A stretch of DNA of 64,000 nt. Source: a virus. The notes beneath the pieces are model-generated. The model made no database searches. It saw nothing but the letters and a program-made list of their open reading frames with translations, and was not told the origin of the DNA. Of this stretch, positions 1 through 64,000 are shown in pieces (positions within the stretch are counted from its first letter, which is position 1; each line of letters opens with the position of its first letter). The DNA lies in the IMG/VR virus record IMGVR_UViG_3300027782_003601, positions 1 to 64,000 of that record; one strand, written 5' to 3'. A program made the position numbers and the translations under genes.

Positions 1-113
1 GAAGATTTATCATTGTTATATTTTATATAATAGGTTCTGTTTTGGGAAAATATTTGGGTATGCAATTTGGTAATCCTCGTAATAAAATTTGGAATAAATT
101 ATTTAAAAAATGA
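1..113 (+). CDS. C-terminal end of a membrane-type protein (partial)
   Basis: Open at the left edge. The last 36 codons end at TGA 111-113. The visible peptide begins with a hydrophobic stretch (IIVIFYIIGSVLG) and ends in a basic tail (NKIWNKLFKK), as expected of a membrane segment followed by a cytoplasmic tail. Nothing can be said about function. The next gene starts 12 nt downstream, so both are probably co-transcribed. Confidence 0.55.
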   Translation, partial: RFIIVIFYIIGSVLGKYLGMQFGNPRNKIWNKLFKK

Positions 114-125
114 AATAAAATTTAT

Positions 126-1022
126 ATGGATGTTTGGATTTTTTCACGAAATAGTGAAATAGATTATGAAAATAAAAGATTAATAGAAACTTTTACTAAA
201 AAAAATATTACTTCTAAAGTAGTTGAACCAAGTTATTTTGATATTATCGTAAATACAAATATTAAAAACAGTATTTTATATAATGGACAATTGGTTGAAT
301 TACCTAAAATTGTATTAGTTAGAACAGGTGCCGAAACAAGTAATTTCATGTTGGCTGTATTAAGACAATTAGATAAAGCAGGAGTAATATGTATAAATGA
401 AGCAGATTCCATAGAAACGGCTTCTGATAAGTTGAAAACTTCTCAAATATTATCACAACATAATATATCAATACCTAATACGATGATGGTAAAGCATCCT
501 ATTGATTCAACAATTGTAAAAAATAGAATAGGATTCCCATGTGTTGTTAAAGTAATTACAGGTACTCAAGGAATAGGGGTTTATTTATGTGAAAAACGTA
601 GAGATTTTAATAAACTTATGGAGTTTATTCATAATGTAGGAATATCTAAAACATTATTAGTTCAAGAATATATAGGATTAAATCCAGGAGAAGATGTTAG
701 AGTTTTAGTAATAGGAGGTAAAGTAATTGGTGCTATGAAAAGAACTGCACCTAAAGGAGATTTCAGAGCAAACATTTCAAATGGAGGAACTGGTGAAAAA
801 TTTGATGTAACACCTGAAATTGATTTTATAGCAAGAGAAACGGCGAGAGTACTAAATTTACATATAGCGGGAATTGATTTATTATTTCATAATGATGGAT
901 TTGTAGTATGTGAAGCAAATACTGCACCCGGATTTAAAGGTTTTGAAAAATATTGTGATGTTGATATTGCCGAATTAATAGTAGAATATATTGATTATAA
1001 ATTATTCAAAAAAAATGTATAA
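126..1022 (+). CDS. ATP-grasp (RimK-like) ligase
   Basis: 298 aa with the ATP-grasp fold layout: an N-terminal pre-ATP domain (about 1-110), then FPCVVKV (137-143) and the nucleotide-binding TGTQGIGV loop, RVLVIGGKVIGAMKR (about 195-210), and the Mg-binding end GIDLL...VCEANTAPGF near residues 255-275. This matches RimK-family ligases, which join amino acids to a carboxyl group using ATP. The substrate is unknown; phage copies could modify a virion or ribosomal protein. Its stop overlaps the next start by 8 nt, implying translational coupling. Confidence 0.8.
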   Translation: MDVWIFSRNSEIDYENKRLIETFTKKNITSKVVEPSYFDIIVNTNIKNSILYNGQLVELPKIVLVRTGAETSNFMLAVLRQLDKAGVICINEADSIETASDKLKTSQILSQHNISIPNTMMVKHPIDSTIVKNRIGFPCVVKVITGTQGIGVYLCEKRRDFNKLMEFIHNVGISKTLLVQEYIGLNPGEDVRVLVIGGKVIGAMKRTAPKGDFRANISNGGTGEKFDVTPEIDFIARETARVLNLHIAGIDLLFHNDGFVVCEANTAPGFKGFEKYCDVDIAELIVEYIDYKLFKKNV

Positions 1023-1725
1023 ATACATAATAGTATCTGATTTACATTTGGGAACAAAGCACAGTAAAGCAAAAGAGTTCTTAAAATTCATTGAAGAAAA
1101 TCCATGTGATGAACTCATCTTAAACGGAGATATAGTAGATGGTTGGGCATTGCAAAGAGGAACAAAGTGGAGACCATCTCATACAAAAGTAATTGCTAAA
1201 CTAATAAAACTATCTACAAAACAAAAGGTAGTTTGGATAAGAGGTAATCACGATGATTTTTTAAAAGATTTTACTGGTATTAATTTGGGTAATATAAAAA
1301 TTAAAGAAGATTATATTATTACTGCAGATAAAAGATACTTTGTATTTCATGGGGATATTATAGATATATTCATTACAAAATACAAATGGTTATCACAAAT
1401 AGGGGCAGTTGGATATGATTTAGCTTTATTACTAAATGATTTATATAATCGTTATCGTAAATGGAGAAACCTACCTTATTATTCAATATCACAAAGAATA
1501 AAAGAAGGTGTTAAGATAGCAACAAACTATGTAAATGATTTTGAAACAACGGCAATCCGAATGGCAAGTGAAAAGATGTGTGATGGTGTTATTTGTGGAC
1601 ACATACACCAACCTGCTGATAGAATGATAGGAGATAAACGATATTTAAATTCAGGTGATTGGGTTGAAAATATGACTGCAATTTGTATAAATGATAATAA
1701 TAAAATAACAATAGAAAAAGTATAA
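1015..1725 (+). CDS. LpxH-like calcineurin-type metallophosphoesterase
   Basis: 236 aa from ATG 1015, chosen over an upstream in-frame start at 991 because MYKYIIVSDLHLG gives the usual N-terminal strand. Metal-binding motifs are in order: SDLHLG, NGDIVDGW, RGNHDD, HGDIID and CGHIHQP. The arrangement is that of UDP-2,3-diacylglucosamine pyrophosphatase (LpxH) and its relatives. Between an ATP-grasp ligase and a glycosyltransferase it may belong to a surface- or nucleotide-modifying set, but the substrate cannot be told from sequence. Confidence 0.8.
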   Translation: MYKYIIVSDLHLGTKHSKAKEFLKFIEENPCDELILNGDIVDGWALQRGTKWRPSHTKVIAKLIKLSTKQKVVWIRGNHDDFLKDFTGINLGNIKIKEDYIITADKRYFVFHGDIIDIFITKYKWLSQIGAVGYDLALLLNDLYNRYRKWRNLPYYSISQRIKEGVKIATNYVNDFETTAIRMASEKMCDGVICGHIHQPADRMIGDKRYLNSGDWVENMTAICINDNNKITIEKV

Positions 1726-1751
1726 TACACATATCTATATATAAAAATAAA

Positions 1752-2792
1752 ATGTTGTCCTCAAAAATATTATTTATTTTAAAAAGAAAACAAGAATACA
1801 ATACTACAAATGATTATAGTATTGGATTAAGTACCGGACTGTACAATTCAGCTCAATTTATGAATCAAATGCTATTAGATGGTGGGTTTGATTCTCAAAT
1901 GGTAGTTGTAAATGATAATAACGATATAGATAGAGAAGTAACTCTACACAAACCAACCCACGTTATTATTGAAGCCCTTTGGGTTGTTCCATCTAAATTT
2001 GAAGTTCTTTCCAAATTACACCCAAATGTTAAATGGGTAATTCGTTTACATAGCGAAATACCATTTTTAGCAAATGAAGGAATGGCAATGAATTGGATTG
2101 GGGAATATGGCAAATTTAATAATATTATTATTTCTTGCAATTCACCACAAACTACTAAAGATATTCAGTTTTATCTTACTAGCAAATTAGGTATTAATAA
2201 AAAAGTACAATTCTTACCAAATTTTTATCCACAAAACTATAAAAAGAAATCATTTAATAAAAAAACCGATGTTATAAATATTGGATGTTTTGGTGCAGTT
2301 AGACCTCTTAAAAACCACCTCATACAAGCAATTGCATCAATTAAGTTTGCCGATAAAATTGGTAAAAAATTACACTTTCATATTAATTCGGATAGGATTG
2401 AACAAAAGGGAGAACCAATACTTAATAATCTAATAGCTACATTTGAACAATTAAATCATAAAGGACATAAATTAGTTCATCATGAATGGAGTGTTAGAGA
2501 ACAATTTATTCAATTATGTTCTACTATGGATATTGGTATTCAGGTATCTTTCAATGAAACTTTTAATATTGTAGGAGCTGATATAATTTCACAAGGAGTT
2601 CCTTTAGTGGCATCACCTGAAATCCCTTGGGCTAATTCATTATTTACTGCAAAACAAACAAATACGGATGAAATTGTAGATTCATTAAATTGTACTTATT
2701 CACATCCAACAATAAATGTATTATTAAATCAAAGAGGTCTTAAACAATATACAAATAAAACTAAAGAAATTTGGTTTGGGTTTTTCAAATAA
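1752..2792 (+). CDS. GT-B type glycosyltransferase
   Basis: 346 aa. The N-terminal half has Rossmann-like strands (HVIIEALW, VKWVIRLHSE). The C-terminal half has the GT4 pattern IGCFGAVRPLKNHL, a Gly-rich loop followed by a basic and an Asn residue, then HHEWS and the donor-binding region SFNETFNIVGADIISQGVPLVAS, which carries the conserved Glu. A sugar transferase acting on phage DNA, virion or host surface is plausible. The acceptor is unknown. Confidence 0.75.
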   Translation: MLSSKILFILKRKQEYNTTNDYSIGLSTGLYNSAQFMNQMLLDGGFDSQMVVVNDNNDIDREVTLHKPTHVIIEALWVVPSKFEVLSKLHPNVKWVIRLHSEIPFLANEGMAMNWIGEYGKFNNIIISCNSPQTTKDIQFYLTSKLGINKKVQFLPNFYPQNYKKKSFNKKTDVINIGCFGAVRPLKNHLIQAIASIKFADKIGKKLHFHINSDRIEQKGEPILNNLIATFEQLNHKGHKLVHHEWSVREQFIQLCSTMDIGIQVSFNETFNIVGADIISQGVPLVASPEIPWANSLFTAKQTNTDEIVDSLNCTYSHPTINVLLNQRGLKQYTNKTKEIWFGFFK

Positions 2793-2800
2793 TATTTATA
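2792..2800 (+). promoter_or_regulatory. ATATTTATA box, candidate late promoter
   Basis: ATATTTATA lies 21 nt before the start of the secreted low-complexity gene and has no TTGAC partner upstream. The same box precedes several other genes in the window at similar spacing. Confidence 0.35.
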
Positions 2801-2821
2801 TGGGTAATAAAATCCAAATAA

Positions 2822-4249
2822 TTGAAAAATTTAAAAATACTATTAAGTATATTATTCATATTCTGTCTAACTTCCAAAGTTAACGGACAAACGTACACAC
2901 AAACTTTTATAGATAAATGTAGTGGTGAGGTAAAAGTTGCCACTACTACTTACGTCAATGGAAACGCAGTTGTTTCATTCTATAATCAAATTAAAGTATT
3001 TACTCCTGCCGAAGTTCAAAGTGGAGCATTGCAAATGTGGTTACAAGCTACATATACTGCTTACTCTACAATGGGATGTCCTACCAATGTAGTAGTTCAA
3101 CAGACAGTACAACAAACGGTAAATCAAGCAGTACAACAAGCAGCACAATCTGCGGCAACCCAAGCAGCGAGTGCTGCTGCATCACAAGCGGCAAGTTCTG
3201 CGGCAAGTGCAGCAGCCTCATCTGCGGCAAGCGGTGCGGCATCATCTGCGGCAAGCGGTGCGGCATCATCTGCGGCAGTTCCACCTCCACCACCTGCAGC
3301 TTCAACACCACCACCTGCGCAAAGTGGGGGTAGTTCATCATCTTCATCTAGTAGTAGTTCTTCATCATCTTCGTCACAAAGTGAGGGTAATTCTTCTTCA
3401 AACTCGTCAAAGAGTGAGGGTAGTTCATCTTCAAAATCGGAAACAAAGAGTGAATCTAAATCAGAATCAAAATCTGAAAGTAAGAGTGAGGAAAAAAAAG
3501 AAGAATCCAAATCGGAATCTAAAAAAGAAGAAAAGAAGGAAGAATCTAAGGAAGAGAAAAAAGAAGAAAAGAAAGAGGAGAAAAAGGAAGAAAAGAAAAA
3601 GGTACAAAATTTAAACCCATTACTATTGGCATCGGATTTAACAACATCTCAAGGTGCTGATGGTGAATGGTCTGTAATTCTTTCAAATGGAGTATCTCGC
3701 TCATCTATGGCAGGTGATGAGACGTATTCATTAAGCTCTATGATTTGGAGTAATTTAAAACAATTTGCCCTAAGTGGTGGTTATACTAAAATGAACTTTG
3801 CAGATGGAGCACTAAAATCCATAAACTCATATTCATTAACGGGTGCTTATTTAGCAGGAAACTATATGGGATTGGTTGGTGCAACTGTAATAATACCACA
3901 TCCAAAATTTGGAACATATGGATATAATGTTGGTATTGTAAATCTATTTATTGGAAGTGAGTATAGTATGAGTACTTCGGGTGTTATATTTTGGACTAAA
4001 CCATATCAGGTAAGTAAAAAATTAACATTATCACCACAAATATTTACAATGAGCCCAAGCGGCAGTTGGAATACTTCAACAGGACAATTTAGTATGAGTA
4101 AAGATATTGGATTTTTAGTGGGTAGTTCTTTTGATTATAAAATCAGTAAAAGATTTGGGTTGAGTATCAATTATAAAATCAATACATCAACCGCATCTGC
4201 TGCACCTATGTTAAGTAACTTCTTAATTGGTTCAAGATTAATGCTTTAA
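2822..4249 (+). CDS. Secreted Ala/Ser/Lys-Glu-rich protein with C-terminal beta-barrel-like domain
   Basis: 475 aa from a TTG start, chosen because it gives a clean signal peptide (MKNLKILLSILFIFCLTSKVNG). Then come an Ala/Gln-rich coil with repeated SSAASGA units (about 95-150), a Pro-rich hinge, a run of serines, and a long block of alternating KSE and KKEE repeats (about 185-260). The last 200 residues are Gly/Ser/Tyr-rich with alternating hydrophobic strands and end in LIGSRLML, resembling an outer-membrane beta-barrel. This could be an exported protein or a fibrous virion decoration; neither is proved. The low-complexity block produces several false antisense ORFs. Confidence 0.75.
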   Translation: MKNLKILLSILFIFCLTSKVNGQTYTQTFIDKCSGEVKVATTTYVNGNAVVSFYNQIKVFTPAEVQSGALQMWLQATYTAYSTMGCPTNVVVQQTVQQTVNQAVQQAAQSAATQAASAAASQAASSAASAAASSAASGAASSAASGAASSAAVPPPPPAASTPPPAQSGGSSSSSSSSSSSSSSSQSEGNSSSNSSKSEGSSSSKSETKSESKSESKSESKSEEKKEESKSESKKEEKKEESKEEKKEEKKEEKKEEKKKVQNLNPLLLASDLTTSQGADGEWSVILSNGVSRSSMAGDETYSLSSMIWSNLKQFALSGGYTKMNFADGALKSINSYSLTGAYLAGNYMGLVGATVIIPHPKFGTYGYNVGIVNLFIGSEYSMSTSGVIFWTKPYQVSKKLTLSPQIFTMSPSGSWNTSTGQFSMSKDIGFLVGSSFDYKISKRFGLSINYKINTSTASAAPMLSNFLIGSRLML

Positions 4250-4371
4250 TCCAATTTCAAAGGTTCTTTGTGTTCTCTTTGTTTTCTAAATCCGTAATCT
4301 TTGGTAGTTTTGGAGATGGTAGCTCCCAATGAGCTACACACCACCAAAATTGCTATAAATAAATTCAACAT
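4246..4371 (-). CDS. Small membrane or exported peptide (minus strand)
   Basis: 41 aa on the minus strand. It opens with a hydrophobic helix (MLNLFIAILVVCSSLGA) followed by a charged tail. It begins 9 nt after the stop of the upstream minus-strand gene, so the two form a tiny operon. Its stop overlaps the stop of the convergent plus-strand gene (TTAA). No family recognised. Confidence 0.5.
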   Translation of the reverse strand: MLNLFIAILVVCSSLGATISKTTKDYGFRKQREHKEPLKLD

Positions 4372-4380
4372 AATTTCTAA

Positions 4381-4695
4381 TTAAAGGGTAACTAATTCTC
4401 TTTTAATTTCTGTAACTATTTTGAATGATTTTGTAGAAACTATTTCTTTTTTTTCATTCTTAATTTCAATACGATAAACACCATCTAATGAACTATCAAA
4501 TGAAAATATTTTTTTAGATGCAAAATATTCTGTATGAATCAATTCCCCATCACCATTGTAGATGTTTGCCATCAATTTTTCGTTTGGAGATTCTACTAAA
4601 AACTTAAATTTTCCAATTGAATGGATTGAAACAGGCGATGTAGCATTTGCATTCAAAGCCGCTACTAACAAAATTGATGTAATAAGTGTTTTCAT
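4381..4695 (-). CDS. Secreted small protein with C-terminal Ig-like strand pattern (minus strand)
   Basis: 104 aa with signal peptide MKTLITSILLVAALNANA. The mature part alternates strands (KFKFLVES, LMANIYNG, GVYRIEIKN, STKSFKIV), like the C-terminal sorting or adhesion domains of Bacteroidota secreted proteins. Only this gene and its small partner lie on the minus strand in the whole window, which suggests a separately regulated, possibly host-derived cassette. Confidence 0.65.
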   Translation of the reverse strand: MKTLITSILLVAALNANATSPVSIHSIGKFKFLVESPNEKLMANIYNGDGELIHTEYFASKKIFSFDSSLDGVYRIEIKNEKKEIVSTKSFKIVTEIKRELVTL

Positions 4696-4850
4696 AAAAT
4701 TGTGTTTTTTTGTTTAATATATAACTATTTGTATATAGATATTAGAAAAATACCAAAAAAAACTAAAAAATAGGATTTTCCTAATAAGTTGATGAAAGTT
4801 CTTTAAATTATACAATTATGAAATTGTTAAGAACTTTTTAAATGCTATTA

Positions 4851-4860
4851 TATATTTATA
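4851..4860 (+). promoter_or_regulatory. TATATTTATA box, candidate late promoter
   Basis: TATATTTATA, with GGAAAC following, lies 18 nt before the nuclease start. No -33 element of the TTGAC type is present. Confidence 0.35.
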
Positions 4861-4878
4861 GGAAACAAAAACATAAAT

Positions 4879-5505
4879 ATGAAACAATTTTTACTATTAA
4901 TTTTACTATTTTCCACAACATTATTATTTGGACAAGATGTTGTAATTTTAAAACACCAAAACTACACAACCCATTTCAGTAAATCAAAAAAGTATCCTGT
5001 AATGGTTCAATGGGAAACTACTCATGCGATGGTAGGGTGTCCAACTCCACTAAAAAGAAAAGATAATTTCAAACCAGACCCACAATTACCAACGGAAACT
5101 AACATAGGTGCAGACTATGTAAAGAGTGGATACGATAGAGGACACGTAATGCCAGCAGCTGATAATCTTTGCCAAACACCACAAATACAAGATGAGTGTT
5201 TTTATTTCTCTAATATGATTCCACAAACACATAGATTAAATGCGGGAGATTGGAAATCATTGGAAACTGCAACTCGTAATTGGGCATTAATTAGTTCAAA
5301 GGTAAGAATATGGAGTGGGGCAATTGGAGAACAAAAGAAAATAGGTTCAATATCAGTTCCTACACAATGTTGGAAAGTTGTAAATATAGCAGGTAAATGG
5401 ACTGCATACTTATTCAACAACGATTTATCTAATCCTGATGGTTTTGCAAATAACGAAGTACCATTAGCACAAATAGAAAAATTAACAGGTTTCACATTTA
5501 AATAA
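4879..5505 (+). CDS. Secreted DNA/RNA non-specific endonuclease (NUC1/EndoG family)
   Basis: 208 aa. Signal peptide MKQFLLLILLFSTTLLFGQ (1-19). Active-site motif DRGHVMPAADN at 86-96, with the general-base His89 of the beta-beta-alpha-metal fold and the metal-ligand Asn near 111 in FSNMIPQ. The family is a sugar-non-specific nuclease. Export would place it in the periplasm or medium, where it could degrade extracellular DNA or host debris for nucleotides, or attack incoming DNA. A candidate late box sits just upstream. Confidence 0.85.
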   Translation: MKQFLLLILLFSTTLLFGQDVVILKHQNYTTHFSKSKKYPVMVQWETTHAMVGCPTPLKRKDNFKPDPQLPTETNIGADYVKSGYDRGHVMPAADNLCQTPQIQDECFYFSNMIPQTHRLNAGDWKSLETATRNWALISSKVRIWSGAIGEQKKIGSISVPTQCWKVVNIAGKWTAYLFNNDLSNPDGFANNEVPLAQIEKLTGFTFK

Positions 5506-5508
5506 CAT

Positions 5509-6027
5509 ATGCGTAAAGAACTAAAAGTAGAATGGGATACCGAACTTCGTTTAATGAATGAATTAAGTAATACCTTATTATCTAATGATTTAAATGCATC
5601 AAATACAATAATAGTAACAGTATCAACTGATTATTCATCCGTAATAGGTCAATACCTTCGTCACCAATTAACCAATAAGGGTGAGATATGTGAAGGATTT
5701 GGTATAGATGTACCATATCCAGATGAATCCTTTAATGAGAAATTTGTAAAAGAAGTTTGTGATATGTTTAAAATGCATTGGGATAGTATAGGAGATAAAA
5801 CAATCCTATTGGTAGAAGCAGGTGTAATACGTGGGGGTAATTATACAAAGGTGGTAGATATAATAAAAAATGAATTAAGTATAACTCAAACTGTACTAAC
5901 ATTAACTATGTATGAGAATATACATAGTAAGTGGAAATCTAATTTTGTAGGGGAATACTATGATGATGAAACCGAAGACCTTACTTTTTGGTGGGAAAAA
6001 TATAACAATCATTGGAAAAATAATTAA
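5509..6027 (+). CDS. Conserved hypothetical, possible phosphoribosyltransferase-like fold
   Basis: 172 aa, 3 nt after the nuclease. NTIIVTVSTDYSSVIGQYL and TILLVEAGVIRGGNYTKVVDII resemble a PRTase-like beta-strand/loop/helix pair, but the canonical acidic PRPP motif is absent. It may be a PRTase-like protein without catalysis. Otherwise unrecognised. Confidence 0.55.
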   Translation: MRKELKVEWDTELRLMNELSNTLLSNDLNASNTIIVTVSTDYSSVIGQYLRHQLTNKGEICEGFGIDVPYPDESFNEKFVKEVCDMFKMHWDSIGDKTILLVEAGVIRGGNYTKVVDIIKNELSITQTVLTLTMYENIHSKWKSNFVGEYYDDETEDLTFWWEKYNNHWKNN

Positions 6028-6046
6028 AAAATAATTCAACTTTTGC

Positions 6047-6077
6047 TTGACTTTTAATCCAGAATTTTGTATCTTTA
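6047..6077 (+). promoter_or_regulatory. Bacteroidota-type promoter (TTGAC / TATCTTTA)
   Basis: TTGAC at 6047 and TATCTTTA at 6070, the spacing seen in all members of this promoter class here. It drives the gene at 6100. Confidence 0.7.
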
Positions 6078-6099
6078 CTATGTAATAAATGATAGAGAT

Positions 6100-6528
6100 A
6101 TGGAAAATTTAATTGGTCAAATGGTAAACGTATGTGTTTCCAAAGGTGGTAAAACTGCCACAAAACTCCTTAAAGTTTGTAAGGTAAAAGCTCGTTCAGT
6201 TCTATTCATTGAGGTAGATAAAGAAAATCGTAAGAATACATTCCGTAAAGTTAAAATCAAAGATATTACATCACAAGGTGTTGCAAATGATATACCATAT
6301 ATGTATATTAAAGATGGTGTGTTGCCTGATAAGTGGGAATCATCGTGGGATGCAATTGGTAATTTCTCCCCATCGGTTCAACAAAATTACGGAAGATATT
6401 ATAGTAATCGTTCAAAAGGTTGGGCACCAGTAATTAGAGCACCCAAAGGAGCATCAATGGATGCGTTAGCAGTTTCGGTATCAACTCGTTCAACTACCAA
6501 TTCCGCTGCAGGTTTTCCAATGGTGTAA
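6100..6528 (+). CDS. Hypothetical early protein
   Basis: 142 aa from ATG 6100, chosen because an earlier in-frame codon at 6067 lies inside the promoter. N-terminal part is basic and strand-rich (MVNVCVSKGGKTATKLLKV, FRKVKIKDIT), possibly nucleic-acid binding. The C-terminal part is Ser/Thr-rich. No family recognised. Confidence 0.65.
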   Translation: MENLIGQMVNVCVSKGGKTATKLLKVCKVKARSVLFIEVDKENRKNTFRKVKIKDITSQGVANDIPYMYIKDGVLPDKWESSWDAIGNFSPSVQQNYGRYYSNRSKGWAPVIRAPKGASMDALAVSVSTRSTTNSAAGFPMV

Positions 6529-6546
6529 AAATAAATCACAAAAGAC

Positions 6547-6577
6547 TTGACTTTCTCATTAGAATTTAGTACCTTTA
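6547..6577 (+). promoter_or_regulatory. Bacteroidota-type promoter (TTGAC / TACCTTTA)
   Basis: TTGAC at 6547 and TACCTTTA at 6570, followed by the recurring 5' leader TGTGAGAGTGAGAG. Serves the genes at 6636 and 6922. Confidence 0.7.
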
Positions 6578-6635
6578 TTATATGTGAGAGTGAGAGTTAA
6601 AAAATTAAAATTTAAAATCTAAAACAAATAAAATT

Positions 6636-6902
6636 ATGAACTATTCAGAATTATCAAAATTATCAGTAGAAGAATTAAGAAACATCAATCAGATTGTTGT
6701 TGAGTTAATCAAACAAAAACGTACTGTAGAATCCCTACAAAATAAAGCGGGATTAAAAGTGGGCATGAAGGTTAAAGTTAATCACCCCAAATTGCAAGGT
6801 AGAGAATTGGAGGTTGTTAAAATCAACCGAACTAAAGCCAATCTGCGAGTGATTGGTGGGTTTGCTTCTTACAACGTACCAGTTTCTTTAATTCAATATT
6901 AA
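6636..6902 (+). CDS. Hypothetical protein with KOW-like beta segment
   Basis: 88 aa. A helical N-terminus (LSVEELRNINQIVVELIKQK) is followed by VGMKVKVNHPKLQGRELEVVKINRTKANLRVIG, which resembles a small SH3/KOW-type barrel that can bind RNA or the transcription machinery. Function is inference only. Confidence 0.65.
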   Translation: MNYSELSKLSVEELRNINQIVVELIKQKRTVESLQNKAGLKVGMKVKVNHPKLQGRELEVVKINRTKANLRVIGGFASYNVPVSLIQY

Positions 6903-6921
6903 TCCTTAAAATCTAAAAGAT

Positions 6922-7242
6922 ATGAAAGATTATAACAACCCTATTGTTGATAAGTTTATTGAGAAAGTAAATTCTGAAATCAAAGAGTATTACACAACTC
7001 ATTTATCAAATCTAACACCCAAACCGATGGAGATGCGTGTTGGTACTAAATTTATCAAATTAATCAGCAACGGAAGTGTGTGGGGATTTATCTCCCGATT
7101 TGATGGTGATTACAAAGGAGTTCCAATTAAGAAAGGTGATTTAATGAAAGCAGCTTCTCGTGATTCTCCTGCTAAACATAGTAGAGGAAACATCATTGAT
7201 GGAACTGCTAGATATGGTGTGTATGGTGTAACTTATTTGTAA
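6922..7242 (+). CDS. Hypothetical protein
   Basis: 106 aa. Charged helical start, then a strand-rich middle (MRVGTKFIKLISNGSVWGFISR) and a C-terminal GVYGVTYL. It is co-transcribed with the gene before it (19-nt gap) and ends just before a terminator. No family recognised. Confidence 0.6.
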   Translation: MKDYNNPIVDKFIEKVNSEIKEYYTTHLSNLTPKPMEMRVGTKFIKLISNGSVWGFISRFDGDYKGVPIKKGDLMKAASRDSPAKHSRGNIIDGTARYGVYGVTYL

Positions 7243-7263
7243 AATAATTTAAAAATAATTGAG

Positions 7264-7301
7264 AAAAGGCTTGTATAATTCAAGCCTTTTTTGTATCTTT
7301 A
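7264..7301 (+). promoter_or_regulatory. Overlapping terminator and promoter
   Basis: AAAAGGCTTG (7264-7273) pairs perfectly with CAAGCCTTTT (7281-7290) around a 7-nt loop and is followed by T residues, so it reads as a rho-independent terminator. The same DNA supplies the upstream part of a promoter whose -7 box TATCTTTA is at 7294-7301. Confidence 0.6.
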
Positions 7302-7346
7302 CTAAGTAGTGAGAGTGGTAATAATTAAAAGATAAAATTTAAAAGT

Positions 7347-7727
7347 ATGAACAGAGAACAAAATTACAAAACGATTTTTAGTGATATAGACGGGACTTTG
7401 ATTGAGCAAGTTCGTTTTGAAGATTTAAACCCGAACATAGTAAATGTGTTGCCAGGTGTTTTAGAGAAATTCAATGAGTGGTATGAAGAAGGACATTACA
7501 TTGTTTTAACAACTGCCAGACCAGAACATTTGAGAGAGGTTACTATTCATCAAATGGGTGTAGCAGGTATTCGTTACCATCAGTTAGTAATGGGTATCGG
7601 TAGAGAGGAACGAATTCTAATCAACAACAATTCAAAAGGAGAACCAAACGCACCAAGAGCTATGGCAGTTGCCGTTGGTAGAGATGCCGGTTTCAACAAT
7701 TCTGATTGGAATAGTGTTGGATTATAA
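7347..7727 (+). CDS. HAD-superfamily phosphatase
   Basis: 126 aa with the HAD nucleophile motif FSDIDGTLIE (DxDxT) near residue 13 and the second motif VLTTARPE near 53, which provides Thr. Length and layout resemble small phage polynucleotide-phosphatase-like HAD proteins. With the separate P-loop kinase at 52.3 kb it could supply the phosphatase half of a T4 Pnkp-like end-healing activity; that link is inference. Confidence 0.7.
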   Translation: MNREQNYKTIFSDIDGTLIEQVRFEDLNPNIVNVLPGVLEKFNEWYEEGHYIVLTTARPEHLREVTIHQMGVAGIRYHQLVMGIGREERILINNNSKGEPNAPRAMAVAVGRDAGFNNSDWNSVGL

Positions 7728-7736
7728 TTTTTATTT

Positions 7737-7745
7737 ATATTTATA
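7737..7745 (+). promoter_or_regulatory. ATATTTATA box, candidate late promoter
   Basis: ATATTTATA ends 14 nt before the first gene of the internal-protein cluster and is followed by AGAAAC. No TTGAC element upstream. Confidence 0.4.
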
Positions 7746-7759
7746 AGAAACATTTTGAT

Positions 7760-8050
7760 ATGATAAAATTAAAGTCTTTATTAAACGAAAAGTACGATTT
7801 GGAAACTTATCACAAATCTTATACATCAGCAATTAATGCGGCAAAAGAATACGCAGAAAAGAAAGGGTATGAGATTAACGATGATGATTCATTCACAAAG
7901 ATTGGAATGGGACCTCGTAAACCATCGGAAGGAAAAACTAATAGATTTAGTATTGAATTATCCAAAGATGGAAAACCTTCTAGAAAACTACTTCATATTC
8001 AGGTATACGGAATGAGAGATACTTATGAATTAAACGCATACATACAATAA
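7760..8050 (+). CDS. Putative internal capsid protein (CTS-like N-terminus MIKLKSLLNE)
   Basis: 96 aa. Residues 1-10 form a short amphipathic leader ending LLNE, like the T4 capsid-targeting sequence that ends in a prohead-protease site (hydrophobic-x-Glu). The rest (AAKEYAEKKGYEINDDDSF, PSEGKTNRFSIELSKDGKP, YELNAYIQ) resembles a small conserved family of marine T4-like phages. First of a run of genes sharing the leader. Probably packaged with DNA and injected (inference). Confidence 0.75.
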   Translation: MIKLKSLLNEKYDLETYHKSYTSAINAAKEYAEKKGYEINDDDSFTKIGMGPRKPSEGKTNRFSIELSKDGKPSRKLLHIQVYGMRDTYELNAYIQ

Positions 8051-8664
8051 TGATGAAACTAAAAGACCTATTAAAAGAGAATTGGGATGTTAAGGATGGT
8101 AAGGTATTATCAAACGGCAAACTTGTAGGATATTACGAATTTGATAGAGATTCCGATTCATTTTGGGTTGATGATGTGCAGAAAGGAAAAGGTCAATTAT
8201 CATTTGATAGTAAGAGAGAAGTTGAAGATTACTTTAAGAAAAACGAAAAGGATGCTATTAAACATTTAGGAAAATTAAGAGAATCCCTTTCAGAAGAAAC
8301 TGCATCTGAAATCATAAAAGATTTGGATAAAGTAAGAAATGATTTGATTAAAAAAGTTGATGTTCTAATTGCTAAAAAGAAAAAACTTTACTCAAATGTT
8401 GATATAACAACACCAATGAGTGCAGATGAAAAACAATTAGATAAAGATATCCAATCTATATTTTCACAAATTCAACAAATAATTCAACAAAAAAGAAAAA
8501 TTAAGAATGAATCAATAAACGAAGCAACAATGCACCCTATGACAAGAGAAATAGCATTGGATAATCTTAGAGAGGTAATCTTAAATATCAAACCATATAG
8601 TAGAGAAGTAGTTAAACATTGTGAAGCTGCTATTAAAATCATAGAAAAGTTCGAAGCAAAATGA
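8050..8664 (+). CDS. Putative internal capsid protein (leader MMKLKDLLKE)
   Basis: 204 aa. It starts at the last base of the preceding stop codon. CTS-like leader 1-10, then a globular segment (YYEFDRDSDSFWVDDV) and a long coiled-coil region (about 90-155) rich in Lys, Gln and Ile. Two further LxESLSEE and ESINEA sites could be extra protease sites. Function unknown. Confidence 0.7.
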   Translation: MMKLKDLLKENWDVKDGKVLSNGKLVGYYEFDRDSDSFWVDDVQKGKGQLSFDSKREVEDYFKKNEKDAIKHLGKLRESLSEETASEIIKDLDKVRNDLIKKVDVLIAKKKKLYSNVDITTPMSADEKQLDKDIQSIFSQIQQIIQQKRKIKNESINEATMHPMTREIALDNLREVILNIKPYSREVVKHCEAAIKIIEKFEAK

Positions 8665-9140
8665 TAACATTAAAATCCTTATTAAAAGAATCAGTAGATT
8701 TAGATAAAGCAAAAGAAATCTACAACAATGGTATAGACCTTTATGCAAAAATAGAAGGGTTGCAGAAAGAAATAGACACTGCCAAAGAAGAGTATGAAAA
8801 TTTGCGTAAAGGTTTATTAAATGCCGAATATACCAATTTGATTGATAAAGCAAAAAAACTATATCCAAACGCAAAGGGTGTTAAAAAAGTTGGAGATGGG
8901 GTATTAGTTCAATTACCAAAGGGTGAGTTTATAGAAAAACCATATGATGAAGCAACTAAACTTTCATCCGAAATTGGAACACCATCATCTGTAAAAGTTG
9001 CGGGTAAATATGACATGAATAAACCTGGTTCATATTCTGCTACTGTATTTAATGGATTTTATGCAGAGCTTAGTGCTCCATATATTAAATCAGTAACAAA
9101 CTTACCAAGATGGAATAGTGATTCTAAAAAATTAAAATAA
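8661..9140 (+). CDS. Putative internal capsid protein (leader MITLKSLLKE)
   Basis: 159 aa, overlapping its predecessor by ATGA. Leader 1-10, a coiled-coil segment (about 14-60), then a strand-rich end. Belongs to the same packaged-protein set. No enzymatic motif seen. Confidence 0.7.
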   Translation: MITLKSLLKESVDLDKAKEIYNNGIDLYAKIEGLQKEIDTAKEEYENLRKGLLNAEYTNLIDKAKKLYPNAKGVKKVGDGVLVQLPKGEFIEKPYDEATKLSSEIGTPSSVKVAGKYDMNKPGSYSATVFNGFYAELSAPYIKSVTNLPRWNSDSKKLK

Positions 9141-9415
9141 TGATAAAGTTAAAATCCCTATTGAAAGAAGGAAAAATTTCTATTTCGGAATTAAATCCAA
9201 ATGACCAAAAACAAATTAAACAATTAGAAAGTATAATTGGGGGAAAGCTAGATACTATTTATGTAGGTGGGAGTGAGCGTTTTGTTGCAAGTATAAAAAT
9301 ATCACCAGGATATAGTGCATACGAATTTACACTAGATATTATGAGAAAATTATTAAAATTTCCTATCACTCATGTTACAGGTGGTCATGATATTGTAAAT
9401 GTTTATTTTAAATAA
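9140..9415 (+). CDS. Putative internal capsid protein (leader MIKLKSLLKE)
   Basis: 91 aa. Leader 1-10 is identical to that of the next gene. The body has an alpha-beta pattern (DQKQIKQLESIIGG, SERFVASIKI, ITHVTGGHDIVNVYFK). Start overlaps the preceding stop (TAATG). Unknown function. Confidence 0.7.
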   Translation: MIKLKSLLKEGKISISELNPNDQKQIKQLESIIGGKLDTIYVGGSERFVASIKISPGYSAYEFTLDIMRKLLKFPITHVTGGHDIVNVYFK

Positions 9416-9421
9416 GAAAAA

Positions 9422-9730
9422 ATGATAAAGTTAAAATCACTATTGAAAGAAACAGATGCAAAGTTTGATTTTGCACAAGCAAGTGGTGTTGAGTTTTATG
9501 CTTCATCTCCAAAAAACAATATAGTATTATTACCAAAATCAAGAAAAGAAATTGAAAAGATTGATACTATAAAAGAAAAATTAGGTGATGGTGCAGATGA
9601 TGATTTTTTATCATTACTTAAAATCCGTATAGAAAAGAAATTAGGAATATCAGTAATACCAAATAAAAGATACGAAGGAGCAGGTTACGCATTTGATATT
9701 GATATTGATGAATTAATAAAGAAGTTGTAA
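9422..9730 (+). CDS. Putative internal capsid protein (leader MIKLKSLLKE)
   Basis: 102 aa. Same ten-residue leader, followed by an alpha-beta domain with an acidic patch (GDGADDDFL) and a C-terminal FDIDIDELIKKL. Six nt after the previous gene. Unknown function. Confidence 0.7.
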   Translation: MIKLKSLLKETDAKFDFAQASGVEFYASSPKNNIVLLPKSRKEIEKIDTIKEKLGDGADDDFLSLLKIRIEKKLGISVIPNKRYEGAGYAFDIDIDELIKKL

Positions 9731-10282
9731 ATGATTAAACTGAGTGATTTATTACCTGAATTGGAAATACCATCCGGAAAATGGGTGGATATGGACACGT
9801 CTCAAATAGACAAAGAAGGTATGAAACACATTTGGAAAATCTATTCAGATGCATATTCTGCACAAAGTTTGGATTTTTCAGCATCAGGAGCATCGGAATT
9901 ACAATCTAAATACAAAGCTATAAAACTGATAGATGTAGATGAGGATAAAATACCAGATGCATTTATCATATACAAACCAACAAAGTTTGGAAACAAAATG
10001 GCATTACTTGCAGCAGATGTTGATAAGAGAGATGCAAAGAGAGCCGTAGTTAAAAAAGCAATTGAGTTGGTAAAGACAAGTGGGTGGTTTGTAGAAGCAT
10101 CTGCTAAGATGGAAGATATAATGCAATCATCGGGAGCACCTGTTGTAACAGATGAAAAAAAGATAATGGATATATTGGGTAACGAGAAAGCACCGGAGTT
10201 CACAGGTGATGGATATTACACTCGTACGTTAACAAAAGTAAATAAAAGAATAACTAAAAGAATATACGGAAGACCGAAATGA
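9731..10282 (+). CDS. Putative internal capsid protein, possible GNAT-like fold (leader MIKLSDLLPE)
   Basis: 183 aa. Variant leader ending LLPE, then PSGKWVDMD, MKHIWKIYSDAY, IKLIDVDEDKIPDAFIIYK and GNKMALLAADVDKR. The order resembles a divergent acetyltransferase-like domain found in large marine phages. The C-terminus has DGYYTRTLTKVNKRITKR, strongly basic. Catalysis not established. Confidence 0.7.
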   Translation: MIKLSDLLPELEIPSGKWVDMDTSQIDKEGMKHIWKIYSDAYSAQSLDFSASGASELQSKYKAIKLIDVDEDKIPDAFIIYKPTKFGNKMALLAADVDKRDAKRAVVKKAIELVKTSGWFVEASAKMEDIMQSSGAPVVTDEKKIMDILGNEKAPEFTGDGYYTRTLTKVNKRITKRIYGRPK

Positions 10283-10602
10283 TTAAATTGGTAAATATAT
10301 TAAACGAAATTACAAAGCTAAAAGAGTGGCAAGGTAGTTTAATGGATTTACGAAATGATACTAAATTACCATCTGAATTAAATAAAGTTGGTAAAGATAT
10401 TATAAGTAAAAACCCAAATACAAAGACAGCTGATTGTTGGGTTAGTGATATAAATTATAATGATGCTGGTTCAATACGTTCTGTTTCAGGTTCTATAACT
10501 ATTAAATGGAAAGTATATCGTAGAAAGAATTATTCATTAGAATTTACTTATATTTTTGATAACGGAAATATAAAAACGGCAAATACACAAAAAATATATT
10601 AG
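10279..10602 (+). CDS. Putative internal capsid protein (leader MIKLVNILNE)
   Basis: 107 aa, ATGA overlap with its predecessor. Leader 1-10 ends ILNE, fitting the cleavage pattern. The remainder is strand-rich with one Cys-Trp pair (TADCWVSD). Unknown function. Confidence 0.65.
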   Translation: MIKLVNILNEITKLKEWQGSLMDLRNDTKLPSELNKVGKDIISKNPNTKTADCWVSDINYNDAGSIRSVSGSITIKWKVYRRKNYSLEFTYIFDNGNIKTANTQKIY

Positions 10603-10607
10603 ATACA

Positions 10608-11360
10608 ATGATTAAATTAAAAGACTTATTAAATCCATCAATATTAAACGAAGGAGTTGATGACCCTGGTATTCTTAAATGTGTATTTTTAGCAGGAGGA
10701 CCTGGTAGTGGTAAATCCAAAGTAGCGGGTGATTTATTTGGTATTCAAGGTATCACATCATTTTCAGCATCTGGATTTAAATTAATAAATTCCGATACTG
10801 CGTTTGAAGCACAATTGAGAAAGAGTGGTATTGACCCGAAAGATTTAGGTAAAATTGAAAAAGAGAATCCTGAATTGTGGAAAGCTATTACGGAAGACCC
10901 AAATGGACAAAGAGAACAAGGTAAAAAAATCACAAAAGCTCAGAAAGCATTTTATGAAGAAGGTAGATTGGGTATGATTGTAGATGGAACTGGTGATGAT
11001 ACTGCTAAAATCAAAAAACAAAAAGAACACGCAGAATCATTAGGATATGATACTTATATGGTTTTTGTAAATACATCATTGGAAGTTGCACAATTTCGTA
11101 ACTCAAAAAGAAGTAGAACTTTGCCAGAAGATTTAGTTACCCAAATTTGGAAAGAATGTCAGCATAATTTAGGAGCATTTCAAACTATGTTTAGTGGTAA
11201 TTTTCGTATTATTGATAATACAAAAGATGGTAACAACATAACAAAAGATATTCAAAAAGCAGTTGATGGATTTATTAGAGAAAGATTATACAATCCAATT
11301 GGTAAACAATGGATAACAACTGCAAGAGCATTGAAAAACGCAAATTTAATTAAAAAATAA
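10608..11360 (+). CDS. Zeta-toxin-like P-loop kinase with CTS-like leader
   Basis: 250 aa. N-terminus MIKLKDLLNPSILNE is the same leader in a lengthened form, with the putative cleavage Glu at 15. Then VFLAGGPGSGKS (Walker A, about 26-37), a substrate segment (LINSDTAFE), GMIVDGTGDD (Walker B-like, about 123-132), the lid region RNSKRSRTLPEDLV, and FRIIDN. This is the zeta-toxin/polynucleotide-kinase type of P-loop phosphotransferase. A capsid-targeted kinase would enter the host with the DNA. Confidence 0.75.
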   Translation: MIKLKDLLNPSILNEGVDDPGILKCVFLAGGPGSGKSKVAGDLFGIQGITSFSASGFKLINSDTAFEAQLRKSGIDPKDLGKIEKENPELWKAITEDPNGQREQGKKITKAQKAFYEEGRLGMIVDGTGDDTAKIKKQKEHAESLGYDTYMVFVNTSLEVAQFRNSKRSRTLPEDLVTQIWKECQHNLGAFQTMFSGNFRIIDNTKDGNNITKDIQKAVDGFIRERLYNPIGKQWITTARALKNANLIKK

Positions 11361-12097
11361 TGAAAGCAGGTAGATACGATTTAGATGAGGCATCTATGGG
11401 TAGAATATACCAGCATGTAGTTTCTAATCCTAATATGAAAAGTTGGGGAATAGTAACTGCAAGTAGAGGTAAACTAACACCTGCTGAAAACAAACAAAGA
11501 AATAAAGAGTTAGAAAACGATTTGCGTAAATTAGGTCTTGGATTTATACACGTAGATGGTATGTGGAGAGAATGTAAAGACCAAAGTATTGATTATAGTA
11601 AATGTCCGGATAATATGAAAGTACCAACGGAAGAAAAATCATACTTTGTTCCAAATGTATCCAAAAAAGATATTAATAAATTAGGTAACAAATACCAACA
11701 AGATAGTGTATTATTTGCAGATGGTGAAACAAAGGAAAAAGGTGAAGCAACTTATATTAGTGCTAACGGAAGTGAGTTCAATATAGGTAACTTTACACCT
11801 GATAAAATTTCACAGGGTTATTCTAAAATGAAAGGTGGTAAAGTATTTACTTTTTTAGAACCAGGAGATAAAGGAGAAACCCCAAAAGAAAAACCTAAAA
11901 AGGAAGAACCTAAAAAACAAGAACCCCAATCTACTGATATGAAATTAAAATCATTAGTACCAAAAGGAATTCTTGATAAAATGGTTAAGAATCCGGAAAC
12001 AGGAAATATGATTAAATTGAAATCAGCATTAAAAAAAGATAAAACATCATCTGTATATAAAACTGCAGTTGGTGTGGTAAAACAATCAAAAAAATAA
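11360..12097 (+). CDS. DUF3293-like protein with repeated KLKS segments at the C-terminus
   Basis: 245 aa, start overlapping the kinase stop by 1 nt. Residues about 1-155 (WGIVTASRG, NKQRNKELENDLRKLG, SYFVPN, LGNKYQQDSVLFAD) resemble the DUF3293 family. A Lys-Pro-Glu linker (about 170-195) leads to a tail with MKLKSLVPKGIL and MIKLKSALKK, internal echoes of the leader used by its neighbours. It has no N-terminal leader itself. Confidence 0.7.
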   Translation: MKAGRYDLDEASMGRIYQHVVSNPNMKSWGIVTASRGKLTPAENKQRNKELENDLRKLGLGFIHVDGMWRECKDQSIDYSKCPDNMKVPTEEKSYFVPNVSKKDINKLGNKYQQDSVLFADGETKEKGEATYISANGSEFNIGNFTPDKISQGYSKMKGGKVFTFLEPGDKGETPKEKPKKEEPKKQEPQSTDMKLKSLVPKGILDKMVKNPETGNMIKLKSALKKDKTSSVYKTAVGVVKQSKK

Positions 12098-12104
12098 AAA
12101 GTTA

Positions 12105-12112
12105 TATATTTA
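12105..12112 (+). promoter_or_regulatory. TATATTTA box, candidate promoter
   Basis: GTTATATATTTAATATT lies 23 nt before the gene at 12136 and resembles the other ATATTTATA boxes. No -33 element. Confidence 0.3.
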
Positions 12113-12135
12113 ATATTATAATCAAACAAAATAAA

Positions 12136-12588
12136 ATGAAAAAATTATCGTTTATAGTAGCTTTGATGCTTGGAGTAAGTATCTCTGCAAGTGCACAAGA
12201 ATGGTTTTTAACTGCTACGCGTAAGGGTGGACCATCCGATGGATATATTACAGGTGGATTTATGAAAAAAGGATGGGGATTTTATGCAGGATTACCATAC
12301 GATGAAGTTAAATCTGCAAATTCAAGTGGTATTGCAATTCCTCCTGGAGTTAATACATCTACGGGAACTATTTCACCTAATATGAAGTTTGGTGTTTTAC
12401 GTCAGTTAAAAGAGGATAAAGCAATTTTAGGATTTGGTATTCAACCAACATCTGCTGGAAACAAACCAAATGCATTTTTAATGTATAATCCATTAAGACC
12501 ATCAAATGTTTTAAATTTATGGACAATTGGTAATTTAGTAGGTAGTGATTTTACATTAGGATTAGGACTTTCGTATAAGTTAAAATAA
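12136..12588 (+). CDS. Secreted small beta-barrel-like protein
   Basis: 150 aa with signal peptide MKKLSFIVALMLGVSISASA. The mature part consists of Gly-rich alternating strands (DGYITGGFMKKGWGFYAGL, MKFGVLRQLK, AILGFGIQP, FTLGLGLSYKLK) and ends in an aromatic/hydrophobic pattern typical of outer-membrane barrels. Its stop touches the first base of the tmRNA, so the two may share a transcript. Confidence 0.65.
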   Translation: MKKLSFIVALMLGVSISASAQEWFLTATRKGGPSDGYITGGFMKKGWGFYAGLPYDEVKSANSSGIAIPPGVNTSTGTISPNMKFGVLRQLKEDKAILGFGIQPTSAGNKPNAFLMYNPLRPSNVLNLWTIGNLVGSDFTLGLGLSYKLK

Positions 12589-12974
12589 GGGGATGACTGG
12601 TTTTGACAGGAATCTTAATAAGTATAGTTGATGCAAGCAAGGTTAGATGGAAACCTTTGAAGACCTATCAAACAATAAGTGCAAACGTAGAATTATCTAC
12701 TATGACTTTCGGAGATGCTATGGCATGGATGAATTCATTTGATTACGCAGTAGCTGCCTAATCTTTCCCGTATCACTCATGGGATTTAAAAAGAAGTGAA
12801 CAGAAGTGAGGTCTCGTTTGAGGTTCTACCTATTAAAGTGAACCTCCCACAGTTGAGAGTGATAATGGCAAAATAGAAACTCTATATTTTTTCAGTTTAG
12901 AAAAATTGAATAAGCTTGTGAATGAAACATATTGGTTAATTCTTTGGACTTGGGTTCGAATCCCAACATCTCCA
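12589..12974 (+). ncRNA. ssrA: tmRNA (trans-translation RNA)
   Basis: 386 nt. The 5' end GGGGATG pairs with CATCTCC at 12967-12973, forming a tRNA-like acceptor stem, with discriminator A12974. T-arm is TTGGG/CCCAA around TTCGAAT. The resume codon GCA at 12681 lies in AGTGCAAACGTAGAA, like the classic GTCGCAAACGACGAA. The tag reading frame runs 12681-12761 and ends in DYAVAA then TAA. It encodes 26 residues, far longer than the usual 8-12. No CCA is encoded. Confidence 0.9.
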
Positions 12975-12997
12975 CAAAAAAAAATATTAGAAAAGAC

Positions 12998-13028
12998 TTG
13001 ACATTGTTAAAAACTTTTCGTATATTTG
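12998..13028 (+). promoter_or_regulatory. Bacteroidota-type promoter (TTGAC / TATATTTG)
   Basis: TTGAC 12998, TATATTTG 13021-13028. Drives the short RNA at about 13033. Confidence 0.8.
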
Positions 13029-13032
13029 TAAT

Positions 13033-13093
13033 GTTGTTCAGAAGTAGGAAGCATAGATGGTGTAAGTAAACATAGCTGAAAATGTTCAACAAA
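13033..13093 (+). ncRNA. Short structured RNA of unknown class
   Basis: About 60 nt between two copies of the same strong promoter, with no ORF. The ends can pair (TGTTG with CAACA). It lacks a T-arm, so it is not a tRNA. Transcript ends are inferred. Confidence 0.45.
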
Positions 13094-13111
13094 AAAAATA
13101 TTAGAAAAGAC

Positions 13112-13142
13112 TTGACATTGTTAAAAACTTTTCGTATATTTG
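13112..13142 (+). promoter_or_regulatory. Bacteroidota-type promoter (TTGAC / TATATTTG)
   Basis: TTGAC 13112, TATATTTG 13135-13142. Drives the initiator-like tRNA. Confidence 0.8.
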
Positions 13143-13155
13143 TATCATAATAAAT

Positions 13156-13228
13156 CGCGGGGAGGATGTTGGTTTTCCCACCGGTCTCATAAGCCAGGTC
13201 TACGATAGTTCGATTCTATCTCCCGCAA
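13156..13228 (+). tRNA. Initiator-like tRNA-fMet (CAT)
   Basis: CGCGGGG pairs with TCCCGCA, leaving the C1-A72 mismatch that marks bacterial initiator tRNAs. Anticodon loop CTCATAA. T-arm GATAG/CTATC around TTCGATT. Two of the three G-C pairs typical of the initiator anticodon stem are visible. The D-arm is degenerate, so the exact fold is uncertain. Confidence 0.7.
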
Positions 13229-13251
13229 CTAAAAAGTTTTTGAAAAAAGAC

Positions 13252-13282
13252 TTGGATATATGAAAAAAGTTTCGTATATTTG
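13252..13282 (+). promoter_or_regulatory. Bacteroidota-type promoter (TTGG / TATATTTG)
   Basis: TTGGATA 13252, TATATTTG 13275-13282. Heads a structured RNA. Confidence 0.7.
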
Positions 13283-13384
13283 TAAAACCTTTAGGAATGA
13301 TTGTTGAAGCCAACATCTAATAAAACCGAATGTGTGAAGCCCAACCATAAGTGGTAAGCTATAAAGCCGGAAACAATCAATCTT
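13283..13384 (+). ncRNA. Structured RNA of unknown class with GAAGCC motifs
   Basis: TGATTGTT (13298-13305) pairs perfectly with AACAATCA (13372-13379). Inside are GAAGCCAAC, GTGAAGCCC, a CCA/TGG hairpin and TATAAAGCCGGA. No ORF, no T-arm. It has its own promoter. Confidence 0.55.
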
Positions 13385-13405
13385 AAAAAAAATATTAGAA
13401 AAGAC

Positions 13406-13436
13406 TTGACAATATCAAAAACTTTTCGTATATTTG
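13406..13436 (+). promoter_or_regulatory. Bacteroidota-type promoter (TTGAC / TATATTTG)
   Basis: TTGAC 13406, TATATTTG 13429-13436. Drives the large non-coding RNA. Confidence 0.8.
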
Positions 13437-13439
13437 TTA

Positions 13440-14340
13440 AACAATTTGAGACCAAAAGGTGATGAAAGATACTCGGTCAAATCAAATGAAAAACGTTCTT
13501 TAAAATATAAACACATAGTAGACTTGTTCTACATAGTGTACATCGGCCGCATATGGTCGTTAAATAAACTACGAAAGTAGGATAAAGTGAACCATTTGGT
13601 TAAGTGGTTTGCGACTTCGTAAGGAGTTCGAGTATGCAAGTGGAATATCATTAGACCTGTGTAGTGAGGGTAACTCCGTAGCGAAATGGTTGAATGACTG
13701 GGCTAAGTAGAAGTTCAGTTGAGGTAGGAATACCAATAAGAATAATCCATAGAGTTAATGCAAGAAGTAAGAACTTAATCTCTTCTTATCATTGCGTGAT
13801 TCAATATTAAAGGTTGCTTAAAACCGAAAGGTATGATGAAGTACGAGTGGTGTCGTTATCATCCTTACCTACATCTCACCAAAGAGTGGGTAGTGAAGTA
13901 ATCTTAAAATATGGTGTTAGAGATAACACATTGAGTAGTTCAGTATTCTGTTGTTCAAAAGATAACGGAGCAGGTTGGCGAACCACTACTTGAAACTATC
14001 TACAAACCAAAACTCAATTTGCTATACGGTGCAAACTTAAACAAAAAGAGCAAAAGTGTTCGCCAGTTGCAAACGAAAGGTGCGTACATAGTAGGGAGAT
14101 GTTCCCTGCCACGATACCTCCGCAAGAGGTCTGTGATTCTTTCTAAAAGCTTCTAACACCGCAAGTGTGAATCTGTTCGGCAGAATAGAAGAAGTAGAGT
14201 AAAAAGAGAGTAGTTTGTAACTCAAAGAGTGGTTCACTTAAATAACCCGCATTGAATCATTACTATCCAAAAGATGGTGGAAACGTTGGGAAACAATAAT
14301 CCAACAAAAGATGGTTCGTTTATGGAGTATTCTCATCCAT
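13440..14340 (+). ncRNA. Large ornate non-coding RNA (GOLLD/ROOL-like candidate)
   Basis: About 900 nt without a credible ORF, after its own promoter and before the tRNA-Gly pair. AAGTGAACCA (13585-13594) pairs perfectly with TGGTTCACTT (14230-14239), enclosing some 635 nt. Inside are GNRA-type hairpins (CTAC-GAAA-GTAG, ACC-GAAA-GGT, GTGTTA-GAGA-TAACAC) and two stems with the same CGCAA loop (CCTC/GAGG and ACAC/GTGT). Size, complexity and position in a phage tRNA array match GOLLD and ROOL RNAs. Membership in either class is not proved. Ends are approximate. Confidence 0.7.
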
Positions 14341-14351
14341 ATCTTTTATAA

Positions 14352-14422
14352 GCGAGATTGGTGTAATGGTAGCACGCTGGCCGTCCAGGTCGGAGGAGGG
14401 GGTTCAATTCCTTTGTTTCGCT
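14352..14422 (+). tRNA. tRNA-Gly (TCC), non-canonical: G33
   Basis: GCGAGAT/GTTTCGC acceptor, discriminator T, CCA encoded at 14423-14425. Anticodon stem CTGGC/GTCGG leaves loop CGTCCAG, so TCC sits at 34-36 but position 33 is G instead of the near-universal U. The T-stem is made largely of G-T pairs. Confidence 0.65.
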
Positions 14423-14428
14423 CCATAA

Positions 14429-14499
14429 GCGGAATTAGTGTAATGGTAGCACAGCAGCCGTCCAGGTTGCAAGTTGGAGTTCGATTCTCTGGTCCCGCT
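14429..14499 (+). tRNA. tRNA-Gly (TCC), non-canonical: G33
   Basis: GCGGAAT/GTCCCGC acceptor with one mismatch. Anticodon stem GCAGC/GTTGC and loop CGTCCAG, again G33. T-loop TTCGATT. A normal tRNA-Gly(TCC) exists at 14861, so this one is redundant for decoding. Confidence 0.65.
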
Positions 14500-14570
14500 C
14501 TAAGTAATTAAATTACTTTTTTTTAACCAAAAATAAAAAAATTACATATATATTATTAAATAACAAAGAA

Positions 14571-14702
14571 ATGAAAACTTTTAACCTACATACGATTAGT
14601 TATCAACCGATGCCAACTTTGGCGTGGGGAGGCACAAATGTGTGTGATTTTAATTCAAAGAGAATTGAAATGCAGTTAGGGGCAAACATAATTTTAGAAT
14701 AA
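14571..14702 (+). CDS. Small hypothetical protein
   Basis: 43 aa (starts MKTFNLHTISYQ, ends LGANIILE) between the Gly tRNAs and a strong terminator. No motif recognised. Its own ATG and following terminator make it a reasonable small gene. Confidence 0.5.
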   Translation: MKTFNLHTISYQPMPTLAWGGTNVCDFNSKRIEMQLGANIILE

Positions 14703-14730
14703 ACAAACTAAAATATAGTAATGTAACAAA

Positions 14731-14759
14731 CCCCTAACTTAATCAGTTAGGGGTTTTTT
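14731..14759 (+). terminator. Rho-independent terminator
   Basis: CCCCTAAC (14731-14738) pairs perfectly with GTTAGGGG (14746-14753), followed by six T residues. Confidence 0.85.
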
Positions 14760-14766
14760 GTTTTAA

Positions 14767-14838
14767 GTTGATGTAGCTCAGAGGCAGAGCGGGAACCTGT
14801 TAAGTTCTAGGTCGGGATATCGTAATTCTCCATCAACG
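14767..14838 (+). tRNA. tRNA-Asn (GTT)
   Basis: GTTGATG/CATCAAC perfect acceptor, discriminator G. D-stem GCTC/GAGC. Anticodon loop CTGTTAA. The T-arm is atypical, with loop ATCGTAA and a T-T pair at its base. Confidence 0.8.
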
Positions 14839-14860
14839 CAAGTAGAGTTCTTTGACATAA

Positions 14861-14932
14861 GCAGGTATAGCACAACGGTTAGTGCTCTGGTCTTCCAAAC
14901 CGGAGATTTCGGTTCGAATCCGAATACCTGCT
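14861..14932 (+). tRNA. tRNA-Gly (TCC), canonical
   Basis: GCAGGTA/TACCTGC acceptor, anticodon stem CTGGT/ACCGG, loop CTTCCAA with normal U33, T-arm TTCGG/CCGAA. This is the decoding-competent Gly tRNA, in contrast to the two upstream G33 copies. Confidence 0.92.
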
Positions 14933-14937
14933 CATAT

Positions 14938-15009
14938 TGCCCGATGGTGTAATGGTTAGCATAACAGATTTTGATTCTGTTTGTATAGGTTCGAATCCTA
15001 TTCGGGCAT
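14938..15009 (+). tRNA. tRNA-Gln (TTG)
   Basis: TGCCCGA/TCGGGCA acceptor, anticodon loop TTTTGAT on stem ACAGA/TCTGT, T-arm ATAGG/CCTAT. Confidence 0.92.
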
Positions 15010-15015
15010 CCACAT

Positions 15016-15089
15016 AGAAGATTAGCTCAGTTGGTTAGAGCATTTGGTTTACATCCAAAGGGTCATAGGTTCGAATCCTATATTTTCTA
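15016..15089 (+). tRNA. tRNA-Val (TAC)
   Basis: AGAAGAT/ATTTTCT acceptor, D-stem GCTC/GAGC, anticodon loop TTTACAT on TTTGG/CCAAA, T-arm ATAGG/CCTAT. Confidence 0.92.
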
Positions 15090-15094
15090 CATTT

Positions 15095-15178
15095 GGGAGT
15101 TATGCACGAATTGGTTAGGCGTTAGACTGTAAATCTGGTAATCCGCATGGATAGGTGGTTCGAATCCATCAACTCTCA
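15095..15178 (+). tRNA. tRNA-Tyr (GTA)
   Basis: GGGAGTT/AACTCTC acceptor, anticodon loop CTGTAAA, long variable arm as expected for Tyr, T-arm GGTGG/CCATC. Confidence 0.9.
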
Positions 15179-15183
15179 CAATT

Positions 15184-15256
15184 GGAAATGTAGCTCAGCA
15201 GGTAGAGCACTAGACTGAAGATTTAGGTGTCGGTGGTTCGAACCCACCCGTTTCCA
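15184..15256 (+). tRNA. tRNA-Phe (GAA)
   Basis: GGAAATG/CGTTTCC acceptor, anticodon loop CTGAAGA, T-arm GGTGG/CCACC around TTCGAAC. Confidence 0.92.
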
Positions 15257-15315
15257 CATTTTTTAACAATTTAAACAATTTATACTATGGAAAGTGACAA
15301 GTATGATAAACAAAA

Positions 15316-15389
15316 GACTTCGTAGCTCAGTTGGTTAGAGCACCTCACTTTTAATGAGGGAGTCGTGAGTTCGAGTCTCACCGGGGTCA
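15316..15389 (+). tRNA. tRNA-Lys (TTT)
   Basis: GACTTCG/CGGGGTC acceptor with two G-T pairs, anticodon loop CTTTTAA on CCTCA/TGAGG, T-arm GTGAG/CTCAC. Confidence 0.92.
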
Positions 15390-15395
15390 CAATAT

Positions 15396-15471
15396 AGGGT
15401 AGTAGAGGAGTTAGGTTTATCTCGCTTCGTTTGGGACGAAGAGCACACAGGTTCGAATCCTGTTTACCCTA
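15396..15471 (+). tRNA. tRNA-Pro (TGG)
   Basis: AGGGTAG/TTACCCT acceptor, anticodon loop TTTGGGA on CTTCG/CGAAG, T-arm ACAGG/CCTGT. The D-stem is short (GAG/CTC) with a large loop. Confidence 0.88.
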
Positions 15472-15476
15472 CACAT

Positions 15477-15550
15477 AGGAATATAGCTCAACTGGTTAGA
15501 GCATTTGCCTGATACGCAGAAGGTTGTAGATTCGAGTTCTACTATTCCTA
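15477..15550 (+). tRNA. tRNA-Ile (GAT)
   Basis: AGGAATA/TATTCCT acceptor, anticodon loop CTGATAC on TTTGC/GCAGA, T-arm GTAGA/TCTAC. Confidence 0.92.
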
Positions 15551-15553
15551 CAT

Positions 15554-15624
15554 ATCTCTTTGGTGCAATGGTAGCATAACGGATTCCAAACCCGTAGATG
15601 AAAGTTCGAATCTTTCAGGGGGTG
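15554..15624 (+). tRNA. tRNA-Trp (CCA)
   Basis: ATCTCTT/AGGGGGT acceptor rich in G-T pairs, discriminator G as usual for Trp, anticodon loop TTCCAAA, T-arm GAAAG/CTTTC. Confidence 0.85.
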
Positions 15625-15630
15625 CATAAT

Positions 15631-15702
15631 AGTTCCGTAGTTTAACGGATAAAATGATTGGCTACGAACCAATTGATGGGAGTTCGATTCTCTCCGGAAC
15701 TA
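15631..15702 (+). tRNA. tRNA-Arg (ACG)
   Basis: AGTTCCG/CGGAACT acceptor, anticodon loop CTACGAA on ATTGG/CCAAT, T-arm GGGAG/CTCTC. A34 would be edited to inosine by host TadA. Confidence 0.9.
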
Positions 15703-15703
15703 C

Positions 15704-15812
15704 AAAAACACAATGCTGGGTTTCCTAATAGTAACGGCGTGAACATATGTAAGTAAACTATAAGATTCTAGTAATAAGTGGAAGATGGATTCCCCACGGC
15801 TAAAGTGTTTTT
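15704..15812 (+). ncRNA. Structured RNA of unknown class
   Basis: AAAAACAC (15704-15711) pairs perfectly with GTGTTTTT (15805-15812). GCTGGG and CCCCACGGC can extend the fold inside. No ORF and no T-arm. The 3' T-run could also terminate transcription. Confidence 0.5.
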
Positions 15813-15817
15813 TAATT

Positions 15818-15890
15818 GTCAGGTTGGCCGAGATGGTTTAGGTGGTGTTCTGCAAAAGCATTTACGTTGGTTCGAATCCAACACTTGACT
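15818..15890 (+). tRNA. tRNA-Cys (GCA)
   Basis: GTCAGGT/ACTTGAC acceptor, anticodon loop CTGCAAA on GTGTT/AGCAT, T-arm GTTGG/CCAAC. Confidence 0.88.
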
Positions 15891-15894
15891 CAGA

Positions 15895-15965
15895 TTGCGT
15901 GACTTAGTGGAAAAGAACTTTCTCTCATAAGGAAGGTCAATTGAGTTCGAACCTCAAACACGCAA
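15895..15965 (+). tRNA. tRNA with CAT anticodon (Met or lysidine Ile2)
   Basis: TTGCGTG/CACGCAA ends, anticodon loop CTCATAA, T-arm TTGAG/CTCAA around TTCGAAC. D-arm weak. A one-base ambiguity in the acceptor register remains. CAT could be elongator Met, or Ile for ATA codons if the host TilS modifies it. Confidence 0.75.
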
Positions 15966-15974
15966 CGATTATAT

Positions 15975-16048
15975 GGTGTTTATAGTGTTAATGGTTAGCA
16001 CGTCAGTTTGTGGTACTGATAGTATGGGTTCGAATCCCATTAAACACC
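15975..16048 (+). tRNA. tRNA-His (GTG)
   Basis: GTGTTTA/TAAACAC acceptor with the extra G at -1 (15975) facing discriminator C, the His identity pair. Anticodon loop TTGTGGT on TCAGT/ACTGA, T-arm ATGGG/CCCAT. Confidence 0.92.
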
Positions 16049-16055
16049 CCCAACT

Positions 16056-16128
16056 GTCCGTATGGTGGAATGGAAGACACGGTGGTCTTAGAAACCACTT
16101 TTTGCAGGTTCGAGTCCTGCTATGGATA
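16056..16128 (+). tRNA. tRNA-Leu (TAG) with short variable arm
   Basis: GTCCGTA/TATGGAT acceptor, Leu-type D-arm (TGGTGGAATGGAAGACAC), anticodon loop CTTAGAA on GTGGT/ACCAC, T-arm GCAGG/CCTGC. Only five T residues lie between anticodon and T stems, so the long class II variable arm normal for bacterial tRNA-Leu is missing. Total length is 73 nt. Confidence 0.8.
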
Positions 16129-16144
16129 CTTAAATTTGAATACT

Positions 16145-16600
16145 ATGATTTACAAAAGATTGAGTGATGGTAGTAAAGTTCAGTTAGATGAGTATATTAA
16201 AAAATATATGACTCAATACGAAGATGTGGATATCCTTATAGGTTGTGATTCACAGAACTTTGCAAGAGGAACGGTATATGCTATTGTAGTTGCATTATAC
16301 AGACCTGGCAAAGGTGCTCATGTTCTATTTAACAGATGGACTGCACCAAAAGAATACACTCGTTCTATCAGATTGTTAAACGAAGTATGGTATGCAATTG
16401 AAGTTGCTGAAAAGTTAAGAGAATCAGATGTACCAAAAGTAAAATGGATTGATGTAGACTTGAATCCAGACCCGAGATATAAATCAAATGAAGTGTTTAG
16501 ACAAGCAGTTGGTATGGTTGAAGGTATGGGTTATCAGGTTAGATACAAAACATTAGGTCCGATTGCAACTTATGCAGCAGACCATTTAGTAAAAATGTAA
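16145..16600 (+). CDS. DUF458 (YkuK-like) RNase H-like protein
   Basis: 151 aa from ATG 16145; an earlier in-frame start would run through tRNA-Leu. Motif DILIGCDSQNFARGTVYAIVVALY gives the first strand and catalytic-type Asp of a predicted RNase H-like fold. WIDVDLNPDPRYKSNEV supplies further acidic residues. This resembles the DUF458/YkuK family, predicted ribonuclease H-like nucleases. Placed among tRNAs, it could act in RNA processing, but this is speculation. Confidence 0.75.
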   Translation: MIYKRLSDGSKVQLDEYIKKYMTQYEDVDILIGCDSQNFARGTVYAIVVALYRPGKGAHVLFNRWTAPKEYTRSIRLLNEVWYAIEVAEKLRESDVPKVKWIDVDLNPDPRYKSNEVFRQAVGMVEGMGYQVRYKTLGPIATYAADHLVKM

Positions 16601-16607
16601 AATAATG

Positions 16608-16639
16608 TTAGGATATATTAAAGTTTTTTTGTATATTTG
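16608..16639 (+). promoter_or_regulatory. Bacteroidota-type promoter (TTAGG / TATATTTG)
   Basis: TATATTTG at 16632-16639 with a weak upstream element. No gene follows before the next promoter, so it may be an extra start for the tRNA-Glu transcript. Confidence 0.5.
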
Positions 16640-16698
16640 TTAAACAAAATCGGTAAAAGTATTGATTTTAAATGTAAAAAATAAAATTCAGAAAAGAC

Positions 16699-16729
16699 TT
16701 GATTTTATCAAAAAGTTTTTGTATATTTG
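16699..16729 (+). promoter_or_regulatory. Bacteroidota-type promoter (TTGAT / TATATTTG)
   Basis: TTGAT 16699, TATATTTG 16722-16729. Upstream of tRNA-Glu. Confidence 0.7.
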
Positions 16730-16762
16730 TATAAGTTCATTGAAATAGTGGTGATTAAAAAT

Positions 16763-16836
16763 GCTCCGTTCGTCTAATTGGTTAGGACATCCGCCTTTCA
16801 CGTGGAAGCTTACGGGTTCGAGTCCCGTACGGAGTA
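16763..16836 (+). tRNA. tRNA-Glu (TTC)
   Basis: GCTCCGT/ACGGAGT acceptor, anticodon loop CTTTCAC on TCCGC/GTGGA, T-arm ACGGG/CCCGT. Confidence 0.92.
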
Positions 16837-16839
16837 CAA

Positions 16840-16915
16840 TGTATCAAATGTGCAGTGAAAGTTAATGTAGGCATACATTAATGAGGTGGGTTCGAGTCCC
16901 GTATAATAATTCCCA
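16840..16915 (+). ncRNA. tRNA-like remnant or structured RNA with a T-arm
   Basis: Contains a hairpin TTAATGTA/TACATTAA with a GGCA loop, then a perfect T-loop TTCGAGT in stem GTGGG/CCCGT. No matching acceptor or anticodon arm was found, so it is either a decayed tRNA or an RNA using a T-loop. Confidence 0.45.
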
Positions 16916-17030
16916 TCTGTAAAAAGAAGGGGGAAGCCAAGTAACTGATAACACATTATAGCCGGAGGGTTGTGCACCTTGTCTAAGAGACCCTAATAGT
17001 TCCTAATAGCTGGTATGGAACTGATACATA
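16916..17030 (+). ncRNA. Structured RNA with GAAGCC / AGCCGGA motifs
   Basis: GGGGGAAGCCAAG and TTATAGCCGGAGGG repeat the motif pair of the RNA at 13283. AGGGT/ACCCT and AGTTCC/GGAACT hairpins follow. No ORF. Ends uncertain. Confidence 0.4.
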
Positions 17031-17033
17031 TTT

Positions 17034-17105
17034 GCTCTCAAAGCATTGCAGGCGATGCACTTGACTTGTAATCAAGATAATTCGGTTCGATTCCGGATGA
17101 GAGCT
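17034..17105 (+). tRNA. tRNA-Thr (TGT)
   Basis: GCTCTCA/TGAGAGC acceptor, D-stem GCAT/ATGC, anticodon loop CTTGTAA on CTTGA/TCAAG, T-arm TTCGG/CCGGA. Confidence 0.92.
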
Positions 17106-17106
17106 C

Positions 17107-17126
17107 TTGGTACTTTTTTGTACCAA
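17107..17126 (+). terminator. Hairpin, possible terminator
   Basis: TTGGTAC and GTACCAA flank six T residues in the loop. The T-run is inside the loop rather than after the stem, so termination strength is uncertain; it may be a processing signal. Confidence 0.4.
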
Positions 17127-17130
17127 CAAC

Positions 17131-17315
17131 AAAACAAACGAAGACTGAGGTGTAACCCCTCGGTATATAAAATCCAAAATGGTCCTGTTGAAGCCGGAAT
17201 AGTCATACAGGTCAGGAGAGAGTTACTATAAGTGGGGAGTAATTAACCCAATACGAAATGTAACCGCCAATGAAAATTGGTTATGATGTGTATAAGGACA
17301 CAATAAGTTTGTTTT
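17131..17315 (+). ncRNA. Structured RNA of unknown class (185 nt)
   Basis: AAAACAAAC (17131-17139) pairs perfectly with GTTTGTTTT (17307-17315). Inside are the CTGAGG/CCTCGG hairpin and TTGAAGCCGGAATAG, related to the GAAGCC motif elsewhere in the island. No ORF of note. Confidence 0.55.
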
Positions 17316-17321
17316 ATTTAT

Positions 17322-17380
17322 GATTACTGAAATTGAATGATACGAGCCCCGAAAGTTCGAAATGAGTCAAATCAGTAATC
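17322..17380 (+). ncRNA. Small stem-closed RNA (59 nt)
   Basis: GATTACTGA (17322-17330) pairs perfectly with TCAGTAATC (17372-17380). The enclosed 41 nt include CGAGCCCCGAAAGTTCG. It ends six bases before tRNA-Asp. A hammerhead core was looked for and not found. Confidence 0.5.
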
Positions 17381-17386
17381 AAATTT

Positions 17387-17459
17387 GGTTCATTGGTTGA
17401 ATGGTCACAATACCACCCTGTCACGGTGTGTGGTACGGGTTCGAATCCCGTATGAACCG
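17387..17459 (+). tRNA. tRNA-Asp (GTC)
   Basis: GGTTCAT/ATGAACC acceptor, discriminator G, anticodon loop CTGTCAC, T-arm ACGGG/CCCGT. Confidence 0.92.
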
Positions 17460-17486
17460 CAATAGTTTAATTTAAATAAATAAAAA

Positions 17487-17852
17487 ATGAAAGAAGTAGG
17501 ATTAAGCATTATGTTATTTTTCAACACTTTATTAGGTGGTGTAGACCCTGCATTATCAAATGAAAGAGATGCTATTGCAAACATTAAAAAAGAAATTAAA
17601 GTTTTGCAAAGAGAAATTGAATGGGAATCTGTAACAATAACAGATTACGCAACCCGTTGGGTAAAGATTAAAAAGATTAATGATAAGATTGACAACCTTA
17701 AAAATCAGATTAAAACAATTGAGGTTCGTGCTAAACTAAAAGAAAAGTGGGCAGCAGAAGATTCATTGGAAATTATTAAACAATATCCACCAATTGAATT
17801 GAAATTAGAGAAAACATCCGAAAGTAAAGATGATAAATCTATTAATATTTAA
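17487..17852 (+). CDS. Coiled-coil hypothetical protein
   Basis: 121 aa. A short hydrophobic N-terminus (VGLSIMLFFNTLLGG) and then a long heptad-like coil from about 25 to 100 (KKEIKVLQREIEWE, KINDKIDNLKNQIKT). The tail is charged. It lies between tRNA-Asp and tRNA-Arg on the same strand. Unknown function. Confidence 0.65.
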   Translation: MKEVGLSIMLFFNTLLGGVDPALSNERDAIANIKKEIKVLQREIEWESVTITDYATRWVKIKKINDKIDNLKNQIKTIEVRAKLKEKWAAEDSLEIIKQYPPIELKLEKTSESKDDKSINI

Positions 17853-17864
17853 GTTATATAAAAT

Positions 17865-17937
17865 GCAACTATGATGTAATTGGATAGCATAAGACTCTTC
17901 TAAAGTTTTCGTATAGGTTCGAACCCTATTAGTTGTA
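17865..17937 (+). tRNA. tRNA-Arg (TCT)
   Basis: GCAACTA/TAGTTGT acceptor, anticodon loop CTTCTAA on AGACT/AGTTT, T-arm ATAGG/CCTAT. Reads AGA/AGG, the common Arg codons of this AT-rich genome. Confidence 0.92.
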
Positions 17938-18015
17938 CAAAAAAACATAGTTTTTAACAAGTTCATTTTAACAAGAATGAAATCATTCTTAATTCTATCA
18001 CTAAACAAAAAAAAT

Positions 18016-18711
18016 ATGAGATTATTAATATGTTTAATTTTAATAGTAAATACGGCATTAGCTAAACCAATCGTTACAAACTCTAAAATAGAAAAAGAAG
18101 TAGTATTAAAGTATATGGATAGTGTGGGGATAAAATATCCAGAAATAGTGTGGGCACAAGCTATTTTGGAAACCGGACATTTTCGTTCAAAAATATTCCG
18201 ATACAACAATAATATGTTTGGAATGCGTTTGGCTAGATTTAGAAAACGTACTGCAATAGGTAAACGATTTGGTTATGCTATATATTCAAGTTGGCAAGAA
18301 AGCATAATTGATTATAAATACTTTCAGAATAGATTTATAGGTAAAATTCGTAATAAAAAAGATTACTTTAAATATTTGAATAAGTATTATAGTAGTAGTA
18401 GAAGCTATTCAAAATTAGTTAAAAAAATAATGTTAACTACCACATCAGTAAAATATAAATTAAAAGGTACGGAATCTAAACCTGAAATAGATAAAGAAGT
18501 TGAATCACCAAAACCAAGAACAGGTATTGAAGTGGATAAAAATGGTGATGGTACAATGGATGGTATTGATTTTGATGGTGATGGTAAAATTGATATGTAC
18601 TTTGCGTACAGACAATTCAAACGTGTGTGGGGAGATTTTGATGGTAATGGTGAAGAAGAATGTTTAAAATTTGATAAAATTAGAGATGTGTATGCTAAAC
18701 ATTCTGGATAA
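18016..18711 (+). CDS. Secreted glucosaminidase (FlgJ/Bax-type) with Ca-binding repeats
   Basis: 231 aa from ATG 18016, chosen over 17977 because it yields a normal signal peptide (MRLLICLILIVNTALA). The glucosaminidase domain shows VWAQAILETGHF with the catalytic Glu near 52, then NNMFGM and YSSWQESIIDYKYFQ. The C-terminus has DxDGDG loops (DKNGDGTMDGIDFDGDG) resembling thrombospondin type 3 or EF-hand calcium sites. Likely a cell-wall-degrading enzyme for lysis. The linker is Pro/Lys-rich. Confidence 0.85.
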   Translation: MRLLICLILIVNTALAKPIVTNSKIEKEVVLKYMDSVGIKYPEIVWAQAILETGHFRSKIFRYNNNMFGMRLARFRKRTAIGKRFGYAIYSSWQESIIDYKYFQNRFIGKIRNKKDYFKYLNKYYSSSRSYSKLVKKIMLTTTSVKYKLKGTESKPEIDKEVESPKPRTGIEVDKNGDGTMDGIDFDGDGKIDMYFAYRQFKRVWGDFDGNGEEECLKFDKIRDVYAKHSG

Positions 18712-18766
18712 AATAGTTTATGAATTGGAAAGATATTACAAAATTACAAAGGTGTAGTTTTAGTTT

Positions 18767-18851
18767 GGAGGAATGGCTGAGTGGCTTAAAGCAGCAGTTT
18801 ACTAAACTGTCGTATCGTAAGGTACCTGGGGTTCGAATCCCTATTCCTCTA
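18767..18851 (+). tRNA. tRNA-Ser with ACT anticodon
   Basis: GGAGGAA/TTCCTCT acceptor, Ser-like D-arm, class II variable arm, T-arm TGGGG/CCCTA. Anticodon stem GCAGT/ACTGT with loop TTACTAA gives anticodon ACT, where bacteria normally have GCT for AGC/AGT. Confidence 0.85.
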
Positions 18852-18852
18852 C

Positions 18853-18961
18853 AATGTAACGATTCGTAAGAATGACGGAACGGACGCTAAGTATGAAATG
18901 GAAACTTTTTGAAACTCGTATAAAGGAGTGAATCAGACACAAACCGTACAGACGTTACATT
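18853..18961 (+). ncRNA. Structured RNA of unknown class (109 nt)
   Basis: AATGTAACG (18853-18861) pairs perfectly with CGTTACATT (18953-18961). The first inner hairpin is ATTC-GTAA-GAAT, a GNRA tetraloop. It sits exactly between tRNA-Ser and tRNA-Ala. Confidence 0.6.
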
Positions 18962-18966
18962 ATTTT

Positions 18967-19039
18967 GGGGATTTAGCTGAGTTGGTTTTAGCACTTGCCT
19001 TGCACGCAAGAGACATAGGTTCGAATCCTATATTCTCCA
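18967..19039 (+). tRNA. tRNA-Ala (TGC)
   Basis: GGGGATT/ATTCTCC acceptor with one T-T mismatch and G-T at the Ala identity position (G3-T70). Anticodon loop CTTGCAC on CTTGC/GCAAG, T-arm ATAGG/CCTAT. Confidence 0.92.
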
Positions 19040-19078
19040 CAACACCATCTCTAATTGACATATAGGAGGAAACAACTT

Positions 19079-19333
19079 ATGGATATATTATCATTCGGTT
19101 TAGGAATTGCAGTGGTTGTGATTATTGGATTATCAGTAATTGCGGTTATTGCTTTTGTTAAGGCAAGGAAAATAGAAAAACAAATAGAGCATATAGAATC
19201 TGATATTTACAGAACAATTGGAACTGAAATAACAGAAACGCATCGTAGAATCGATGACTTTGAAAAAGATGTTTATTCTCAATTAGATTCGAGAATAGAC
19301 AAATTAGAAAATAAACTAACAACTAAAAAATAA
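19079..19333 (+). CDS. Small membrane-anchored coiled-coil protein
   Basis: 84 aa from ATG 19079, preceded at about 10 nt by a strong AGGAGG ribosome-binding site, rare in this window, so the upstream TTG at 19055 is rejected. One transmembrane helix (GLGIAVVVIIGLSVIAVIAF), then a coiled coil (about 30-80). Holin- or spanin-like placement near the glucosaminidase is possible but unproved. Confidence 0.75.
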   Translation: MDILSFGLGIAVVVIIGLSVIAVIAFVKARKIEKQIEHIESDIYRTIGTEITETHRRIDDFEKDVYSQLDSRIDKLENKLTTKK

Positions 19334-19358
19334 AGTTGATTAGGGGTGGTGTTAATAT

Positions 19359-19433
19359 GGACTTGTAGCTCAGTTGGTCAGTAGCAGTGCTCTCATAAAG
19401 CAAAGGTCGATGGTTCGAATCCATACTGGTCCA
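19359..19433 (+). tRNA. tRNA-Met (CAT)
   Basis: GGACTTG/CTGGTCC acceptor with one mismatch, anticodon loop CTCATAA, T-loop TTCGAAT, CCA encoded at 19434-19436. Likely elongator Met; Ile2 cannot be excluded. Confidence 0.85.
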
Positions 19434-19497
19434 CCATAAAAAATCGGTTATGTATGAAGTTTTTTATAATAAATTTATAAAATAAATCAAAAAAGAC

Positions 19498-19528
19498 TTG
19501 ACTTTGATTGCAAAATTTTGTATCTTTA
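19498..19528 (+). promoter_or_regulatory. Bacteroidota-type promoter (TTGAC / TATCTTTA)
   Basis: TTGAC 19498, TATCTTTA 19521-19528. Drives the restriction-modification pair. Confidence 0.75.
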
Positions 19529-19573
19529 TTATATGTTCCGATGAGAACCAGTAAAACTTAAAATTCAAAAAAA

Positions 19574-20155
19574 ATGATAACATCTTTAATAATAGAAAAA
19601 ATAGAAGAAAAAATTAAATTACATCATAAATTATATAGATTTCCGGTAAAAGCTGAAATATGGGAAGATATATTTGACCAATGTATAAATGGAATGAATT
19701 CAAATTGGAGTGTAGGTGGGCATAGTGTTGGAGCAGATGTTATTTCGGAAAAATATGGAGTTAGATACCAAATGAAATCAGGTGAAATTAATTTAAAAAA
19801 TAATACTATAAAATGGAGTGGTCATCGTACAACAAAGCATGAAACAATTGAAGAAAAAATAAATTTTATTTCTAAAAATCATTACGATAAATATGTAATG
19901 TTAGCAAGAAATTCCAATGAATGGAAAAGAGGTATTAAAAAATATTATTTAATTACTTTTGATTCATCTTTAATAGAATATTCAAAATTAGAATGGAATG
20001 AAACTTTTTCAAAAAAAGGAAAGTTATCGGGATGGGTTGGTAAAAATAAAAATCTACCATATTCGGCAAAAATTTCATTAAGTATGTCGGGTCAATTGTG
20101 GCCGGAATCTGATATTAATTATTTGGGAACTCCAATTGAAATTACTATACAATAA
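19574..20155 (+). CDS. Probable type II restriction endonuclease partner of the methyltransferase
   Basis: 193 aa. WSVGGHSVGADVISEKYG followed by VRYQMKSGEI gives an Asp (about 55) and a Q-x-K (about 66-68) on successive strands, a common variant of the PD-(D/E)xK nuclease core. It has its own promoter and overlaps the methyltransferase by one base. Nuclease assignment comes from this motif and the gene pairing, not from homology recall. Confidence 0.6.
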   Translation: MITSLIIEKIEEKIKLHHKLYRFPVKAEIWEDIFDQCINGMNSNWSVGGHSVGADVISEKYGVRYQMKSGEINLKNNTIKWSGHRTTKHETIEEKINFISKNHYDKYVMLARNSNEWKRGIKKYYLITFDSSLIEYSKLEWNETFSKKGKLSGWVGKNKNLPYSAKISLSMSGQLWPESDINYLGTPIEITIQ

Positions 20156-21183
20156 TGATAGAAAATTTTTTAAATGTAAAAAGTAGTTTAAGAAATTTAT
20201 CAGATGATGAATTTTATGAAATCTTACCAACTTTAAGTAAAGAATTAGAAAGTATTGATTTTTATCATAACTATTCTGAAAATGAATTAAAAAAAGATTG
20301 GATGAATTTGCAATATTGGAATGCTTCAATATCTGAAATAGCATCAACACAAAGGATTGGGATGAAGTTGTGTGAACAATTTTTTCCTAATTTTTATAAT
20401 ATTGAAAATAAAAAAGGAAATTCTTTTAAATCATTATGGAAAGCTGATAATTTAGAAAAAGTTTTAAAATGGAATAGAAAATCCCATACAACTCCATATC
20501 TTTCAGAATTAAAAAGAGGTATATATTTTAATTTTAGTTTGGCAAAATCAACTATGTTTAGACCTCAATTGGCAAAAATAGTTGTCAGTAATTTACAAGC
20601 AAAAAGAGTTTTAGACCCGTGTGCAGGTTGGGGTGGTAGAATGTTAGGTACGGTTTCTGCTGGTGCAACCTATGTTGCATTTGAACCAAATACGGAAACA
20701 TATAATGGTTTGGTAAAATTATCTAAATTTTTAGGTATAGATGATAAAGTTTTAATCATAAAAGATTCTGCTTTACAAATGGACAAATATGATATTGGCG
20801 AATTTGATTTGATATTAACATCACCACCGTATTTTGATTTAGAAGTTTATTCACATGAGGATACTCAATCTGTAAAGGGATGTGATTCATATCAAATGTG
20901 GGTTGATACGTTTTTGAAACCATTAATTGAATTATCTTTAATTAGATTAAAACCAAACGGATGGAGTTGTTGGAATGTTCATAATATTGGAAAAATGAAA
21001 ATGATTGAAGATGTTAAGAGTATACACATTGGATATAATGCTAATAAAATATATTCCATAACATCATCAAAAAGACAAACCAATCAAACTAATATACAAA
21101 AAAAGAATTCAGATATTACAATTTGTTATTCTAAAACTGAGCTAGAAAAAAAAGAAACTAAATTTAATAAATTTTTTGAATAA
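20155..21183 (+). CDS. DNA amino-methyltransferase
   Basis: 342 aa. SAM-binding motif VLDPCAGWGGRMLG near 150-163 and catalytic motif LTSPPYFDLEVYS near 221-233, where SPPY identifies amino-(N4/N6) methylation. A 150-residue N-terminal region may recognise the target. With the gene before it, it looks like a compact restriction-modification module set in the tRNA array. It could instead be an orphan protective enzyme. Confidence 0.85.
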   Translation: MIENFLNVKSSLRNLSDDEFYEILPTLSKELESIDFYHNYSENELKKDWMNLQYWNASISEIASTQRIGMKLCEQFFPNFYNIENKKGNSFKSLWKADNLEKVLKWNRKSHTTPYLSELKRGIYFNFSLAKSTMFRPQLAKIVVSNLQAKRVLDPCAGWGGRMLGTVSAGATYVAFEPNTETYNGLVKLSKFLGIDDKVLIIKDSALQMDKYDIGEFDLILTSPPYFDLEVYSHEDTQSVKGCDSYQMWVDTFLKPLIELSLIRLKPNGWSCWNVHNIGKMKMIEDVKSIHIGYNANKIYSITSSKRQTNQTNIQKKNSDITICYSKTELEKKETKFNKFFE

Positions 21184-21222
21184 AGTTATTAAAGACTTAA
21201 AGAATTACGAAGAAGAGTAAAA

Positions 21223-21308
21223 GGAGAGTTGGCAGAGTTGGTCTATTGCACTTGTCTTGAAAACAAGAGACTGTTACAGGTCCGGGGGTTCGAATCCCTC
21301 ACTCTCCT
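21223..21308 (+). tRNA. tRNA-Ser (TGA)
   Basis: GGAGAGT/ACTCTCC acceptor, anticodon loop CTTGAAA on CTTGT/ACAAG, long class II variable arm, T-arm GGGGG/CCCTC. Confidence 0.92.
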
Positions 21309-21313
21309 CACAT

Positions 21314-21484
21314 TGTGGTATGGTGAAATATGATTGGCACGTGTGCTAATCCGGCAAACACTCCTTCCTGTCTCGGAGGCGGGGATAAAGAAATAGGTTA
21401 GTAATATGGGGTAGACCACCAAGCCGGCCGGCGGATGCTACTAACTGAATCTCCCTTTGCATGGTTCGAATCCTGCTACCACAG
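21314..21484 (+). tRNA. tRNA-Leu-like RNA with a large insertion
   Basis: TGTGGTA/TACCACA perfect acceptor, Leu-type D-arm (TGGTGAAATATGATTGGCACG) and T-loop TTCGAAT make a tRNA frame, but it spans 171 nt. The insert carries its own helices: GTTAGTA (21397-21403) with TACTAAC (21439-21445), GGGGAT with ATCTCC, and CCGGC with GCCGG. No clean anticodon arm could be drawn. It may be a tRNA with a small intron, or a tRNA-shaped RNA with another role. Confidence 0.55.
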
Positions 21485-21488
21485 CCAT

Positions 21489-21519
21489 TTGGAAATATGA
21501 AATATTTTTCGTATATTTG
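21489..21519 (+). promoter_or_regulatory. Bacteroidota-type promoter (TTGG / TATATTTG)
   Basis: TTGG 21489, TATATTTG 21512-21519. Drives the gene at 21549. Confidence 0.7.
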
Positions 21520-21548
21520 TTAAAAGAAACAATAATAAGAATTAAATT

Positions 21549-21809
21549 ATGGCAGAATTTAGTAAACAATATTGTGAGATTCACGACCCAGAAATGCCTT
21601 GGGATTTTGATATTGAAGAAATTGCAACAGAAATACCAAGAGGATATTACAAATCAATCATATGTGAAGGATTTGGTTTCGTTGGTATTGGGGTTGGAAT
21701 GAATGGTGATATACAATTACTATTCGCAGATAAAATTGGTGATGAATTTGACAAAGTAAATTACAATCACTTCATCAAAAAACAAAAAGAATCAACGGAT
21801 GGAATCTAA
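21549..21809 (+). CDS. Hypothetical protein
   Basis: 86 aa. Acidic N-terminus, a Gly-rich strand pair (EGFGFVGIGVGMNGDIQLLF) and a Lys-rich tail. Its end overlaps the next gene by 11 nt. No family recognised. Confidence 0.6.
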   Translation: MAEFSKQYCEIHDPEMPWDFDIEEIATEIPRGYYKSIICEGFGFVGIGVGMNGDIQLLFADKIGDEFDKVNYNHFIKKQKESTDGI

Positions 21810-21999
21810 AAAAGAACAACATTTAGAGTTGATGGATAGAATACATATAGCATCAATTAATTTAGATGACCACATTTTAAATCACCCTATTTCATTGGAA
21901 AATTCAGATGTAAAATATCATTTAGAATTAGCATTGGATAATTTATTAATAGCATACTCAAACTTAGGTTATATATCAGATGAAAATAACTCACATTAG
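21799..21999 (+). CDS. Small helical hypothetical protein
   Basis: 66 aa, almost wholly helical (LELMDRIHIASINLDDHIL, YHLELALDNLLIAYSNLG). Overlaps both neighbours, which points to translational coupling. Unknown. Confidence 0.6.
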   Translation: MESKKEQHLELMDRIHIASINLDDHILNHPISLENSDVKYHLELALDNLLIAYSNLGYISDENNSH

Positions 22000-22735
22000 T
22001 GATACACACAATCACCACTCAAAACTTCAAGAAGACCTGCCAGGTGGAGACCTTTTAATCCATAGTGGTGATTTTACATCCATTGGTAGAAGGTCTGAAA
22101 TTGAACGATTTATCAAATGGTTCAACAAAATAGATAACTACACAAACAAAGTATTTATCGCAGGTAATCACGACTTAACATTTGAATCGGAAGTATTACA
22201 ACGTAAGAAAGCAGATTGGTTTGATGGACCTAAAGTGTATGAAGAACCTGCTGATGAAGCAAAACCACAATGGTTATGTGAATTGTTGGAAGTTGGATTA
22301 GCAGGTGGTGTATTCTATTTGGAAAACGAAAGCATTACACTAGCTGGCGTAAAGATTTGGGGTTCTCCTTTCTCTCCTACATTTGGTAGAGATTGGGCAT
22401 TCAATGTAAACAGAGGAGCAGATTCAATCCAAATGTGGAATCAAATACCAGAGGATACCGATATTGTAATTACTCACGGACCTATGTATGGAGCATTAGA
22501 TGTAGCATATAATAGTGGATTGCCAGTTGGATGTGAAGACCTTTACAATAGATTACAGGTTGTAAAACCACATCTACACTTTTGTGGACACGTTCACGAA
22601 GGTTATGGGTATAAGCAAGTAGGTGATATGTATTCCTTTAATGGTGCATCCGTATCATTGGAATATCAATATAAAAACAAACCAATTACTTTTGATTATA
22701 ATTTTAATACAAAAGATATAAACTTTTTAATGTAA
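21980..22735 (+). CDS. MPPED-like metallophosphoesterase
   Basis: 251 aa. Motifs ISDTHNHH, LIHSGDFTSIG, FIAGNHDL, ITHGPMYG and CGHVHEGYG are the full set of metal ligands of calcineurin-like enzymes; the order and spacing resemble the MPPED1/2 group. One of three phosphoesterases in the window. Substrate unknown; cyclic or phosphodiester nucleotides are plausible. Confidence 0.85.
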   Translation: MKITHISDTHNHHSKLQEDLPGGDLLIHSGDFTSIGRRSEIERFIKWFNKIDNYTNKVFIAGNHDLTFESEVLQRKKADWFDGPKVYEEPADEAKPQWLCELLEVGLAGGVFYLENESITLAGVKIWGSPFSPTFGRDWAFNVNRGADSIQMWNQIPEDTDIVITHGPMYGALDVAYNSGLPVGCEDLYNRLQVVKPHLHFCGHVHEGYGYKQVGDMYSFNGASVSLEYQYKNKPITFDYNFNTKDINFLM

Positions 22736-22736
22736 T

Positions 22737-23303
22737 ATGACAACACGATACAGAATATGGGAATTTATTAGATATGGTATCCTAAGATTTTTTACAAACA
22801 TTTGGAGATTCCGCAGGGAATTATACAACCATCAATGGTGGGATTATCATTATACATTGGAGATGATTCATCGTTCTTTATCTATTATGGTTGTTAAATT
22901 AGAGAAGGATGGGATTGAAGAAAATATCAGTAGAGGTAAGAAAGTTGCTAAAATTAAAAGAGCAATTCAATTATTAGACAATCGTTTGAATGATACTTAT
23001 ATTGAACAAGCAGAAGCAGAATTCGGTAAATTGCATTTGAAGCCATTGGAGTCTGAAGATTTAGGAAATGGGACTAGTAGATTATTGGATACCAACACCA
23101 AAGAAGAAAACGAACATAACAAAAGAGTATTCAAATTAGCATCTACAATAGATGATAGAGAATGGAGAGAGTTGTGGAATATCTTTAAAGGACAATCTAT
23201 TTTAGATTATGAGAAATATTTTAAAACAATACCAAAAGAAGAACAAGCAGATGGGTGGAACAACTGGTACAATGGTTCTGATATGAGGGGGTGGTGGGAT
23301 TAA
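22737..23303 (+). CDS. Conserved phage-type hypothetical protein
   Basis: 188 aa with aromatic/basic N-terminus (WEFIRYGILRFFTNIWRFRRELYN), helical middle and Trp-rich C-terminus (ADGWNNWYNGSDMRGWWD). One nt after the phosphoesterase. No function assigned. Confidence 0.65.
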   Translation: MTTRYRIWEFIRYGILRFFTNIWRFRRELYNHQWWDYHYTLEMIHRSLSIMVVKLEKDGIEENISRGKKVAKIKRAIQLLDNRLNDTYIEQAEAEFGKLHLKPLESEDLGNGTSRLLDTNTKEENEHNKRVFKLASTIDDREWRELWNIFKGQSILDYEKYFKTIPKEEQADGWNNWYNGSDMRGWWD

Positions 23304-23326
23304 TCGGATAACATAAATAAGATAAT

Positions 23327-23482
23327 ATGATAGTATTAGGATTAGTAGCATTTCTAGCATTAGGATATATTTGTTGGATATGGGTTAAAGGAATTGATTA
23401 TATGAAAGAAAATCATCCCGATTATAAAGGAGATGATTTATTCGGTAAGTTTGATGAAAATGATAAAAACCAAATAGCATAA
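23327..23482 (+). CDS. Small single-pass membrane protein
   Basis: 51 aa: transmembrane helix MIVLGLVAFLALGYICWIW, then a charged tail rich in Asp and Lys. Too short for typical gene calls, but placed cleanly between two genes. Confidence 0.55.
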   Translation: MIVLGLVAFLALGYICWIWVKGIDYMKENHPDYKGDDLFGKFDENDKNQIA

Positions 23483-23497
23483 TTTAAATTAAATACA

Positions 23498-23782
23498 ATG
23501 ATAGAATTTATTAACAAATACCAAAAATTTATTACAGGAGCAGGAGCATTATCAGTATTGATTTTGTGTCACTTTCAAGAAATTGAAATCAGAGAGTTAA
23601 GAGCATCTTTAAAAAGAGTAGCTGAAACTAAAAACGCAATAGCAAAGATTGATTCAATGCAAAAGGATTTGTATCAAGCATCCGTTATTATAGATAAGTA
23701 TGATAGAGCAATTGATGAGTTCAAACAAACTAATCCAACAGAAGCAGCAAAATTAGAACATAATATTCATACAATAGACTAA
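23498..23782 (+). CDS. Membrane-anchored coiled-coil small protein
   Basis: 94 aa. Possible N-terminal anchor (FITGAGALSVLILCHF), then a coiled coil over most of the remaining length. Possible phage spanin-like or lysis accessory, unproved. Confidence 0.6.
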   Translation: MIEFINKYQKFITGAGALSVLILCHFQEIEIRELRASLKRVAETKNAIAKIDSMQKDLYQASVIIDKYDRAIDEFKQTNPTEAAKLEHNIHTID

Positions 23783-23946
23783 TGGAAGTAGAACAATTTA
23801 CAATAATTAAAAATCTTCTTGAAGAAATAAGAGATTTGTTAGCAACCAATCAATCACAACCAACAACAAAAATCACAGTAGTTGGTAATGGACAAGGTCA
23901 GAAAACAACAAAAGGATTGAAATCGGATGAAGATTTTTCTTTATAA
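23782..23946 (+). CDS. Small hypothetical protein
   Basis: 54 aa, start overlapping the preceding stop (TAATG). Helical N-terminus (IIKNLLEEIRDLLATN), Gln/Thr-rich middle, acidic end. Unknown. Confidence 0.55.
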   Translation: MEVEQFTIIKNLLEEIRDLLATNQSQPTTKITVVGNGQGQKTTKGLKSDEDFSL

Positions 23947-23966
23947 AAATATATTTTAGAAAAGGC

Positions 23967-23996
23967 TTGACATTTTGCGAATAATTGTGTATATTG
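23967..23996 (+). promoter_or_regulatory. Promoter (TTGAC / TATATTG)
   Basis: TTGAC 23967, TATATTG 23990. Followed by a GAGAGTGAGAG leader with a GAGA/TCTC hairpin and AACCCCTTT before the ATG at 24048. Confidence 0.7.
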
Positions 23997-24047
23997 TAAG
24001 GTAATTGAGAGTGAGAGACGTTTCTCCTCTTTTAACCCCTTTCCGAT

Positions 24048-24266
24048 ATGACTTTTTTAAAAATGTGTGCTTCTTACGATTCTTATTTCAATTATTTATT
24101 TGGTGATGTAAACCAGATTTCAGGTTTCAAACCAATTTCATCTAAAAAAGACATTGTTGATTTGATTATCAAAAATGATTTGATGTATCACAACAATTAC
24201 ATCTCCAAATCAATCTACAAAAGAGCAGAAAAACATTTGATAAAATGTTTAACAATTATTTCGTAA
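24048..24266 (+). CDS. Hypothetical early protein
   Basis: 72 aa, preceded by the recurring AACCCCTTTCCGAT leader just before ATG. Helical with a Tyr-rich start and basic C-terminal helix (KSIYKRAEKHLIKCL). Unknown. Confidence 0.6.
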   Translation: MTFLKMCASYDSYFNYLFGDVNQISGFKPISSKKDIVDLIIKNDLMYHNNYISKSIYKRAEKHLIKCLTIIS

Positions 24267-24271
24267 TATGC

Positions 24272-24301
24272 TTGACATTACGGATATTTTTTCGTATATT
24301 G
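24272..24301 (+). promoter_or_regulatory. Promoter (TTGAC / TATATTG)
   Basis: TTGAC 24272, TATATTG 24295. Drives the HEGSH/vWA gene. Confidence 0.7.
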
Positions 24302-24337
24302 TAGAATAATTAATAAAACAACATAAATTTCCGAGCT

Positions 24338-26566
24338 ATGAGTTTTTTCAACAAATTTAAGGGTACTGATTCAAAGAAATCGGCATCTTCCTATTGGTTT
24401 GATGAGCACGATTCATCCTATGATTATTTGGATTTATATTCAGATATGAGTGGTGATGAGTTAGCATCTTATAAGAAAACCAATGACCTTTATAAGTTAT
24501 CGGCAACCCGCAGAGCGATTGCTAACTTCGTTCAGATTGTAACACAGAAAAACATTCCTGTTTCATTTGCTACTAAATCTAACTCCTGTACAGATGGAGA
24601 GAAAGTTATTCTATCAGCAGATGTGGATAATAACTTTGACGTTTCTGTGGGTTTAGCATTACACGAAGGTTCTCACATTGTTCTTTCTGATTTTGGTTTA
24701 CTAACTGAAATGATTACGGCATTTGATACATATCGTTACGCAAAAATGGATATTGAACAACGTGGTGGTGGTGATATTGTTTCTAAAATTGAATACACCA
24801 TTAACAACTGTAAGTTCAAAGATGGTTTACGTGAAATGTACTATCCGACTGGAAAGATTGGTAGTAAAGTTTCAGTAGATATGGAAATCAAAAATCTAAT
24901 CGGTTCTCTAACCAATTGGATTGAAGATAGACGTATTGACCGTTACATTTACAATTCGGCACCTGGTTATAGAGATTACTACACATCTATGTATGATTTC
25001 TACTTCAATGATAAAGCAATTACTAAAGGTATTGCTTCAGATGAATATACGGATGAGAATATTGAATCTTATATGTTCCGTATCATTAACCTACATAATG
25101 AGAAAACAGACCTTTCTAAACTAAAAGGTTTGAGAGAAATCTATCGTTTGATTGACCTTAAAAACATTGACCGTTTGAAATCAACTGAAGATGTGTTTAA
25201 TCTTTCTATTGATGTTACTGCTATTATCTTAGATAACATTGCTTATAGTGCAGGTAGTGGTAAAGGTGGTGATAAAGGTGAAGTTGAAAAAGGTGATGGT
25301 AATCCGACCGGAGAAGCCGATGGTAATGGAGAATCAACCGATGGTGAAGGTGGTGAAGGTGATGGTATCCAAATGGAAGCCGGTGATGATTTTGAAGGAA
25401 CTGATTCAGATGGTGATTCTGATGGAGATACTTCATCTACTTCCGATATCAAAAAAGGTAAAGAAACTTTATCTGCTAGTTCTAAAAGACAATTGGATAA
25501 GAAAATCCAAAAGCAAAAAGACTTCTTAGATGGTAAGATTAAGAAGAAACAAATCTCTAAAGGTGAAGCTGAAAAATTACAAAACATTGTAGATTCAGAT
25601 ACGCAAGTTGTTAGAGTTGGTAATGATTACGAAACAAAATACTCAATTACTAAAGGTGTGGATTGTATTGTAGTTAAGAACTTAACAGAAAATTTGTTAG
25701 AGCAGGAAGATTTTCCTTTCTCTAGAATTGATTGGAAAACTAAGAAACCTTACGAATGGGCAATTGATGATGTAACCAAAGGAATTACATTAGGAAACAT
25801 ATTAGGTAAGAAATTGCAAGTTCGTAATGAGAGTCGTGAAACGGTTTACAGTAGATTAACCAAAGGTAAGATTGATGGTAGAATGGTTGCTTCATTAGGA
25901 TACAATAATGAGAATGTGTTTTATACAAAGGATGTAGACCAATATAAGAAAGCAAACTTACACATCTCTATTGACTATTCTGGTTCTATGAGTGGTGATA
26001 AGTTACGAAAGGCAATCACATCTACGGTAGCAATTGTTAAAGCATGCCAGATGGCAAGAAACATTAATGTGCAAGTATCCATTCGTTCTACAGATAGTAG
26101 TTACAAAGCATTACCTTACATCGCAGTTGTGTATGATTCTACAAAGAATACATTTAGACAATTCTGTAAGTATATGAGTATCTTACAAGCAAACAATACT
26201 ACACCAGAAGGTTTATGTTTTGAAGCAATTCAAAAACAATTAATCCCATCATCCAATGATACGGATTCTTATTTCTTAAACTTTTCTGATGGACAACCTT
26301 GTTATTCTATTGGTACGGCTGATGATTCTATTAACTATCAAGGAGAAGCAGCAGCAGAACACACAAAGAAACAGATAAACAAAATGAGAAATGCTGGAAT
26401 TAATACTTTATCGTATTTCATTTCAGATTATTCAGAGGAAAGAATTCAAAGTACCGGAGATTGGAAAATATTCCAAAAGTGTTACGGAAAGGATGCCAAA
26501 GCAGTAAACGTAGAAAATATGATGCAAGTAGCAAAAACAATGAACGAATTGTTTTTATCAAAGTAA
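24338..26566 (+). CDS. vWA-domain protein with N-terminal HEGSH metallopeptidase-like motif
   Basis: 742 aa. HEGSH at 109-113 (HExxH type) in VGLALHEGSHIVLSDFG suggests a zinc site. A very acidic Gly/Asp linker spans about 305-370. The C-terminal vWA domain has the MIDAS motif DYSGSMSGDK near 546, then STDSSYKALPYIAVVYD and FSDGQP. The arrangement resembles the DUF2201-type proteins that accompany MoxR ATPases. A strong terminator follows. With the AAA+ gene at 26982 it forms a chelatase-like remodelling pair. Confidence 0.85.
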   Translation: MSFFNKFKGTDSKKSASSYWFDEHDSSYDYLDLYSDMSGDELASYKKTNDLYKLSATRRAIANFVQIVTQKNIPVSFATKSNSCTDGEKVILSADVDNNFDVSVGLALHEGSHIVLSDFGLLTEMITAFDTYRYAKMDIEQRGGGDIVSKIEYTINNCKFKDGLREMYYPTGKIGSKVSVDMEIKNLIGSLTNWIEDRRIDRYIYNSAPGYRDYYTSMYDFYFNDKAITKGIASDEYTDENIESYMFRIINLHNEKTDLSKLKGLREIYRLIDLKNIDRLKSTEDVFNLSIDVTAIILDNIAYSAGSGKGGDKGEVEKGDGNPTGEADGNGESTDGEGGEGDGIQMEAGDDFEGTDSDGDSDGDTSSTSDIKKGKETLSASSKRQLDKKIQKQKDFLDGKIKKKQISKGEAEKLQNIVDSDTQVVRVGNDYETKYSITKGVDCIVVKNLTENLLEQEDFPFSRIDWKTKKPYEWAIDDVTKGITLGNILGKKLQVRNESRETVYSRLTKGKIDGRMVASLGYNNENVFYTKDVDQYKKANLHISIDYSGSMSGDKLRKAITSTVAIVKACQMARNINVQVSIRSTDSSYKALPYIAVVYDSTKNTFRQFCKYMSILQANNTTPEGLCFEAIQKQLIPSSNDTDSYFLNFSDGQPCYSIGTADDSINYQGEAAAEHTKKQINKMRNAGINTLSYFISDYSEERIQSTGDWKIFQKCYGKDAKAVNVENMMQVAKTMNELFLSK

Positions 26567-26587
26567 AGCTCGGAAAGCGGTAAGATT

Positions 26588-26612
26588 GGGGACCTAAAAA
26601 ATCCCCTTTTTT
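26588..26612 (+). terminator. Rho-independent terminator
   Basis: GGGGA (26588-26592) pairs with TCCCC (26602-26606), followed by six T residues. Confidence 0.7.
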
Positions 26613-26635
26613 ATTAAAAGTTTTTTACAAATTGC

Positions 26636-26665
26636 TTGTTTAATTGCGTAAAATTTTGTATATTG
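26636..26665 (+). promoter_or_regulatory. Promoter (TTGTT / TATATTG)
   Basis: TTGTT 26636, TATATTG 26659. Drives the small gene at 26694. Confidence 0.6.
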
Positions 26666-26693
26666 CATAGTATTAATTGATAAACGAAACATT

Positions 26694-26882
26694 ATGAGCT
26701 TAACGAAACAGTATTATTTTGACCAATTGGGATTTGATACCAATTCCATCTACGATGATGTGGAATACAATAACCCACCATTAGATTTGTTTTCTGATGA
26801 AATCCAATGCGAGTTTACAGACCAACAAATTTACGAAGCAGAGTTACTCTCCGATTATCTGCGAGAAGCAGGAAATATTTAA
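26694..26882 (+). CDS. Small acidic protein between vWA and MoxR genes
   Basis: 62 aa, acidic (IYDDVEYNNPPLDLFSDEIQCEF), helical end. Its place between the two partners of the vWA/MoxR pair suggests an adaptor or substrate, but nothing in the sequence shows it. Confidence 0.6.
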   Translation: MSLTKQYYFDQLGFDTNSIYDDVEYNNPPLDLFSDEIQCEFTDQQIYEAELLSDYLREAGNI

Positions 26883-26901
26883 AAAATAATTGAAGTTTTG
26901 C

Positions 26902-26931
26902 TTGACTTTCTCATCAGAATTTCGTATATTG
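26902..26931 (+). promoter_or_regulatory. Promoter (TTGAC / TATATTG)
   Basis: TTGAC 26902, TATATTG 26925. Drives the MoxR ATPase. Leader ends AACCCCTTTTATT before ATG. Confidence 0.75.
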
Positions 26932-26981
26932 TAGAATAAATTATTAATAACGATAAACTTTTAATCTTAACCCCTTTTATT

Positions 26982-28211
26982 ATGGCTACCAATTTGAAAA
27001 AATCCGATGTTATTGTAGGTTTCACTAACGAAATCTACCAAGTTATCCAATTAGGTCGTTCCTTTGCGATGTTGACCGTTGATAACAAACCTGCTTCCAA
27101 ATTAGCTGGTGTTTCTAAAGCCCGTATGAAACAGGCATTAGATGAAAACAAAGCCATTCGTGGTTATGTTTCCAAATCCGGCAAAACCACTTACAAACTT
27201 GTTGAAATTGATGAGTTTCGTAATCTCGCTCACCAAACTCCGGAAGTTAAATCTGAATCAGTTTCAGAAGCATTTGAAACACATGAAGCACTAAAATCAT
27301 TCATTCACGACAAAGGTTATTCATTCAAACCAAAAGGTTTATTTATGGATGAATTGAAGTGGAAGTACTTACTTCGTTCAGCAGTTAGAGGTAAGAACAT
27401 TATGATGACAGGACCGACTGGTTGTGGTAAAACCTTAGCCGCTCAATCATTGGTTAAATCTCTTAATCGTCCTGATTTCTACTTCAACTTAGGAGCAACG
27501 CAAGACCCGAGAGCAACTTTGATTGGTAACACTCACTTTGATAAAGTGAAAGGTACTTTCTTCTCTGAATCTGCGTTTGTTAAAGCAATCAAAACTCCTA
27601 ACTCAATCGTATTATTAGATGAGTTAAGTAGAGCACATCCAGAAGCATGGAACATTTTGATGACTGTGTTGGATGCAGGACAACGTTACTTACGTTTAGA
27701 TGAGGCAGACGGTTCTCCAATCGTTAAGGTTGCAGAAGGTGTTACATTCATCGCAACTGCTAACATTGGTAATGAGTATACATCAACCCGTATTATGGAC
27801 CGTGCAATTATGGACCGATTCGTAACGATTGAAATGAGCTTGTTGGATAAGGATTCGGAATTTGATTTGTTAAAACTTATCTATCCAGAAGCTGATGAAT
27901 ATTCATTGAATGCATTAGCAGAGATTGCCTCTACAACACGTGAGTTAATTAAAACGGATGCCAGTAAGATTTCAACAATCTTATCTACTCGTACTAACGT
28001 AGAAGCAGCCGGTTTGGTTTACGATGGTTTCACATTGTTAGAAGCCGCTGAGATTGCTATCTTACCTTACTTCTCCGCTGATGGTGGTTTAGATTCGGAA
28101 AGAACCTTTATGAAGCAGTTAGTTCAAAAATACATCAAATCTGAAAATGGTGAGGAAAATAAACTCTTCAATGAAGTAGAAGATTCAACCGAAGAAACTA
28201 TCGTTTGGTAG
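26982..28211 (+). CDS. MoxR/CbbQ-type AAA+ ATPase
   Basis: 409 aa. An N-terminal domain (1-90) is separate from the AAA+ core: Walker A GPTGCGKT near 144-151, Walker B VLLDELSRAH near 208, sensor 1 FIATANIG, arginine-finger region RIMDRAIMDRF. The family uses ATP hydrolysis with a vWA partner to remodel or metallate proteins; that partner is the gene at 24338. Each has its own promoter. In a phage the likely client is a virion or host protein. Confidence 0.9.
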   Translation: MATNLKKSDVIVGFTNEIYQVIQLGRSFAMLTVDNKPASKLAGVSKARMKQALDENKAIRGYVSKSGKTTYKLVEIDEFRNLAHQTPEVKSESVSEAFETHEALKSFIHDKGYSFKPKGLFMDELKWKYLLRSAVRGKNIMMTGPTGCGKTLAAQSLVKSLNRPDFYFNLGATQDPRATLIGNTHFDKVKGTFFSESAFVKAIKTPNSIVLLDELSRAHPEAWNILMTVLDAGQRYLRLDEADGSPIVKVAEGVTFIATANIGNEYTSTRIMDRAIMDRFVTIEMSLLDKDSEFDLLKLIYPEADEYSLNALAEIASTTRELIKTDASKISTILSTRTNVEAAGLVYDGFTLLEAAEIAILPYFSADGGLDSERTFMKQLVQKYIKSENGEENKLFNEVEDSTEETIVW

Positions 28212-28236
28212 CGGTAGTTTTAAAGGGGGGTTTAAA

Positions 28237-28268
28237 TGGGGGAGTGGCTTCCACTCCTCCCATTTTTT
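28237..28268 (+). terminator. Strong rho-independent terminator
   Basis: GGGGGAGTGG (28238-28247) pairs with CCACTCCTCCC (28251-28261) around CTT, followed by ATTTTTT. Ends the MoxR transcript. Confidence 0.8.
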
Positions 28269-28310
28269 ACCTAATAACTCCCAATTTTTAAACTCTAAAA
28301 TTTTATAGAA

Positions 28311-28571
28311 ATGACAACATTTAACGATTTAACATTTAACAGACTACCCGATGGTATGGGTATTCAATGCCGTATTGATTTTCCAAACGGATATGGTGCA
28401 AGTATAGTAAAAGGTCCTTATACCTATGGTGGAAGAGACGGATTATTTGAATTAGCAGTATTAGGTTCAGGTGGTGAAATATCATATGAAACACCAATTA
28501 CAGATGATGTGGTTGGATATTTAACAGAAGATGGAGTATCGGCATTATTAGCAGAGATTGAATTACTATGA
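28311..28571 (+). CDS. Hypothetical protein
   Basis: 86 aa, strand-rich with Gly turns ([35 protein letters not shown]) and a helical end. Overlaps the next gene by ATGA. Unknown. Confidence 0.6.
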
Positions 28572-28759
28572 GACGTAAAGAATATACCAAAGATAAGGTA
28601 AAACAAATGCGTGTAAATAGAAACACGTTGAAACCGATTGACCCATTAGTTGCTGATTTATATGCCAAAAAAGTTGGTAAGTTGCGAGCAGCGGGACACT
28701 TTACAATTGATGGGTTTAAAAAACTTATTAAAAAAGAAGATGGTAAACTTGGGGGTTGA
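28568..28759 (+). CDS. Small basic protein
   Basis: 63 aa, Lys/Arg-rich, single domain of helices, ends [13 protein letters not shown]. Possibly nucleic-acid binding. Overlaps its predecessor by 4 nt. Confidence 0.55.
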
Positions 28760-28937
28760 TGGTGGTAAAATTTACCAAACAGGGTTATCATTCAGCACCA
28801 TTCAAAGGAATGGACATGGTGAATCACCACACATTAGTGGGTATCTGGTATCGGCATCTGATGCTGACAAAGGTAAATACCGATTGAAGGGATGGTTTAA
28901 TGAGGATGGTACAATTAGAATAGAACTTGTAGATTAA
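28740..28937 (+). CDS. Small hypothetical protein
   Basis: 65 aa from ATG 28740, chosen because it overlaps the end of the previous gene by only 20 nt. Strand-rich (GGKIYQTGLSFSTIQRNG, YRLKGWFNEDGTIRIEL). Unknown. Confidence 0.5.
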   Translation: MVNLGVDGGKIYQTGLSFSTIQRNGHGESPHISGYLVSASDADKGKYRLKGWFNEDGTIRIELVD

Positions 28938-28943
28938 TAACAT

Positions 28944-29141
28944 ATGTGGTATTGGATTGGGTTGGTATGGTTATTGTTGTGTTATCCTTTAGCAAGAAAC
29001 ATTGATAAAGAAATGGCACAAGGTGATAATCCTTTAAGGTTTAACATTATTGTAAATCTATTAATATTTGTAAAAACTTTAATTATGATGCCAGTTTATT
29101 ATGTAATGGTTATTAAAAATATAATCGCAAATAAAAAATGA
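28944..29141 (+). CDS. Two-helix membrane protein
   Basis: 65 aa. Helices WYWIGLVWLLLCYPLA and NIIVNLLIFVKTLIMMPVYY flank a charged loop. Overlaps the next gene by 4 nt. Unknown role. Confidence 0.6.
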   Translation: MWYWIGLVWLLLCYPLARNIDKEMAQGDNPLRFNIIVNLLIFVKTLIMMPVYYVMVIKNIIANKK

Positions 29142-29272
29142 AAAATTTAAAACAACATTGGGAAGAATTTGTAGGAGACCCATCAGAATACCTACCTTAT
29201 TTACTTATTGCAGTTGGATTTGTAGTAGCAACCTATGTATTCGGATTATCATTCTATTCACACAATTTGTAA
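29138..29272 (+). CDS. Small single-pass membrane protein
   Basis: 44 aa. Charged N-terminus then YLPYLLIAVGFVVATYVFGL. Start ATGA overlaps the previous stop. Likely part of a membrane-protein pair. Confidence 0.5.
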   Translation: MKNLKQHWEEFVGDPSEYLPYLLIAVGFVVATYVFGLSFYSHNL

Positions 29273-29307
29273 AACTTAAAAATTCCTTAAAAAAAAGTAT
29301 ATTTTAC

Positions 29308-29338
29308 TTGGAATTTAGTAAAAAGTTTCGTATATTTG
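29308..29338 (+). promoter_or_regulatory. Bacteroidota-type promoter (TTGG / TATATTTG)
   Basis: TTGGAATT 29308, TATATTTG 29331-29338. Drives the lipoprotein. Confidence 0.75.
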
Positions 29339-29382
29339 TAAAACAATTTAAAATTAATAATTAACAATTAAACAATTAAACA

Positions 29383-29544
29383 ATGAAAAAAGTATTAGCA
29401 TTAGCTTTCGTAGCAACAATGGTGGTTTTATCTGCATGTGGTGGTTCTAAATCAGAAACAAACGCAGTAGCAGATTCAACAACAGTAGATTCAACGGTTA
29501 CACAAGCAGATTCTGTTGCGGCAGATTCGGCAGTAACTAAATAA
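29383..29544 (+). CDS. Small lipoprotein
   Basis: 53 aa. Lipoprotein signal MKKVLALAFVATMVVLSAC with lipobox LSAC; Cys at 19. The mature part is Ser/Thr/Ala/Asp-rich and repeats a short D-S-T/A-V unit. GGS after Cys would be the membrane-export-competent start. Could act at the outer membrane, for instance in superinfection exclusion (inference). Confidence 0.75.
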   Translation: MKKVLALAFVATMVVLSACGGSKSETNAVADSTTVDSTVTQADSVAADSAVTK

Positions 29545-29587
29545 GGGGAGTTAAGGAAAGTGCGGTTCGATTCCGCACTCCTCTCAA
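29545..29587 (+). pseudogene. tRNA remnant or T-arm-like hairpin
   Basis: AGTGCGG (29559-29565) and CCGCACT (29573-29579) enclose TTCGATT, an exact T-loop, followed by TCCTCTCA like an acceptor 3' strand; GGGGAG upstream could pair with it. D and anticodon arms are absent. It follows the lipoprotein gene directly. Confidence 0.45.
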
Positions 29588-29719
29588 TTACAAACTCGCA
29601 CCCACACCTAAGCGGTTATTCTCCGATTACTTTATCAATTATTACACAAAGCAGTTTGTATTTCAATAGTGGTTATATGGGTAGCCACTATTTTTTTTGA
29701 ACTTTAAACACTAACATAT

Positions 29720-29959
29720 ATGGCAAAATTAGAATATCCATTAGAAGTATTGCAACACGCTGAATCGGTACTAATGAAACGAATTAGAGAAATGCGTGAT
29801 GGGAAACCAAAGGATGTAGCAAAGGATAAATTGTATCAAATTAGGGATGCAATCGGTTTAGTTAAAGAATATGGAGTTGTATCGGAACAAGTAGAAGAAT
29901 TAGAAGAGGAAAAGATGATTCAATACTTTACCCACAATCCACCAATTGCAGAAGCATAA
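29720..29959 (+). CDS. Helical hypothetical protein
   Basis: 79 aa, highly helical (LEVLQHAESVLMKRIREMRDG, LVKEYGVVSEQVEELEEEKM). Followed by a terminator. Unknown. Confidence 0.6.
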   Translation: MAKLEYPLEVLQHAESVLMKRIREMRDGKPKDVAKDKLYQIRDAIGLVKEYGVVSEQVEELEEEKMIQYFTHNPPIAEA

Positions 29960-29961
29960 CA

Positions 29962-29989
29962 AAAACTCTCACATAAATGTGGGAGTTTT
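29962..29989 (+). terminator. Rho-independent terminator
   Basis: AAAACTCTCACA (29962-29973) pairs with TGTGGGAGTTTT (29978-29989) with one G-T pair, loop TAAA. Confidence 0.8.
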
Positions 29990-30044
29990 CTTATTTAGAA
30001 CCATTATAAATTTCTAAACTTTTTAAAAGTTTTTTGGTAAAGGC

Positions 30045-30075
30045 TTGACTTTTAACTTAGAATTTTGTACCTTAG
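30045..30075 (+). promoter_or_regulatory. Promoter (TTGAC / TACCTTAG)
   Basis: TTGAC 30045, TACCTTAG 30068. Leader with GAGAG and AAACCCCCTTT before ATG 30121. Confidence 0.65.
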
Positions 30076-30120
30076 ATAAACAATGAGAGTTCAACTTTAA
30101 AATCTAAAACCCCCTTTATT

Positions 30121-30432
30121 ATGACAAAATCAAAAGAGTTTTCCGCCCGTTATTCTTCTTCTTCAAATTTAGAAGCCGCTTCTGAGTTCATCAACATTCC
30201 TGCTAATAAGGGACGAGTTTTAAAGGCCGGTGTGCCTGTGATTGTTCTTGGTGAGTTTCGGTTTCCTTTCAGAAACAAAGTTCAGAGACAAGAGATTAGA
30301 GAGTTCAGCAAGTTATTAACCACAGAACTTATCAACATTAAAGAAATCATTAGTTTCTCTCCAAAGGTTGCGGAAGCTAAATTGAAAGAGAGTTACGGAT
30401 TTTCAAACAACATCATCAAATCATTAGTTTAA
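30121..30432 (+). CDS. Hypothetical early protein
   Basis: 103 aa. Ser-rich N-terminus, then a basic segment (FPFRNKVQRQEIREFSKLL) and a helical end. Has the ACCCCCTTT leader. Unknown. Confidence 0.6.
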   Translation: MTKSKEFSARYSSSSNLEAASEFINIPANKGRVLKAGVPVIVLGEFRFPFRNKVQRQEIREFSKLLTTELINIKEIISFSPKVAEAKLKESYGFSNNIIKSLV

Positions 30433-30437
30433 TCATT

Positions 30438-30737
30438 ATGGCAAATCAGAAATCAGAGTTCCCACGTGGATACAAAGTTGAAGAAATCAACAAAACATTA
30501 AATATTGGAGGTGAGGTAGTTCCATCAATTTTATTTCAGGTCACTTCTAAAAAAAATCCAACACCTAAGATATTTATTAACAAAGAAGCAGTTCATAAAT
30601 ACATTAATGAATTGGAACGGATAAAATTAGAAGCAAAAGCATTAAACTTGAGTGGATACCAACACGTTAGTGGTGTAGTTCAGAAACATAACGAATTAAT
30701 AGCAGTTGCTGAGTTAGAAGAAATTTCAGGAATTTAA
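30438..30737 (+). CDS. Hypothetical protein
   Basis: 99 aa, alpha-beta, with VEEINKTLNIGGEVVPSILFQV and a Lys/Glu-rich helix. Five nt after its predecessor. Unknown. Confidence 0.6.
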   Translation: MANQKSEFPRGYKVEEINKTLNIGGEVVPSILFQVTSKKNPTPKIFINKEAVHKYINELERIKLEAKALNLSGYQHVSGVVQKHNELIAVAELEEISGI

Positions 30738-30748
30738 AATAAATTATT

Positions 30749-31567
30749 ATGATAAGATTAAAAGATTTATTGAAAGAAGGAGAAAGTAAAAATCCACTAA
30801 TCAGCCGTTTATTGATGGAGTTGAAACCTTTAATAGCTGACATTATTGAAAATAAAAAACAAAGCTATAAAAAAGAAGATAAAGAATTTACTAAATATGA
30901 TGAACATTACACCGAAATCGTATTAAAATATGATATGGTTAAAGCTTTGGAAAAATACACACAACCTACTGATAAAATGAGTGAGGTTAGGGTAAGAAAT
31001 TCATCCAAAGGTTCATTTCAAATCAGTTGTATAATTGAAAGGGATGGTACTAGCTATCCATTTAACACCGAAGTTATTTACGCAGGTGGATATAATATTC
31101 AGAAGTTACACTTTCGTTATTTAACTAAAACATACTTACCATATACGGGTCAAGATGCCGAAACTCAAAAGTTAAAAGGTGAATTGAATAAATTATCAAA
31201 AGGTGAGAGATTAAAAGCGGATATTGAAATGTATCAAAAAAATGTTGATTACTATCAAAAGTTGGTGGATGACAACTCCAAATTAAGTGATAAAGAAATC
31301 ATCAAAATAGTTAGTGCAGATGGGTATGGGACAACTCCTAAAGGTGGTTGGTTTGCTTCTCAATTAAAACCTTTGAAATGGGATGAATTAAGCGATGAAC
31401 AAAAGGAACGATTTGGTAGTAAAGCAGCAATGGAAAAAGATAATAAAGAACAAGCCGAATATGCTATTGCTTGGTGGAAAAAAAGAAACATAGAATGGCA
31501 TAAGGAATCTATAAAAAATGCCAAATTAGAAAAGGCAAGGGTTCAAAAAAAATTAGATAATTTGTAA
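30749..31567 (+). CDS. Putative internal capsid protein (leader MIRLKDLLKE)
   Basis: 272 aa. The leader matches the cluster at 7.8-11 kb, 18 kb away, and supports a genome-wide packaged set. Mid-region strand-rich, C-terminal third a long coil rich in Lys/Glu (about 190-272). No catalytic motif. Confidence 0.7.
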   Translation: MIRLKDLLKEGESKNPLISRLLMELKPLIADIIENKKQSYKKEDKEFTKYDEHYTEIVLKYDMVKALEKYTQPTDKMSEVRVRNSSKGSFQISCIIERDGTSYPFNTEVIYAGGYNIQKLHFRYLTKTYLPYTGQDAETQKLKGELNKLSKGERLKADIEMYQKNVDYYQKLVDDNSKLSDKEIIKIVSADGYGTTPKGGWFASQLKPLKWDELSDEQKERFGSKAAMEKDNKEQAEYAIAWWKKRNIEWHKESIKNAKLEKARVQKKLDNL

Positions 31568-31585
31568 AAATATTTTACAAAAAGC

Positions 31586-31615
31586 TTGACTTGTATTGAT
31601 ATTTTTTGTATATTG
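31586..31615 (+). promoter_or_regulatory. Promoter (TTGAC / TATATTG)
   Basis: TTGAC 31586, TATATTG 31609, then the GAGAGTGAGAG leader. Confidence 0.7.
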
Positions 31616-31665
31616 TAAGGTAATTGAGAGTGAGAGTTAAAATCTAAAATCTAAATATAAAAGTT

Positions 31666-32244
31666 ATGAAAAAGACAATTAAATTCAACTATTTGGGTAT
31701 CCGTTTTGAGTTACCTGAAACCTGTTTAAGAACTAAAAATTACTCAGGAGTTACGTTACTTAATCCAGTTATCACTATAGGACGTAAAGAAGTTCCTTTG
31801 ATGTTCAAACAATGGATGAAGGTTAAATATCCTAATATGTTGGTGTGGGGTAAATCATCCACTTTCGCTAACGGTTCTTCATCCGATTTGTATGCGTGTT
31901 ACGCAGATGGTTCAGAGTTAGCATATGGTACTGAAGATTATAGAGAAATCTCTTCGTTCTGTAATATGTTCAAAGGAGGTCATTATGATGGTATGCATGA
32001 TTTGTATGAGTACGCGGAGAATGGTAAGACCGATAATGGTACTGAGTTAGAGTTCAATTCTAAGTATGTTTCATTCAACGGAAAAGCACCTTTCGGTACT
32101 TGGCCAGAGGCATTACGTTCCTTAAAGGGTATGTTAGCGGGTGAGTATGTGTGGGGAGTGTTGACTGTTGAGAAAGCAATAGAGAAGTTAAAAGGTTACT
32201 CTTATACAGAGGCAACTATTGAGAAAGCATTACAATATATCTAA
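31666..32244 (+). CDS. Hypothetical protein
   Basis: 192 aa. Strand-rich N-terminal half (IKFNYLGIRFELPE), acidic Tyr-rich middle (YDGMHDLYEYAENG) and a helical end (TVEKAIEKLKGYSYTEATIEKAL). Unknown. Confidence 0.6.
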   Translation: MKKTIKFNYLGIRFELPETCLRTKNYSGVTLLNPVITIGRKEVPLMFKQWMKVKYPNMLVWGKSSTFANGSSSDLYACYADGSELAYGTEDYREISSFCNMFKGGHYDGMHDLYEYAENGKTDNGTELEFNSKYVSFNGKAPFGTWPEALRSLKGMLAGEYVWGVLTVEKAIEKLKGYSYTEATIEKALQYI

Positions 32245-32255
32245 ACAATAAAATT

Positions 32256-32381
32256 ATGATAGCAAGAGAATTCGGAGTAATGGATTATGTAGTAGGTATT
32301 TTTCACCTAACAGTTTTAGTTGGGTTATTTTTGATTGGATTAGCTATGATTTACAGAGGCATTAAAAATCAGAAAATATGA
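32256..32381 (+). CDS. Small single-pass membrane protein
   Basis: 41 aa: MDYVVGIFHLTVLVGLFLIGLAMIY in the middle, short basic tail. Overlaps the SWIM gene start by ATGA. Unknown. Confidence 0.5.
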   Translation: MIAREFGVMDYVVGIFHLTVLVGLFLIGLAMIYRGIKNQKI

Positions 32382-32560
32382 AATGGTTTTATAGTGAGAT
32401 GGGTAGTAAAAACAAAAAGACAGGTACTTACAAATACTATAAAGTATCAGTTGAAGATTGGAAAATTGTAGGGTGTAACTGCGAAGCAAGAGATTTTCGC
32501 AGATATACACCTTGCAAACATATGATTTCAATACATAACAAATTAGGACACAGTTTATAA
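32378..32560 (+). CDS. SWIM zinc-finger small protein
   Basis: 60 aa. GCNCEARDFRRYTPCKHM gives the CxCx(n)CxH SWIM zinc-binding pattern near residues 35-51. SWIM domains bind DNA or proteins. Too small to carry another domain. Confidence 0.7.
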   Translation: MKWFYSEMGSKNKKTGTYKYYKVSVEDWKIVGCNCEARDFRRYTPCKHMISIHNKLGHSL

Positions 32561-32568
32561 ATAATAAT

Positions 32569-32904
32569 ATGGTAATATACAATCCAGATGCAGAATTGAC
32601 CGAAACTGAGTTAAATGCATTAGATGAAAAAGATTTTTTTCAATATTTAGATTCAAAGGCAAAGTATTTAAAACAGTTTACTCGTCCATTGGATACTTAT
32701 CATGCTAAAACGTTTGCAGCACTTGCCAATGGTGGAAATCTATCAACGGAAGAACTACAAACTGCAAAGGAAATTGGTAGAATTGGCGATGAAGCCAAAC
32801 ATAACGCAATTGCGGAAGCAACTGAAAAATTAGGTGGAGACCCTAAATATAAAGATGAAGGAATTAAAAATGTAAAGACCCACCGTTCGCAGTGGTTTGA
32901 TTAA
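32569..32904 (+). CDS. Hypothetical helical protein
   Basis: 111 aa, helical throughout; acidic start (PDAELTETELNALDEKDFF) and Lys-rich end. Unknown. Confidence 0.6.
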   Translation: MVIYNPDAELTETELNALDEKDFFQYLDSKAKYLKQFTRPLDTYHAKTFAALANGGNLSTEELQTAKEIGRIGDEAKHNAIAEATEKLGGDPKYKDEGIKNVKTHRSQWFD

Positions 32905-32916
32905 AACAAAACAATT

Positions 32917-33396
32917 ATGGCATATAAGAATCAACCAAGTAAAGTAAGTGCAACCCAATGGGGTAAGACTGTGACAATAGAAGTAGACCATTCAGATACA
33001 GATTTATTAGAGTTAATAGATATGTTCAAAGCTTTAGCAGTTGGACTAGACTATAGTGAAAGTAGTTGGAGAAGTGTAATCAAAGAGTTAGGATTAATGT
33101 ATGAGGAGGAAGATACCAATGATTTGAAAGAAAAATTAAATGAGTGGAAAGAAGATGATAATTTCGTAGCTGATTTTCCACCACATAAATCATATGAATA
33201 TAAAATGAGTCCAATTGATAGTTATGTTAGAGGATTGCATGAAGAACAAATTGATGCAGCATTAAGAGAACATAACAAAGATGAAGAATCTATAGAAGAA
33301 TATAATATAGATGAATATGTAGAAGGTACTACCGAAGATAATTATGACGAAGGTGGGAGGCCGATTGAGAAGGACAATTATAAATCAAAAGAATAA
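32917..33396 (+). CDS. Hypothetical acidic protein
   Basis: 159 aa. Strands at the start (VTIEVDHSDTDLLELID), then a strongly acidic C-terminal half (about 105-150, DEESIEEYNIDEYVEG). Such tails may mimic DNA. Unknown. Confidence 0.6.
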   Translation: MAYKNQPSKVSATQWGKTVTIEVDHSDTDLLELIDMFKALAVGLDYSESSWRSVIKELGLMYEEEDTNDLKEKLNEWKEDDNFVADFPPHKSYEYKMSPIDSYVRGLHEEQIDAALREHNKDEESIEEYNIDEYVEGTTEDNYDEGGRPIEKDNYKSKE

Positions 33397-33399
33397 TAG

Positions 33400-33645
33400 A
33401 TGGTAATTCTAATTGATACTAACGAATTAACGGAGGAGTTTGTAGAAAGTTGGAAAATGGAGTTCATTAGAGACCTACATATAGATTATGCAACCAATTG
33501 TATTCATGCTTGGTTTGAAGGTAAGGAAGTGATATTATACCGATTTAAAGAATATGGTTGGATAAATGATAATAGGCAAAACACCTATGATATATCAGTA
33601 GGTAAAGCAGGTATTACTATTAAAATAACAAAAAATGAGTTATAA
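33400..33645 (+). CDS. Hypothetical small protein
   Basis: 81 aa, alpha-beta, with strands VILIDTNE and VILYRFKEYGW, ends in a strand. Overlaps the next gene by 11 nt. Unknown. Confidence 0.55.
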   Translation: MVILIDTNELTEEFVESWKMEFIRDLHIDYATNCIHAWFEGKEVILYRFKEYGWINDNRQNTYDISVGKAGITIKITKNEL

Positions 33646-34126
33646 TCGTTACAGATGGTTTACAAAAGGTAGACCCAATAAACCTTTAAAGGAAGATGCT
33701 CCTTTACTATTAAAAATACGAAATGGTGACTTTGCTTATTCTTATATGTTTGGTGAAGCTAGGGATGTTAAAGAAAGTGCCAAGAAAGCTAGTGAGATGG
33801 CTTATAAAAATTATGGGGGCACGAATCTCAAAAATCGTAATGAGGTTGCTATGGAAGCGGGTAGAATGAAACGAATAAAGGCAATCAAATTAGAATTAGA
33901 AGCATTTGCCAATGAGAATAGAATCCTATGGAAATTGCAAGGAGATTTAAAAAAAGAATTTGGTAAAGACCTATGGGATAAAGCAATGGAACTTAAAAGA
34001 GGTTTCAAAACTATAGAGGATTTATATTGGTGGTATAAAAAAAGAGTTAAAGAAGTAACTACCAAATCCGAAATGGATATTCAGTTAAAAAGAGCAAACA
34101 CAAAAGGACTACAGCATTTAATATAA
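33635..34126 (+). CDS. Basic helical hypothetical protein
   Basis: 163 aa, Lys/Arg-rich. Helices KESAKKASEMAYKNYG and RMKRIKAIKLELEAFANE. The C-terminal DLYWWYKKRVKEV is aromatic and basic, suggesting nucleic-acid contact. Overlaps the next gene at one base. Confidence 0.6.
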   Translation: MSYNRYRWFTKGRPNKPLKEDAPLLLKIRNGDFAYSYMFGEARDVKESAKKASEMAYKNYGGTNLKNRNEVAMEAGRMKRIKAIKLELEAFANENRILWKLQGDLKKEFGKDLWDKAMELKRGFKTIEDLYWWYKKRVKEVTTKSEMDIQLKRANTKGLQHLI

Positions 34127-34494
34127 TGAAAGAAGAACCAATTTTACTACACATTGATTTGGGAAACCAATCTTTATCAAATTGGTTACGTGAAAACAAA
34201 TACATTATATTTTCAGAGCTGGTTAGATATTCCGAAAAATTAATTAAATTGGGTTTAGAATCTATTCAAGCAATAATGGTTTCTAATTTATCAGACAATG
34301 TTGTTTTTATTATTCAAAGAAAAGATTTACAAATTACATTAGATAAAGCAATGGATTATTTTCTTTCTATGGAAGAATATGAAAAATGTGCTGAAATTCG
34401 TAATTTGTATATACTTATTGAAAACTTGAAAAATGAAACAGAGAATATTGAAATTAGTAAGCCAAATAAAAGACAATCTAAAAGAAGTAGATAA
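34126..34494 (+). CDS. Hypothetical protein with UVR-motif-like C-terminus
   Basis: 122 aa. Near residues 85-105, LDKAMDYFLSMEEYEKCAEIR resembles the UVR motif of UvrB/UvrC, a helix pair used for protein contact. Basic tail (NKRQSKRSR). No nuclease domain, so at most an adaptor. Confidence 0.55.
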   Translation: MKEEPILLHIDLGNQSLSNWLRENKYIIFSELVRYSEKLIKLGLESIQAIMVSNLSDNVVFIIQRKDLQITLDKAMDYFLSMEEYEKCAEIRNLYILIENLKNETENIEISKPNKRQSKRSR

Positions 34495-34618
34495 TGATGG
34501 TGTTTATCACCCATTGTTGGATGATGTTTACGATTCGTTGGAACTTATAGAAACGGAAATTTACGATGATGATGATTTGGCATTAGACCCATTCGCATCT
34601 TTAGATGATGATTATTGA
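34433..34618 (+). CDS. Small acidic protein
   Basis: 61 aa; overlaps its predecessor by 62 nt in another frame. Helical start and very acidic end (IYDDDDLALDPFASLDDDY). The long overlap makes the exact start uncertain. Confidence 0.5.
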   Translation: MKQRILKLVSQIKDNLKEVDNDGVYHPLLDDVYDSLELIETEIYDDDDLALDPFASLDDDY

Positions 34619-34836
34619 TGAGAAATTTACAGTTAATTAATGTTGCAGACGAACTTTATGAAGTTGTTAGGAGATTTCCATACACAAAATTCAAAGTTCA
34701 ATTGGATGGTGAAAATACTGAAATATTAAAATCACATTATGGTGTTGATAAGATATTGAGACATCACCCAACACAGGAGTATTTCTTTGTAAATCTAATA
34801 GAAGATGCAAAGGTAGAATATTATGAATCAAACTAA
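34615..34836 (+). CDS. Hypothetical small protein
   Basis: 73 aa. Alpha-beta, HHPTQEYFFVNLIED near the end. ATGA overlap with the acidic protein. Unknown. Confidence 0.55.
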   Translation: MMRNLQLINVADELYEVVRRFPYTKFKVQLDGENTEILKSHYGVDKILRHHPTQEYFFVNLIEDAKVEYYESN

Positions 34837-34847
34837 ATCAAATATAA

Positions 34848-34952
34848 ATGGCACTTACTAAAAAGGAACAAAAAAAAGAGCATTACAAACAGATTGTAAA
34901 AAAAACTATCAAAGAACAACAGAAAGTTGGAATTTACAAAAAGAAATCATAG
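34848..34952 (+). CDS. Very small basic protein
   Basis: 34 aa, almost all Lys, Gln, Glu and Thr (TKKEQKKEHYKQIVKKTIKE). Followed directly by a terminator, so it looks like the last gene of its operon. Confidence 0.4.
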   Translation: MALTKKEQKKEHYKQIVKKTIKEQQKVGIYKKKS

Positions 34953-34953
34953 T

Positions 34954-34985
34954 AAAAGGGAAACGGAAAAGTTTCCCTTTTTTTA
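34954..34985 (+). terminator. Strong rho-independent terminator
   Basis: AAAAGGGAAAC (34954-34964) and GTTTCCCTTTT (34971-) flank a GGAAAA loop, followed by more T residues. Confidence 0.85.
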
Positions 34986-34986
34986 T

Positions 34987-35017
34987 TTGGATATGTGGAA
35001 AATATTTTGTATATTTG
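34987..35017 (+). promoter_or_regulatory. Bacteroidota-type promoter (TTGG / TATATTTG)
   Basis: TTGG 34987, TATATTTG 35010-35017. Drives the gene at 35041. Confidence 0.75.
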
Positions 35018-35040
35018 TGAAACATTTAAAATTTAAAACT

Positions 35041-35430
35041 ATGGATACGAACATAAAATTAAAAATTACATTAGGTACAATACTAATAGTTGGAATAATG
35101 GGTATGGTTTATGGATTGAGTATTAAGGATGAAGATAAACCAATCGTTGCAATGGGTAGACAAAACTATGAGATTCAAACTCATACAATAGATTCATTGG
35201 CTAGAGTAGTTGATAGTTTACAAATAGAGATAGTTTCATTAGAAGATGGTTTTGATTATAAGGAACACCGTTATGATGATGTTATATTTCAATATGAATT
35301 GGGTTTATCTTATCTTAAAGATTACCATCAAAACGCATATAGAGATTTTCATAGATTCCTTGCTCATAAAGAAAGATATTCAAAGAAAGACGAAAGAGAA
35401 AATAATAAACTATTAAGTATTAAAGAATAG
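35041..35430 (+). CDS. Membrane-anchored hypothetical protein
   Basis: 129 aa from ATG 35041; earlier in-frame starts lie in the terminator and promoter. N-terminal transmembrane helix (ITLGTILIVGIMGMVYGL), then a predicted coil (TIDSLARVVDSLQIEIVSLE) and a charged helical tail. Unknown. Confidence 0.65.
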   Translation: MDTNIKLKITLGTILIVGIMGMVYGLSIKDEDKPIVAMGRQNYEIQTHTIDSLARVVDSLQIEIVSLEDGFDYKEHRYDDVIFQYELGLSYLKDYHQNAYRDFHRFLAHKERYSKKDERENNKLLSIKE

Positions 35431-35432
35431 TT

Positions 35433-35816
35433 ATGAAACCAATCCACAAATTTAACGGAGGTAGAGGAGCAACCCTATGTAATGAATGTAGTAAAATCAT
35501 TACCGAAGGTATGACAGATGATTTGTATTGTGAAGAGCATGGTGGGAGAAAGATGCATAAATACACTCTTATCAGAGAAAGAGATGGTTTAACTATTGAT
35601 GCAAACAAAATAGCATGGATAGAGTTTAGTGCTAATGGTGTGGGTAAAGCAATGCATGAAGACCCTGCAATAGATAGGAGTTTGATGTTAGAACCAAGCA
35701 TTAGTTATAAATGGATGACAACTACCATAACTGAAATTGTAGAGCAAAAAGAAGGATATATAAAATTTAAGACATTAAATAGTATTTACGAATTAAAATA
35801 TGAACACAATAGATAA
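35433..35816 (+). CDS. Zinc-finger-like hypothetical protein
   Basis: 127 aa. CNECSKIITEG followed by YCEEHGG makes a CxxC...CxxH zinc site in the first 40 residues. The C-terminal part is beta-rich (KIAWIEFSANGVG, GYIKFKTLNSIYELKY). Overlaps thymidylate synthase by 17 nt. Confidence 0.6.
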   Translation: MKPIHKFNGGRGATLCNECSKIITEGMTDDLYCEEHGGRKMHKYTLIRERDGLTIDANKIAWIEFSANGVGKAMHEDPAIDRSLMLEPSISYKWMTTTITEIVEQKEGYIKFKTLNSIYELKYEHNR

Positions 35817-36885
35817 AAAGTATCAACAATTACTTAGTGATATTATTGAATTTGGTGTAGAAAAACAGGATAGAACCGGAACAGGTACTATATCAGAGTT
35901 TGGGCATCAGATAAGACATAAGATGAGTGAGGGGTTTCCATTACTCACTACAAAGAAGATGCATTGGAAATCAATCGTTACAGAACTCCTATGGTTTCTA
36001 CGTGGAGATACTAACATCAAATTCCTATTGGATTACGATTGCCACATTTGGGATGGTGATGCTTATAAGAACTATCTAAATCATACGCAAGATGAAGCAT
36101 CTTATACAAAAGAACAATTTATCAATTTAATTAAAACAGATAAAGATTGGGCAAATGTATGGGGTGATTTAGGACCAATCTATGGTAAGCAGTGGAGACA
36201 GTGGCAAGGGTGGATGGATATGAATGGTAATGAGAAAGGTTCATTGTGGTATGACCAAATACTACGATTGGTACATGACTTAAAAACCAATGCAGATAGT
36301 AGAAGATTAATGGTATCTGCTTGGAATGTAGCAGAGTTAGACCAAATGGTTTTACCACCTTGCCACTATGGATTTCAAGTTTATACAAGAGAGTTAAGTG
36401 AACAAGAACGGATGGATTCATATAACAAATCAAATTGGAACAAAGATATATTCCCAAGTGATGTGAGTGGATGGAATAGACTACTTGATACTTATAATAT
36501 CCCAACACGTGCAATCTCTTTAATGTGGAATCAACGTAGTTGTGATACATTTTTGGGATTACCTTTTAACATAGCATCTTATGCATTACTATTAGAGATT
36601 ATTGCGAAAGAAGTAAATATGGTGCCGGAAGATTTGATTGGTAATTTGGGAGATGTGCATTTATATAAAAACCACATTGAACAAGCCAAAGAGCAGATTG
36701 AAAGAGAACCATATAGTTTACCAACAATTCAAATCACCGAAAGAAATTGGTATCAGCACGAAAAAGTAAAAGAACAATTAGGACCAAAAACATTTAGAGA
36801 TATAATACTATCTTACAGACCAGATTGTTTTGAACTAATAGGTTATGAATCACATCCAAAAATTAAAGCACCTTTATCAAATTAA
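35800..36885 (+). CDS. thyA: Thymidylate synthase
   Basis: 361 aa. ThyA signature PPCHYGFQVY with the catalytic Cys near 190; RSCDTFLGLPFNIASYALL binds folate; LGDVHLYKNH and the RPDCFELIGYESHPKIKAP end are canonical. Longer than the 264-residue E. coli enzyme, with insertions around 90-110 and before and after the active site. Converts dUMP to dTMP for phage DNA synthesis. ATG lies inside the previous gene's tail, so translation is coupled. Confidence 0.95.
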   Translation: MNTIDKKYQQLLSDIIEFGVEKQDRTGTGTISEFGHQIRHKMSEGFPLLTTKKMHWKSIVTELLWFLRGDTNIKFLLDYDCHIWDGDAYKNYLNHTQDEASYTKEQFINLIKTDKDWANVWGDLGPIYGKQWRQWQGWMDMNGNEKGSLWYDQILRLVHDLKTNADSRRLMVSAWNVAELDQMVLPPCHYGFQVYTRELSEQERMDSYNKSNWNKDIFPSDVSGWNRLLDTYNIPTRAISLMWNQRSCDTFLGLPFNIASYALLLEIIAKEVNMVPEDLIGNLGDVHLYKNHIEQAKEQIEREPYSLPTIQITERNWYQHEKVKEQLGPKTFRDIILSYRPDCFELIGYESHPKIKAPLSN

Positions 36886-36886
36886 T

Positions 36887-36970
36887 ATGAACGAAATAAA
36901 AACACCATTAAAATTATTTATAGTCGGATTCGCTTTATGCTTTTTGGTATTGAAGTGCGCAACTATGTAA
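36887..36970 (+). CDS. Very small membrane peptide
   Basis: 27 aa, one hydrophobic helix (LKLFIVGFALCFLVLK). Starts two nt after the thymidylate synthase stop. Weak evidence beyond placement. Confidence 0.35.
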   Translation: MNEIKTPLKLFIVGFALCFLVLKCATM

Positions 36971-36986
36971 TGTAAACAAAATTAAA

Positions 36987-37610
36987 ATGAGAAAACTAAT
37001 AACTTTATTACTTATGCTATCGGGAGTGTTAGCATATGGCCAGAACCTGACATTCAAATCTTATAAGAATGGACAAATAATCGCAACTAAAACTATTCCA
37101 TATCCTACAAAAGTTGTAACAAAAGTAGTTTATAAGTATGTACCTTTTGCAAAAATTAAGAAAGTAAATGTACCTGTCCCAAAGATAGAATATAAATTGG
37201 TTGAAGTTCCAACAAAACCAACGGCATTGGATACGGTATCAATCTTACAACAATACTATCCAAAGAATGAATTCAAAGATGTATTGGTATTACCAGATGG
37301 ACAAGGTAGAATATCTATTACAGATAGTATTTCACACAATCGTTTGGCAAGTAGAAAGTGGTTGGCGGATATTAATCCAAAAGTAGTTAGAGAGACAGTT
37401 GAAGTACCCTCTCCACCCATTAGAGAATATTACATAGGACCAGAAGGTAGTACAAACTTTAGTTCGGTAAATAATTGGTATAGTTTATCTTTATTAGTTA
37501 AAAACAAATCAAATCATATAATCAGATTTAGTGGTGGTATTAATATGAGAGATGGTATTGATGGACCAAAACCATATTTTGCAGCAGGATTTTACTTTAA
37601 GTTTAAATAA
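36987..37610 (+). CDS. Secreted hypothetical protein
   Basis: 207 aa. Signal peptide MRKLITLLLMLSGVLAYG. Mature part has a Val/Lys/Pro-rich extended region (about 35-80, VVTKVVYKYVPF) and a strand-rich end (IRFSGGINMRDG, YFAAGFYFKFK). Resembles periplasmic structural or surface proteins of Bacteroidota. Function unknown. Confidence 0.65.
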   Translation: MRKLITLLLMLSGVLAYGQNLTFKSYKNGQIIATKTIPYPTKVVTKVVYKYVPFAKIKKVNVPVPKIEYKLVEVPTKPTALDTVSILQQYYPKNEFKDVLVLPDGQGRISITDSISHNRLASRKWLADINPKVVRETVEVPSPPIREYYIGPEGSTNFSSVNNWYSLSLLVKNKSNHIIRFSGGINMRDGIDGPKPYFAAGFYFKFK

Positions 37611-37892
37611 ATGAAAAAAATAGTAGTATTACTAATGTTATTGGGAGTAATGACATCAGCAGAAGCAAGACCAAATAGGTATCGTATTATGATTAAACAA
37701 ATTGAGGGAGTATTATATTATATTCCACAAGAAAGAAAAAAAATTGAAGGATTGCCAATTCCACAATGGGTAGATATTTCCAATCAACCACTAAAAAGTG
37801 AAAATGAGGCAAGGAACTATGTGAGAGAAGCACAAATTATTGAAAGTCAAATTAGACAATCAAACATCATTCAATATATTAACGTAAAATGA
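37611..37892 (+). CDS. Secreted small protein
   Basis: 93 aa. Signal peptide MKKIVVLLMLLGVMTSAEA. Mature domain with a SPOR-like pattern, ending SENEARNYVREAQIIES. Starts right after the preceding stop. Confidence 0.6.
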   Translation: MKKIVVLLMLLGVMTSAEARPNRYRIMIKQIEGVLYYIPQERKKIEGLPIPQWVDISNQPLKSENEARNYVREAQIIESQIRQSNIIQYINVK

Positions 37893-38083
37893 AATATATA
37901 AAAAGCATATTACTAATTGCAATCGGAGTATTGTTATTAGATTCGTGTATAGTAATCACCGGAAGACCACCAATTGGTAGAAGAGGTTTTTTTTTACATC
38001 CGCAAAGAGGATATAGAAAATTACCAAACTATCACCCAAATCCTCGTCAATTTTATAATCCAATACCACCTAATAAAAGATAA
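37889..38083 (+). CDS. Small lipoprotein
   Basis: 64 aa with lipobox LLDSC, Cys at 20. Mature part is Pro/Arg/Gly-rich (RPPIGRRGF, NYHPNPRQFYN). Four-nt overlap with the gene before. Third exported protein in a row. Confidence 0.65.
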   Translation: MKYIKSILLIAIGVLLLDSCIVITGRPPIGRRGFFLHPQRGYRKLPNYHPNPRQFYNPIPPNKR

Positions 38084-38088
38084 TTAAA

Positions 38089-38250
38089 ATGATTAAGTTT
38101 AAAAACACAGATTACCGATTGTTGGTACTACCTGAATTTGAACTTTGGTATGTAAAGGATTTTTTTATAAATGAGAAACAGACCAGACCATGTTTAGGAT
38201 TCAATGTTGGTTGGTTATTTTGGGAATTATATGTAATGATTAAATTATAA
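38089..38250 (+). CDS. Small hypothetical protein
   Basis: 53 aa, aromatic-rich (LPEFELWYVKDFF, GWLFWELYVMIKL). Five nt after the lipoprotein. Unknown. Confidence 0.45.
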   Translation: MIKFKNTDYRLLVLPEFELWYVKDFFINEKQTRPCLGFNVGWLFWELYVMIKL

Positions 38251-38257
38251 AAATAAT

Positions 38258-38288
38258 TTGGAATTGTGGGAATAATTTTGTATATTAG
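38258..38288 (+). promoter_or_regulatory. Promoter (TTGG / TATATTAG)
   Basis: TTGG 38258, TATATTAG 38281. Drives the salvage genes. Confidence 0.65.
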
Positions 38289-38321
38289 ACTTACAATTAA
38301 TTAAAATCTAAAAATAAAGTT

Positions 38322-38558
38322 ATGGAAAAGACATTAAGAGTTAAGTATAGTGATTTTCAAACAAAATTATCATTTAATGAGTGGGCAAAGTTATTGCAAG
38401 TATCAACATTGGCAGAATACGAATTTGAACCTTATTATAAAAAGTTGGATAGTTATAATGAGGAAGAAAAACGTAAAATGATTAGTTCAGTATACAAAAT
38501 GGAAACACCAAAAAAATCTTTATCATCACAAAAACAAACTCACAAATATGCCGTATAA
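38322..38558 (+). CDS. Small hypothetical protein upstream of the salvage genes
   Basis: 78 aa, charged and helical (LSFNEWAKLLQVSTLAEY, NEEEKRKMISSVYKM). Overlaps APRT by 11 nt. Unknown. Confidence 0.55.
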   Translation: MEKTLRVKYSDFQTKLSFNEWAKLLQVSTLAEYEFEPYYKKLDSYNEEEKRKMISSVYKMETPKKSLSSQKQTHKYAV

Positions 38559-39054
38559 ACAACACATTATAGATGTGCCTAATTGGCCAGCAGAAGGTGT
38601 TCTATTTAAAGACATCACCCCATTACTTGCAGAACCGGCAGCATTCAACTTTGCTTTAGATGATTTATCAATTATGGTTGAAGAATTGCAATTCAATTGT
38701 ATTGCAGGTATTGAAAGTAGAGGTTTCATCTTTGGTGCAGGATTATCCGCTCTGAATGGATGTGGGTTCATTCCTGTCCGTAAAGAAGGTAAATTACCAC
38801 CACCAATTGAATACATAGATTCCACTAAAGAATATGGTAATGAGGTATTGGAGGTAAAAGCAGGAACTGGTGATGTTTTGATTGTAGATGATGTATTGGC
38901 AACTGGCGGAACTTTAAGAGCAACCGAACAATTACTAACTGAAGCAGGTTACAATGTAGTAGGAGCAATTGTATTGATTGAACTAACCTATTTGCATGAT
39001 GAAATCTTAATTGGTGGGCAACCTGTATTATCTTTAATTAAATACGATGAGTAA
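38548..39054 (+). CDS. apt: Adenine phosphoribosyltransferase
   Basis: 168 aa. PRPP-binding motif VLIVDDVLATGGT near 110-122; FKDITPLLAEP and GIESRGFIFGAGLS are APRT features; RKEGKLPPP lies over the active site. Makes AMP from adenine and PRPP. Placed one gene before a nucleosidase that can supply adenine. Overlaps that gene by 8 nt. Confidence 0.92.
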   Translation: MPYKQHIIDVPNWPAEGVLFKDITPLLAEPAAFNFALDDLSIMVEELQFNCIAGIESRGFIFGAGLSALNGCGFIPVRKEGKLPPPIEYIDSTKEYGNEVLEVKAGTGDVLIVDDVLATGGTLRATEQLLTEAGYNVVGAIVLIELTYLHDEILIGGQPVLSLIKYDE

Positions 39055-39598
39055 ACATATTATATTATTCGTAGCATTAGAATCCGAACTACCAAAGGAA
39101 TTAGTACCACCAAATGTGAGTGTGTATTATACAGGTGTGGGTAAGGTAAATGCTGCAATCAAAGCAACGGAGGTTTTATCTGGTTTGTTGTATGATTTTA
39201 ATCTAACCGTACTAAACTATGGTTCGGCAGGTTCAAATACAATACCAAAAGGAACATTAGCAGATTGTAGGTATTTCATTCAGCAAGATATGATTACTCC
39301 ATTTGGTAAAACGCATGAAACTCCATTTGATTCTGAAATATATACTGAAATAAAAGAACCAACAATTGAATTTGGTAGTGGGTATGTGTGTAGAACGCAG
39401 GATAAGTTTGAAGATAATCCACAAGGTATCTTTGATATGGAAGCATATTCAATTGCAAAGGTATGTAAGATTTATGGATTTGATTTCAGAGCATATAAAT
39501 ACATTAGTGATGCAGGTGATTCGGATGAATGGAAGGAAAATCATTCAAAAGGAGCAAGTTTGTTTTTAGAACAACTTAAAAAAATACAAAATGGATAG
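39047..39598 (+). CDS. Purine nucleosidase (MTA/SAH nucleosidase-like)
   Basis: 183 aa. VALESEL at the start, YTGVGKVNAAI, NYGSAG and FDMEAYSIAKVCK near 131-140 (the D-M-E ribose-binding motif), ending in KYISDAGDS. This is the PNP/UDP phosphorylase fold, MTA/SAH nucleosidase branch by size and motif. It would release adenine, for APRT to convert to AMP. Exact substrate not determinable. Confidence 0.8.
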   Translation: MSKHIILFVALESELPKELVPPNVSVYYTGVGKVNAAIKATEVLSGLLYDFNLTVLNYGSAGSNTIPKGTLADCRYFIQQDMITPFGKTHETPFDSEIYTEIKEPTIEFGSGYVCRTQDKFEDNPQGIFDMEAYSIAKVCKIYGFDFRAYKYISDAGDSDEWKENHSKGASLFLEQLKKIQNG

Positions 39599-39842
39599 GA
39601 GAGCTAAAATTGCTGAAGTAAATCCAGATGCTATCCTTTGGGATGATTTAGATGAAGCTATCATTGGTATTGATGTGGATAATATAGCAGTTTATGATAT
39701 ATATAAAATGGAGTTAGAGATTATGAAACTACACGATTGCACATTTGAAGAAGCAGTTGAATGGGTAGATTATAATATCCTATCTGCATATGTAGGTGAG
39801 TGGACACCTAAACATATTTGGTTAATACCTGAAAACAAATAA
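39591..39842 (+). CDS. Acidic hypothetical protein
   Basis: 83 aa, acidic helical (DLDEAIIGIDVDNIAVYDIYKMELEIM), Trp-rich end. Overlaps the nucleosidase by 8 nt. Unknown. Confidence 0.55.
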   Translation: MDRRAKIAEVNPDAILWDDLDEAIIGIDVDNIAVYDIYKMELEIMKLHDCTFEEAVEWVDYNILSAYVGEWTPKHIWLIPENK

Positions 39843-39862
39843 ACAATATAATAAAAAATAAT

Positions 39863-40384
39863 ATGGGATTAAGAGAAGCAACGGCTGAACTACATAGTAA
39901 AGCTGAAAAGATGGAGTTCAATCAACGAATGTTTAGAGGTGAGTTATCCACAAAGGAATACTTACATTATTTGATTCAGCAAGCATGTATTTTTGAATCT
40001 ATAGAAGAACATAAATCGGCTGATATAAGTCCGGATTTGGCTAGGTTAACAAAAGTATTTGAGGATATTATGGAATTACAAAAAGAAGTTCCACAAACCC
40101 TACCACAAATCCAAGCAGCCAATGAGTATGGTGCATATTTGGAAGGTTTAAACACAAAGGATTTATATCCTCACATTTATTTAAACTATATGGCATTGAT
40201 GTATGGTGGGCAAATGATGAAATCAAAAGTTCCAGGTAAAGGTAGAATGTATGATTTTGATAATGTACCAGAAGCAATTGCTACGATTAGAGGTATCCAA
40301 AAGGATATATGGGCTGATGAAGTTAACAAAGGATTTAATTTTATTATAAACATATTAGATGAACTACAAAGAAACGCTGGATAG
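39863..40384 (+). CDS. Heme oxygenase
   Basis: 173 aa. LREATAELHSKAEKMEFNQRMFRG is the heme-oxygenase N-terminus, with proximal His at 11. LYPHIYLNYMALMYGGQMMKSKVPG matches the distal helix with its GG pair near 115. The fold is all helical. The family cleaves heme to biliverdin, CO and iron. Slightly shorter than the usual 200-250 residues. Confidence 0.88.
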   Translation: MGLREATAELHSKAEKMEFNQRMFRGELSTKEYLHYLIQQACIFESIEEHKSADISPDLARLTKVFEDIMELQKEVPQTLPQIQAANEYGAYLEGLNTKDLYPHIYLNYMALMYGGQMMKSKVPGKGRMYDFDNVPEAIATIRGIQKDIWADEVNKGFNFIINILDELQRNAG

Positions 40385-40994
40385 TATAGCAGATAATATT
40401 GAAAACATTATCATTAAACATAATGGTAACGTATTGCCTACCGAAGATTATGGGTGGGTTAATAAACGATATATAAGTGATAAATTTAGATTAGCACATA
40501 TTGAAAGATATAGTGATAAAAATTTAGAGGTATTACATATAACGTGTTTTCCAAACGAAAAGTATTCACATCCTATTTTTGGGTTTGATATTGTATGTAC
40601 TGCCAATAAACCATTAGCTGCATTTATGGATTGGTCACCTGTTAATAATACATTGAGTTATAAGTGTAATTATGATTTTGAAAAAATGTATCCATTACCT
40701 GAATGGGCTAAACTAATATTTTCACCATCTGCATTGGGCATAATACCAAATGATAATGAGTTGGTAAAATTAACTGATATTATACATGACTGTTTTGATA
40801 TGTATATGAAAATATTGGATGGTGCAAAAAAAAGTGAATATCATAGTAAATATATAATAGTAGCTCAAAATCGTTATTGTGAAAACCAACAAAAGAACGA
40901 AAGAACTTATAATGTATTGAAAGCTAAATTAGGTGAGGATAGAGCAAGACAATTTATGGAAACTATATTATTTCCCAAAATAAATTTAAATTAA
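40359..40994 (+). CDS. Hypothetical protein, possibly ferredoxin-dependent bilin reductase-like
   Basis: 211 aa, starting inside the end of heme oxygenase (26-nt overlap). FGFDIVCTANKPLAAFMDWSPV resembles bilin-reductase segments (for example PcyA), where a Phe/Asp-rich core surrounds the bilin, and EMDWSP-like acid-Trp-Ser-Pro is typical. Next to a heme oxygenase this makes a biliverdin-reducing pair plausible. Moderate confidence only. Confidence 0.6.
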   Translation: MNYKETLDSIADNIENIIIKHNGNVLPTEDYGWVNKRYISDKFRLAHIERYSDKNLEVLHITCFPNEKYSHPIFGFDIVCTANKPLAAFMDWSPVNNTLSYKCNYDFEKMYPLPEWAKLIFSPSALGIIPNDNELVKLTDIIHDCFDMYMKILDGAKKSEYHSKYIIVAQNRYCENQQKNERTYNVLKAKLGEDRARQFMETILFPKINLN

Positions 40995-40996
40995 TT

Positions 40997-41239
40997 ATGA
41001 CAAAAGAAGAAGCAATTTTTATTAAAGATTTAAGAGTGAATGGTGACCATACTTGGAGAACGATACATATAGAGTATCAATTGAAATATGTACCAAAAGA
41101 AGAATGGTATTTTTTACCATCTGTAAAAAAATTAGTATCAGATAAAAGTATGCCAAGTGGTAATCAATTGATGGGTGCTGAACTATGTGGGGAGGCAATG
41201 CATTTATTGGGTGAAACTATAGATGATGGTTGGGATTAA
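40997..41239 (+). CDS. Hypothetical small protein
   Basis: 80 aa. Two basic/aromatic helices then an acidic end (CGEAMHLLGETIDDGWD). Unknown. Two nt after its predecessor. Confidence 0.55.
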   Translation: MTKEEAIFIKDLRVNGDHTWRTIHIEYQLKYVPKEEWYFLPSVKKLVSDKSMPSGNQLMGAELCGEAMHLLGETIDDGWD

Positions 41240-41249
41240 ATAAAATATT

Positions 41250-41375
41250 ATGGGAAAAAGAGATAACACTTTGATTTGGGTAATAGTAGCACTATTGGGA
41301 TTGATAGTGATTCAGATGTTTGGTACACTTAAAATAAAAGAAGAATTAAAGCAATGCAAAGCAGCAAATAAGTAG
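41250..41375 (+). CDS. Small single-pass membrane protein
   Basis: 41 aa: charged start, TLIWVIVALLGLIVIQMFG helix, Lys-rich tail. Likely an accessory inner-membrane peptide. Confidence 0.5.
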   Translation: MGKRDNTLIWVIVALLGLIVIQMFGTLKIKEELKQCKAANK

Positions 41376-41379
41376 AGTG

Positions 41380-41535
41380 ATGAAAGAGAAGTACAAACAC
41401 AAATTTTTAGAAGAATCATCCGAAGAATGGGATTCATTCAAACCTATTGTGAAACCTATTAAAAGGAAAAGTTTAGAAACTCAATCGGTTAAGCGGAAAG
41501 AGAAATTAAAGAAACGAATAAAAACTGAGGAATAA
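41380..41535 (+). CDS. Small basic protein
   Basis: 51 aa, strongly Lys/Arg-rich with a helix KRKEKLKKRIKTEE. Start ATG 41380; its TAA stop overlaps the next gene's ATG. Unknown. Confidence 0.5.
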   Translation: MKEKYKHKFLEESSEEWDSFKPIVKPIKRKSLETQSVKRKEKLKKRIKTEE

Positions 41536-41699
41536 TGCAAGTAATTTTACTAATAATTATTGGAGTGTTTTTGGTATATCGTATGATGTTGGTTGAGGAT
41601 AGAATGAATAAGATGGAGCATGATATGGAAAAATATAAAACTAATTTGAATAAAGAATTAGATAAAAGGGATAAAGAGTTTAAACAATTTCGTACTTAG
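41535..41699 (+). CDS. Small membrane-anchored coiled-coil protein
   Basis: 54 aa. N-terminal helix QVILLIIIGVFLVYRMM, then a coil rich in Lys and Glu. Unknown. TAATG overlap with the gene before. Confidence 0.5.
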   Translation: MQVILLIIIGVFLVYRMMLVEDRMNKMEHDMEKYKTNLNKELDKRDKEFKQFRT

Positions 41700-41713
41700 A
41701 TTGAATATATCCC

Positions 41714-41722
41714 ATATTTATA
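41714..41722 (+). promoter_or_regulatory. ATATTTATA box, candidate late promoter
   Basis: ATATTTATA ends 21 nt before the gene at 41744. No TTGAC element. Confidence 0.35.
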
Positions 41723-41743
41723 TTCAAACATATAAATAAAATT

Positions 41744-41905
41744 ATGGAAAAGAAAATTGATAACCTTAAATTTGATGAATTAAAATCTCAAATGGAAACT
41801 GAGTGGGAAAGACATAAAATAAAGCAAAGTACCACAACTGAAAGGGGAATAGAAGTTCGGACAATCTTAATGATGTTGGACTGGATTGAAGATAATAGTA
41901 AATAA
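41744..41905 (+). CDS. Small hypothetical protein
   Basis: 53 aa, helical and charged, ends MMLDWIEDNSK. Follows an ATATTTATA box. Unknown. Confidence 0.5.
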   Translation: MEKKIDNLKFDELKSQMETEWERHKIKQSTTTERGIEVRTILMMLDWIEDNSK

Positions 41906-41920
41906 ATAAAAATCAGTTAT

Positions 41921-42184
41921 ATGCAAACACTAATAGTTATGTTAATCTTTGTTGTCCTACATTGGATGACGTATCAGAAGCAATCAAAAGAAATCCAAAG
42001 ATTGCAGTTATTAATCAAACTTCATAATGAGAATATGAAAACTGCTATTCAAGAGGCAGAGGAGGGTCAATCTAGAATCAAAAAGATTCAATCTGCTAGA
42101 AAAGATGAACAAACAAATGGTAACAAATCTCGCAGAGAATCCTTACAAAAAGAAATCAAAGGAAAATTAGATAGTAACAAATAG
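41921..42184 (+). CDS. Small membrane-anchored coiled-coil protein
   Basis: 87 aa. N-terminal helix LIVMLIFVVLHWM, then a long basic coil (about 20-85). Unknown. Confidence 0.6.
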   Translation: MQTLIVMLIFVVLHWMTYQKQSKEIQRLQLLIKLHNENMKTAIQEAEEGQSRIKKIQSARKDEQTNGNKSRRESLQKEIKGKLDSNK

Positions 42185-42185
42185 T

Positions 42186-42458
42186 ATGAATAGAAATACA
42201 CAAAATTGGCTAAAAGCAACCGGTATGGGGTTTGGTTACATAAGTGCTATTGCATTATTTATAGGGGGATTGGTAATATTTCTTAAATCCTATCCAAAAT
42301 ATTTTGAGTACACTTTAATTATTATATTTGTAGGAATTGGTTTATTTGGATTAATCAAATTTATCAAAGACCATTTGGATGATAAGGATGCATCGGATAA
42401 ATATTACAGAGAAATGTATCCATCATATTACAAAGACGAAAAGGAAAAAGATAAATAA
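42186..42458 (+). CDS. Two-helix membrane protein
   Basis: 90 aa. Helices MGFGYISAIALFIGGLVIFL and FEYTLIIIFVGIGLFGLI, with a charged cytoplasmic tail (KDASDKYYREMYPSYYKDEK). Unknown. Confidence 0.6.
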   Translation: MNRNTQNWLKATGMGFGYISAIALFIGGLVIFLKSYPKYFEYTLIIIFVGIGLFGLIKFIKDHLDDKDASDKYYREMYPSYYKDEKEKDK

Positions 42459-42459
42459 T

Positions 42460-42741
42460 ATGGAATATCACTATAACATAGAGCAATTCAATTGGAATAA
42501 GGATATAAATACATTCTACGCAGAAGCGGCACATTTGGTATGTATGATGGGTGATGGTAGTATTCATCCAGAAGCATTCCCAAATCAGAAAGGGCAATTT
42601 TTTATTGATAACACTAAAACTGGTGGATTCCGTAGATTCAGATTCCGTAAAGAACTGATAGGTGGTATAGGTAATGAGGTATCTACTAAATGGATATTTG
42701 AAAGTGAAGATGAAATAGAGTGTATAATTTCAATAGATTAA
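42460..42741 (+). CDS. Hypothetical protein
   Basis: 93 aa from ATG 42460, chosen because the longer frame runs into the previous gene. Strand-rich end (GGFRRFRFRKELIGG, VSTKWIFESEDEIE). Unknown. Confidence 0.55.
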   Translation: MEYHYNIEQFNWNKDINTFYAEAAHLVCMMGDGSIHPEAFPNQKGQFFIDNTKTGGFRRFRFRKELIGGIGNEVSTKWIFESEDEIECIISID

Positions 42742-42904
42742 CGGAGATTCGCCGGAGGGGTGGGGGTTGGGGGAATCGCAGTCGTAAAGGGAAAAATTAT
42801 TGATAGTGTCTTAATTAGTTTAGATAGTGATAGTTGCCTTAATTAGTTTAGAGTGTCTTAATTAGTTTAGATAGTGATAGTTGCTTTAATTATTTGGGAT
42901 TATC
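42742..42904 (+). repeat. G-rich element and 47-bp tandem repeat
   Basis: GAGGGGTGGGGGTTGGGGG at about 42755-42774 is a G-quadruplex-like run in an AT-rich setting. Then AGTGTCTTAATTAGTTTAG recurs at 42805 and 42852 (period 47). TTAATTAGTTTAGA occurs three times, with a degenerate fourth. No ORF. Confidence 0.65.
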
Positions 42905-42905
42905 C

Positions 42906-42936
42906 TTTGATTTCCAAAAAATATTTCGTATATTAG
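42906..42936 (+). promoter_or_regulatory. Promoter (TTTG / TATATTAG)
   Basis: TTTG 42906, TATATTAG 42929. Drives the gene at 42957. Confidence 0.6.
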
Positions 42937-42956
42937 ATTAATTAAACAATAAGAAA

Positions 42957-43328
42957 ATGCGTAAGTATACATTTATAGAGTTCATAGCAGCTCAAGAAGG
43001 TGATGATTTTAATGTTATTGAAGACCATAACTTAGGATGGGCAAGAAGTTTTGTTAAAGGGATGGGTGATTTACCCAATCCAAAACATGAAGGTGATTGT
43101 ACCAAAGAAAATTATACGTGTACATTGTGTGTATATGAGTTGTATTTAAAAGAATATAGGGAGTACTTCTTTAAAGAAGAAGAAACATTAGAACAAGCTT
43201 CACTAAGAATTTATCCGATTAATATCGTTAAACTTAATGATACTTTAGAGATTGACTCTAATGCCACCAAACGTATGGCTTTTATTGAGGGTGGGGAATA
43301 TACCTTAAAACAAAATGGGATAGTATGA
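42957..43328 (+). CDS. Hypothetical protein with four Cys
   Basis: 123 aa. HEGDCTKENYTCTLCVYELYLKEY places three Cys within 14 residues, a possible metal site. Acidic and aromatic. Unknown. Confidence 0.6.
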   Translation: MRKYTFIEFIAAQEGDDFNVIEDHNLGWARSFVKGMGDLPNPKHEGDCTKENYTCTLCVYELYLKEYREYFFKEEETLEQASLRIYPINIVKLNDTLEIDSNATKRMAFIEGGEYTLKQNGIV

Positions 43329-43364
43329 AACTATTGTTCTATTATATAAGTAAATTAATTAACA

Positions 43365-43481
43365 ATGTTATATAAGATATTAGTCGTATTAGGTATAGGA
43401 TTAGTGATAGGAATCCTTAAATGGTTTGAAGTTAAAAGTTGGAATAAAAGAATAAAGAAATATAAATCAAAGACGAGATGA
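43365..43481 (+). CDS. Small membrane peptide
   Basis: 38 aa: LVVLGIGLVIGILKWF helix then a basic tail. ATGA overlap with the next gene. Confidence 0.4.
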   Translation: MLYKILVVLGIGLVIGILKWFEVKSWNKRIKKYKSKTR

Positions 43482-43669
43482 ATAGATATCACTTAGAGGT
43501 AATCAAATCCGATGATACGGGTCACACAATAATTGAGGCAGATGGATATGGTATTAATTCAAACGGATGTTACGAATTTTACGATGAGTATGATGTTGTA
43601 AGAAGAGTTGTTGCCAGTTATCCTATTGGAAGGACGGTAATTCAAAGAATAGATTATAACATACAATAA
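43478..43669 (+). CDS. Hypothetical small protein
   Basis: 63 aa. Strand-rich with an acidic Tyr motif (GCYEFYDEYDVV). Unknown. Confidence 0.5.
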   Translation: MNRYHLEVIKSDDTGHTIIEADGYGINSNGCYEFYDEYDVVRRVVASYPIGRTVIQRIDYNIQ

Positions 43670-43671
43670 TT

Positions 43672-43782
43672 ATGAGATACTTAGAAGATTTAAAAGATAT
43701 TGGAATAGGGTTAATTCTATTCATAAGTGGAGTGAGTTTATTGGTCCAATTTGTTCATTGGTTAGTAGGTTTGATTCTATGA
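43672..43782 (+). CDS. Small membrane peptide
   Basis: 36 aa; GIGLILFISGVSLLVQFVHWL helix. Stop overlaps the next start (ATGA). Weak evidence beyond spacing. Confidence 0.4.
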   Translation: MRYLEDLKDIGIGLILFISGVSLLVQFVHWLVGLIL

Positions 43783-44291
43783 GTAATAAATACAACATAG
43801 GTGGGTATGGTGAATCAGAACCTTTGGTATTCGGAAAGAATAGGAAGGTAAATATAACCAATCCACAAAGAATTAATGGTGAAATTCTCAATGGGATTGT
43901 CATACAATTTGAACCAAAGCATATGAATGCGGATAATGAGTATGTATGGGTAATCTTTAAGAAGGAAACATTTGTTTTGATAGCAACTTTAAGGATAGAA
44001 AAGGAGTTAGATGAAAGAGGTTGGGTAAAGGTATGGTACACAGCAAACGGAAGTGGAGGGGATGAAGGTAGTGAAATTCACATAAATGATTTAACGGGTG
44101 ATAGAATAAAACGATTAGTAACCAATCGGGTTAAAGCAAAGTTAGATACCGATAGAGATGAGGGATTACGATGGGATAAAGATGAAGATGAGGAAGAGTT
44201 ACCACCACTACAACAATGGAAATCTCCTATGACTCAATTGACTCAAGCTATGAAAGATTTACATAAGAGAATACAAAAGAAAAATGGATAA
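43779..44291 (+). CDS. Hypothetical protein, member of a local paralogous family
   Basis: 170 aa. Core NITNPQRINGEILNGIVIQFEP and VWVIFKKETFVLIATLRI resembles the genes that follow (short IENP/NP start, then a beta sheet of about 80 residues). Pro-rich acidic C-terminal third. Start ATG 43779 chosen for overlap with the gene before. Confidence 0.6.
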   Translation: MSNKYNIGGYGESEPLVFGKNRKVNITNPQRINGEILNGIVIQFEPKHMNADNEYVWVIFKKETFVLIATLRIEKELDERGWVKVWYTANGSGGDEGSEIHINDLTGDRIKRLVTNRVKAKLDTDRDEGLRWDKDEDEEELPPLQQWKSPMTQLTQAMKDLHKRIQKKNG

Positions 44292-44688
44292 GAAACTAAC
44301 GATTGAGAATCCCGAAAATATTGATAAGAGTCCATTACCTAATTTAGATGGGTGGAGTATAGAGGCAGGGCATAAGTATTGGGATATGTATGAGTTTGAT
44401 ATATTCCAAAATCATACAATTAGAATGTCATTAAGAATAATGAGAGAGGAAGGGTTTGATTCTCACTATGATTGTACGATGATAGGTAGTGGTAGAGCAA
44501 CGGTTAAGTATTTGATGAACAAAAGGGATTTGAAAACAAAGGATTCATTTTTGATGATAGTAACGGAGATAGTAGAAAAGATGTTAGAAGAGAGAAGAAA
44601 GCAGTATAACACTACTACAATGCCACCACAACAATGGGGTAATTCACCATCATTTGGACCAACCCATTCCCTAAACTTACCATTTTAG
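44284..44688 (+). CDS. Hypothetical protein, local paralogous family
   Basis: 134 aa. Opens LTIENPENIDKSPLPNLDGWSIEAG, then an alpha-beta core with ATVKYLMNKRDLKTKDSF. Gln/Pro-rich tail (TTTMPPQQWGNSP). 8-nt overlap with its predecessor. Unknown. Confidence 0.6.
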   Translation: MDKKLTIENPENIDKSPLPNLDGWSIEAGHKYWDMYEFDIFQNHTIRMSLRIMREEGFDSHYDCTMIGSGRATVKYLMNKRDLKTKDSFLMIVTEIVEKMLEERRKQYNTTTMPPQQWGNSPSFGPTHSLNLPF

Positions 44689-44733
44689 GATTCAAACCAA
44701 TGTCGGACTCATATAAAAATAAAACAGCAAGGA

Positions 44734-45084
44734 ATGTTAACAATAAGAAACATAAATAAGATAGTAGGTAAGGATATCCATATAGGAGGGAATAGAATAG
44801 CATTAGCAAAAATAGAAGATGTCATTGAGTGGATAGATAATAGGTATGGGTTTATAATCCATGTCCATACACCAGATGGTAAGATAAAGGGATATCATTT
44901 AAACTTAGATAGAAAGAAGATACAATATCCCATAGTCTTAAAAGATTGTTGGGAACTATCTTATGAAGAGAAACCAAACCAACTGAAAGTAGAAGTAGAA
45001 GCAATAAGTAAGGAAGATTTACGGGATATGAAAGAAGTAATAAGGAGAATAGGTCATATGATGGATAGAGTATTGAATTCGTAA
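44734..45084 (+). CDS. Hypothetical protein, local paralogous family
   Basis: 116 aa. Begins MLTIRNINKIVGKDIHIGG, resembling 49714 (MLTIHNF). Strand-rich core (GFIIHVHTPDGKIKGYHL) and helical end. Unknown. Confidence 0.6.
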   Translation: MLTIRNINKIVGKDIHIGGNRIALAKIEDVIEWIDNRYGFIIHVHTPDGKIKGYHLNLDRKKIQYPIVLKDCWELSYEEKPNQLKVEVEAISKEDLRDMKEVIRRIGHMMDRVLNS

Positions 45085-45089
45085 TAGAT

Positions 45090-45434
45090 ATGAAATTAAA
45101 GATAGAAAATCCCCATAGGTTGGTAGAGATGTATAAGGAGATAGCACCGGATTGGGTAATGAAGTTTAGAGGGGGTAGTGGAGGTGAGTATAAGTTTGGA
45201 TTGCAATCTGATTCTACTAAAGTATGGGATGAGTTCCAAATCTATATAACTAAGGAGATGAAGGTGATATGGGATACCCATAACTTCACACCACATTACT
45301 ATGTAAAATTAATAGTGGTTGAGCAGTTATACCGTCGTTCACTTACTAACGTAATTCGTTTAGATGAGTGTAGAAATCCTCAAAAGTTAATAGAGCATAT
45401 CTTAGATGGGATGGATGCGATAGTCCAATCATAG
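45090..45434 (+). CDS. Hypothetical protein, local paralogous family
   Basis: 114 aa. MKLKIENPHRLVEMYKEIAPDW start and a Trp/Phe-rich sheet, similar in layout to 44284. Unknown. Followed by 21-bp repeats. Confidence 0.6.
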   Translation: MKLKIENPHRLVEMYKEIAPDWVMKFRGGSGGEYKFGLQSDSTKVWDEFQIYITKEMKVIWDTHNFTPHYYVKLIVVEQLYRRSLTNVIRLDECRNPQKLIEHILDGMDAIVQS

Positions 45435-45436
45435 TA

Positions 45437-45491
45437 ATTCACTAGCGTTGCATAGTTATTCACTAGCGTTGCATAGTTATTCACTAACTAC
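45437..45491 (+). repeat. 21-bp tandem repeat
   Basis: ATTCACTAGCGTTGCATAGTT is repeated exactly at 45437 and 45458, with a partial third copy (ATTCACTA) at 45479. The repeat spans the gap between two genes. Confidence 0.85.
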
Positions 45492-45494
45492 AAA

Positions 45495-45650
45495 ATGAAA
45501 GAAAGAAGAGATATAAGTGAGCTTCTATACAAAAGAAAAAGAATGGATTTGATTGTGTATGGAATCGGATTCACCATATTTTTGAGTATCGTAATCATAG
45601 GCTGGTGGTTAATTCTTTGGATTCTACTACATTCTATTTTTAGCTTCTAA
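45495..45650 (+). CDS. Small membrane protein
   Basis: 51 aa. Charged start (KERRDISELLYKRKR), then a long hydrophobic segment (YGIGFTIFLSIVIIGWWLI). Preceded by 21-bp repeats. Unknown. Confidence 0.5.
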   Translation: MKERRDISELLYKRKRMDLIVYGIGFTIFLSIVIIGWWLILWILLHSIFSF

Positions 45651-45819
45651 GGGCTTAAAATCCTAAAGGTAGTGTATCACCCATAAGGTATCAAAATCTT
45701 TTAAGAGAATCCAATCCCACCCCATCTACGGAGGTGTGGAGTACCACTATGTCTAAATCACTAAGTATGTTATAATGGATAGTGATATACACACCCCTTA
45801 CAAAGAAAGAAAAGGAGGG

Positions 45820-45832
45820 TGACAAAGTGTCA
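45820..45832 (+). promoter_or_regulatory. Palindromic operator-like site (TGACA-AAG-TGTCA)
   Basis: Perfect 5-bp inverted repeat with 3-nt spacer, followed by GTAAAA. First of four in 1.1 kb. Confidence 0.6.
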
Positions 45833-46139
45833 GTAAAATTGAAGAGACCCCACCCTTTCACGCCGTCTGAGAGAAAAAAAAATTACATTTGTAACCGGTC
45901 TATTCACATTTGTAAACCCCTATATTTGTATTATTCTAAGACCCGTTAGATAGTTAGATAAACGTCTAAATGACTAATGCGCTTCGTAACATTAATTTCT
46001 CCCACTACGAGATAAAACTTTCCCATCAGAGCAGAAATTGTATTATTCCGATATGAGTTTGTTGTATAATTTATGTTATGTTAAGTAGAAAAATTATTCT
46101 AAGAACTTATTATGCGGTTAAAAATAATTCATAAAAGGC

Positions 46140-46169
46140 TTGACTTTATCAGCAGAATTTCGTATATTG
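46140..46169 (+). promoter_or_regulatory. Promoter (TTGAC / TATATTG)
   Basis: TTGAC 46140, TATATTG 46163. No ORF follows for 330 nt; it may make an RNA covering the palindrome at 46281. Confidence 0.65.
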
Positions 46170-46280
46170 TGGGAGTGGAGGGCGGGTTCTTAATCTCAAT
46201 CTACTGAGCATCAAAGACTTACACATCCAGCAGTATACGAATATGTGAATGCCTATTATAACACATTTTTTAAATTCATA

Positions 46281-46293
46281 TGACAAATTGTCA
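46281..46293 (+). promoter_or_regulatory. Palindromic operator-like site (TGACA-AAT-TGTCA)
   Basis: Perfect inverted repeat, followed by GTAAAAA as at 45820. Lies 34 nt upstream of the next promoter. Confidence 0.6.
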
Positions 46294-46326
46294 GTAAAAA
46301 TAAATAAAAAATAAATGAGTAAAAGC

Positions 46327-46357
46327 TTGACTTGTGTTCACTTTTTTTGTATCTTTA
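46327..46357 (+). promoter_or_regulatory. Promoter (TTGAC / TATCTTTA)
   Basis: TTGAC 46327, TATCTTTA 46350, then the GAGAGAGAG leader. Serves the gene at 46498. Confidence 0.7.
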
Positions 46358-46497
46358 TTGTATGAGAGAGAGATTGATAGCCCCTTTAATTGTGTTCCTT
46401 TTGGTTACCGACCACCCCTGTCGTATGAGGGTGAGTTCAATACGTGTTGACCATTTACCTAAAATTGAAATAAGTTTTAAACCTAAACATTAATCCT

Positions 46498-46710
46498 ATG
46501 TTAAACGAAGAAATGGTTGCTTTGAGTTTAGTTGAGTATGTTGATTTGTTAGAGGGTATGGCTTTGTTAAATGGTTCAACGCCTGAGAAGGTCAATTGGG
46601 ATTACTTTATGTGGCATGGTGTAATTGGTGAAGAAAGGTTTGAGGAAGCAAAGTGGGCATTGACCATTCGTAAAGTTGTTGGAGAGTATGCGGGTTTAGG
46701 TCACGCATAA
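46498..46710 (+). CDS. Hypothetical small protein
   Basis: 70 aa, helical, acidic, Trp-containing (NWDYFMWHGVIGEERFEEAKWAL). Unknown. Flanked by two gene-poor stretches with palindromes, so it may be regulated through them. Confidence 0.6.
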   Translation: MLNEEMVALSLVEYVDLLEGMALLNGSTPEKVNWDYFMWHGVIGEERFEEAKWALTIRKVVGEYAGLGHA

Positions 46711-46831
46711 TTCGGACATGAATAAAAAAATAATTACCTAAGTGGATACTACCAGTAGGTATAGTACTAATAGGTATAAGAGATAGAGTGATTTAGTTTG
46801 TTACATTTTTTTGGGTTTAGATAATAGAAAG

Positions 46832-46859
46832 CAGTAGGATGATGTCTTACTGTTTTTTT
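46832..46859 (+). terminator. Rho-independent terminator
   Basis: CAGTAGGA (46832-46839) pairs with TCTTACTG (46845-46852), followed by seven T residues. Confidence 0.75.
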
Positions 46860-46892
46860 GTGTCCAATCGTATTTAGCCATTCAACTAATTA

Positions 46893-46905
46893 TGACATTC
46901 TGTCA
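46893..46905 (+). promoter_or_regulatory. Palindromic operator-like site (TGACA-TTC-TGTCA)
   Basis: Perfect inverted repeat adjoining a C-rich run. Confidence 0.6.
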
Positions 46906-46945
46906 CCCCCCACCCCCCTAACTGAATTTCATGTAACTAAGAAGA

Positions 46946-46958
46946 TGACACTTTGTCA
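46946..46958 (+). promoter_or_regulatory. Palindromic operator-like site (TGACA-CTT-TGTCA)
   Basis: Perfect inverted repeat, 53 bp after the third copy (about five helical turns). Confidence 0.6.
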
Positions 46959-47140
46959 GGATGGGGTCGGACCCGTTTAAATATTGCGGTCAGGTTTTTC
47001 ACCACAGAAACCCTTTTTTATATATTGTTGTGATACATCATGCATTGAATTCCCCATTGAATACCCCACTATACGTTGTTTAAAGGGATATGAGGTAAAT
47101 AAAAAAACCCTAATATTATTAAAAATAAACCACAAAAAGC

Positions 47141-47171
47141 TTGACTTTTAATCTAGAATTTAGTATCTTTA
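47141..47171 (+). promoter_or_regulatory. Promoter (TTGAC / TATCTTTA)
   Basis: TTGAC 47141, TATCTTTA 47164, then the TATGTGAGTGAGAG leader. Confidence 0.75.
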
Positions 47172-47218
47172 ATATATGTGAGTGAGAGACCAAATCATCC
47201 CCTCCTCCATTTAACGAT

Positions 47219-47521
47219 ATGTACGATTTTTCATCATTACTACGAATTAAGTTTTACTCCGATACCGAACGTGGTTATGGAGATGTAGGTACTTTCAAAT
47301 ATGTAAGGGTTTCAAAAGATGAGTTTCATCCGATAACATACGAAAGATTTGATGGTTCTATTTACACTAAATATGTTCCAACCGATGCATTAATTGAACG
47401 ATTAAAAGGGTTGCGTTATAATGGGTATGGTATGGGATATGAGTTCGCAACCGAAGAAGCCTATAATGAGGAAATTGCCGAATTAAGAAAGAAGTTAGAA
47501 CGATTAGAGAATATTTGTTAA
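47219..47521 (+). CDS. Hypothetical protein
   Basis: 100 aa. Beta-rich N-terminal two thirds with many Tyr and a coiled-coil end (EEIAELRKKLERLENIC). Unknown. Confidence 0.6.
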   Translation: MYDFSSLLRIKFYSDTERGYGDVGTFKYVRVSKDEFHPITYERFDGSIYTKYVPTDALIERLKGLRYNGYGMGYEFATEEAYNEEIAELRKKLERLENIC

Positions 47522-47538
47522 AATAAACCACAAAAAGC

Positions 47539-47569
47539 TTGACTTTCTCCTTAGAATGTAGTATCTTTA
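47539..47569 (+). promoter_or_regulatory. Promoter (TTGAC / TATCTTTA)
   Basis: TTGAC 47539, TATCTTTA 47562, GAGAGAG leader. Drives the sigma-like gene. Confidence 0.75.
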
Positions 47570-47624
47570 ATATATGTGAGAGAGAGATGGTTCTCCTCCC
47601 TAAAACCCCTTTAACCCATACCAT

Positions 47625-48002
47625 ATGAATAACTTAAAATATTTCTCCCAACAAAATTACGAATTAAAGAAAGAAATTGAGCGTGGAGTTATCCACATCC
47701 CTGCTAACCATAAAGATTTAGAATACAATTATGTTGGTTTGGATGAGGTTGAAGGGTTTGAATCCCAATCATCGGAATTTAGAGGATTTGAGATTGAAGA
47801 TATGAGTAAAGAATTGAATTTGGTGATGGGTTCTATTTTAACACCTATTGAAAGATGTGTTATTGAATTGGCATTTGGTTTATCGGGTGATAGAGAAATG
47901 AGTGTTAATGAGATTGGAACGGAGTTAATGTACACCAACACCCACATCTCTTCAACCAAAAAACGGGCAATGAAGAAACTTCAAAATTACTTCTTAAATT
48001 AA
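47625..48002 (+). CDS. Sigma-70 region 3/4-like transcription factor
   Basis: 125 aa. Residues 70-122 (LTPIERCVIELAFGLSGD, MSVNEIGTELMYTNTHISSTKKRAMKKL) follow region 4 of RpoD, including the -35-binding helix-turn-helix. RGVIHIPANHKDL near 20-32 resembles the region 3 helix (IRIP). Regions 1-2 are missing, so it cannot melt DNA by itself like a full sigma; it could redirect polymerase in the way of T4 late factors. Early promoter and leader present. Confidence 0.8.
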   Translation: MNNLKYFSQQNYELKKEIERGVIHIPANHKDLEYNYVGLDEVEGFESQSSEFRGFEIEDMSKELNLVMGSILTPIERCVIELAFGLSGDREMSVNEIGTELMYTNTHISSTKKRAMKKLQNYFLN

Positions 48003-48014
48003 TTCCTAAACGAC

Positions 48015-48044
48015 TTGACATTGTGATTAGAATTTTGTATATTG
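48015..48044 (+). promoter_or_regulatory. Promoter (TTGAC / TATATTG)
   Basis: TTGAC 48015, TATATTG 48038. Leader AACCCCCTTTATT before ATG 48075. Confidence 0.7.
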
Positions 48045-48074
48045 TATTTTAATTAGTTATTAACCCCCTTTATT

Positions 48075-48308
48075 ATGAATGTTGATAAAATTAGAGATTT
48101 ACGTTTGATGATTGGTGAATCGGTTTCAGAGAATCGTTCTCCTACATTCCGTGCTAAGTTATTAGAAGTTTATGAGAATCCAAATCAATGTTTGATGGAA
48201 GTTGCTTATAACCACTACGAAGATGGTGTTGGTGCTAAATCAAACCATAAGGTAGGTGCTAGGTATCTTGCTCCTATTGACCGTATTTGGAACGCATTTT
48301 ATTATTGA
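48075..48308 (+). CDS. Hypothetical early protein
   Basis: 77 aa, alpha-helical start (IRDLRLMIGESVSENRSP), Tyr-rich end. Unknown. Confidence 0.55.
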   Translation: MNVDKIRDLRLMIGESVSENRSPTFRAKLLEVYENPNQCLMEVAYNHYEDGVGAKSNHKVGARYLAPIDRIWNAFYY

Positions 48309-48338
48309 TTTATTTAAACCCCTTAACCCCCTTATATT

Positions 48339-48599
48339 ATGGATTATCTTTTATTTGACCGTCATGCCAATATGAGTAAAGAAACTCTTTTTGAGATTGG
48401 TAAGATTATTAGTGATATTGAGATTAACTATGATAGGAATAAATCCTTTCCTTTGGTTAATATGTTGTATGGTTTGTACGATGGATACTTCTACGTTGAT
48501 TTAATACCTATTGCTTGGGGATATTTAACCAATGATGATTTCCTACGTTTATCAGAGATAGTAAATGTGGTTGAAAAATATCCAAAATTTTTACATTAA
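48339..48599 (+). CDS. Hypothetical early protein
   Basis: 86 aa; helical, aromatic (LYGLYDGYFYVDLIPIAWGYL). ACCCCCTTATATT leader before ATG. Unknown. Confidence 0.55.
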   Translation: MDYLLFDRHANMSKETLFEIGKIISDIEINYDRNKSFPLVNMLYGLYDGYFYVDLIPIAWGYLTNDDFLRLSEIVNVVEKYPKFLH

Positions 48600-48603
48600 A
48601 AGC

Positions 48604-48634
48604 TTGGATATATTCTCAAAATTTTGTATCTTTG
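48604..48634 (+). promoter_or_regulatory. Promoter (TTGG / TATCTTTG)
   Basis: TTGG 48604, TATCTTTG 48627. GTGAGAGCGA leader and AAACCCCTTT before ATG 48692. Confidence 0.75.
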
Positions 48635-48691
48635 TTATATGTGAGAGCGATAGTACTCCACTTTAAAACTTAAACTTTAAACCCCTTTCCA

Positions 48692-49165
48692 ATGTCTACT
48701 TCAAATTTTTACAATGTTAATGCTTCCCATATCTTCGCAGTTCAATTAGAAGATACCTATGAGTACGATGATTTAATCCAAAACTTAGAATCAGAGTTTA
48801 ATTCACATAAAGATTATTCTAATCATAGTAAATCAGACCCTAACAATTTACGTTCTTATCCATCCACTTCAATTGGTTCTTTCTCCAATGCAGTAATGAT
48901 AGGAGAAGATGAGGTTGAAGTTTGGGTTACACCTGTTGTTCGTAGTGGTTACTATGATGGTGTGAACTTAGATTGGCATGTTCTATACTATGTTAATGGT
49001 TATGAATATGAATCCTATGAGCACTACGATGATACCAACATTCAATCATTAGTGTATGAGTATGTAGATTTCATTGAGAATGTATTTTCACAATACTCCC
49101 AACCTTTAGGTGTTACTGCTCAATTTTCTAACGGAGAAACAATTTATCACCCAATAAACTTTTAA
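48692..49165 (+). CDS. Hypothetical acidic protein
   Basis: 157 aa. Asp/Glu/Tyr-rich beta pattern (EDEVEVWVTPVVRSGYYDG, LDWHVLYYVNGYEYESYEH). Very acidic, a possible DNA mimic or inhibitor. Early promoter. Confidence 0.6.
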   Translation: MSTSNFYNVNASHIFAVQLEDTYEYDDLIQNLESEFNSHKDYSNHSKSDPNNLRSYPSTSIGSFSNAVMIGEDEVEVWVTPVVRSGYYDGVNLDWHVLYYVNGYEYESYEHYDDTNIQSLVYEYVDFIENVFSQYSQPLGVTAQFSNGETIYHPINF

Positions 49166-49176
49166 TCCCCTTTACT

Positions 49177-49389
49177 ATGAAAAACGTAAATAATATGAGT
49201 GATTTTAATTTGTATAATACCACAATCATCTACCACATATGGGATAAAGATGATGAATACCACGTATCCAAAATCGGAAACGAAGGAAATACGGAATGGA
49301 AATGGGAGGTAGAATCCTTAACCTATGGTCCGATTAGTAAAAGAACGAATTTGTATAAAAACTTAATCCAATACTGTAGTGAGTTATGA
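49177..49389 (+). CDS. Hypothetical small protein
   Basis: 70 aa, Trp-rich beta pattern (EYHVSKIGNEGNTEWKWEVE). ATGA overlap with the next gene, ATCCCCTTT leader. Unknown. Confidence 0.5.
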   Translation: MKNVNNMSDFNLYNTTIIYHIWDKDDEYHVSKIGNEGNTEWKWEVESLTYGPISKRTNLYKNLIQYCSEL

Positions 49390-49712
49390 AAGCACCAATC
49401 AACTTTAGTACGAGATTGAACGGATATGAGATGGAGGTCGATGGAACGCAGTTTGAGATTACGACCAACATAAGATTGGATAATATGATGTGGATATCTC
49501 CAAAGGATAGAACTCCTAACTGCTTAGGTTTATTGTTTAATTGGGATAGGGAGCAGTATGATATTGTAGTGATAAACAATTTATCCGGTACTTCGGATTA
49601 TTCTCGTTCAAAGCAGGATTTGGGTTTCTCTCCACATAAGTTCAAAACATTTGATTCGTTCATCCAATTTACTTCAGTACTAATCAGAGACCATAAAGGA
49701 TTATTTAATTAA
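49386..49712 (+). CDS. Hypothetical protein, local paralogous family
   Basis: 108 aa. Beta-rich (YEMEVDGTQFEITTNIRLD), similar in layout to 44284 and 45090. Unknown. Confidence 0.55.
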   Translation: MKAPINFSTRLNGYEMEVDGTQFEITTNIRLDNMMWISPKDRTPNCLGLLFNWDREQYDIVVINNLSGTSDYSRSKQDLGFSPHKFKTFDSFIQFTSVLIRDHKGLFN

Positions 49713-49713
49713 G

Positions 49714-50055
49714 ATGCTAACAATCCATAACTTTAAATTATTAGAAGGGACACAATGTGGTGGGTGGAGGATTGATTCTATATTGGATTCTGTCTATAAA
49801 TACGATACGGCTTTGAATATCATAGAACCAAAGTGTTACTCATTTTCATTTGTATCACCATTGGGTATGAATAGGGGTAAGTTGTTATTGACAAGGAAAT
49901 ACGATGTATTTTATAAGACACAATATAGGTATGAACTATGGTTGAATGGAAAGCAGTTTGATACTGGTGGGATAAGTGGGAACGGGTTAAAGAATAAGAA
50001 TGCATTTATACAATCCGTAGTAGATACATTAGATTACCAATTGAAGAATACCTAA
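49714..50055 (+). CDS. Hypothetical protein, local paralogous family
   Basis: 113 aa. MLTIHNFKLLEG start echoes 44734. Strand-rich core (YSFSFVSPLGMNRGKLLLT). Unknown. Confidence 0.55.
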   Translation: MLTIHNFKLLEGTQCGGWRIDSILDSVYKYDTALNIIEPKCYSFSFVSPLGMNRGKLLLTRKYDVFYKTQYRYELWLNGKQFDTGGISGNGLKNKNAFIQSVVDTLDYQLKNT

Positions 50056-50093
50056 ACTATCAATAGAGATAACAAATTTTCTTTTTGACTTCA

Positions 50094-50116
50094 ATTCCCC
50101 CCTGCCCCCTCCCCCA
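50094..50116 (+). other. C-rich tract (G-rich on the minus strand)
   Basis: CCCCCC-TG-CCCCC-T-CCCCC upstream of the promoter at 50147, unlike the AT-rich surroundings. Could form a G-quadruplex on the other strand. Confidence 0.5.
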
Positions 50117-50146
50117 AAAATAATTTAAAAATATTTTCAAAAAGGC

Positions 50147-50177
50147 TTGACTTTTAATACAGAATTTTGTATCTTTG
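50147..50177 (+). promoter_or_regulatory. Promoter (TTGAC / TATCTTTG)
   Basis: TTGAC 50147, TATCTTTG 50170. The TATGTGAGAGAGTGA leader contains a GAGAG/CTCTC hairpin; AAACCCCTTTGTT before ATG 50241. Confidence 0.8.
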
Positions 50178-50240
50178 TTATATGTGAGAGAGTGATGTAA
50201 TTCTCTCCATTTTAAACTTTCAACCTTAAACCCCTTTGTT

Positions 50241-50549
50241 ATGACCCTTTCCGAAACCCCCATCCCCACACAAGTCCAAAGAAACTTTCTTACCGACCTC
50301 AATCTTTTCATTGAGTACTGTAACGATTTCTACAACATTAAGAGTGGTGTGTACCCCATCGCAAAACGTAGTGAAATTATCAACGCAATCGGTGAGTACC
50401 TTACAGAACCCCATCCATATGATATTCAGTTTGATTCTATAGATAGAGAGAAAGTGAGAGAGATATTAGAACCATCTTACAGTTGGGCAGGTGTTAGTGG
50501 TGGTATTTCTTTCGGTCCTGCTATTGAATTTACAGTTTGTGAAGAATAA
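50241..50549 (+). CDS. Hypothetical early protein
   Basis: 102 aa. Helical start, central acidic region, Gly/Ser-rich end (YSWAGVSGGISFGPA). Unknown. Confidence 0.55.
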   Translation: MTLSETPIPTQVQRNFLTDLNLFIEYCNDFYNIKSGVYPIAKRSEIINAIGEYLTEPHPYDIQFDSIDREKVREILEPSYSWAGVSGGISFGPAIEFTVCEE

Positions 50550-50576
50550 TTTTTAAACTTTAAAACCCCTTATATT

Positions 50577-50810
50577 ATGAAAAAGTTCACTATTGAAGAA
50601 ATCCGAAATTTTGCTGAAAACCTTAACGCAGTTGAGTTTGAAGCCTTTTGTGATAAAGCTAAAATCCACACAAGTTGGTTGGATATTGATAACCTTATGA
50701 ACTATAACCAAGGTTATTACAACGTAGAGTTACGAGATTATGATTTGTTTGTAAGTTACTACGATGGTGTATTAGAAGAGTTTACTGAATTAGAACTACA
50801 ATATAACTAA
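50577..50810 (+). CDS. Hypothetical acidic small protein
   Basis: 77 aa, acidic, with helix and Tyr-rich end (LRDYDLFVSYYDGVLEEFTEL). AAAACCCCTTATATT leader. Unknown. Confidence 0.55.
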   Translation: MKKFTIEEIRNFAENLNAVEFEAFCDKAKIHTSWLDIDNLMNYNQGYYNVELRDYDLFVSYYDGVLEEFTELELQYN

Positions 50811-50815
50811 AAGAT

Positions 50816-51055
50816 ATGAATACTTTAGAAATAGTTGGTTACTTTGCAATGGGATTATCTGTTTTATCCTTTGCGCTTTCTAAACAAAAGTTAGTAAGAA
50901 CAGTCAACTTAGTTGCTTGTTTGATTTGGGTATGGTATGGATTTTTAATTCAAAACAATCCTACTATCATCGTCAACGTTATGGTGTGTATGGTACACTT
51001 TTTTTGGTTTATTAAAAGATGGCATAGGATTCACAAATTAAATCGTAAAGGATAA
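50816..51055 (+). CDS. PQ-loop/YgjV-like membrane protein
   Basis: 79 aa, three hydrophobic helices: IVGYFAMGLSVLSFAL, VNLVACLIWVWYGFLI and IIVNVMVCMVHFFWFI. Size and pattern match SemiSWEET/YgjV-type inner-membrane proteins. Possibly a half transporter; substrate unknown. Confidence 0.7.
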   Translation: MNTLEIVGYFAMGLSVLSFALSKQKLVRTVNLVACLIWVWYGFLIQNNPTIIVNVMVCMVHFFWFIKRWHRIHKLNRKG

Positions 51056-51060
51056 AAATA

Positions 51061-51411
51061 ATGGAAAATAAAGAATTTTTAAGTCACTCACAATGCCAAG
51101 CATTAGCCGAATTAAACTACGATGGGGATTATGATTATACCTATCATGCAACAGGAGAACTATGGGAACGTATTAAGAAAGCAAAGGTTGAAAGACACAC
51201 ACCAGCACCACTCAAACAACAAGTATTTAGATGGTTTAGGGAGAAGTATGATGCACATATTCATCCAACAAAACTTATGCCGGATGTCTATATAATTCAT
51301 TATGGCACATGGACAAGCATAACATTCAATACCTATGAAGAAGCCGAAAGTGCATGTATAGATAAATTTATTGAACTAGCTAAACAAGACAATGAAAATT
51401 ATACTAAATAA
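51061..51411 (+). CDS. Conserved phage-type hypothetical protein
   Basis: 116 aa, basic middle (RIKKAKVERHTPAPLKQQVFRWFR) and aromatic core (YIIHYGTWTSITF). The end overlaps the phosphoesterase by 20 nt. Unknown. Confidence 0.6.
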   Translation: MENKEFLSHSQCQALAELNYDGDYDYTYHATGELWERIKKAKVERHTPAPLKQQVFRWFREKYDAHIHPTKLMPDVYIIHYGTWTSITFNTYEEAESACIDKFIELAKQDNENYTK

Positions 51412-52045
51412 GGGACAAAATTTGTGGTTTACATCTGATACTCACTACAATCATGCCAACATATGCTCATCCACAACTCAATGGTCTAACCCAGTTACAT
51501 TAAGGGATTTTAAAACATTAGAACATATGAACGCCCACATTGTTGGTAACATCAACGAAATGGTCGGACAAGATGATATCCTTTTTCATTTAGGTGATTG
51601 GTCATTTGGTGGATTTGAACAAATACAAATATTCAGAGATAGTATTTTTTGTAAAAACGTTCACATCATTACAGGTAATCATGACCACCATATTGAAAGA
51701 AACAAAGAAGATGTACAATCTCTTTTTAGTTCAGTAAACAAATATGTAGAATTGAATGTAAAATGGGATGTTGCGACTCAATTACAAAGAGAACAAAGTT
51801 TTATTTTAATGCACTTTCCGATTGCAAGTTGGAACAATTTGGCAAAAGGAGTAATTCACTTACATGGACACGTTCACTTACCAGCAGAACGTAGGATTGG
51901 ACCAGGTAAAATTATGGATGTAGGAGTTGATGGTAATGGTTTAAATCCAATCAGTTTAGAAGAGATATTAAAGATTATGGAGAAACAACCAATTAATAGT
52001 ATGATACCGGATGACCACCATACAATTGTAGAAAATTATAGATAA
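51392..52045 (+). CDS. Metallophosphoesterase (YfcE/phage type)
   Basis: 217 aa. FTSDTHYNHANI, LFHLGDWSFGG, IITGNHDHH, LMHFPIASW and HLHGHVH give the complete metal-binding set. The short form resembles the phosphoesterases of many phages, which hydrolyse phosphodiesters or phosphoproteins. Coupled to the gene before. Confidence 0.85.
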   Translation: MKIILNKGQNLWFTSDTHYNHANICSSTTQWSNPVTLRDFKTLEHMNAHIVGNINEMVGQDDILFHLGDWSFGGFEQIQIFRDSIFCKNVHIITGNHDHHIERNKEDVQSLFSSVNKYVELNVKWDVATQLQREQSFILMHFPIASWNNLAKGVIHLHGHVHLPAERRIGPGKIMDVGVDGNGLNPISLEEILKIMEKQPINSMIPDDHHTIVENYR

Positions 52046-52046
52046 A

Positions 52047-52259
52047 ATGAAAAAAATTAAATTAGTAAAATATGATTACAAATCTATGCCAAAAGAATGG
52101 AGAGTAGATAATCCAAATCCATTTGAAGGACAAGTATTTGCTTTAATTGGTGAAGTAAAAGGAATGCCGGGTCATTCTTATTTACAAAATATAGAAACTG
52201 GTGTACCAATTATATTGGATACCGATAACTTAATTGAATTAAATGAAGATGAATTATGA
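52047..52259 (+). CDS. Hypothetical small protein
   Basis: 70 aa, alpha-beta, with acidic end (LDTDNLIELNEDEL). Coupled to both neighbours (ATGA overlap with the kinase). Unknown. Confidence 0.55.
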   Translation: MKKIKLVKYDYKSMPKEWRVDNPNPFEGQVFALIGEVKGMPGHSYLQNIETGVPIILDTDNLIELNEDEL

Positions 52260-52675
52260 TACCAAAGATATTAATATTATTAAGAGGATTACCAGGTAGT
52301 GGTAAATCAACATTTGCTAAAACTATGTGGAGTGAGTATGTAATTTGTGAAGCAGATGATTATTTTGTAGATAAGGAAACCGGCGAATATAAGTTCAACG
52401 CAAGGGATTTACCTAAAGCACATAATTGGTGTAGATTTAGAGTAGAAACATTTATGAAGGATAATATAGCAAATGAACAATTCTATTCCGAAATTGTAGT
52501 ATCAAACACATTCACACAAGAGTGGGAGATGGAAGAGTACTTTAAGTTAGCCAAAGAATACGGATATAAAGTATTCACTCTAATCGTTGAGAACAGACAT
52601 GGTGGTGTGAATGGGCACGGAGTACCAAAAGAAAAGTTAGAACAAATGAAAGATAGATTCAGTATTAAATTGTAA
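52256..52675 (+). CDS. P-loop kinase, polynucleotide-kinase-like
   Basis: 139 aa. Walker A LLRGLPGSGKST at 11-19, then EADDYFVD and the helical substrate-binding part. The size and pattern match the AAA_33-type kinase domain of T4 Pnkp. It sits next to the RNA ligase, as T4 pairs Pnkp with Rnl1 in tRNA repair. Phosphorylation of 5'-OH RNA ends is the inferred role. Confidence 0.75.
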   Translation: MIPKILILLRGLPGSGKSTFAKTMWSEYVICEADDYFVDKETGEYKFNARDLPKAHNWCRFRVETFMKDNIANEQFYSEIVVSNTFTQEWEMEEYFKLAKEYGYKVFTLIVENRHGGVNGHGVPKEKLEQMKDRFSIKL

Positions 52676-52678
52676 GTT

Positions 52679-52951
52679 ATGAAACCACCAAAAGATTACG
52701 CAGAAGAGTTAATAGAAAAATTTAAGCCAATGTGTCATAATGTAAAGCATACGGGTATTTTAAATGGCTTAGCAACTGTTATGAATGATGACATTATTAA
52801 TTTTTATGCAGCAAAGGAATGTGCACTAATTGCAGTAGATGAGATGATTGAATCGTATGAGTTTGATATGATAAGTGATATGACAAATCAAAGATATATA
52901 GATAAATTAAATTATTTGGATGAAGTTAGACAAGAAATAAATAAGTTATGA
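52679..52951 (+). CDS. Hypothetical protein between kinase and ligase
   Basis: 90 aa, helical (YAEELIEKFKPMCHNV, ECALIAVDEMIESYEF). ATGA overlap with the ligase. Resembles small phage proteins found throughout large genomes; no function known. Confidence 0.6.
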   Translation: MKPPKDYAEELIEKFKPMCHNVKHTGILNGLATVMNDDIINFYAAKECALIAVDEMIESYEFDMISDMTNQRYIDKLNYLDEVRQEINKL

Positions 52952-54042
52952 AATACAATTTAGAAGTTTTAGAGGAGTATATAGATAAGGGTTTGGTGAT
53001 TAAACAAAATCATCCTACACTCCCTTTGTCTATATACAACTATTCCCGTGAATGCCAATACAATGGATTGTGGGATGATATTACTTTGAATTGCAGAGGG
53101 TTAGTGTTAGATAATAAAGGTAATGTGGTTGCTAAACCTTTTCCAAAGTTCTTTAACTATGAAGAACATAAACCAGAAGATATCCCAAATGAAAACTTTG
53201 AGGTATATGAGAAGATGGATGGCTCGTTGGGTATTGTATTCCACTACAACAATGAATGGCATGTAGCAACACGTGGTTCATTCCAATCCGACCAAGCAAT
53301 CAAAGGTAGAGAATTATTGGAAAAATATAATTTTGAAAAACTACATACCGATTACACATATTTGTTTGAAATAATTTATAATGAAAATAGAATAGTATGT
53401 AATTATGATTTTGAAGATATTGTTTTATTGGGTATAATAAATACAAAAACAGGTAATGAAGTTAATCTAAATAATGATACCGAAGATATTCGTATTAAAA
53501 ATATTATTTCTAATATTGGGTTTCGTATTGTTACATTATATAAAACTTGGGGAGAGGATTGGGAAACTTTGAAAAAAGAAATATCCAAAGATAAAGAAGG
53601 ATATGTAATTCGTTTTTCAGGTGGTATGCGAATGAAGATTAAAGGAGATGAGTATGTTCGTTTACATAGAATTCTTACCAACTTTTCTACCAAAGATATT
53701 TGGGAATTGTTAAAGAATGGAGAACCATTAGAACCATTTTTAGAAAGAGTGCCTGACGAATTTGATGATTGGGTTAAGCATACTGCTATGAATTTAAGAT
53801 GGAGTTTTCACCACATTGACGAGAGAGTAGGTAAGATGTACGACTATTTCCGTTACGGTAAGTTTAATGATAGATATCCCGAGCCAACAAAAAAAGAGTT
53901 TGCTGAATATGTAATGACTCAATCTGAAGAATTAAGACCAATTTTGTTTAAGATGTGGGATAACGCATCATATGATGATATAATTTGGAGTATGATTAAA
54001 CCGAAATATTCTAAACCATTTTCTTCTGATGAAAGTATTTAA
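52948..54042 (+). CDS. T4 RNA ligase 1-type RNA ligase
   Basis: 364 aa. Nucleotidyl-transferase motif YEKMDGSLGIVF, with the catalytic Lys at 89 (KxDG). LNCRGLVLD lies upstream; motif IV EGYVIRF near 215, motif V MRMKIKGDEYVRLHR near 228. It joins 5'-phosphate and 3'-OH RNA ends, in T4 resealing tRNAs cut by host anticodon nucleases. With a 26-tRNA array that is the natural role. A homing nuclease follows directly. Confidence 0.9.
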   Translation: MKYNLEVLEEYIDKGLVIKQNHPTLPLSIYNYSRECQYNGLWDDITLNCRGLVLDNKGNVVAKPFPKFFNYEEHKPEDIPNENFEVYEKMDGSLGIVFHYNNEWHVATRGSFQSDQAIKGRELLEKYNFEKLHTDYTYLFEIIYNENRIVCNYDFEDIVLLGIINTKTGNEVNLNNDTEDIRIKNIISNIGFRIVTLYKTWGEDWETLKKEISKDKEGYVIRFSGGMRMKIKGDEYVRLHRILTNFSTKDIWELLKNGEPLEPFLERVPDEFDDWVKHTAMNLRWSFHHIDERVGKMYDYFRYGKFNDRYPEPTKKEFAEYVMTQSEELRPILFKMWDNASYDDIIWSMIKPKYSKPFSSDESI

Positions 54043-54085
54043 TTAATTAGTTTGGATTAAATTAAGACCAAAATTGGAATATCAT

Positions 54086-54094
54086 ATATTTATA
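54086..54094 (+). promoter_or_regulatory. ATATTTATA box, candidate late promoter
   Basis: ATATTTATA ends 14 nt before the homing endonuclease start. Confidence 0.35.
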
Positions 54095-54108
54095 TAAAAA
54101 ATTAATAT

Positions 54109-54906
54109 ATGGCTTATACATACAAACATATCAGAAAAGATAATAATGATGTTTTTTATGTAGGAATAGGTAAAACAAAAAAACGATTATATTCACATTC
54201 AAACCGAAATAAACATTGGAAAAACATAGTAAATAAAGTTGGGTACGATGCTGAAATTATTGAAGATAATCTAACATGGGAAGAAGCTTGTGGAAAAGAA
54301 AAAGAACTTATTATGTATTATGGTAGATTTGATTTAGGGTTGGGAAAATTGGTCAATATGACAAATGGTGGGGATGGTGTTAATGGGCTAATACATACCG
54401 CCGAACATCGCATGAAAAATAGTTTATCAAATAAAAATAAAATTGTTAGCGAAGAAACTAAACAAAAAATGAGTAAATCGGCAAAAAAACGTGGAATTAA
54501 ACCACCATCAAAACCGATTGGGTGGAAACATTCAGAGGACGCTATAAAAAAAATGAGTGAATCACATAAACATATACATAATGGTGATTTGAATAATTTT
54601 TTTGGAAAAACACATACTGATGAAGTTAAAGAAAAATTAAGAAATTTACGTTTGGGTAAAAAAATGAGTGAAGAAACAAAAGAAAAAATATCCAAATCAA
54701 ATGTAGGAAAAAAAAGAAAACCATTTTCTGAAGAAACTAAACAAAAAATGGCAGAATCCGCTAAAAAACGTGGAGCTAAACCGCCATCACGATTAGGTAA
54801 AAATCATAGTGAAGAAACTAAACAGAAAATGAGAGAGGTTGCCAACAGTAAAATTACCAATAAGATAGAGTACGAAAAACCTTTTAAAAAAGATGAAAAT
54901 AATTAA
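54109..54906 (+). CDS. GIY-YIG homing endonuclease with NUMOD3 repeats
   Basis: 265 aa. The nuclease domain starts YTYKHIR...VFYVGIGKTKKRLYSH (GIY-YIG variant Y-K-H / Y-V-G) and includes the conserved Arg and Glu. The rest carries four to five short repeats of the SEETKQKMSKSAKKRG form, the NUMOD3 DNA-binding unit. A free-standing seg-type mobile gene between the RNA ligase and the next operon; it would cut a sister phage at the same place. Confidence 0.9.
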   Translation: MAYTYKHIRKDNNDVFYVGIGKTKKRLYSHSNRNKHWKNIVNKVGYDAEIIEDNLTWEEACGKEKELIMYYGRFDLGLGKLVNMTNGGDGVNGLIHTAEHRMKNSLSNKNKIVSEETKQKMSKSAKKRGIKPPSKPIGWKHSEDAIKKMSESHKHIHNGDLNNFFGKTHTDEVKEKLRNLRLGKKMSEETKEKISKSNVGKKRKPFSEETKQKMAESAKKRGAKPPSRLGKNHSEETKQKMREVANSKITNKIEYEKPFKKDENN

Positions 54907-54914
54907 AGTTTTAC

Positions 54915-54945
54915 TTGACTTTTAATCCAGAATTTTGTATCTTTA
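54915..54945 (+). promoter_or_regulatory. Promoter (TTGAC / TATCTTTA)
   Basis: TTGAC 54915, TATCTTTA 54938. Leader AAACCCCTTTCCGAT before ATG 54987. Confidence 0.75.
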
Positions 54946-54986
54946 CTATGTAGTTCGGGTTGAGCTACTTTAAACCCCTTTCCGAT

Positions 54987-55346
54987 ATGAGCTTACCATT
55001 TAACCTTAGTTCAGTTTTAGCCACCGCTTCTTTAGTAGAAGGGTTTGATGTTGTTAAAAATGCTTTCCCAGTTGAGGGACGATTTACAAAAAGTATCATC
55101 ACTTATGGTGATGCAGTTCATTCAGCACTTTCAGATGTTGCTGATGATTATATGGATTGGCCAGAAGACCAAGGGTTTGGTTCTTCCGATATGACTTATG
55201 TTCGTAAGTCGTTCATTGATTCATTGATTGATATGGCTAACCTACGTGGTTATTACGAAACTAAATTTTCTCCTTATCTTAAAGTTGTGGAATATTCGGA
55301 AGCTGAGTATCACGAACAACAACTGCGTAGAGAGCAGGGATTGTAA
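54987..55346 (+). CDS. Hypothetical early protein
   Basis: 119 aa from ATG 54987 at the standard ACCCCTTT leader distance; a TTG at 54960 is inside the leader. Helical, with ADDYMDWPEDQGFG and an Arg-rich end. Unknown. Confidence 0.6.
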   Translation: MSLPFNLSSVLATASLVEGFDVVKNAFPVEGRFTKSIITYGDAVHSALSDVADDYMDWPEDQGFGSSDMTYVRKSFIDSLIDMANLRGYYETKFSPYLKVVEYSEAEYHEQQLRREQGL

Positions 55347-55378
55347 TTATTATTGTTAAACTTTAAAACTTAAAACTT

Positions 55379-55624
55379 ATGTCAAATTTTCAATTTACTT
55401 TTAAAACAGATGCTGAATACTTTTCAAAGAAATTTACCGGCTATATTCCTAATTACGAATGTGTTAGGATGACAATTGCTAGACCCAATGGTAGTACGAT
55501 AGATTTCCCCATTCATACTGAAGAGGAATATACTACTTACTTATCTAAATATGTAAGGAATGGTGATAAGATTCTTAACACTTACCCAACCACTACTTTT
55601 TACGAATCAGAATATTGTTATTAA
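55379..55624 (+). CDS. Hypothetical small protein
   Basis: 81 aa, beta-rich (FQFTFKTDAEYFSKKFTGY, MTIARPNGSTIDFPIH), Tyr-rich end. Unknown. Confidence 0.55.
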   Translation: MSNFQFTFKTDAEYFSKKFTGYIPNYECVRMTIARPNGSTIDFPIHTEEEYTTYLSKYVRNGDKILNTYPTTTFYESEYCY

Positions 55625-55648
55625 ACTTAAAACTTAAATTATAAAATT

Positions 55649-56101
55649 ATGGGATTAGACATGTATTTAGAGAAGCGTACCTATGTTAAACAATGGAGCT
55701 TTCAAAAACCAGAAGAGCAGTATAATGTAGAAGTAACCAAAGGTGGTGAACCTACAAACATTAAACCTGAAAGGGTTACTCATATTGTTGAGGAAATTGG
55801 ATATTGGCGAAAGCAAAACCAAATACACCAATGGTTCGTTGAGAATGTACAGAATGGTGTAGATAATTGTGGTGAGTATTGTGTTAGTAAAGTTCAGTTA
55901 GAAGATTTGTTGGAAATATGTAAGAAAATACTAAACGATAATTCATTAGCAGAGGAATTATTACCAACTACAAGTGGTTTCTTCTTTGGTGGAACTGAAT
56001 ATGATGAATGGTACTTTGATGGTATTAAAAACACTATTGAGATTTTAGAAGAAGCATTATCTGATAATAGTGGCGATTACTATTACTCTTCATCTTGGTA
56101 A
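55649..56101 (+). CDS. Conserved phage protein (MGLDMYLEKR family)
   Basis: 150 aa. MGLDMYLEKRTYV start and EIGYWRKQNQIHQWFVENVQNG are the two hallmarks of a widespread phage hypothetical family. Acidic Tyr-rich tail. Role unknown. Confidence 0.75.
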   Translation: MGLDMYLEKRTYVKQWSFQKPEEQYNVEVTKGGEPTNIKPERVTHIVEEIGYWRKQNQIHQWFVENVQNGVDNCGEYCVSKVQLEDLLEICKKILNDNSLAEELLPTTSGFFFGGTEYDEWYFDGIKNTIEILEEALSDNSGDYYYSSSW

Positions 56102-56121
56102 ACTTTTAAAATAATAAAAAA

Positions 56122-56379
56122 ATGAAAAAAATAATAGGATTACTTTTAATTTCAATCATATTGGTTTCCTGCTATGGAAATGGCATTGAAAAATCAAAAA
56201 CAAATAATGATGATTACGATGTTACCTATCTTTTTGAAAAAGATGATGTAAAGGTTTATCGTTTTTCGGATGGATTAAATTATCATTATTTTACAAGTAG
56301 AGGTGAAACCATAACAACACAGACAAGTGGTAGTGGTAAAAATGAAACTCATCGTGAAGAAAACATAAAATCTTATTAA
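56122..56379 (+). CDS. Small lipoprotein
   Basis: 85 aa. Lipoprotein signal MKKIIGLLLISIILVSC (lipobox LVSC). Mature part is acidic and beta-like. Probably exported to the outer membrane of the host. Two nt before the next membrane protein. Confidence 0.65.
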   Translation: MKKIIGLLLISIILVSCYGNGIEKSKTNNDDYDVTYLFEKDDVKVYRFSDGLNYHYFTSRGETITTQTSGSGKNETHREENIKSY

Positions 56380-56380
56380 T

Positions 56381-56716
56381 ATGAAATTACTTAATGGGTT
56401 TGGTTTGATTATAATTGCCCAAATCATTTCATTCATACAATTACAAGGGCAAGGTAAGTGGGAATGGGCAAAAGAAAACCCATTCTTAATGGCAGTATGT
56501 GGTTTACCAGTTGGATATTTGTTTATTCATTCAACTCGTATAATTAATGAAGCAACAGGTGAAACCTGGCCAGGTCGTTTGATTGGGCAGGCAATCGGTA
56601 TCGTTATATTTTGTATAATGAGTTGGATTATGTTTAAAGAACCCCTAACTATAAAAACAGGAGTTTGTATTGCATTGGCATTGTGTGTAGTATTAATTCA
56701 AATTTTTTGGAAGTAA
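56381..56716 (+). CDS. Small-multidrug/EamA-like membrane protein
   Basis: 111 aa, four predicted helices: FGLIIIAQIISFIQLQG, FLMAVCGLPVGYLFIHS, LIGQAIGIVIFCIMSWIMF and VCIALALCVVLIQIFW. Resembles the four-helix EmrE/EamA half-transporter form, but key Glu14 is not evident. Unknown substrate. Confidence 0.65.
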   Translation: MKLLNGFGLIIIAQIISFIQLQGQGKWEWAKENPFLMAVCGLPVGYLFIHSTRIINEATGETWPGRLIGQAIGIVIFCIMSWIMFKEPLTIKTGVCIALALCVVLIQIFWK

Positions 56717-57207
56717 TGGAGCAAAAAGAATACGAAATTTATATGGCACAACAAATATCAGCATTGAATTCTAAATATAAAATGTCAGTTGCACAAACTT
56801 GGCAAGATAAATTATTAGAATCACTCAAAGATGAGGAGAATAATGGTATGCTGGTAGATACTCTTTCAAAACTTTTAGATGAACCCCCTAAAAAGAATGC
56901 AGAAAAACCTATAAAATTATCCAACCCTGGTAAGTTGGCAAGAGCTTATGATTTATTAAGTGGGGATATGGTTCTAATAAAATATATGGGAGAGACTAGT
57001 AAATCATATAGATATCTGTACACGATAGAACATAAACCCTCTAATACAGGAGAAATGCGGATAATGAAAGAAAAAAAGTATGGGTGTGTATATGTTGAGT
57101 TTGAATACCAAAACGGAGGTAAAGATGGTAGACGATATGAAATGGATGAATTTACAGATTTTGATACTTTTATGAATTTAATTGTAGATGTGATACGAAA
57201 ATTTTAA
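56716..57207 (+). CDS. Hypothetical protein
   Basis: 163 aa from ATG 56716, the stop/start overlap position; the longer frame from 56665 runs inside the membrane gene. Helical start, beta-rich second half (YGCVYVEFEYQNGGKDGRRYE). Unknown. Confidence 0.6.
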   Translation: MEQKEYEIYMAQQISALNSKYKMSVAQTWQDKLLESLKDEENNGMLVDTLSKLLDEPPKKNAEKPIKLSNPGKLARAYDLLSGDMVLIKYMGETSKSYRYLYTIEHKPSNTGEMRIMKEKKYGCVYVEFEYQNGGKDGRRYEMDEFTDFDTFMNLIVDVIRKF

Positions 57208-57211
57208 AACG

Positions 57212-57220
57212 ATATTTATA
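57212..57220 (+). promoter_or_regulatory. ATATTTATA box, candidate late promoter
   Basis: ATATTTATA overlaps the first possible ATG of the next gene; the second ATG at 57238 fits the usual spacing. Confidence 0.35.
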
Positions 57221-57576
57221 TGTATAATTCAGAAGATATGTTAAGAGAGGAAGTTTATGACCGATTAGCAGAGGATTTTGGTACAACTATTGCGGTTGCA
57301 CATATTCTTGGTTACAAACATATAGAAGATGAGAAGCAAGATTATGAGCCAGTTCAGTATCGTAATATGAAATCTCAATTGGATGTGAATGGTATCATTT
57401 CTGAAGCAATTGATGGCAGTAAATATCAAACTTTACAAAGAGAGTTATTCCGATTAAAAGGTAAAATTTCACCAAAAATTAAGGAAACTACTATTTATAA
57501 TAAAGTTTGGAAAGATATAAATGGCAAAGCAACCAATAGAGCAAAACCCAAAGAGGTACAAAAAGAAGGAAGATAA
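57220..57576 (+). CDS. Hypothetical protein
   Basis: 118 aa as drawn from ATG 57220, or 112 aa from ATG 57238 (MLREEVYDRLAEDFG), which is likelier if the upstream box is a promoter. Helical, basic tail. Overlaps the next gene by 56 nt in another frame. Unknown. Confidence 0.55.
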   Translation: MYNSEDMLREEVYDRLAEDFGTTIAVAHILGYKHIEDEKQDYEPVQYRNMKSQLDVNGIISEAIDGSKYQTLQRELFRLKGKISPKIKETTIYNKVWKDINGKATNRAKPKEVQKEGR

Positions 57577-58585
57577 ATGGATTATATCCGCACTCCCAGA
57601 AGAACCTACAAAGGAACAAATTGCAATAATAAAACCATTAGAGTTAGAAGTTGGAAAACCTATCCCAAAAGATAAGTTAATTCCACTTTTAGCTGTCAAT
57701 GGTATTGTTGTTAAGATAAATGATTTTTACATTTTATCGGAACAAACACTTTCCGATATAAAAAATTCCAATAATCCACACTACGACATTGTTGAAAATG
57801 GTAAAGTAATGGGAATACCTATGGGTAAAACTATACCTATTATTGAAATATCGGATAAGCAGTTAGAAGCAATTGGAAATACAAGAGATATTGCAAATAA
57901 AAATGCAGGTGTTAAATCAGTTGATTATATCTATGAAACTGAACTTGAAATGGGAATTCCTATTGGATTAATTAATCAAATCAATTATACACTATCTCCA
58001 GATATTTCAAGACCATCCGATAGATTTGAAACATTTGATTGGGCATTACAATCAGAACGCAATCCTAATGCGTATAATGTAAATCAATTAAAAAATGATA
58101 CTGCACAAGATAAAGAAAAATCATTAGATACTAAAAAAATGGCAACATTTTTAACCGGAGTTAGTTCTCTTTTGAAAATAATACAAAAAGATTTTGAAGA
58201 TGTTAAACAATGTTTTCAAAATGCAACATTACCCGGATTATCAACAACTACTTGGGATATGGTTGCAACAACCGATACATCAAATGATACATCTATTAAA
58301 CCACAAGTTGTTTCAAAATCTTCTACAATAGTGGCAGTTGGTGACACACCATTAGTTGCTAAAGAAAAAGCATTGAAAAAAGAACAAGATACAATTAAAG
58401 CGGATGTGGAAGCTGCTAAAACATCATTGGAACAAAAGATATCACAACAATCCGATGATTTCCAAAGAGCACAGCAGGGAGATATGGAAGCGCAAAATAG
58501 ATTAAGACAAGAAATTGCCAATACACAAGCTACTACTTCTGATGTTTATAGTAAATACGAAAAATTGAGTAAGAATATTCAATAA
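57521..58585 (+). CDS. Putative structural or morphogenesis protein
   Basis: 354 aa. A strand-rich first third (GIVVKINDFYILSEQTLSDI, KVMGIPMGKTIPIIEIS), a middle with low complexity (TTDTSNDTSI) and a C-terminal coiled coil (about 285-350, LEQKISQQSDDFQRAQQGDMEAQNR). The layout fits a tail or baseplate-associated protein, but no homology was identified. The exact start is uncertain because of the long overlap. Confidence 0.5.
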   Translation: MAKQPIEQNPKRYKKKEDKWIISALPEEPTKEQIAIIKPLELEVGKPIPKDKLIPLLAVNGIVVKINDFYILSEQTLSDIKNSNNPHYDIVENGKVMGIPMGKTIPIIEISDKQLEAIGNTRDIANKNAGVKSVDYIYETELEMGIPIGLINQINYTLSPDISRPSDRFETFDWALQSERNPNAYNVNQLKNDTAQDKEKSLDTKKMATFLTGVSSLLKIIQKDFEDVKQCFQNATLPGLSTTTWDMVATTDTSNDTSIKPQVVSKSSTIVAVGDTPLVAKEKALKKEQDTIKADVEAAKTSLEQKISQQSDDFQRAQQGDMEAQNRLRQEIANTQATTSDVYSKYEKLSKNIQ

Positions 58586-58737
58586 TGAAAAAAATTCAAA
58601 TCTATACTAAATTAGTATTTGATATTATTATGGGAATTATAATGATTCCATTTATATTGATTATGTTAGGTGTTATTGTATTTGCATTATTTTTCCATTT
58701 TTCATATTGGTGGTATATCCGTAGAATAAAAAAATAA
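58585..58737 (+). CDS. Small two-helix membrane protein
   Basis: 50 aa: VFDIIMGIIMIPFILIMLGV and VIVFALFFHFSYWWY. TAATG overlap with its predecessor. Unknown. Confidence 0.55.
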   Translation: MKKIQIYTKLVFDIIMGIIMIPFILIMLGVIVFALFFHFSYWWYIRRIKK

Positions 58738-58759
58738 AAGTTATATATTTAAATATGTT

Positions 58760-59062
58760 ATGAATCTATCAGTTTTAAATACGTTGGAAAGAGGTTATGT
58801 TAAGTTACATTGGCATGAATACATTGAACGTGTCCAACTTACAATAGAACATTTGGAAACTATTGTAGATATGATTAATAATTTTAAATCAAACAAATCA
58901 GCAAAAGAATTAGTTGTATTTCGTTTCCAAAATATTCCCGCATATATTACAATTAAAAAAAGTGAATACATAGATATATTAAATTGGATACATGAACGTG
59001 CTTTGACTTTGGAAATATACGAATTATGTAAAAAAATAATTGATATAAAAAAATCGTTATGA
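58760..59062 (+). CDS. Hypothetical helical protein
   Basis: 100 aa. Three helices; preceded by a TATATTTAAA box at 58743. Overlaps the next gene by ATGA. Unknown. Confidence 0.55.
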   Translation: MNLSVLNTLERGYVKLHWHEYIERVQLTIEHLETIVDMINNFKSNKSAKELVVFRFQNIPAYITIKKSEYIDILNWIHERALTLEIYELCKKIIDIKKSL

Positions 59063-59310
59063 ATACTCCTTCAGAAATAATTAAAGCTTGGTGGATTGCC
59101 GCAAATCCATCTAAAGAACAATCAGAGTTAGCGCAAGAGCGATTATCAATATGCATGAAACCATGTGATTATCTTCAAGAATCTATTGTATTTGAATATG
59201 TATGTGGCGCTTGTGGGTGTCCCATTCGTAAAAAGATTTTTACTGCTAATAAAAAAGCATGTCCAAAAGAAAAATGGAATGAAGTAGAAGATAAATCGTA
59301 TCTTAAATAA
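59059..59310 (+). CDS. Cys-rich phage hypothetical protein
   Basis: 83 aa. TPSEIIKAWWIAANPSKEQ start, then C-x3-C...CGACGCPIRKKIF...ACPKEKW, a probable zinc site of four to five Cys. A conserved small family of T4-like phages by eye. Confidence 0.65.
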   Translation: MNTPSEIIKAWWIAANPSKEQSELAQERLSICMKPCDYLQESIVFEYVCGACGCPIRKKIFTANKKACPKEKWNEVEDKSYLK

Positions 59311-59316
59311 GTTTAA

Positions 59317-59348
59317 TTTGTTAATTTGTAAAACTTTTCGTATCTTTG
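59317..59348 (+). promoter_or_regulatory. Promoter (TTTG / TATCTTTG) overlapping a start
   Basis: TATCTTTG ends at 59348 and the ATG of the following gene is at 59352, so a transcript beginning there would have almost no leader. Confidence 0.6.
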
Positions 59349-59351
59349 TAT

Positions 59352-59669
59352 ATGATTATAGTTCCACAAACACCCATAACAGAATCTAGCTTCCAAAAAT
59401 GGAAGTGTCATAGATTAGACGTAGAAGACGGATTAGATTCGTACCATTACTATGTAATTCCTTTAGTAGATATTGATGAAAAAGAATTGCCGGATATTGA
59501 AACAATACCTGCATTATTTAGTTCCGAATCGGATGCATTTTTAGATGATGATGGTAACCAATTATACACATTAAGATTATTTGATGATGACCTTCCTGAA
59601 TTAGAATTTGAAGAGGAAATAGAAATACTTTATAAAATTTTAACAAAAAAAGAAATATATTTAAAATAA
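59352..59669 (+). CDS. Acidic hypothetical protein (leaderless)
   Basis: 105 aa from ATG 59352, the only internal Met. Acidic, with DDDLPELEFEEEIEILYKIL at the end. Possible DNA-mimic or inhibitor. Translation may start at the very 5' end of the mRNA. Confidence 0.6.
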   Translation: MIIVPQTPITESSFQKWKCHRLDVEDGLDSYHYYVIPLVDIDEKELPDIETIPALFSSESDAFLDDDGNQLYTLRLFDDDLPELEFEEEIEILYKILTKKEIYLK

Positions 59670-59670
59670 T

Positions 59671-59701
59671 TTGGAAAAGTTAAAAATTTTTCGTATATTT
59701 G
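59671..59701 (+). promoter_or_regulatory. Bacteroidota-type promoter (TTGG / TATATTTG)
   Basis: TTGG 59671, TATATTTG 59694-59701. Drives the HD gene. Confidence 0.75.
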
Positions 59702-59747
59702 ATTTATCTTTTTTACTATACTTAAACTTTAAAGCAACAAAAGCAAC

Positions 59748-60392
59748 ATGAAAGAAAAAACAGAACAAGAATTAAAAGCAAATTACAACAGGTTCATTGA
59801 AATCCTTAAAAAGTATTTCACAGGAGAAAGATTAGAAAAATTGTTATTTATGTACTCAGAAGATGAGTTAGGATTAAATGTAACAGTATCACCAGCATCA
59901 GGTAATAAAAGTTATCATAACGCATATGATGGTGGTTATATAGACCACATCTTTAATGTTTGTAAGAATGCATTAAAAATGAAAAATTTATTTGAATCAA
60001 CAGGTGGTAAACCAGATTTTACTGATGAAGAATTATTATTTACAGCATTGCATCATGATTTAGGTAAATTAGGAATCAAAGGAGAATTGCATTATGTAGC
60101 TAATGATTCAGATTGGCATGTTAAAAATAGAGGTGAATACTATAAACGTAATGAAAGCATTCCATTTATGTCAATTACAGATAGAACATTTTTTACCTTA
60201 AATTATTATGGTATTCAGTATAATGAAAAAGAATACTTTGGTATAAAACTTACAGATGGATTATATGATGAAGATAATACTAAGTATTTAAAAGTATATG
60301 ATGCAAATAAAGCAGTTAAGTCCAACTTGCCTCATTTAATACATTGGGCTGACCATATGAGTACTGTAATTGAGTCACAAGATAACAATTAA
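59748..60392 (+). CDS. HD-domain hydrolase
   Basis: 214 aa. GGYIDHIFNVCKNALKM gives the first metal His, LLFTALHHDLGKLG the HD motif near 100-110, and LPHLIHWADHMST the last Asp. The layout is a one-domain HD phosphohydrolase, acting on nucleotides. Similar genes occur in many large phages. Followed by a terminator. Confidence 0.8.
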   Translation: MKEKTEQELKANYNRFIEILKKYFTGERLEKLLFMYSEDELGLNVTVSPASGNKSYHNAYDGGYIDHIFNVCKNALKMKNLFESTGGKPDFTDEELLFTALHHDLGKLGIKGELHYVANDSDWHVKNRGEYYKRNESIPFMSITDRTFFTLNYYGIQYNEKEYFGIKLTDGLYDEDNTKYLKVYDANKAVKSNLPHLIHWADHMSTVIESQDNN

Positions 60393-60421
60393 TAGGATAA
60401 AAAAGTATGACATTTTTACAT

Positions 60422-60449
60422 AAAGTATGACATTTTGTCATACTTTTTT
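60422..60449 (+). terminator. Rho-independent terminator
   Basis: AAAGTATGACA pairs with TGTCATACTTT around TTT and is followed by more T residues. Its centre also spells TGACAnnnTGTCA, the motif of the operator-like sites at 45.8-47 kb. Confidence 0.75.
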
Positions 60450-60509
60450 GTTTTGGTGTAAAAATTGAAATACTATACTTAAATTTTAAACAATTAAACA
60501 ATTATTATT

Positions 60510-60902
60510 ATGAGCTTATTTAAAAACACAACTGGCTACAAATCAAATTTAGATGATTTATTTTTAGATTGGGATAATTTATACTCCCATGTTAAGCAAA
60601 ACTCAATTTCCAATTATACTACAAAAGAATTGGAAGATGGTAAAATTCAAGTAGATGTAAATGTATTGGGACACAACCCAAAAAATATCTTATTAGAAGT
60701 AACGGATGATAAGATTACAATCAAATCAACTAAGATAGAAGGAGAGTCTGATTTAATTAAAGATATTGATTTTAGTTTCAAATTAGGTAAAGATTACGAT
60801 GGTACTAAATCTGAAGCTCAATTCAATAATGGAGTACTTTCAATCACCATTGAAAAGAAGGATGAAAGAAAGGCAAAAAAATTATCTATTAACATTAGGT
60901 AA
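60510..60902 (+). CDS. Hsp20 small heat-shock protein
   Basis: 130 aa. The alpha-crystallin domain (about 45-128) is visible as the strand series KIQVDVNVLGHNPKNI, ILLEVTDDKITIKST, FSFKLG and GVLSITIEKK with Gly-Val-Leu near the end. Hsp20 proteins are common in large marine T4-like phages and would protect proteins during assembly. Confidence 0.85.
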   Translation: MSLFKNTTGYKSNLDDLFLDWDNLYSHVKQNSISNYTTKELEDGKIQVDVNVLGHNPKNILLEVTDDKITIKSTKIEGESDLIKDIDFSFKLGKDYDGTKSEAQFNNGVLSITIEKKDERKAKKLSINIR

Positions 60903-60929
60903 TATAAGTTATTTTTTGTATATTTAGAA

Positions 60930-60959
60930 GGTAGGAGCATATAGTTCCTACCTTTTTTT
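60930..60959 (+). terminator. Rho-independent terminator
   Basis: GGTAGGA (60930-60936) pairs with TCCTACC (60946-60952), then seven T residues. A promoter-like box TATATTTA (60919-60926) lies just upstream, so it could also act as an attenuator. Confidence 0.7.
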
Positions 60960-60979
60960 ATAAATAAATATTTATTACT

Positions 60980-61165
60980 ATGAGTATGATGTACAAAAGT
61001 CAAATCCAAAACCTATTGGTTGTGTTGGATGGTAAATTAAGAATTTTGGAGGGAGCAGCATCGGGTGCTATGAAACTTGCTCCTAACGATGTTATTCAAT
61101 TAGTTCAAGATATTAGAAAAGTTTCTGATAGAATAGCTGAATTAATAAACATTGAAAGAGATTAA
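60980..61165 (+). CDS. Helical small protein
   Basis: 61 aa, helical throughout (QIQNLLVVLDGKLRILEG, VIQLVQDIRKVSDRIAELINI). Stop touches the next start. Unknown. Confidence 0.6.
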   Translation: MSMMYKSQIQNLLVVLDGKLRILEGAASGAMKLAPNDVIQLVQDIRKVSDRIAELINIERD

Positions 61166-62275
61166 ATGAACTGGCTTAAATATTTAGTAGGTATATCAGC
61201 GGTATTGGTTGCAGGATGTGCAGCTTATTTCTCCGTAACTGGATTGGGTGTTCTATTTAGTGGAGCATCAACGGCAGTAATGGTAATGGCAGGTTCTTTG
61301 GAATTTGCTAAATTAGTAACTGCTACTTATTTAAAACAAGTATGGGATGACATTAAGGGTTTCAATAAGGTATATTTAACAATATCTGTTGCAATTCTTA
61401 TGTTAATCACATCAGCAGGTATTTTTGGATACCTTTCAAACGCATTTCAAGCACAATCTTTAGAATTACAACGGGTAGATAGGGAAATCGCTGTTCATCA
61501 AACTAAAATTGACCAAAATACTGCTCAAATTGAGCAACTTTCTACTCAAATTACAGAATTTAACACCAATCAAGGTAAATTATTGAATGGTGGTTCAGTT
61601 AATAGGAGATTAATTAACTCTATTGATAACAGAGATAAACAAATTTCTAAAATTAACGATAAAATTTCAGATTTACAGATTCAAAATGGTCAAGAAACTG
61701 AAAAAATTAACCAAATTAAAATTTCTAACTTAAATTTAGAAAAAGAAGTAGGTGGGTTTAGGTTTGTTGCCGATGCATTTGGTGTAGAATTGAAAAATGT
61801 TGTAAAATTCTTTATTTTTATCATTGTTATAGTGTTTGACCCTCTCGCAGTTGCCCTAATTATCGCATTTAATGGGTTAATTGATGATAAAAAGAAAAAA
61901 CAAAAAGAAATTTTAACCGAAATGATGGAAAATGACCAAAAATTAGGATTATATGAGGTATATGGTGATACTAAAGAAGATATAGTGGAAAATAATTTAC
62001 AAAATGAGGTAAATAGTGGAAAAAAATTACCAAATGAAGAAGAAAGCGAAGTCATAATGGAAAATATTCGTATTCCAATAGATTCCGATGGTGATGGTGT
62101 AATTGATGGGTGGGATACCGATGGTGATGGGTTAATAAATGAATGGAAAGAAATTGGTCCAAGAAATGGTATGCAACCATATTATGCAAAACCTGATTTT
62201 GATTGGAATAATAAAAATGCTTGGATAAATGACCAAAATGCAGTTAATTTTTGGTTAAAATACAAAAAATCATAA
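61166..62275 (+). CDS. Membrane protein with coiled coil and Ca-binding repeats
   Basis: 369 aa. Helices WLKYLVGISAVLVAGCAAYF, TAVMVMAGSLEFAKL and LTISVAILMLITSAGIFGYL, then a long coil (about 105-195), a fourth membrane segment (VKFFIFIIVIVFDPLAVALI) and a tail with DSDGDGVIDGWDTDGDG, a thrombospondin-3-type calcium loop like that of the glucosaminidase at 18016. Related membrane proteins occur in marine T4-like phages. Role unknown. Confidence 0.75.
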   Translation: MNWLKYLVGISAVLVAGCAAYFSVTGLGVLFSGASTAVMVMAGSLEFAKLVTATYLKQVWDDIKGFNKVYLTISVAILMLITSAGIFGYLSNAFQAQSLELQRVDREIAVHQTKIDQNTAQIEQLSTQITEFNTNQGKLLNGGSVNRRLINSIDNRDKQISKINDKISDLQIQNGQETEKINQIKISNLNLEKEVGGFRFVADAFGVELKNVVKFFIFIIVIVFDPLAVALIIAFNGLIDDKKKKQKEILTEMMENDQKLGLYEVYGDTKEDIVENNLQNEVNSGKKLPNEEESEVIMENIRIPIDSDGDGVIDGWDTDGDGLINEWKEIGPRNGMQPYYAKPDFDWNNKNAWINDQNAVNFWLKYKKS

Positions 62276-62281
62276 CAAAGC

Positions 62282-62312
62282 TTGTTTTTATGAAATAAAT
62301 GTTGTATATTTA
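62282..62312 (+). promoter_or_regulatory. Promoter (TTGTT / TATATTTATA)
   Basis: TTGTT 62282 with TATATTTATA at 62304; the -7 box also matches the late-type motif. The ATG of the UV endonuclease is at 62317, almost leaderless. Confidence 0.5.
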
Positions 62313-62316
62313 TACT

Positions 62317-63222
62317 ATGAATATAGGATATGCATGTATTAATATGACGATGGGTAAAAAAGTTACCACAAATCGTTCAATGGTGAAAAAAACGTTCAAT
62401 GCCAAAGGCTTGGATTATGTTTCGGAGTTGGCATTAGCAAATGCTAAAGATATTATCAAAATTTTAGAATGGAATAGACAACATAAGATTCATTTCTTTC
62501 GTCTATCTTCTGCAATTATTCCGTGGGGTGATAATTTAGACTTAACTCAATTAAAAGATTATAAAGAGATTAAGAATGAATTAAAGAAAGCAGGTGATTA
62601 CGCTAAACTTCATAACATCCGTATAACATCACACCCAGGTCCATTTAATGTATTGGTTTCTCCAAATGAGAAAGTAATTTTGGCTACAATAGCAGATTTA
62701 GAATTACATGGTAAAATCTTTGATATGATGGGGTTAGAATTATCGCCTTATAATAAGATTAATATTCATTGTAATGGCGTTTACGGAGATAAAAAATCTG
62801 CAATGGATAGATTCATCAAAAACTTTCAAAGACTCTCTAAATCGGTACAAAAACGACTTACAATTGAGAATGATGATAAAGCATCTATGTATTCAGTTAA
62901 AGATTTAATGTATATACATAAAGCAATCAAAATACCGATTGTATTTGATTATCATCATCATACATTTTGTACAGGTGATTTATCAGAAGAAGATGCACTT
63001 AAACTAGCAGCTACAACTTGGCCCAAAGGTATTACGCCAGTTGTACATTATTCCGAATCAAAGGCATTGCATGAAAATAATCCAAAAGAAAAACCACAAT
63101 CCCATTCATTATATATCAATACTCTACCTAATACATACGAATTGGTTGTGGACATTATGTTGGAATGCAAAGCTAAAGAGCTTGCTTTATTAGATATAAA
63201 AAAAAAATATAAAATAGATTGA
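62317..63222 (+). CDS. UV-damage endonuclease (UvsE/UvdE)
   Basis: 301 aa from ATG 62317; the longer frame from 62299 lies in the promoter. MNIGYACINMTM start, FFRLSSAIIPWGD, ITSHPGPFNVLVSP, INIHCNGVYGDK, LTIENDD and FDYHHHTF are the ordered metal-ligand motifs of the UVDE TIM barrel. It nicks 5' to UV photoproducts, starting repair. It fits a phage that needs protection in sunlit water. Confidence 0.92.
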   Translation: MNIGYACINMTMGKKVTTNRSMVKKTFNAKGLDYVSELALANAKDIIKILEWNRQHKIHFFRLSSAIIPWGDNLDLTQLKDYKEIKNELKKAGDYAKLHNIRITSHPGPFNVLVSPNEKVILATIADLELHGKIFDMMGLELSPYNKINIHCNGVYGDKKSAMDRFIKNFQRLSKSVQKRLTIENDDKASMYSVKDLMYIHKAIKIPIVFDYHHHTFCTGDLSEEDALKLAATTWPKGITPVVHYSESKALHENNPKEKPQSHSLYINTLPNTYELVVDIMLECKAKELALLDIKKKYKID

Positions 63223-63237
63223 ACCAAAAACAAATAA

Positions 63238-63885
63238 ATGAAATTAATTACAGATAAAAACACAAATGGTTTAACATCCAAAGAATTTACAGAATTCTTA
63301 AAAACTCCTACATTATATTCTACTTTTACAAAAGAAGAAGCAGATGAATTAGAACAAACACTTAAAAAAGGATTGGAAACATATCCAGGTTTAGGTATTT
63401 CGGCAACTCAATTAGGAATTAAAAAAAGAGCATGTTATATTAAGTTTGGTGATGATGAAAATGGTGTAGAATTATTTTTATTAAATCCAATTATTAAAGA
63501 ACGTAGCAAAGATGGATTTTTATTTTACGAAGGATGCTTATCTATTCCAAAAACAATAACTACTCCATTAAAAACTATTCGTGCTACTAAAGTTGTTGTT
63601 TCAACGGATAATTTAGGTGAATTAACATTTGAAATTAATCCAGATGGGGATAAAGCAAATGAAAAAGTTTCACAAGAAACAATGATGACAGTTATTGTTC
63701 AGCATGAGATTGACCACTTAGATGGGTTTACTATTAAAGATAGAGTTTATTCAACTACCCGTTCTGTTAAAAATAATTATGGGAGAAACGATTTAGTTGT
63801 AATGAAATCACCGGATGGTGAAATGATTGAAGTTAAATATAAGAAAGCAAATCAGTTTTTCTTAAAAGGATATGAAGTAGTTTAA
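63238..63885 (+). CDS. def: Peptide deformylase
   Basis: 215 aa. All three motifs are present: GLGISATQLG (51-60), EGCLS (98-102) and QHEIDHLDG with HExxH (156-160). The C-terminus is extended past the minimal bacterial enzyme. It removes formyl from new proteins. With the initiator-like tRNA and tmRNA it completes a translation toolkit. Phage deformylases are known in marine phages. Confidence 0.92.
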   Translation: MKLITDKNTNGLTSKEFTEFLKTPTLYSTFTKEEADELEQTLKKGLETYPGLGISATQLGIKKRACYIKFGDDENGVELFLLNPIIKERSKDGFLFYEGCLSIPKTITTPLKTIRATKVVVSTDNLGELTFEINPDGDKANEKVSQETMMTVIVQHEIDHLDGFTIKDRVYSTTRSVKNNYGRNDLVVMKSPDGEMIEVKYKKANQFFLKGYEVV

Positions 63886-63886
63886 T

Positions 63887-64000
63887 ATGATATTTTTATA
63901 CATAACAATTGCAATTTTATTAGCATTATCCATAATATTGGGTTATGTTATTATTATAAATTTACGAAAGTTGGAAAGTTACGAAGATTTCATTGAAAAA
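63887..64000 (+). CDS. Membrane protein, N-terminal part (runs off the window)
   Basis: 38 codons visible. The hydrophobic start (MIFLYITIAILLALSIILGY) is a membrane anchor or signal, then a charged helix (NLRKLESYEDFIEK). Starts one nt after the deformylase. Confidence 0.5.
   Translation, partial: MIFLYITIAILLALSIILGYVIIINLRKLESYEDFIEK

Follow-up and report, generated by a model that had tools for sequence, protein, structure and literature searches.

The RNA encoded at positions 13440-14340 of the window (the whole 64,000-nt stretch of DNA analysed here, positions 1 to 64,000 of the 176,192-base IMG/VR virus record IMGVR_UViG_3300027782_003601) is, judged from its sequence, a GOLLD RNA of full length, from a Bacteroidota phage with a large genome (176 kb or more). 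Very probably, a single explanation accounts for the whole locus, in which a promoter is followed by a 5ʹ-terminal hairpin termed M1, by boxA antitermination and by an RNA of about 900 nt that builds a cage. GOLLD, a giant phage RNA, self-assembles into hollow cages, and few other natural RNAs are known to form cages of large size. The analysis contributes many full-length relatives, a full-length fold that is backed by covariation and includes a kissing helix termed K1, and a conserved leader of the rRNA type. Three features go further than membership in the GOLLD class, namely K1, the boxA leader and the M1 hairpin; K1 and the leader merit testing. The features are collected in Table 1.

Table 1. 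Features of the GOLLD locus, in window coordinates
Feature	Position	Strand	Basis or remark
GOLLD promoter, TTGACA-N17-TATATTTG, Bacteroidota type	13406..13436	+	11/12 consensus match
M1, 5ʹ-terminal hairpin module, core AGGTGATGAAAGATACTCGG	13444..13487	+	invariant loop, covarying stem, 75 distinct copies
boxA GTTCTTTAAAA	13495..13505	+	exact match to GYTCTTTAANA (PMC5725501)
GOLLD 5ʹ domain (cap domain)	13511..13930	+	18 predicted helices, about 40 covarying pairs; outside Rfam model
First hairpin of 5ʹ domain (ACAC-GUAGA...UCUAC-GUGU)	13511..13539	+	sequence and alignment of relatives
K1 5ʹ strand (GUAGA), loop of 5ʹ-domain hairpin 13697-13719	13707-13711	+	covariation with 13999-14003
GOLLD 3ʹ domain (ring domain)	13931..14339	+	Rfam RF02032, 296.6 bits, E 7.7e-84, model positions 1-416
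Pseudoknot closing the linker	13977-13983 with 14058-14064	+	98-100% paired; double changes in up to 37/93 sequences
K1 3ʹ strand (UCUAC), start of variable linker	13999-14003	+	covariation with 13707-13711
Variable linker, equivalent of disordered linker inside env-38 cage	14004..14057	+	Rfam alignment position compared with text of PMC12286853
Second pseudoknot	14079-14084 with 14248-14253	+	99-100% paired; double changes in up to 49/93 sequences
CGCAA loop, probable L20, partner of 14050-14051 (bridge B7)	14121..14125	+	covariation, loop and partner variants
CGCAA loop, probable L21a (symmetric intermolecular kissing loop B8)	14160..14164	+	GC/CG switch
tRNA-Gly(TCC)	14352..14425	+	12 nt after GOLLD 3ʹ end; possible RNase P processing point
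Probable intrinsic terminator of GOLLD-tRNA-Gly unit	14728..14756	+	12-bp stem with T-run

Class, relatives and host

The RNA is embedded in a region of stable RNA genes. Upstream are a tmRNA (12589-12975) and a tRNA-Met-like gene, and downstream is a run of tRNAs of which tRNA-Gly is the first; in all, ARAGORN reports 24 genes, including the tmRNA. The original prediction was of a structured noncoding RNA of about 900 nt within this array, either a member of GOLLD or ROOL or a new class of large RNA, and it proposed a search with Rfam covariance models. The structured RNA is borne out by paired cells and compensatory changes (see below), and the search, now run, returned GOLLD. At 296.6 bits the match scores almost twice the curated cut-off (gathering score) of 150 bits for RF02032, a model whose 416 positions span the 3ʹ domain only, and it places the RNA in a class whose criteria include self-assembly into a 14-mer cage and expression rising during lysis. 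The Rfam ROOL model has no match in the window, whether at its gathering score or up to E = 5, and the other large-RNA Rfam models have none up to E = 5.

That the RNA is a ROOL or belongs to a wholly new class is therefore extremely improbable. ROOL is likewise a large, cage-forming phage RNA found near tRNAs, so that size and the tRNA-array site fit it equally well, but the GOLLD score lies far over threshold where ROOL gives no match; furthermore, the 5ʹ domain also occurs in Acinetobacter phages and in huge phages whose RNAs likewise score as GOLLD. Still less credible is an origin from a protein gene that has decayed or been split. Short sense ORFs of up to 59 aa do occur, but the longest (13814-13993) is open in 4 of 93 relatives and none is conserved, in agreement with the predicted lack of an ORF. 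Moreover, sequence change tracks base pairing, and the compensatory changes refute a coding origin. The reading as GOLLD is the one followed here.

Relatives of the RNA are numerous in viral collections. Blastn recovers two uncultured phages of about 640 kb, which align to 85-87% of the RNA at 65-66% identity, and also an Acinetobacter phage. GOLLD scores above the cut-off in 27 of the 37 related phage contigs that were gathered via a neighbouring RNase H-like protein (16145-16597), several of the other 10 ending close to the query gene, and in three phage-collection records. The hairpin pattern of the 5ʹ domain is found in at least 120 IMG/VR viral contigs, and 120 of 120 are GOLLD by the full-length profile, with the same two-domain architecture; in bacterial contigs the same pattern has 19 matches, of which none is GOLLD by that profile. 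Acinetobacter-phage GOLLDs match both domains of the full-length profile, and a Streptococcus-phage GOLLD matches the 3ʹ domain only. The GOLLD model, scored on just three candidates per genome, had no match in 400 genomes from the class to which one Bacilli strain belongs. A second pattern, GCAAAAGTN{18,32}ACGAAAGGTG, was tried as a GOLLD marker and rejected; it matched 38 viral contigs, none of them GOLLD.

A Bacteroidota phage had been proposed as the source, an assignment backed by the promoter type (TTTG...TATNTTTG) and by a boxA common to Bacteroidota rRNA leaders. The RNA-ligase protein, used for host inference, has its best matches in Arthrobacter and Streptomyces phages, at approximately 36% identity, and gives no indication of the host.

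Two-domain fold, K1 and probable cage contacts

Covariation shows that the RNA folds as two domains, a cap at the 5ʹ end and a ring at the 3ʹ end. The alignment comprised 93 full-length sequences without redundancy, the most distant of them 61% identical to the window. Pairs were scored by an APC-corrected G-test, with 20 tree-based null alignments as background (E < 0.05), using a script of our own that is modelled on R-scape but is not R-scape itself. This yielded 91 significant covarying pairs, 89 of which are canonical in more than 80% of the 93 sequences. About 40 lie inside the 5ʹ domain, outside the Rfam model. From the first hairpin to the 3ʹ end the GOLLD RNA measures about 830 nt, in keeping with a class of RNAs longer than ~800 nt in which the 3ʹ domain is conserved and the 5ʹ domain less so; both domains covary. 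An independent MAFFT alignment of 36 sequences supports a 97-pair structure over 13697-14064, in which 96.0% of cells are paired; sliding the structure lowers this to 37-47%. Compensatory double changes in homologs, on which the original prediction had staked the structure, are present at 70 of these 97 pairs.

The helix K1 spans 5 bp, and 99.8% of its cells are paired in the 93 sequences, versus 31-72% when slid. Its pairs are canonical in 100, 100, 100, 100 and 99% of the sequences, with types such as GC, AU and CG, and both sides changed in 15 pair-branch events on the tree. In the independent alignment, 95.6% of K1 cells are paired versus 30-45% slid, and the pseudoknot that closes the linker reaches 98.6% for the four pairs counted. 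K1 and the two pseudoknots form, as the covariation shows, although such covariation reads the same for pairing within a chain and between chains; the pseudoknots may already be part of the published structure. Because K1 is not recognisable in the alignment of Acinetobacter-phage GOLLDs, it may be clade-specific or misaligned there.

Several smaller elements had also been read from the window. GNRA hairpins are present, with GAAA at 13573-13576 and 13826-13829, and two stems do carry an identical CGCAA loop. A perfect 10-bp helix (13585-13594 with 14230-14239) exists in the letters but is not conserved in relatives, where 3 of its 10 pairs are canonical in only 25-35% and its two arms pair locally in 95% and 91%. 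By our own estimate, a 900-nt sequence should contain about 0.4 perfect 10-bp matches by chance alone; the helix is a chance match.

The GOLLD RNA of env-38, resolved by cryo-EM as a 14-mer (Kretsch et al. 2025, PMC12286853), is described in that paper's text as an 833-nt RNA downstream of Met-tRNA, with a 5ʹ region of 420 nt and a 3ʹ region of 413 nt. Counted back from 13931, 420 nt lead to 13511, the exact start of the first conserved hairpin. Because the span ends on this hairpin, the window RNA probably has the env-38 architecture, judged from the published lengths. The two share a full-length 3ʹ domain, total size, a two-domain plan with a domain of about 420 nt upstream of the 3ʹ domain, adjoining phage tRNAs and, going by the text of the env-38 paper, the signatures of contacts B7 and B8. 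Pair 14051:14122 covaries (E 1.6e-7), as in the published intermolecular bridge B7 (L20:J13/15), and a dinucleotide in the loop at 14160-14164 is GC in some relatives and CG in others, the switch that the text reports for B8 (PMC12286853). When the Rfam alignment is matched to that text, the CGCAA loops are the probable L20 and L21a. Since both contacts are carried, the RNA should assemble as the GOLLD 14-mer cage. Unlike env-38 GOLLD, the window RNA belongs to a Bacteroidota-phage clade, has a leader with M1 and boxA, and carries the covarying K1 between the 5ʹ domain and the start of the linker; the main text on env-38 presents the two regions as distinct domains and mentions no K1-like helix (PMC12286853).

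The leader and a proposed mechanism

As had been predicted, the RNA has a promoter of its own. Of 149 distinct relatives, 133 have an equivalent Bacteroidota-type promoter upstream of GOLLD; among mononucleotide shuffles the proportion is 4.8%. Between promoter and boxA lies M1, with the invariant core AGGYRATGAAAGATACTCGG. M1 occurs in at least 119 viral contigs (including loci L335, L340 and L382), is absent from 297 Bacteroidota genomes searched as hosts, and has no match in Rfam. In 75 of 75 copies with a recognised promoter it lies 18-22 nt after that promoter, which places it at the transcript start. What comes next varies between boxA with GOLLD, a tRNA-like gene and a further promoter; in other phages its slot is taken by different modules. 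M1 is thus apparently a separate, undescribed phage RNA element. The antitermination sites nut of lambda and put of HK022 are structured RNA near the transcript start. M1 resembles them in this respect and has a boxA beside it, whereas its sequence is unrelated and it has no known partner, so that the comparison is a lead only and a nut- or put-like role is a guess from position alone. In several phages (L325, L327, L329, L332 and L335), the tRNA-like genes downstream of M1 have an enlarged D-arm (GGTTGAGGTAGCTCAGTAACTCTTCGGGGTT...).

The assignment of boxA is well supported on sequence grounds by three comparisons. The site fits the published consensus GYTCTTTAANA, which is gamma-proteobacterial (PMC5725501). 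It is the same 11-mer, GTTCTTTAAAA, as the boxA of the Legionella pneumophila Lens CRISPR array, which raises a long noncoding precursor about tenfold (PMC7862264). In Bacteroidota rRNA leaders, GTTCTTT(G/A) precedes 16S in 10 of 14 usable loci, often recurring after 16S; three of the remaining four have variants such as GTTCATTGA or GTTCGTAGA, and the fourth comes from one of the three genomes with variants, where it is a second copy. Among GOLLD leaders, a boxA-like GTTCTTT(A/G)A occurs in 141 of 149, versus 1.7% of shuffles, and is located downstream of the promoter and before the first GOLLD stem. The window thus shares with rRNA operons and CRISPR arrays a boxA between a promoter and a long untranslated RNA (PMC5725501, PMC7862264); unlike theirs, it precedes a phage GOLLD RNA, where its role is putative.

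These features suggest a course of events for the locus. Host RNA polymerase would start at the conserved promoter and transcribe M1 first and boxA next. Being exact and conserved, boxA most likely loads NusB/S10, the role it has in host rRNA operons and in CRISPR arrays, and the polymerase so loaded would read through about 900 nt of untranslated RNA with no Rho termination. The 3ʹ end is probably freed by RNase P at tRNA-Gly or by the terminator downstream. The cap and ring domains, tied by K1 and several pseudoknots, would then assemble as the 14-mer cage with the linker pointing inside, as the published description of env-38 implies. Most likely, the cage holds or displays something around the linker late in infection.

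Two parts of this account have competing readings. It is rather unlikely that the M1 and boxA leader serves the whole tRNA/tmRNA stable-RNA region, with boxA acting mainly on tRNAs and GOLLD merely lying downstream. Such a general leader would suit the second boxA-like sequence, GTTCTTTGACATA, at 14847-14859 just before the main tRNA run, the 19 of 120 relatives in which a boxA immediately precedes a tRNA located downstream of GOLLD, and the presence of M1 before tRNA-like genes without GOLLD. Against it stands the position of boxA ahead of the first GOLLD stem in the 141 phages, and a tRNA follows GOLLD within 60 nt in only 27 of 128. K1, for its part, could conceivably be a quaternary contact between chains, to which covariation is blind, and many GOLLD kissing contacts are intermolecular in the published description (PMC12286853). 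We consider this somewhat doubtful, as the text of that paper gives a single A-minor contact, B1, as the only one linking the 5ʹ region of one chain to the 3ʹ region of another (PMC12286853); an intramolecular tie is the preferred reading of K1.

A broader proposal is advanced only tentatively: Bacteroidota phages may open their stable-RNA operons (GOLLD and tRNAs) with M1, or a module in the same slot, plus the boxA of host rRNA, the two jointly forming a dedicated nut/put-like antitermination signal. If so, this signal would cause the GOLLD cage RNA to be transcribed like ribosomal RNA. The leader would provide a concrete handle on the amount of GOLLD made, and the relatives a specific phage group for knock-out.

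Neighbouring segments and additional GOLLD loci

The promoter of GOLLD is part of a repeat of about 66 nt, of which four copies (at 12965, 13079, 13219 and 13373) fall within 470 nt and precede GOLLD, a tRNA-Met-like gene and two unexplained short segments. The segment at 13031-13094 (GTTGTTCAGAAGTAGGAAGC...AAAATGTTCAAC) is promoter-driven, has no Rfam match and is kept in several related phages; the second, at 13283-13382 (GAAGCCAACATCTAATAAAACCGAATGTGTGA...AAAGCCGGA), is likewise promoter-driven and without Rfam match and is kept in about 15 related loci. Positions 13155-13228 are tRNA-like, with a CAT anticodon loop, and go unreported by ARAGORN and Rfam; in relatives, a recognised tRNA-Met is often found upstream of GOLLD. 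Within the tRNA array, a noncoding gap at 15704-15815 has no Rfam match and a predicted fold of -22.9 kcal/mol. Outside the window, an unannotated GOLLD of 207 bits is present in Acinetobacter phage vB_AciJM_313 (L004; PX050566.1, 81344-81727), and a similar RNA occurs in its relatives among the Acinetobacter phages, Bestia for example.
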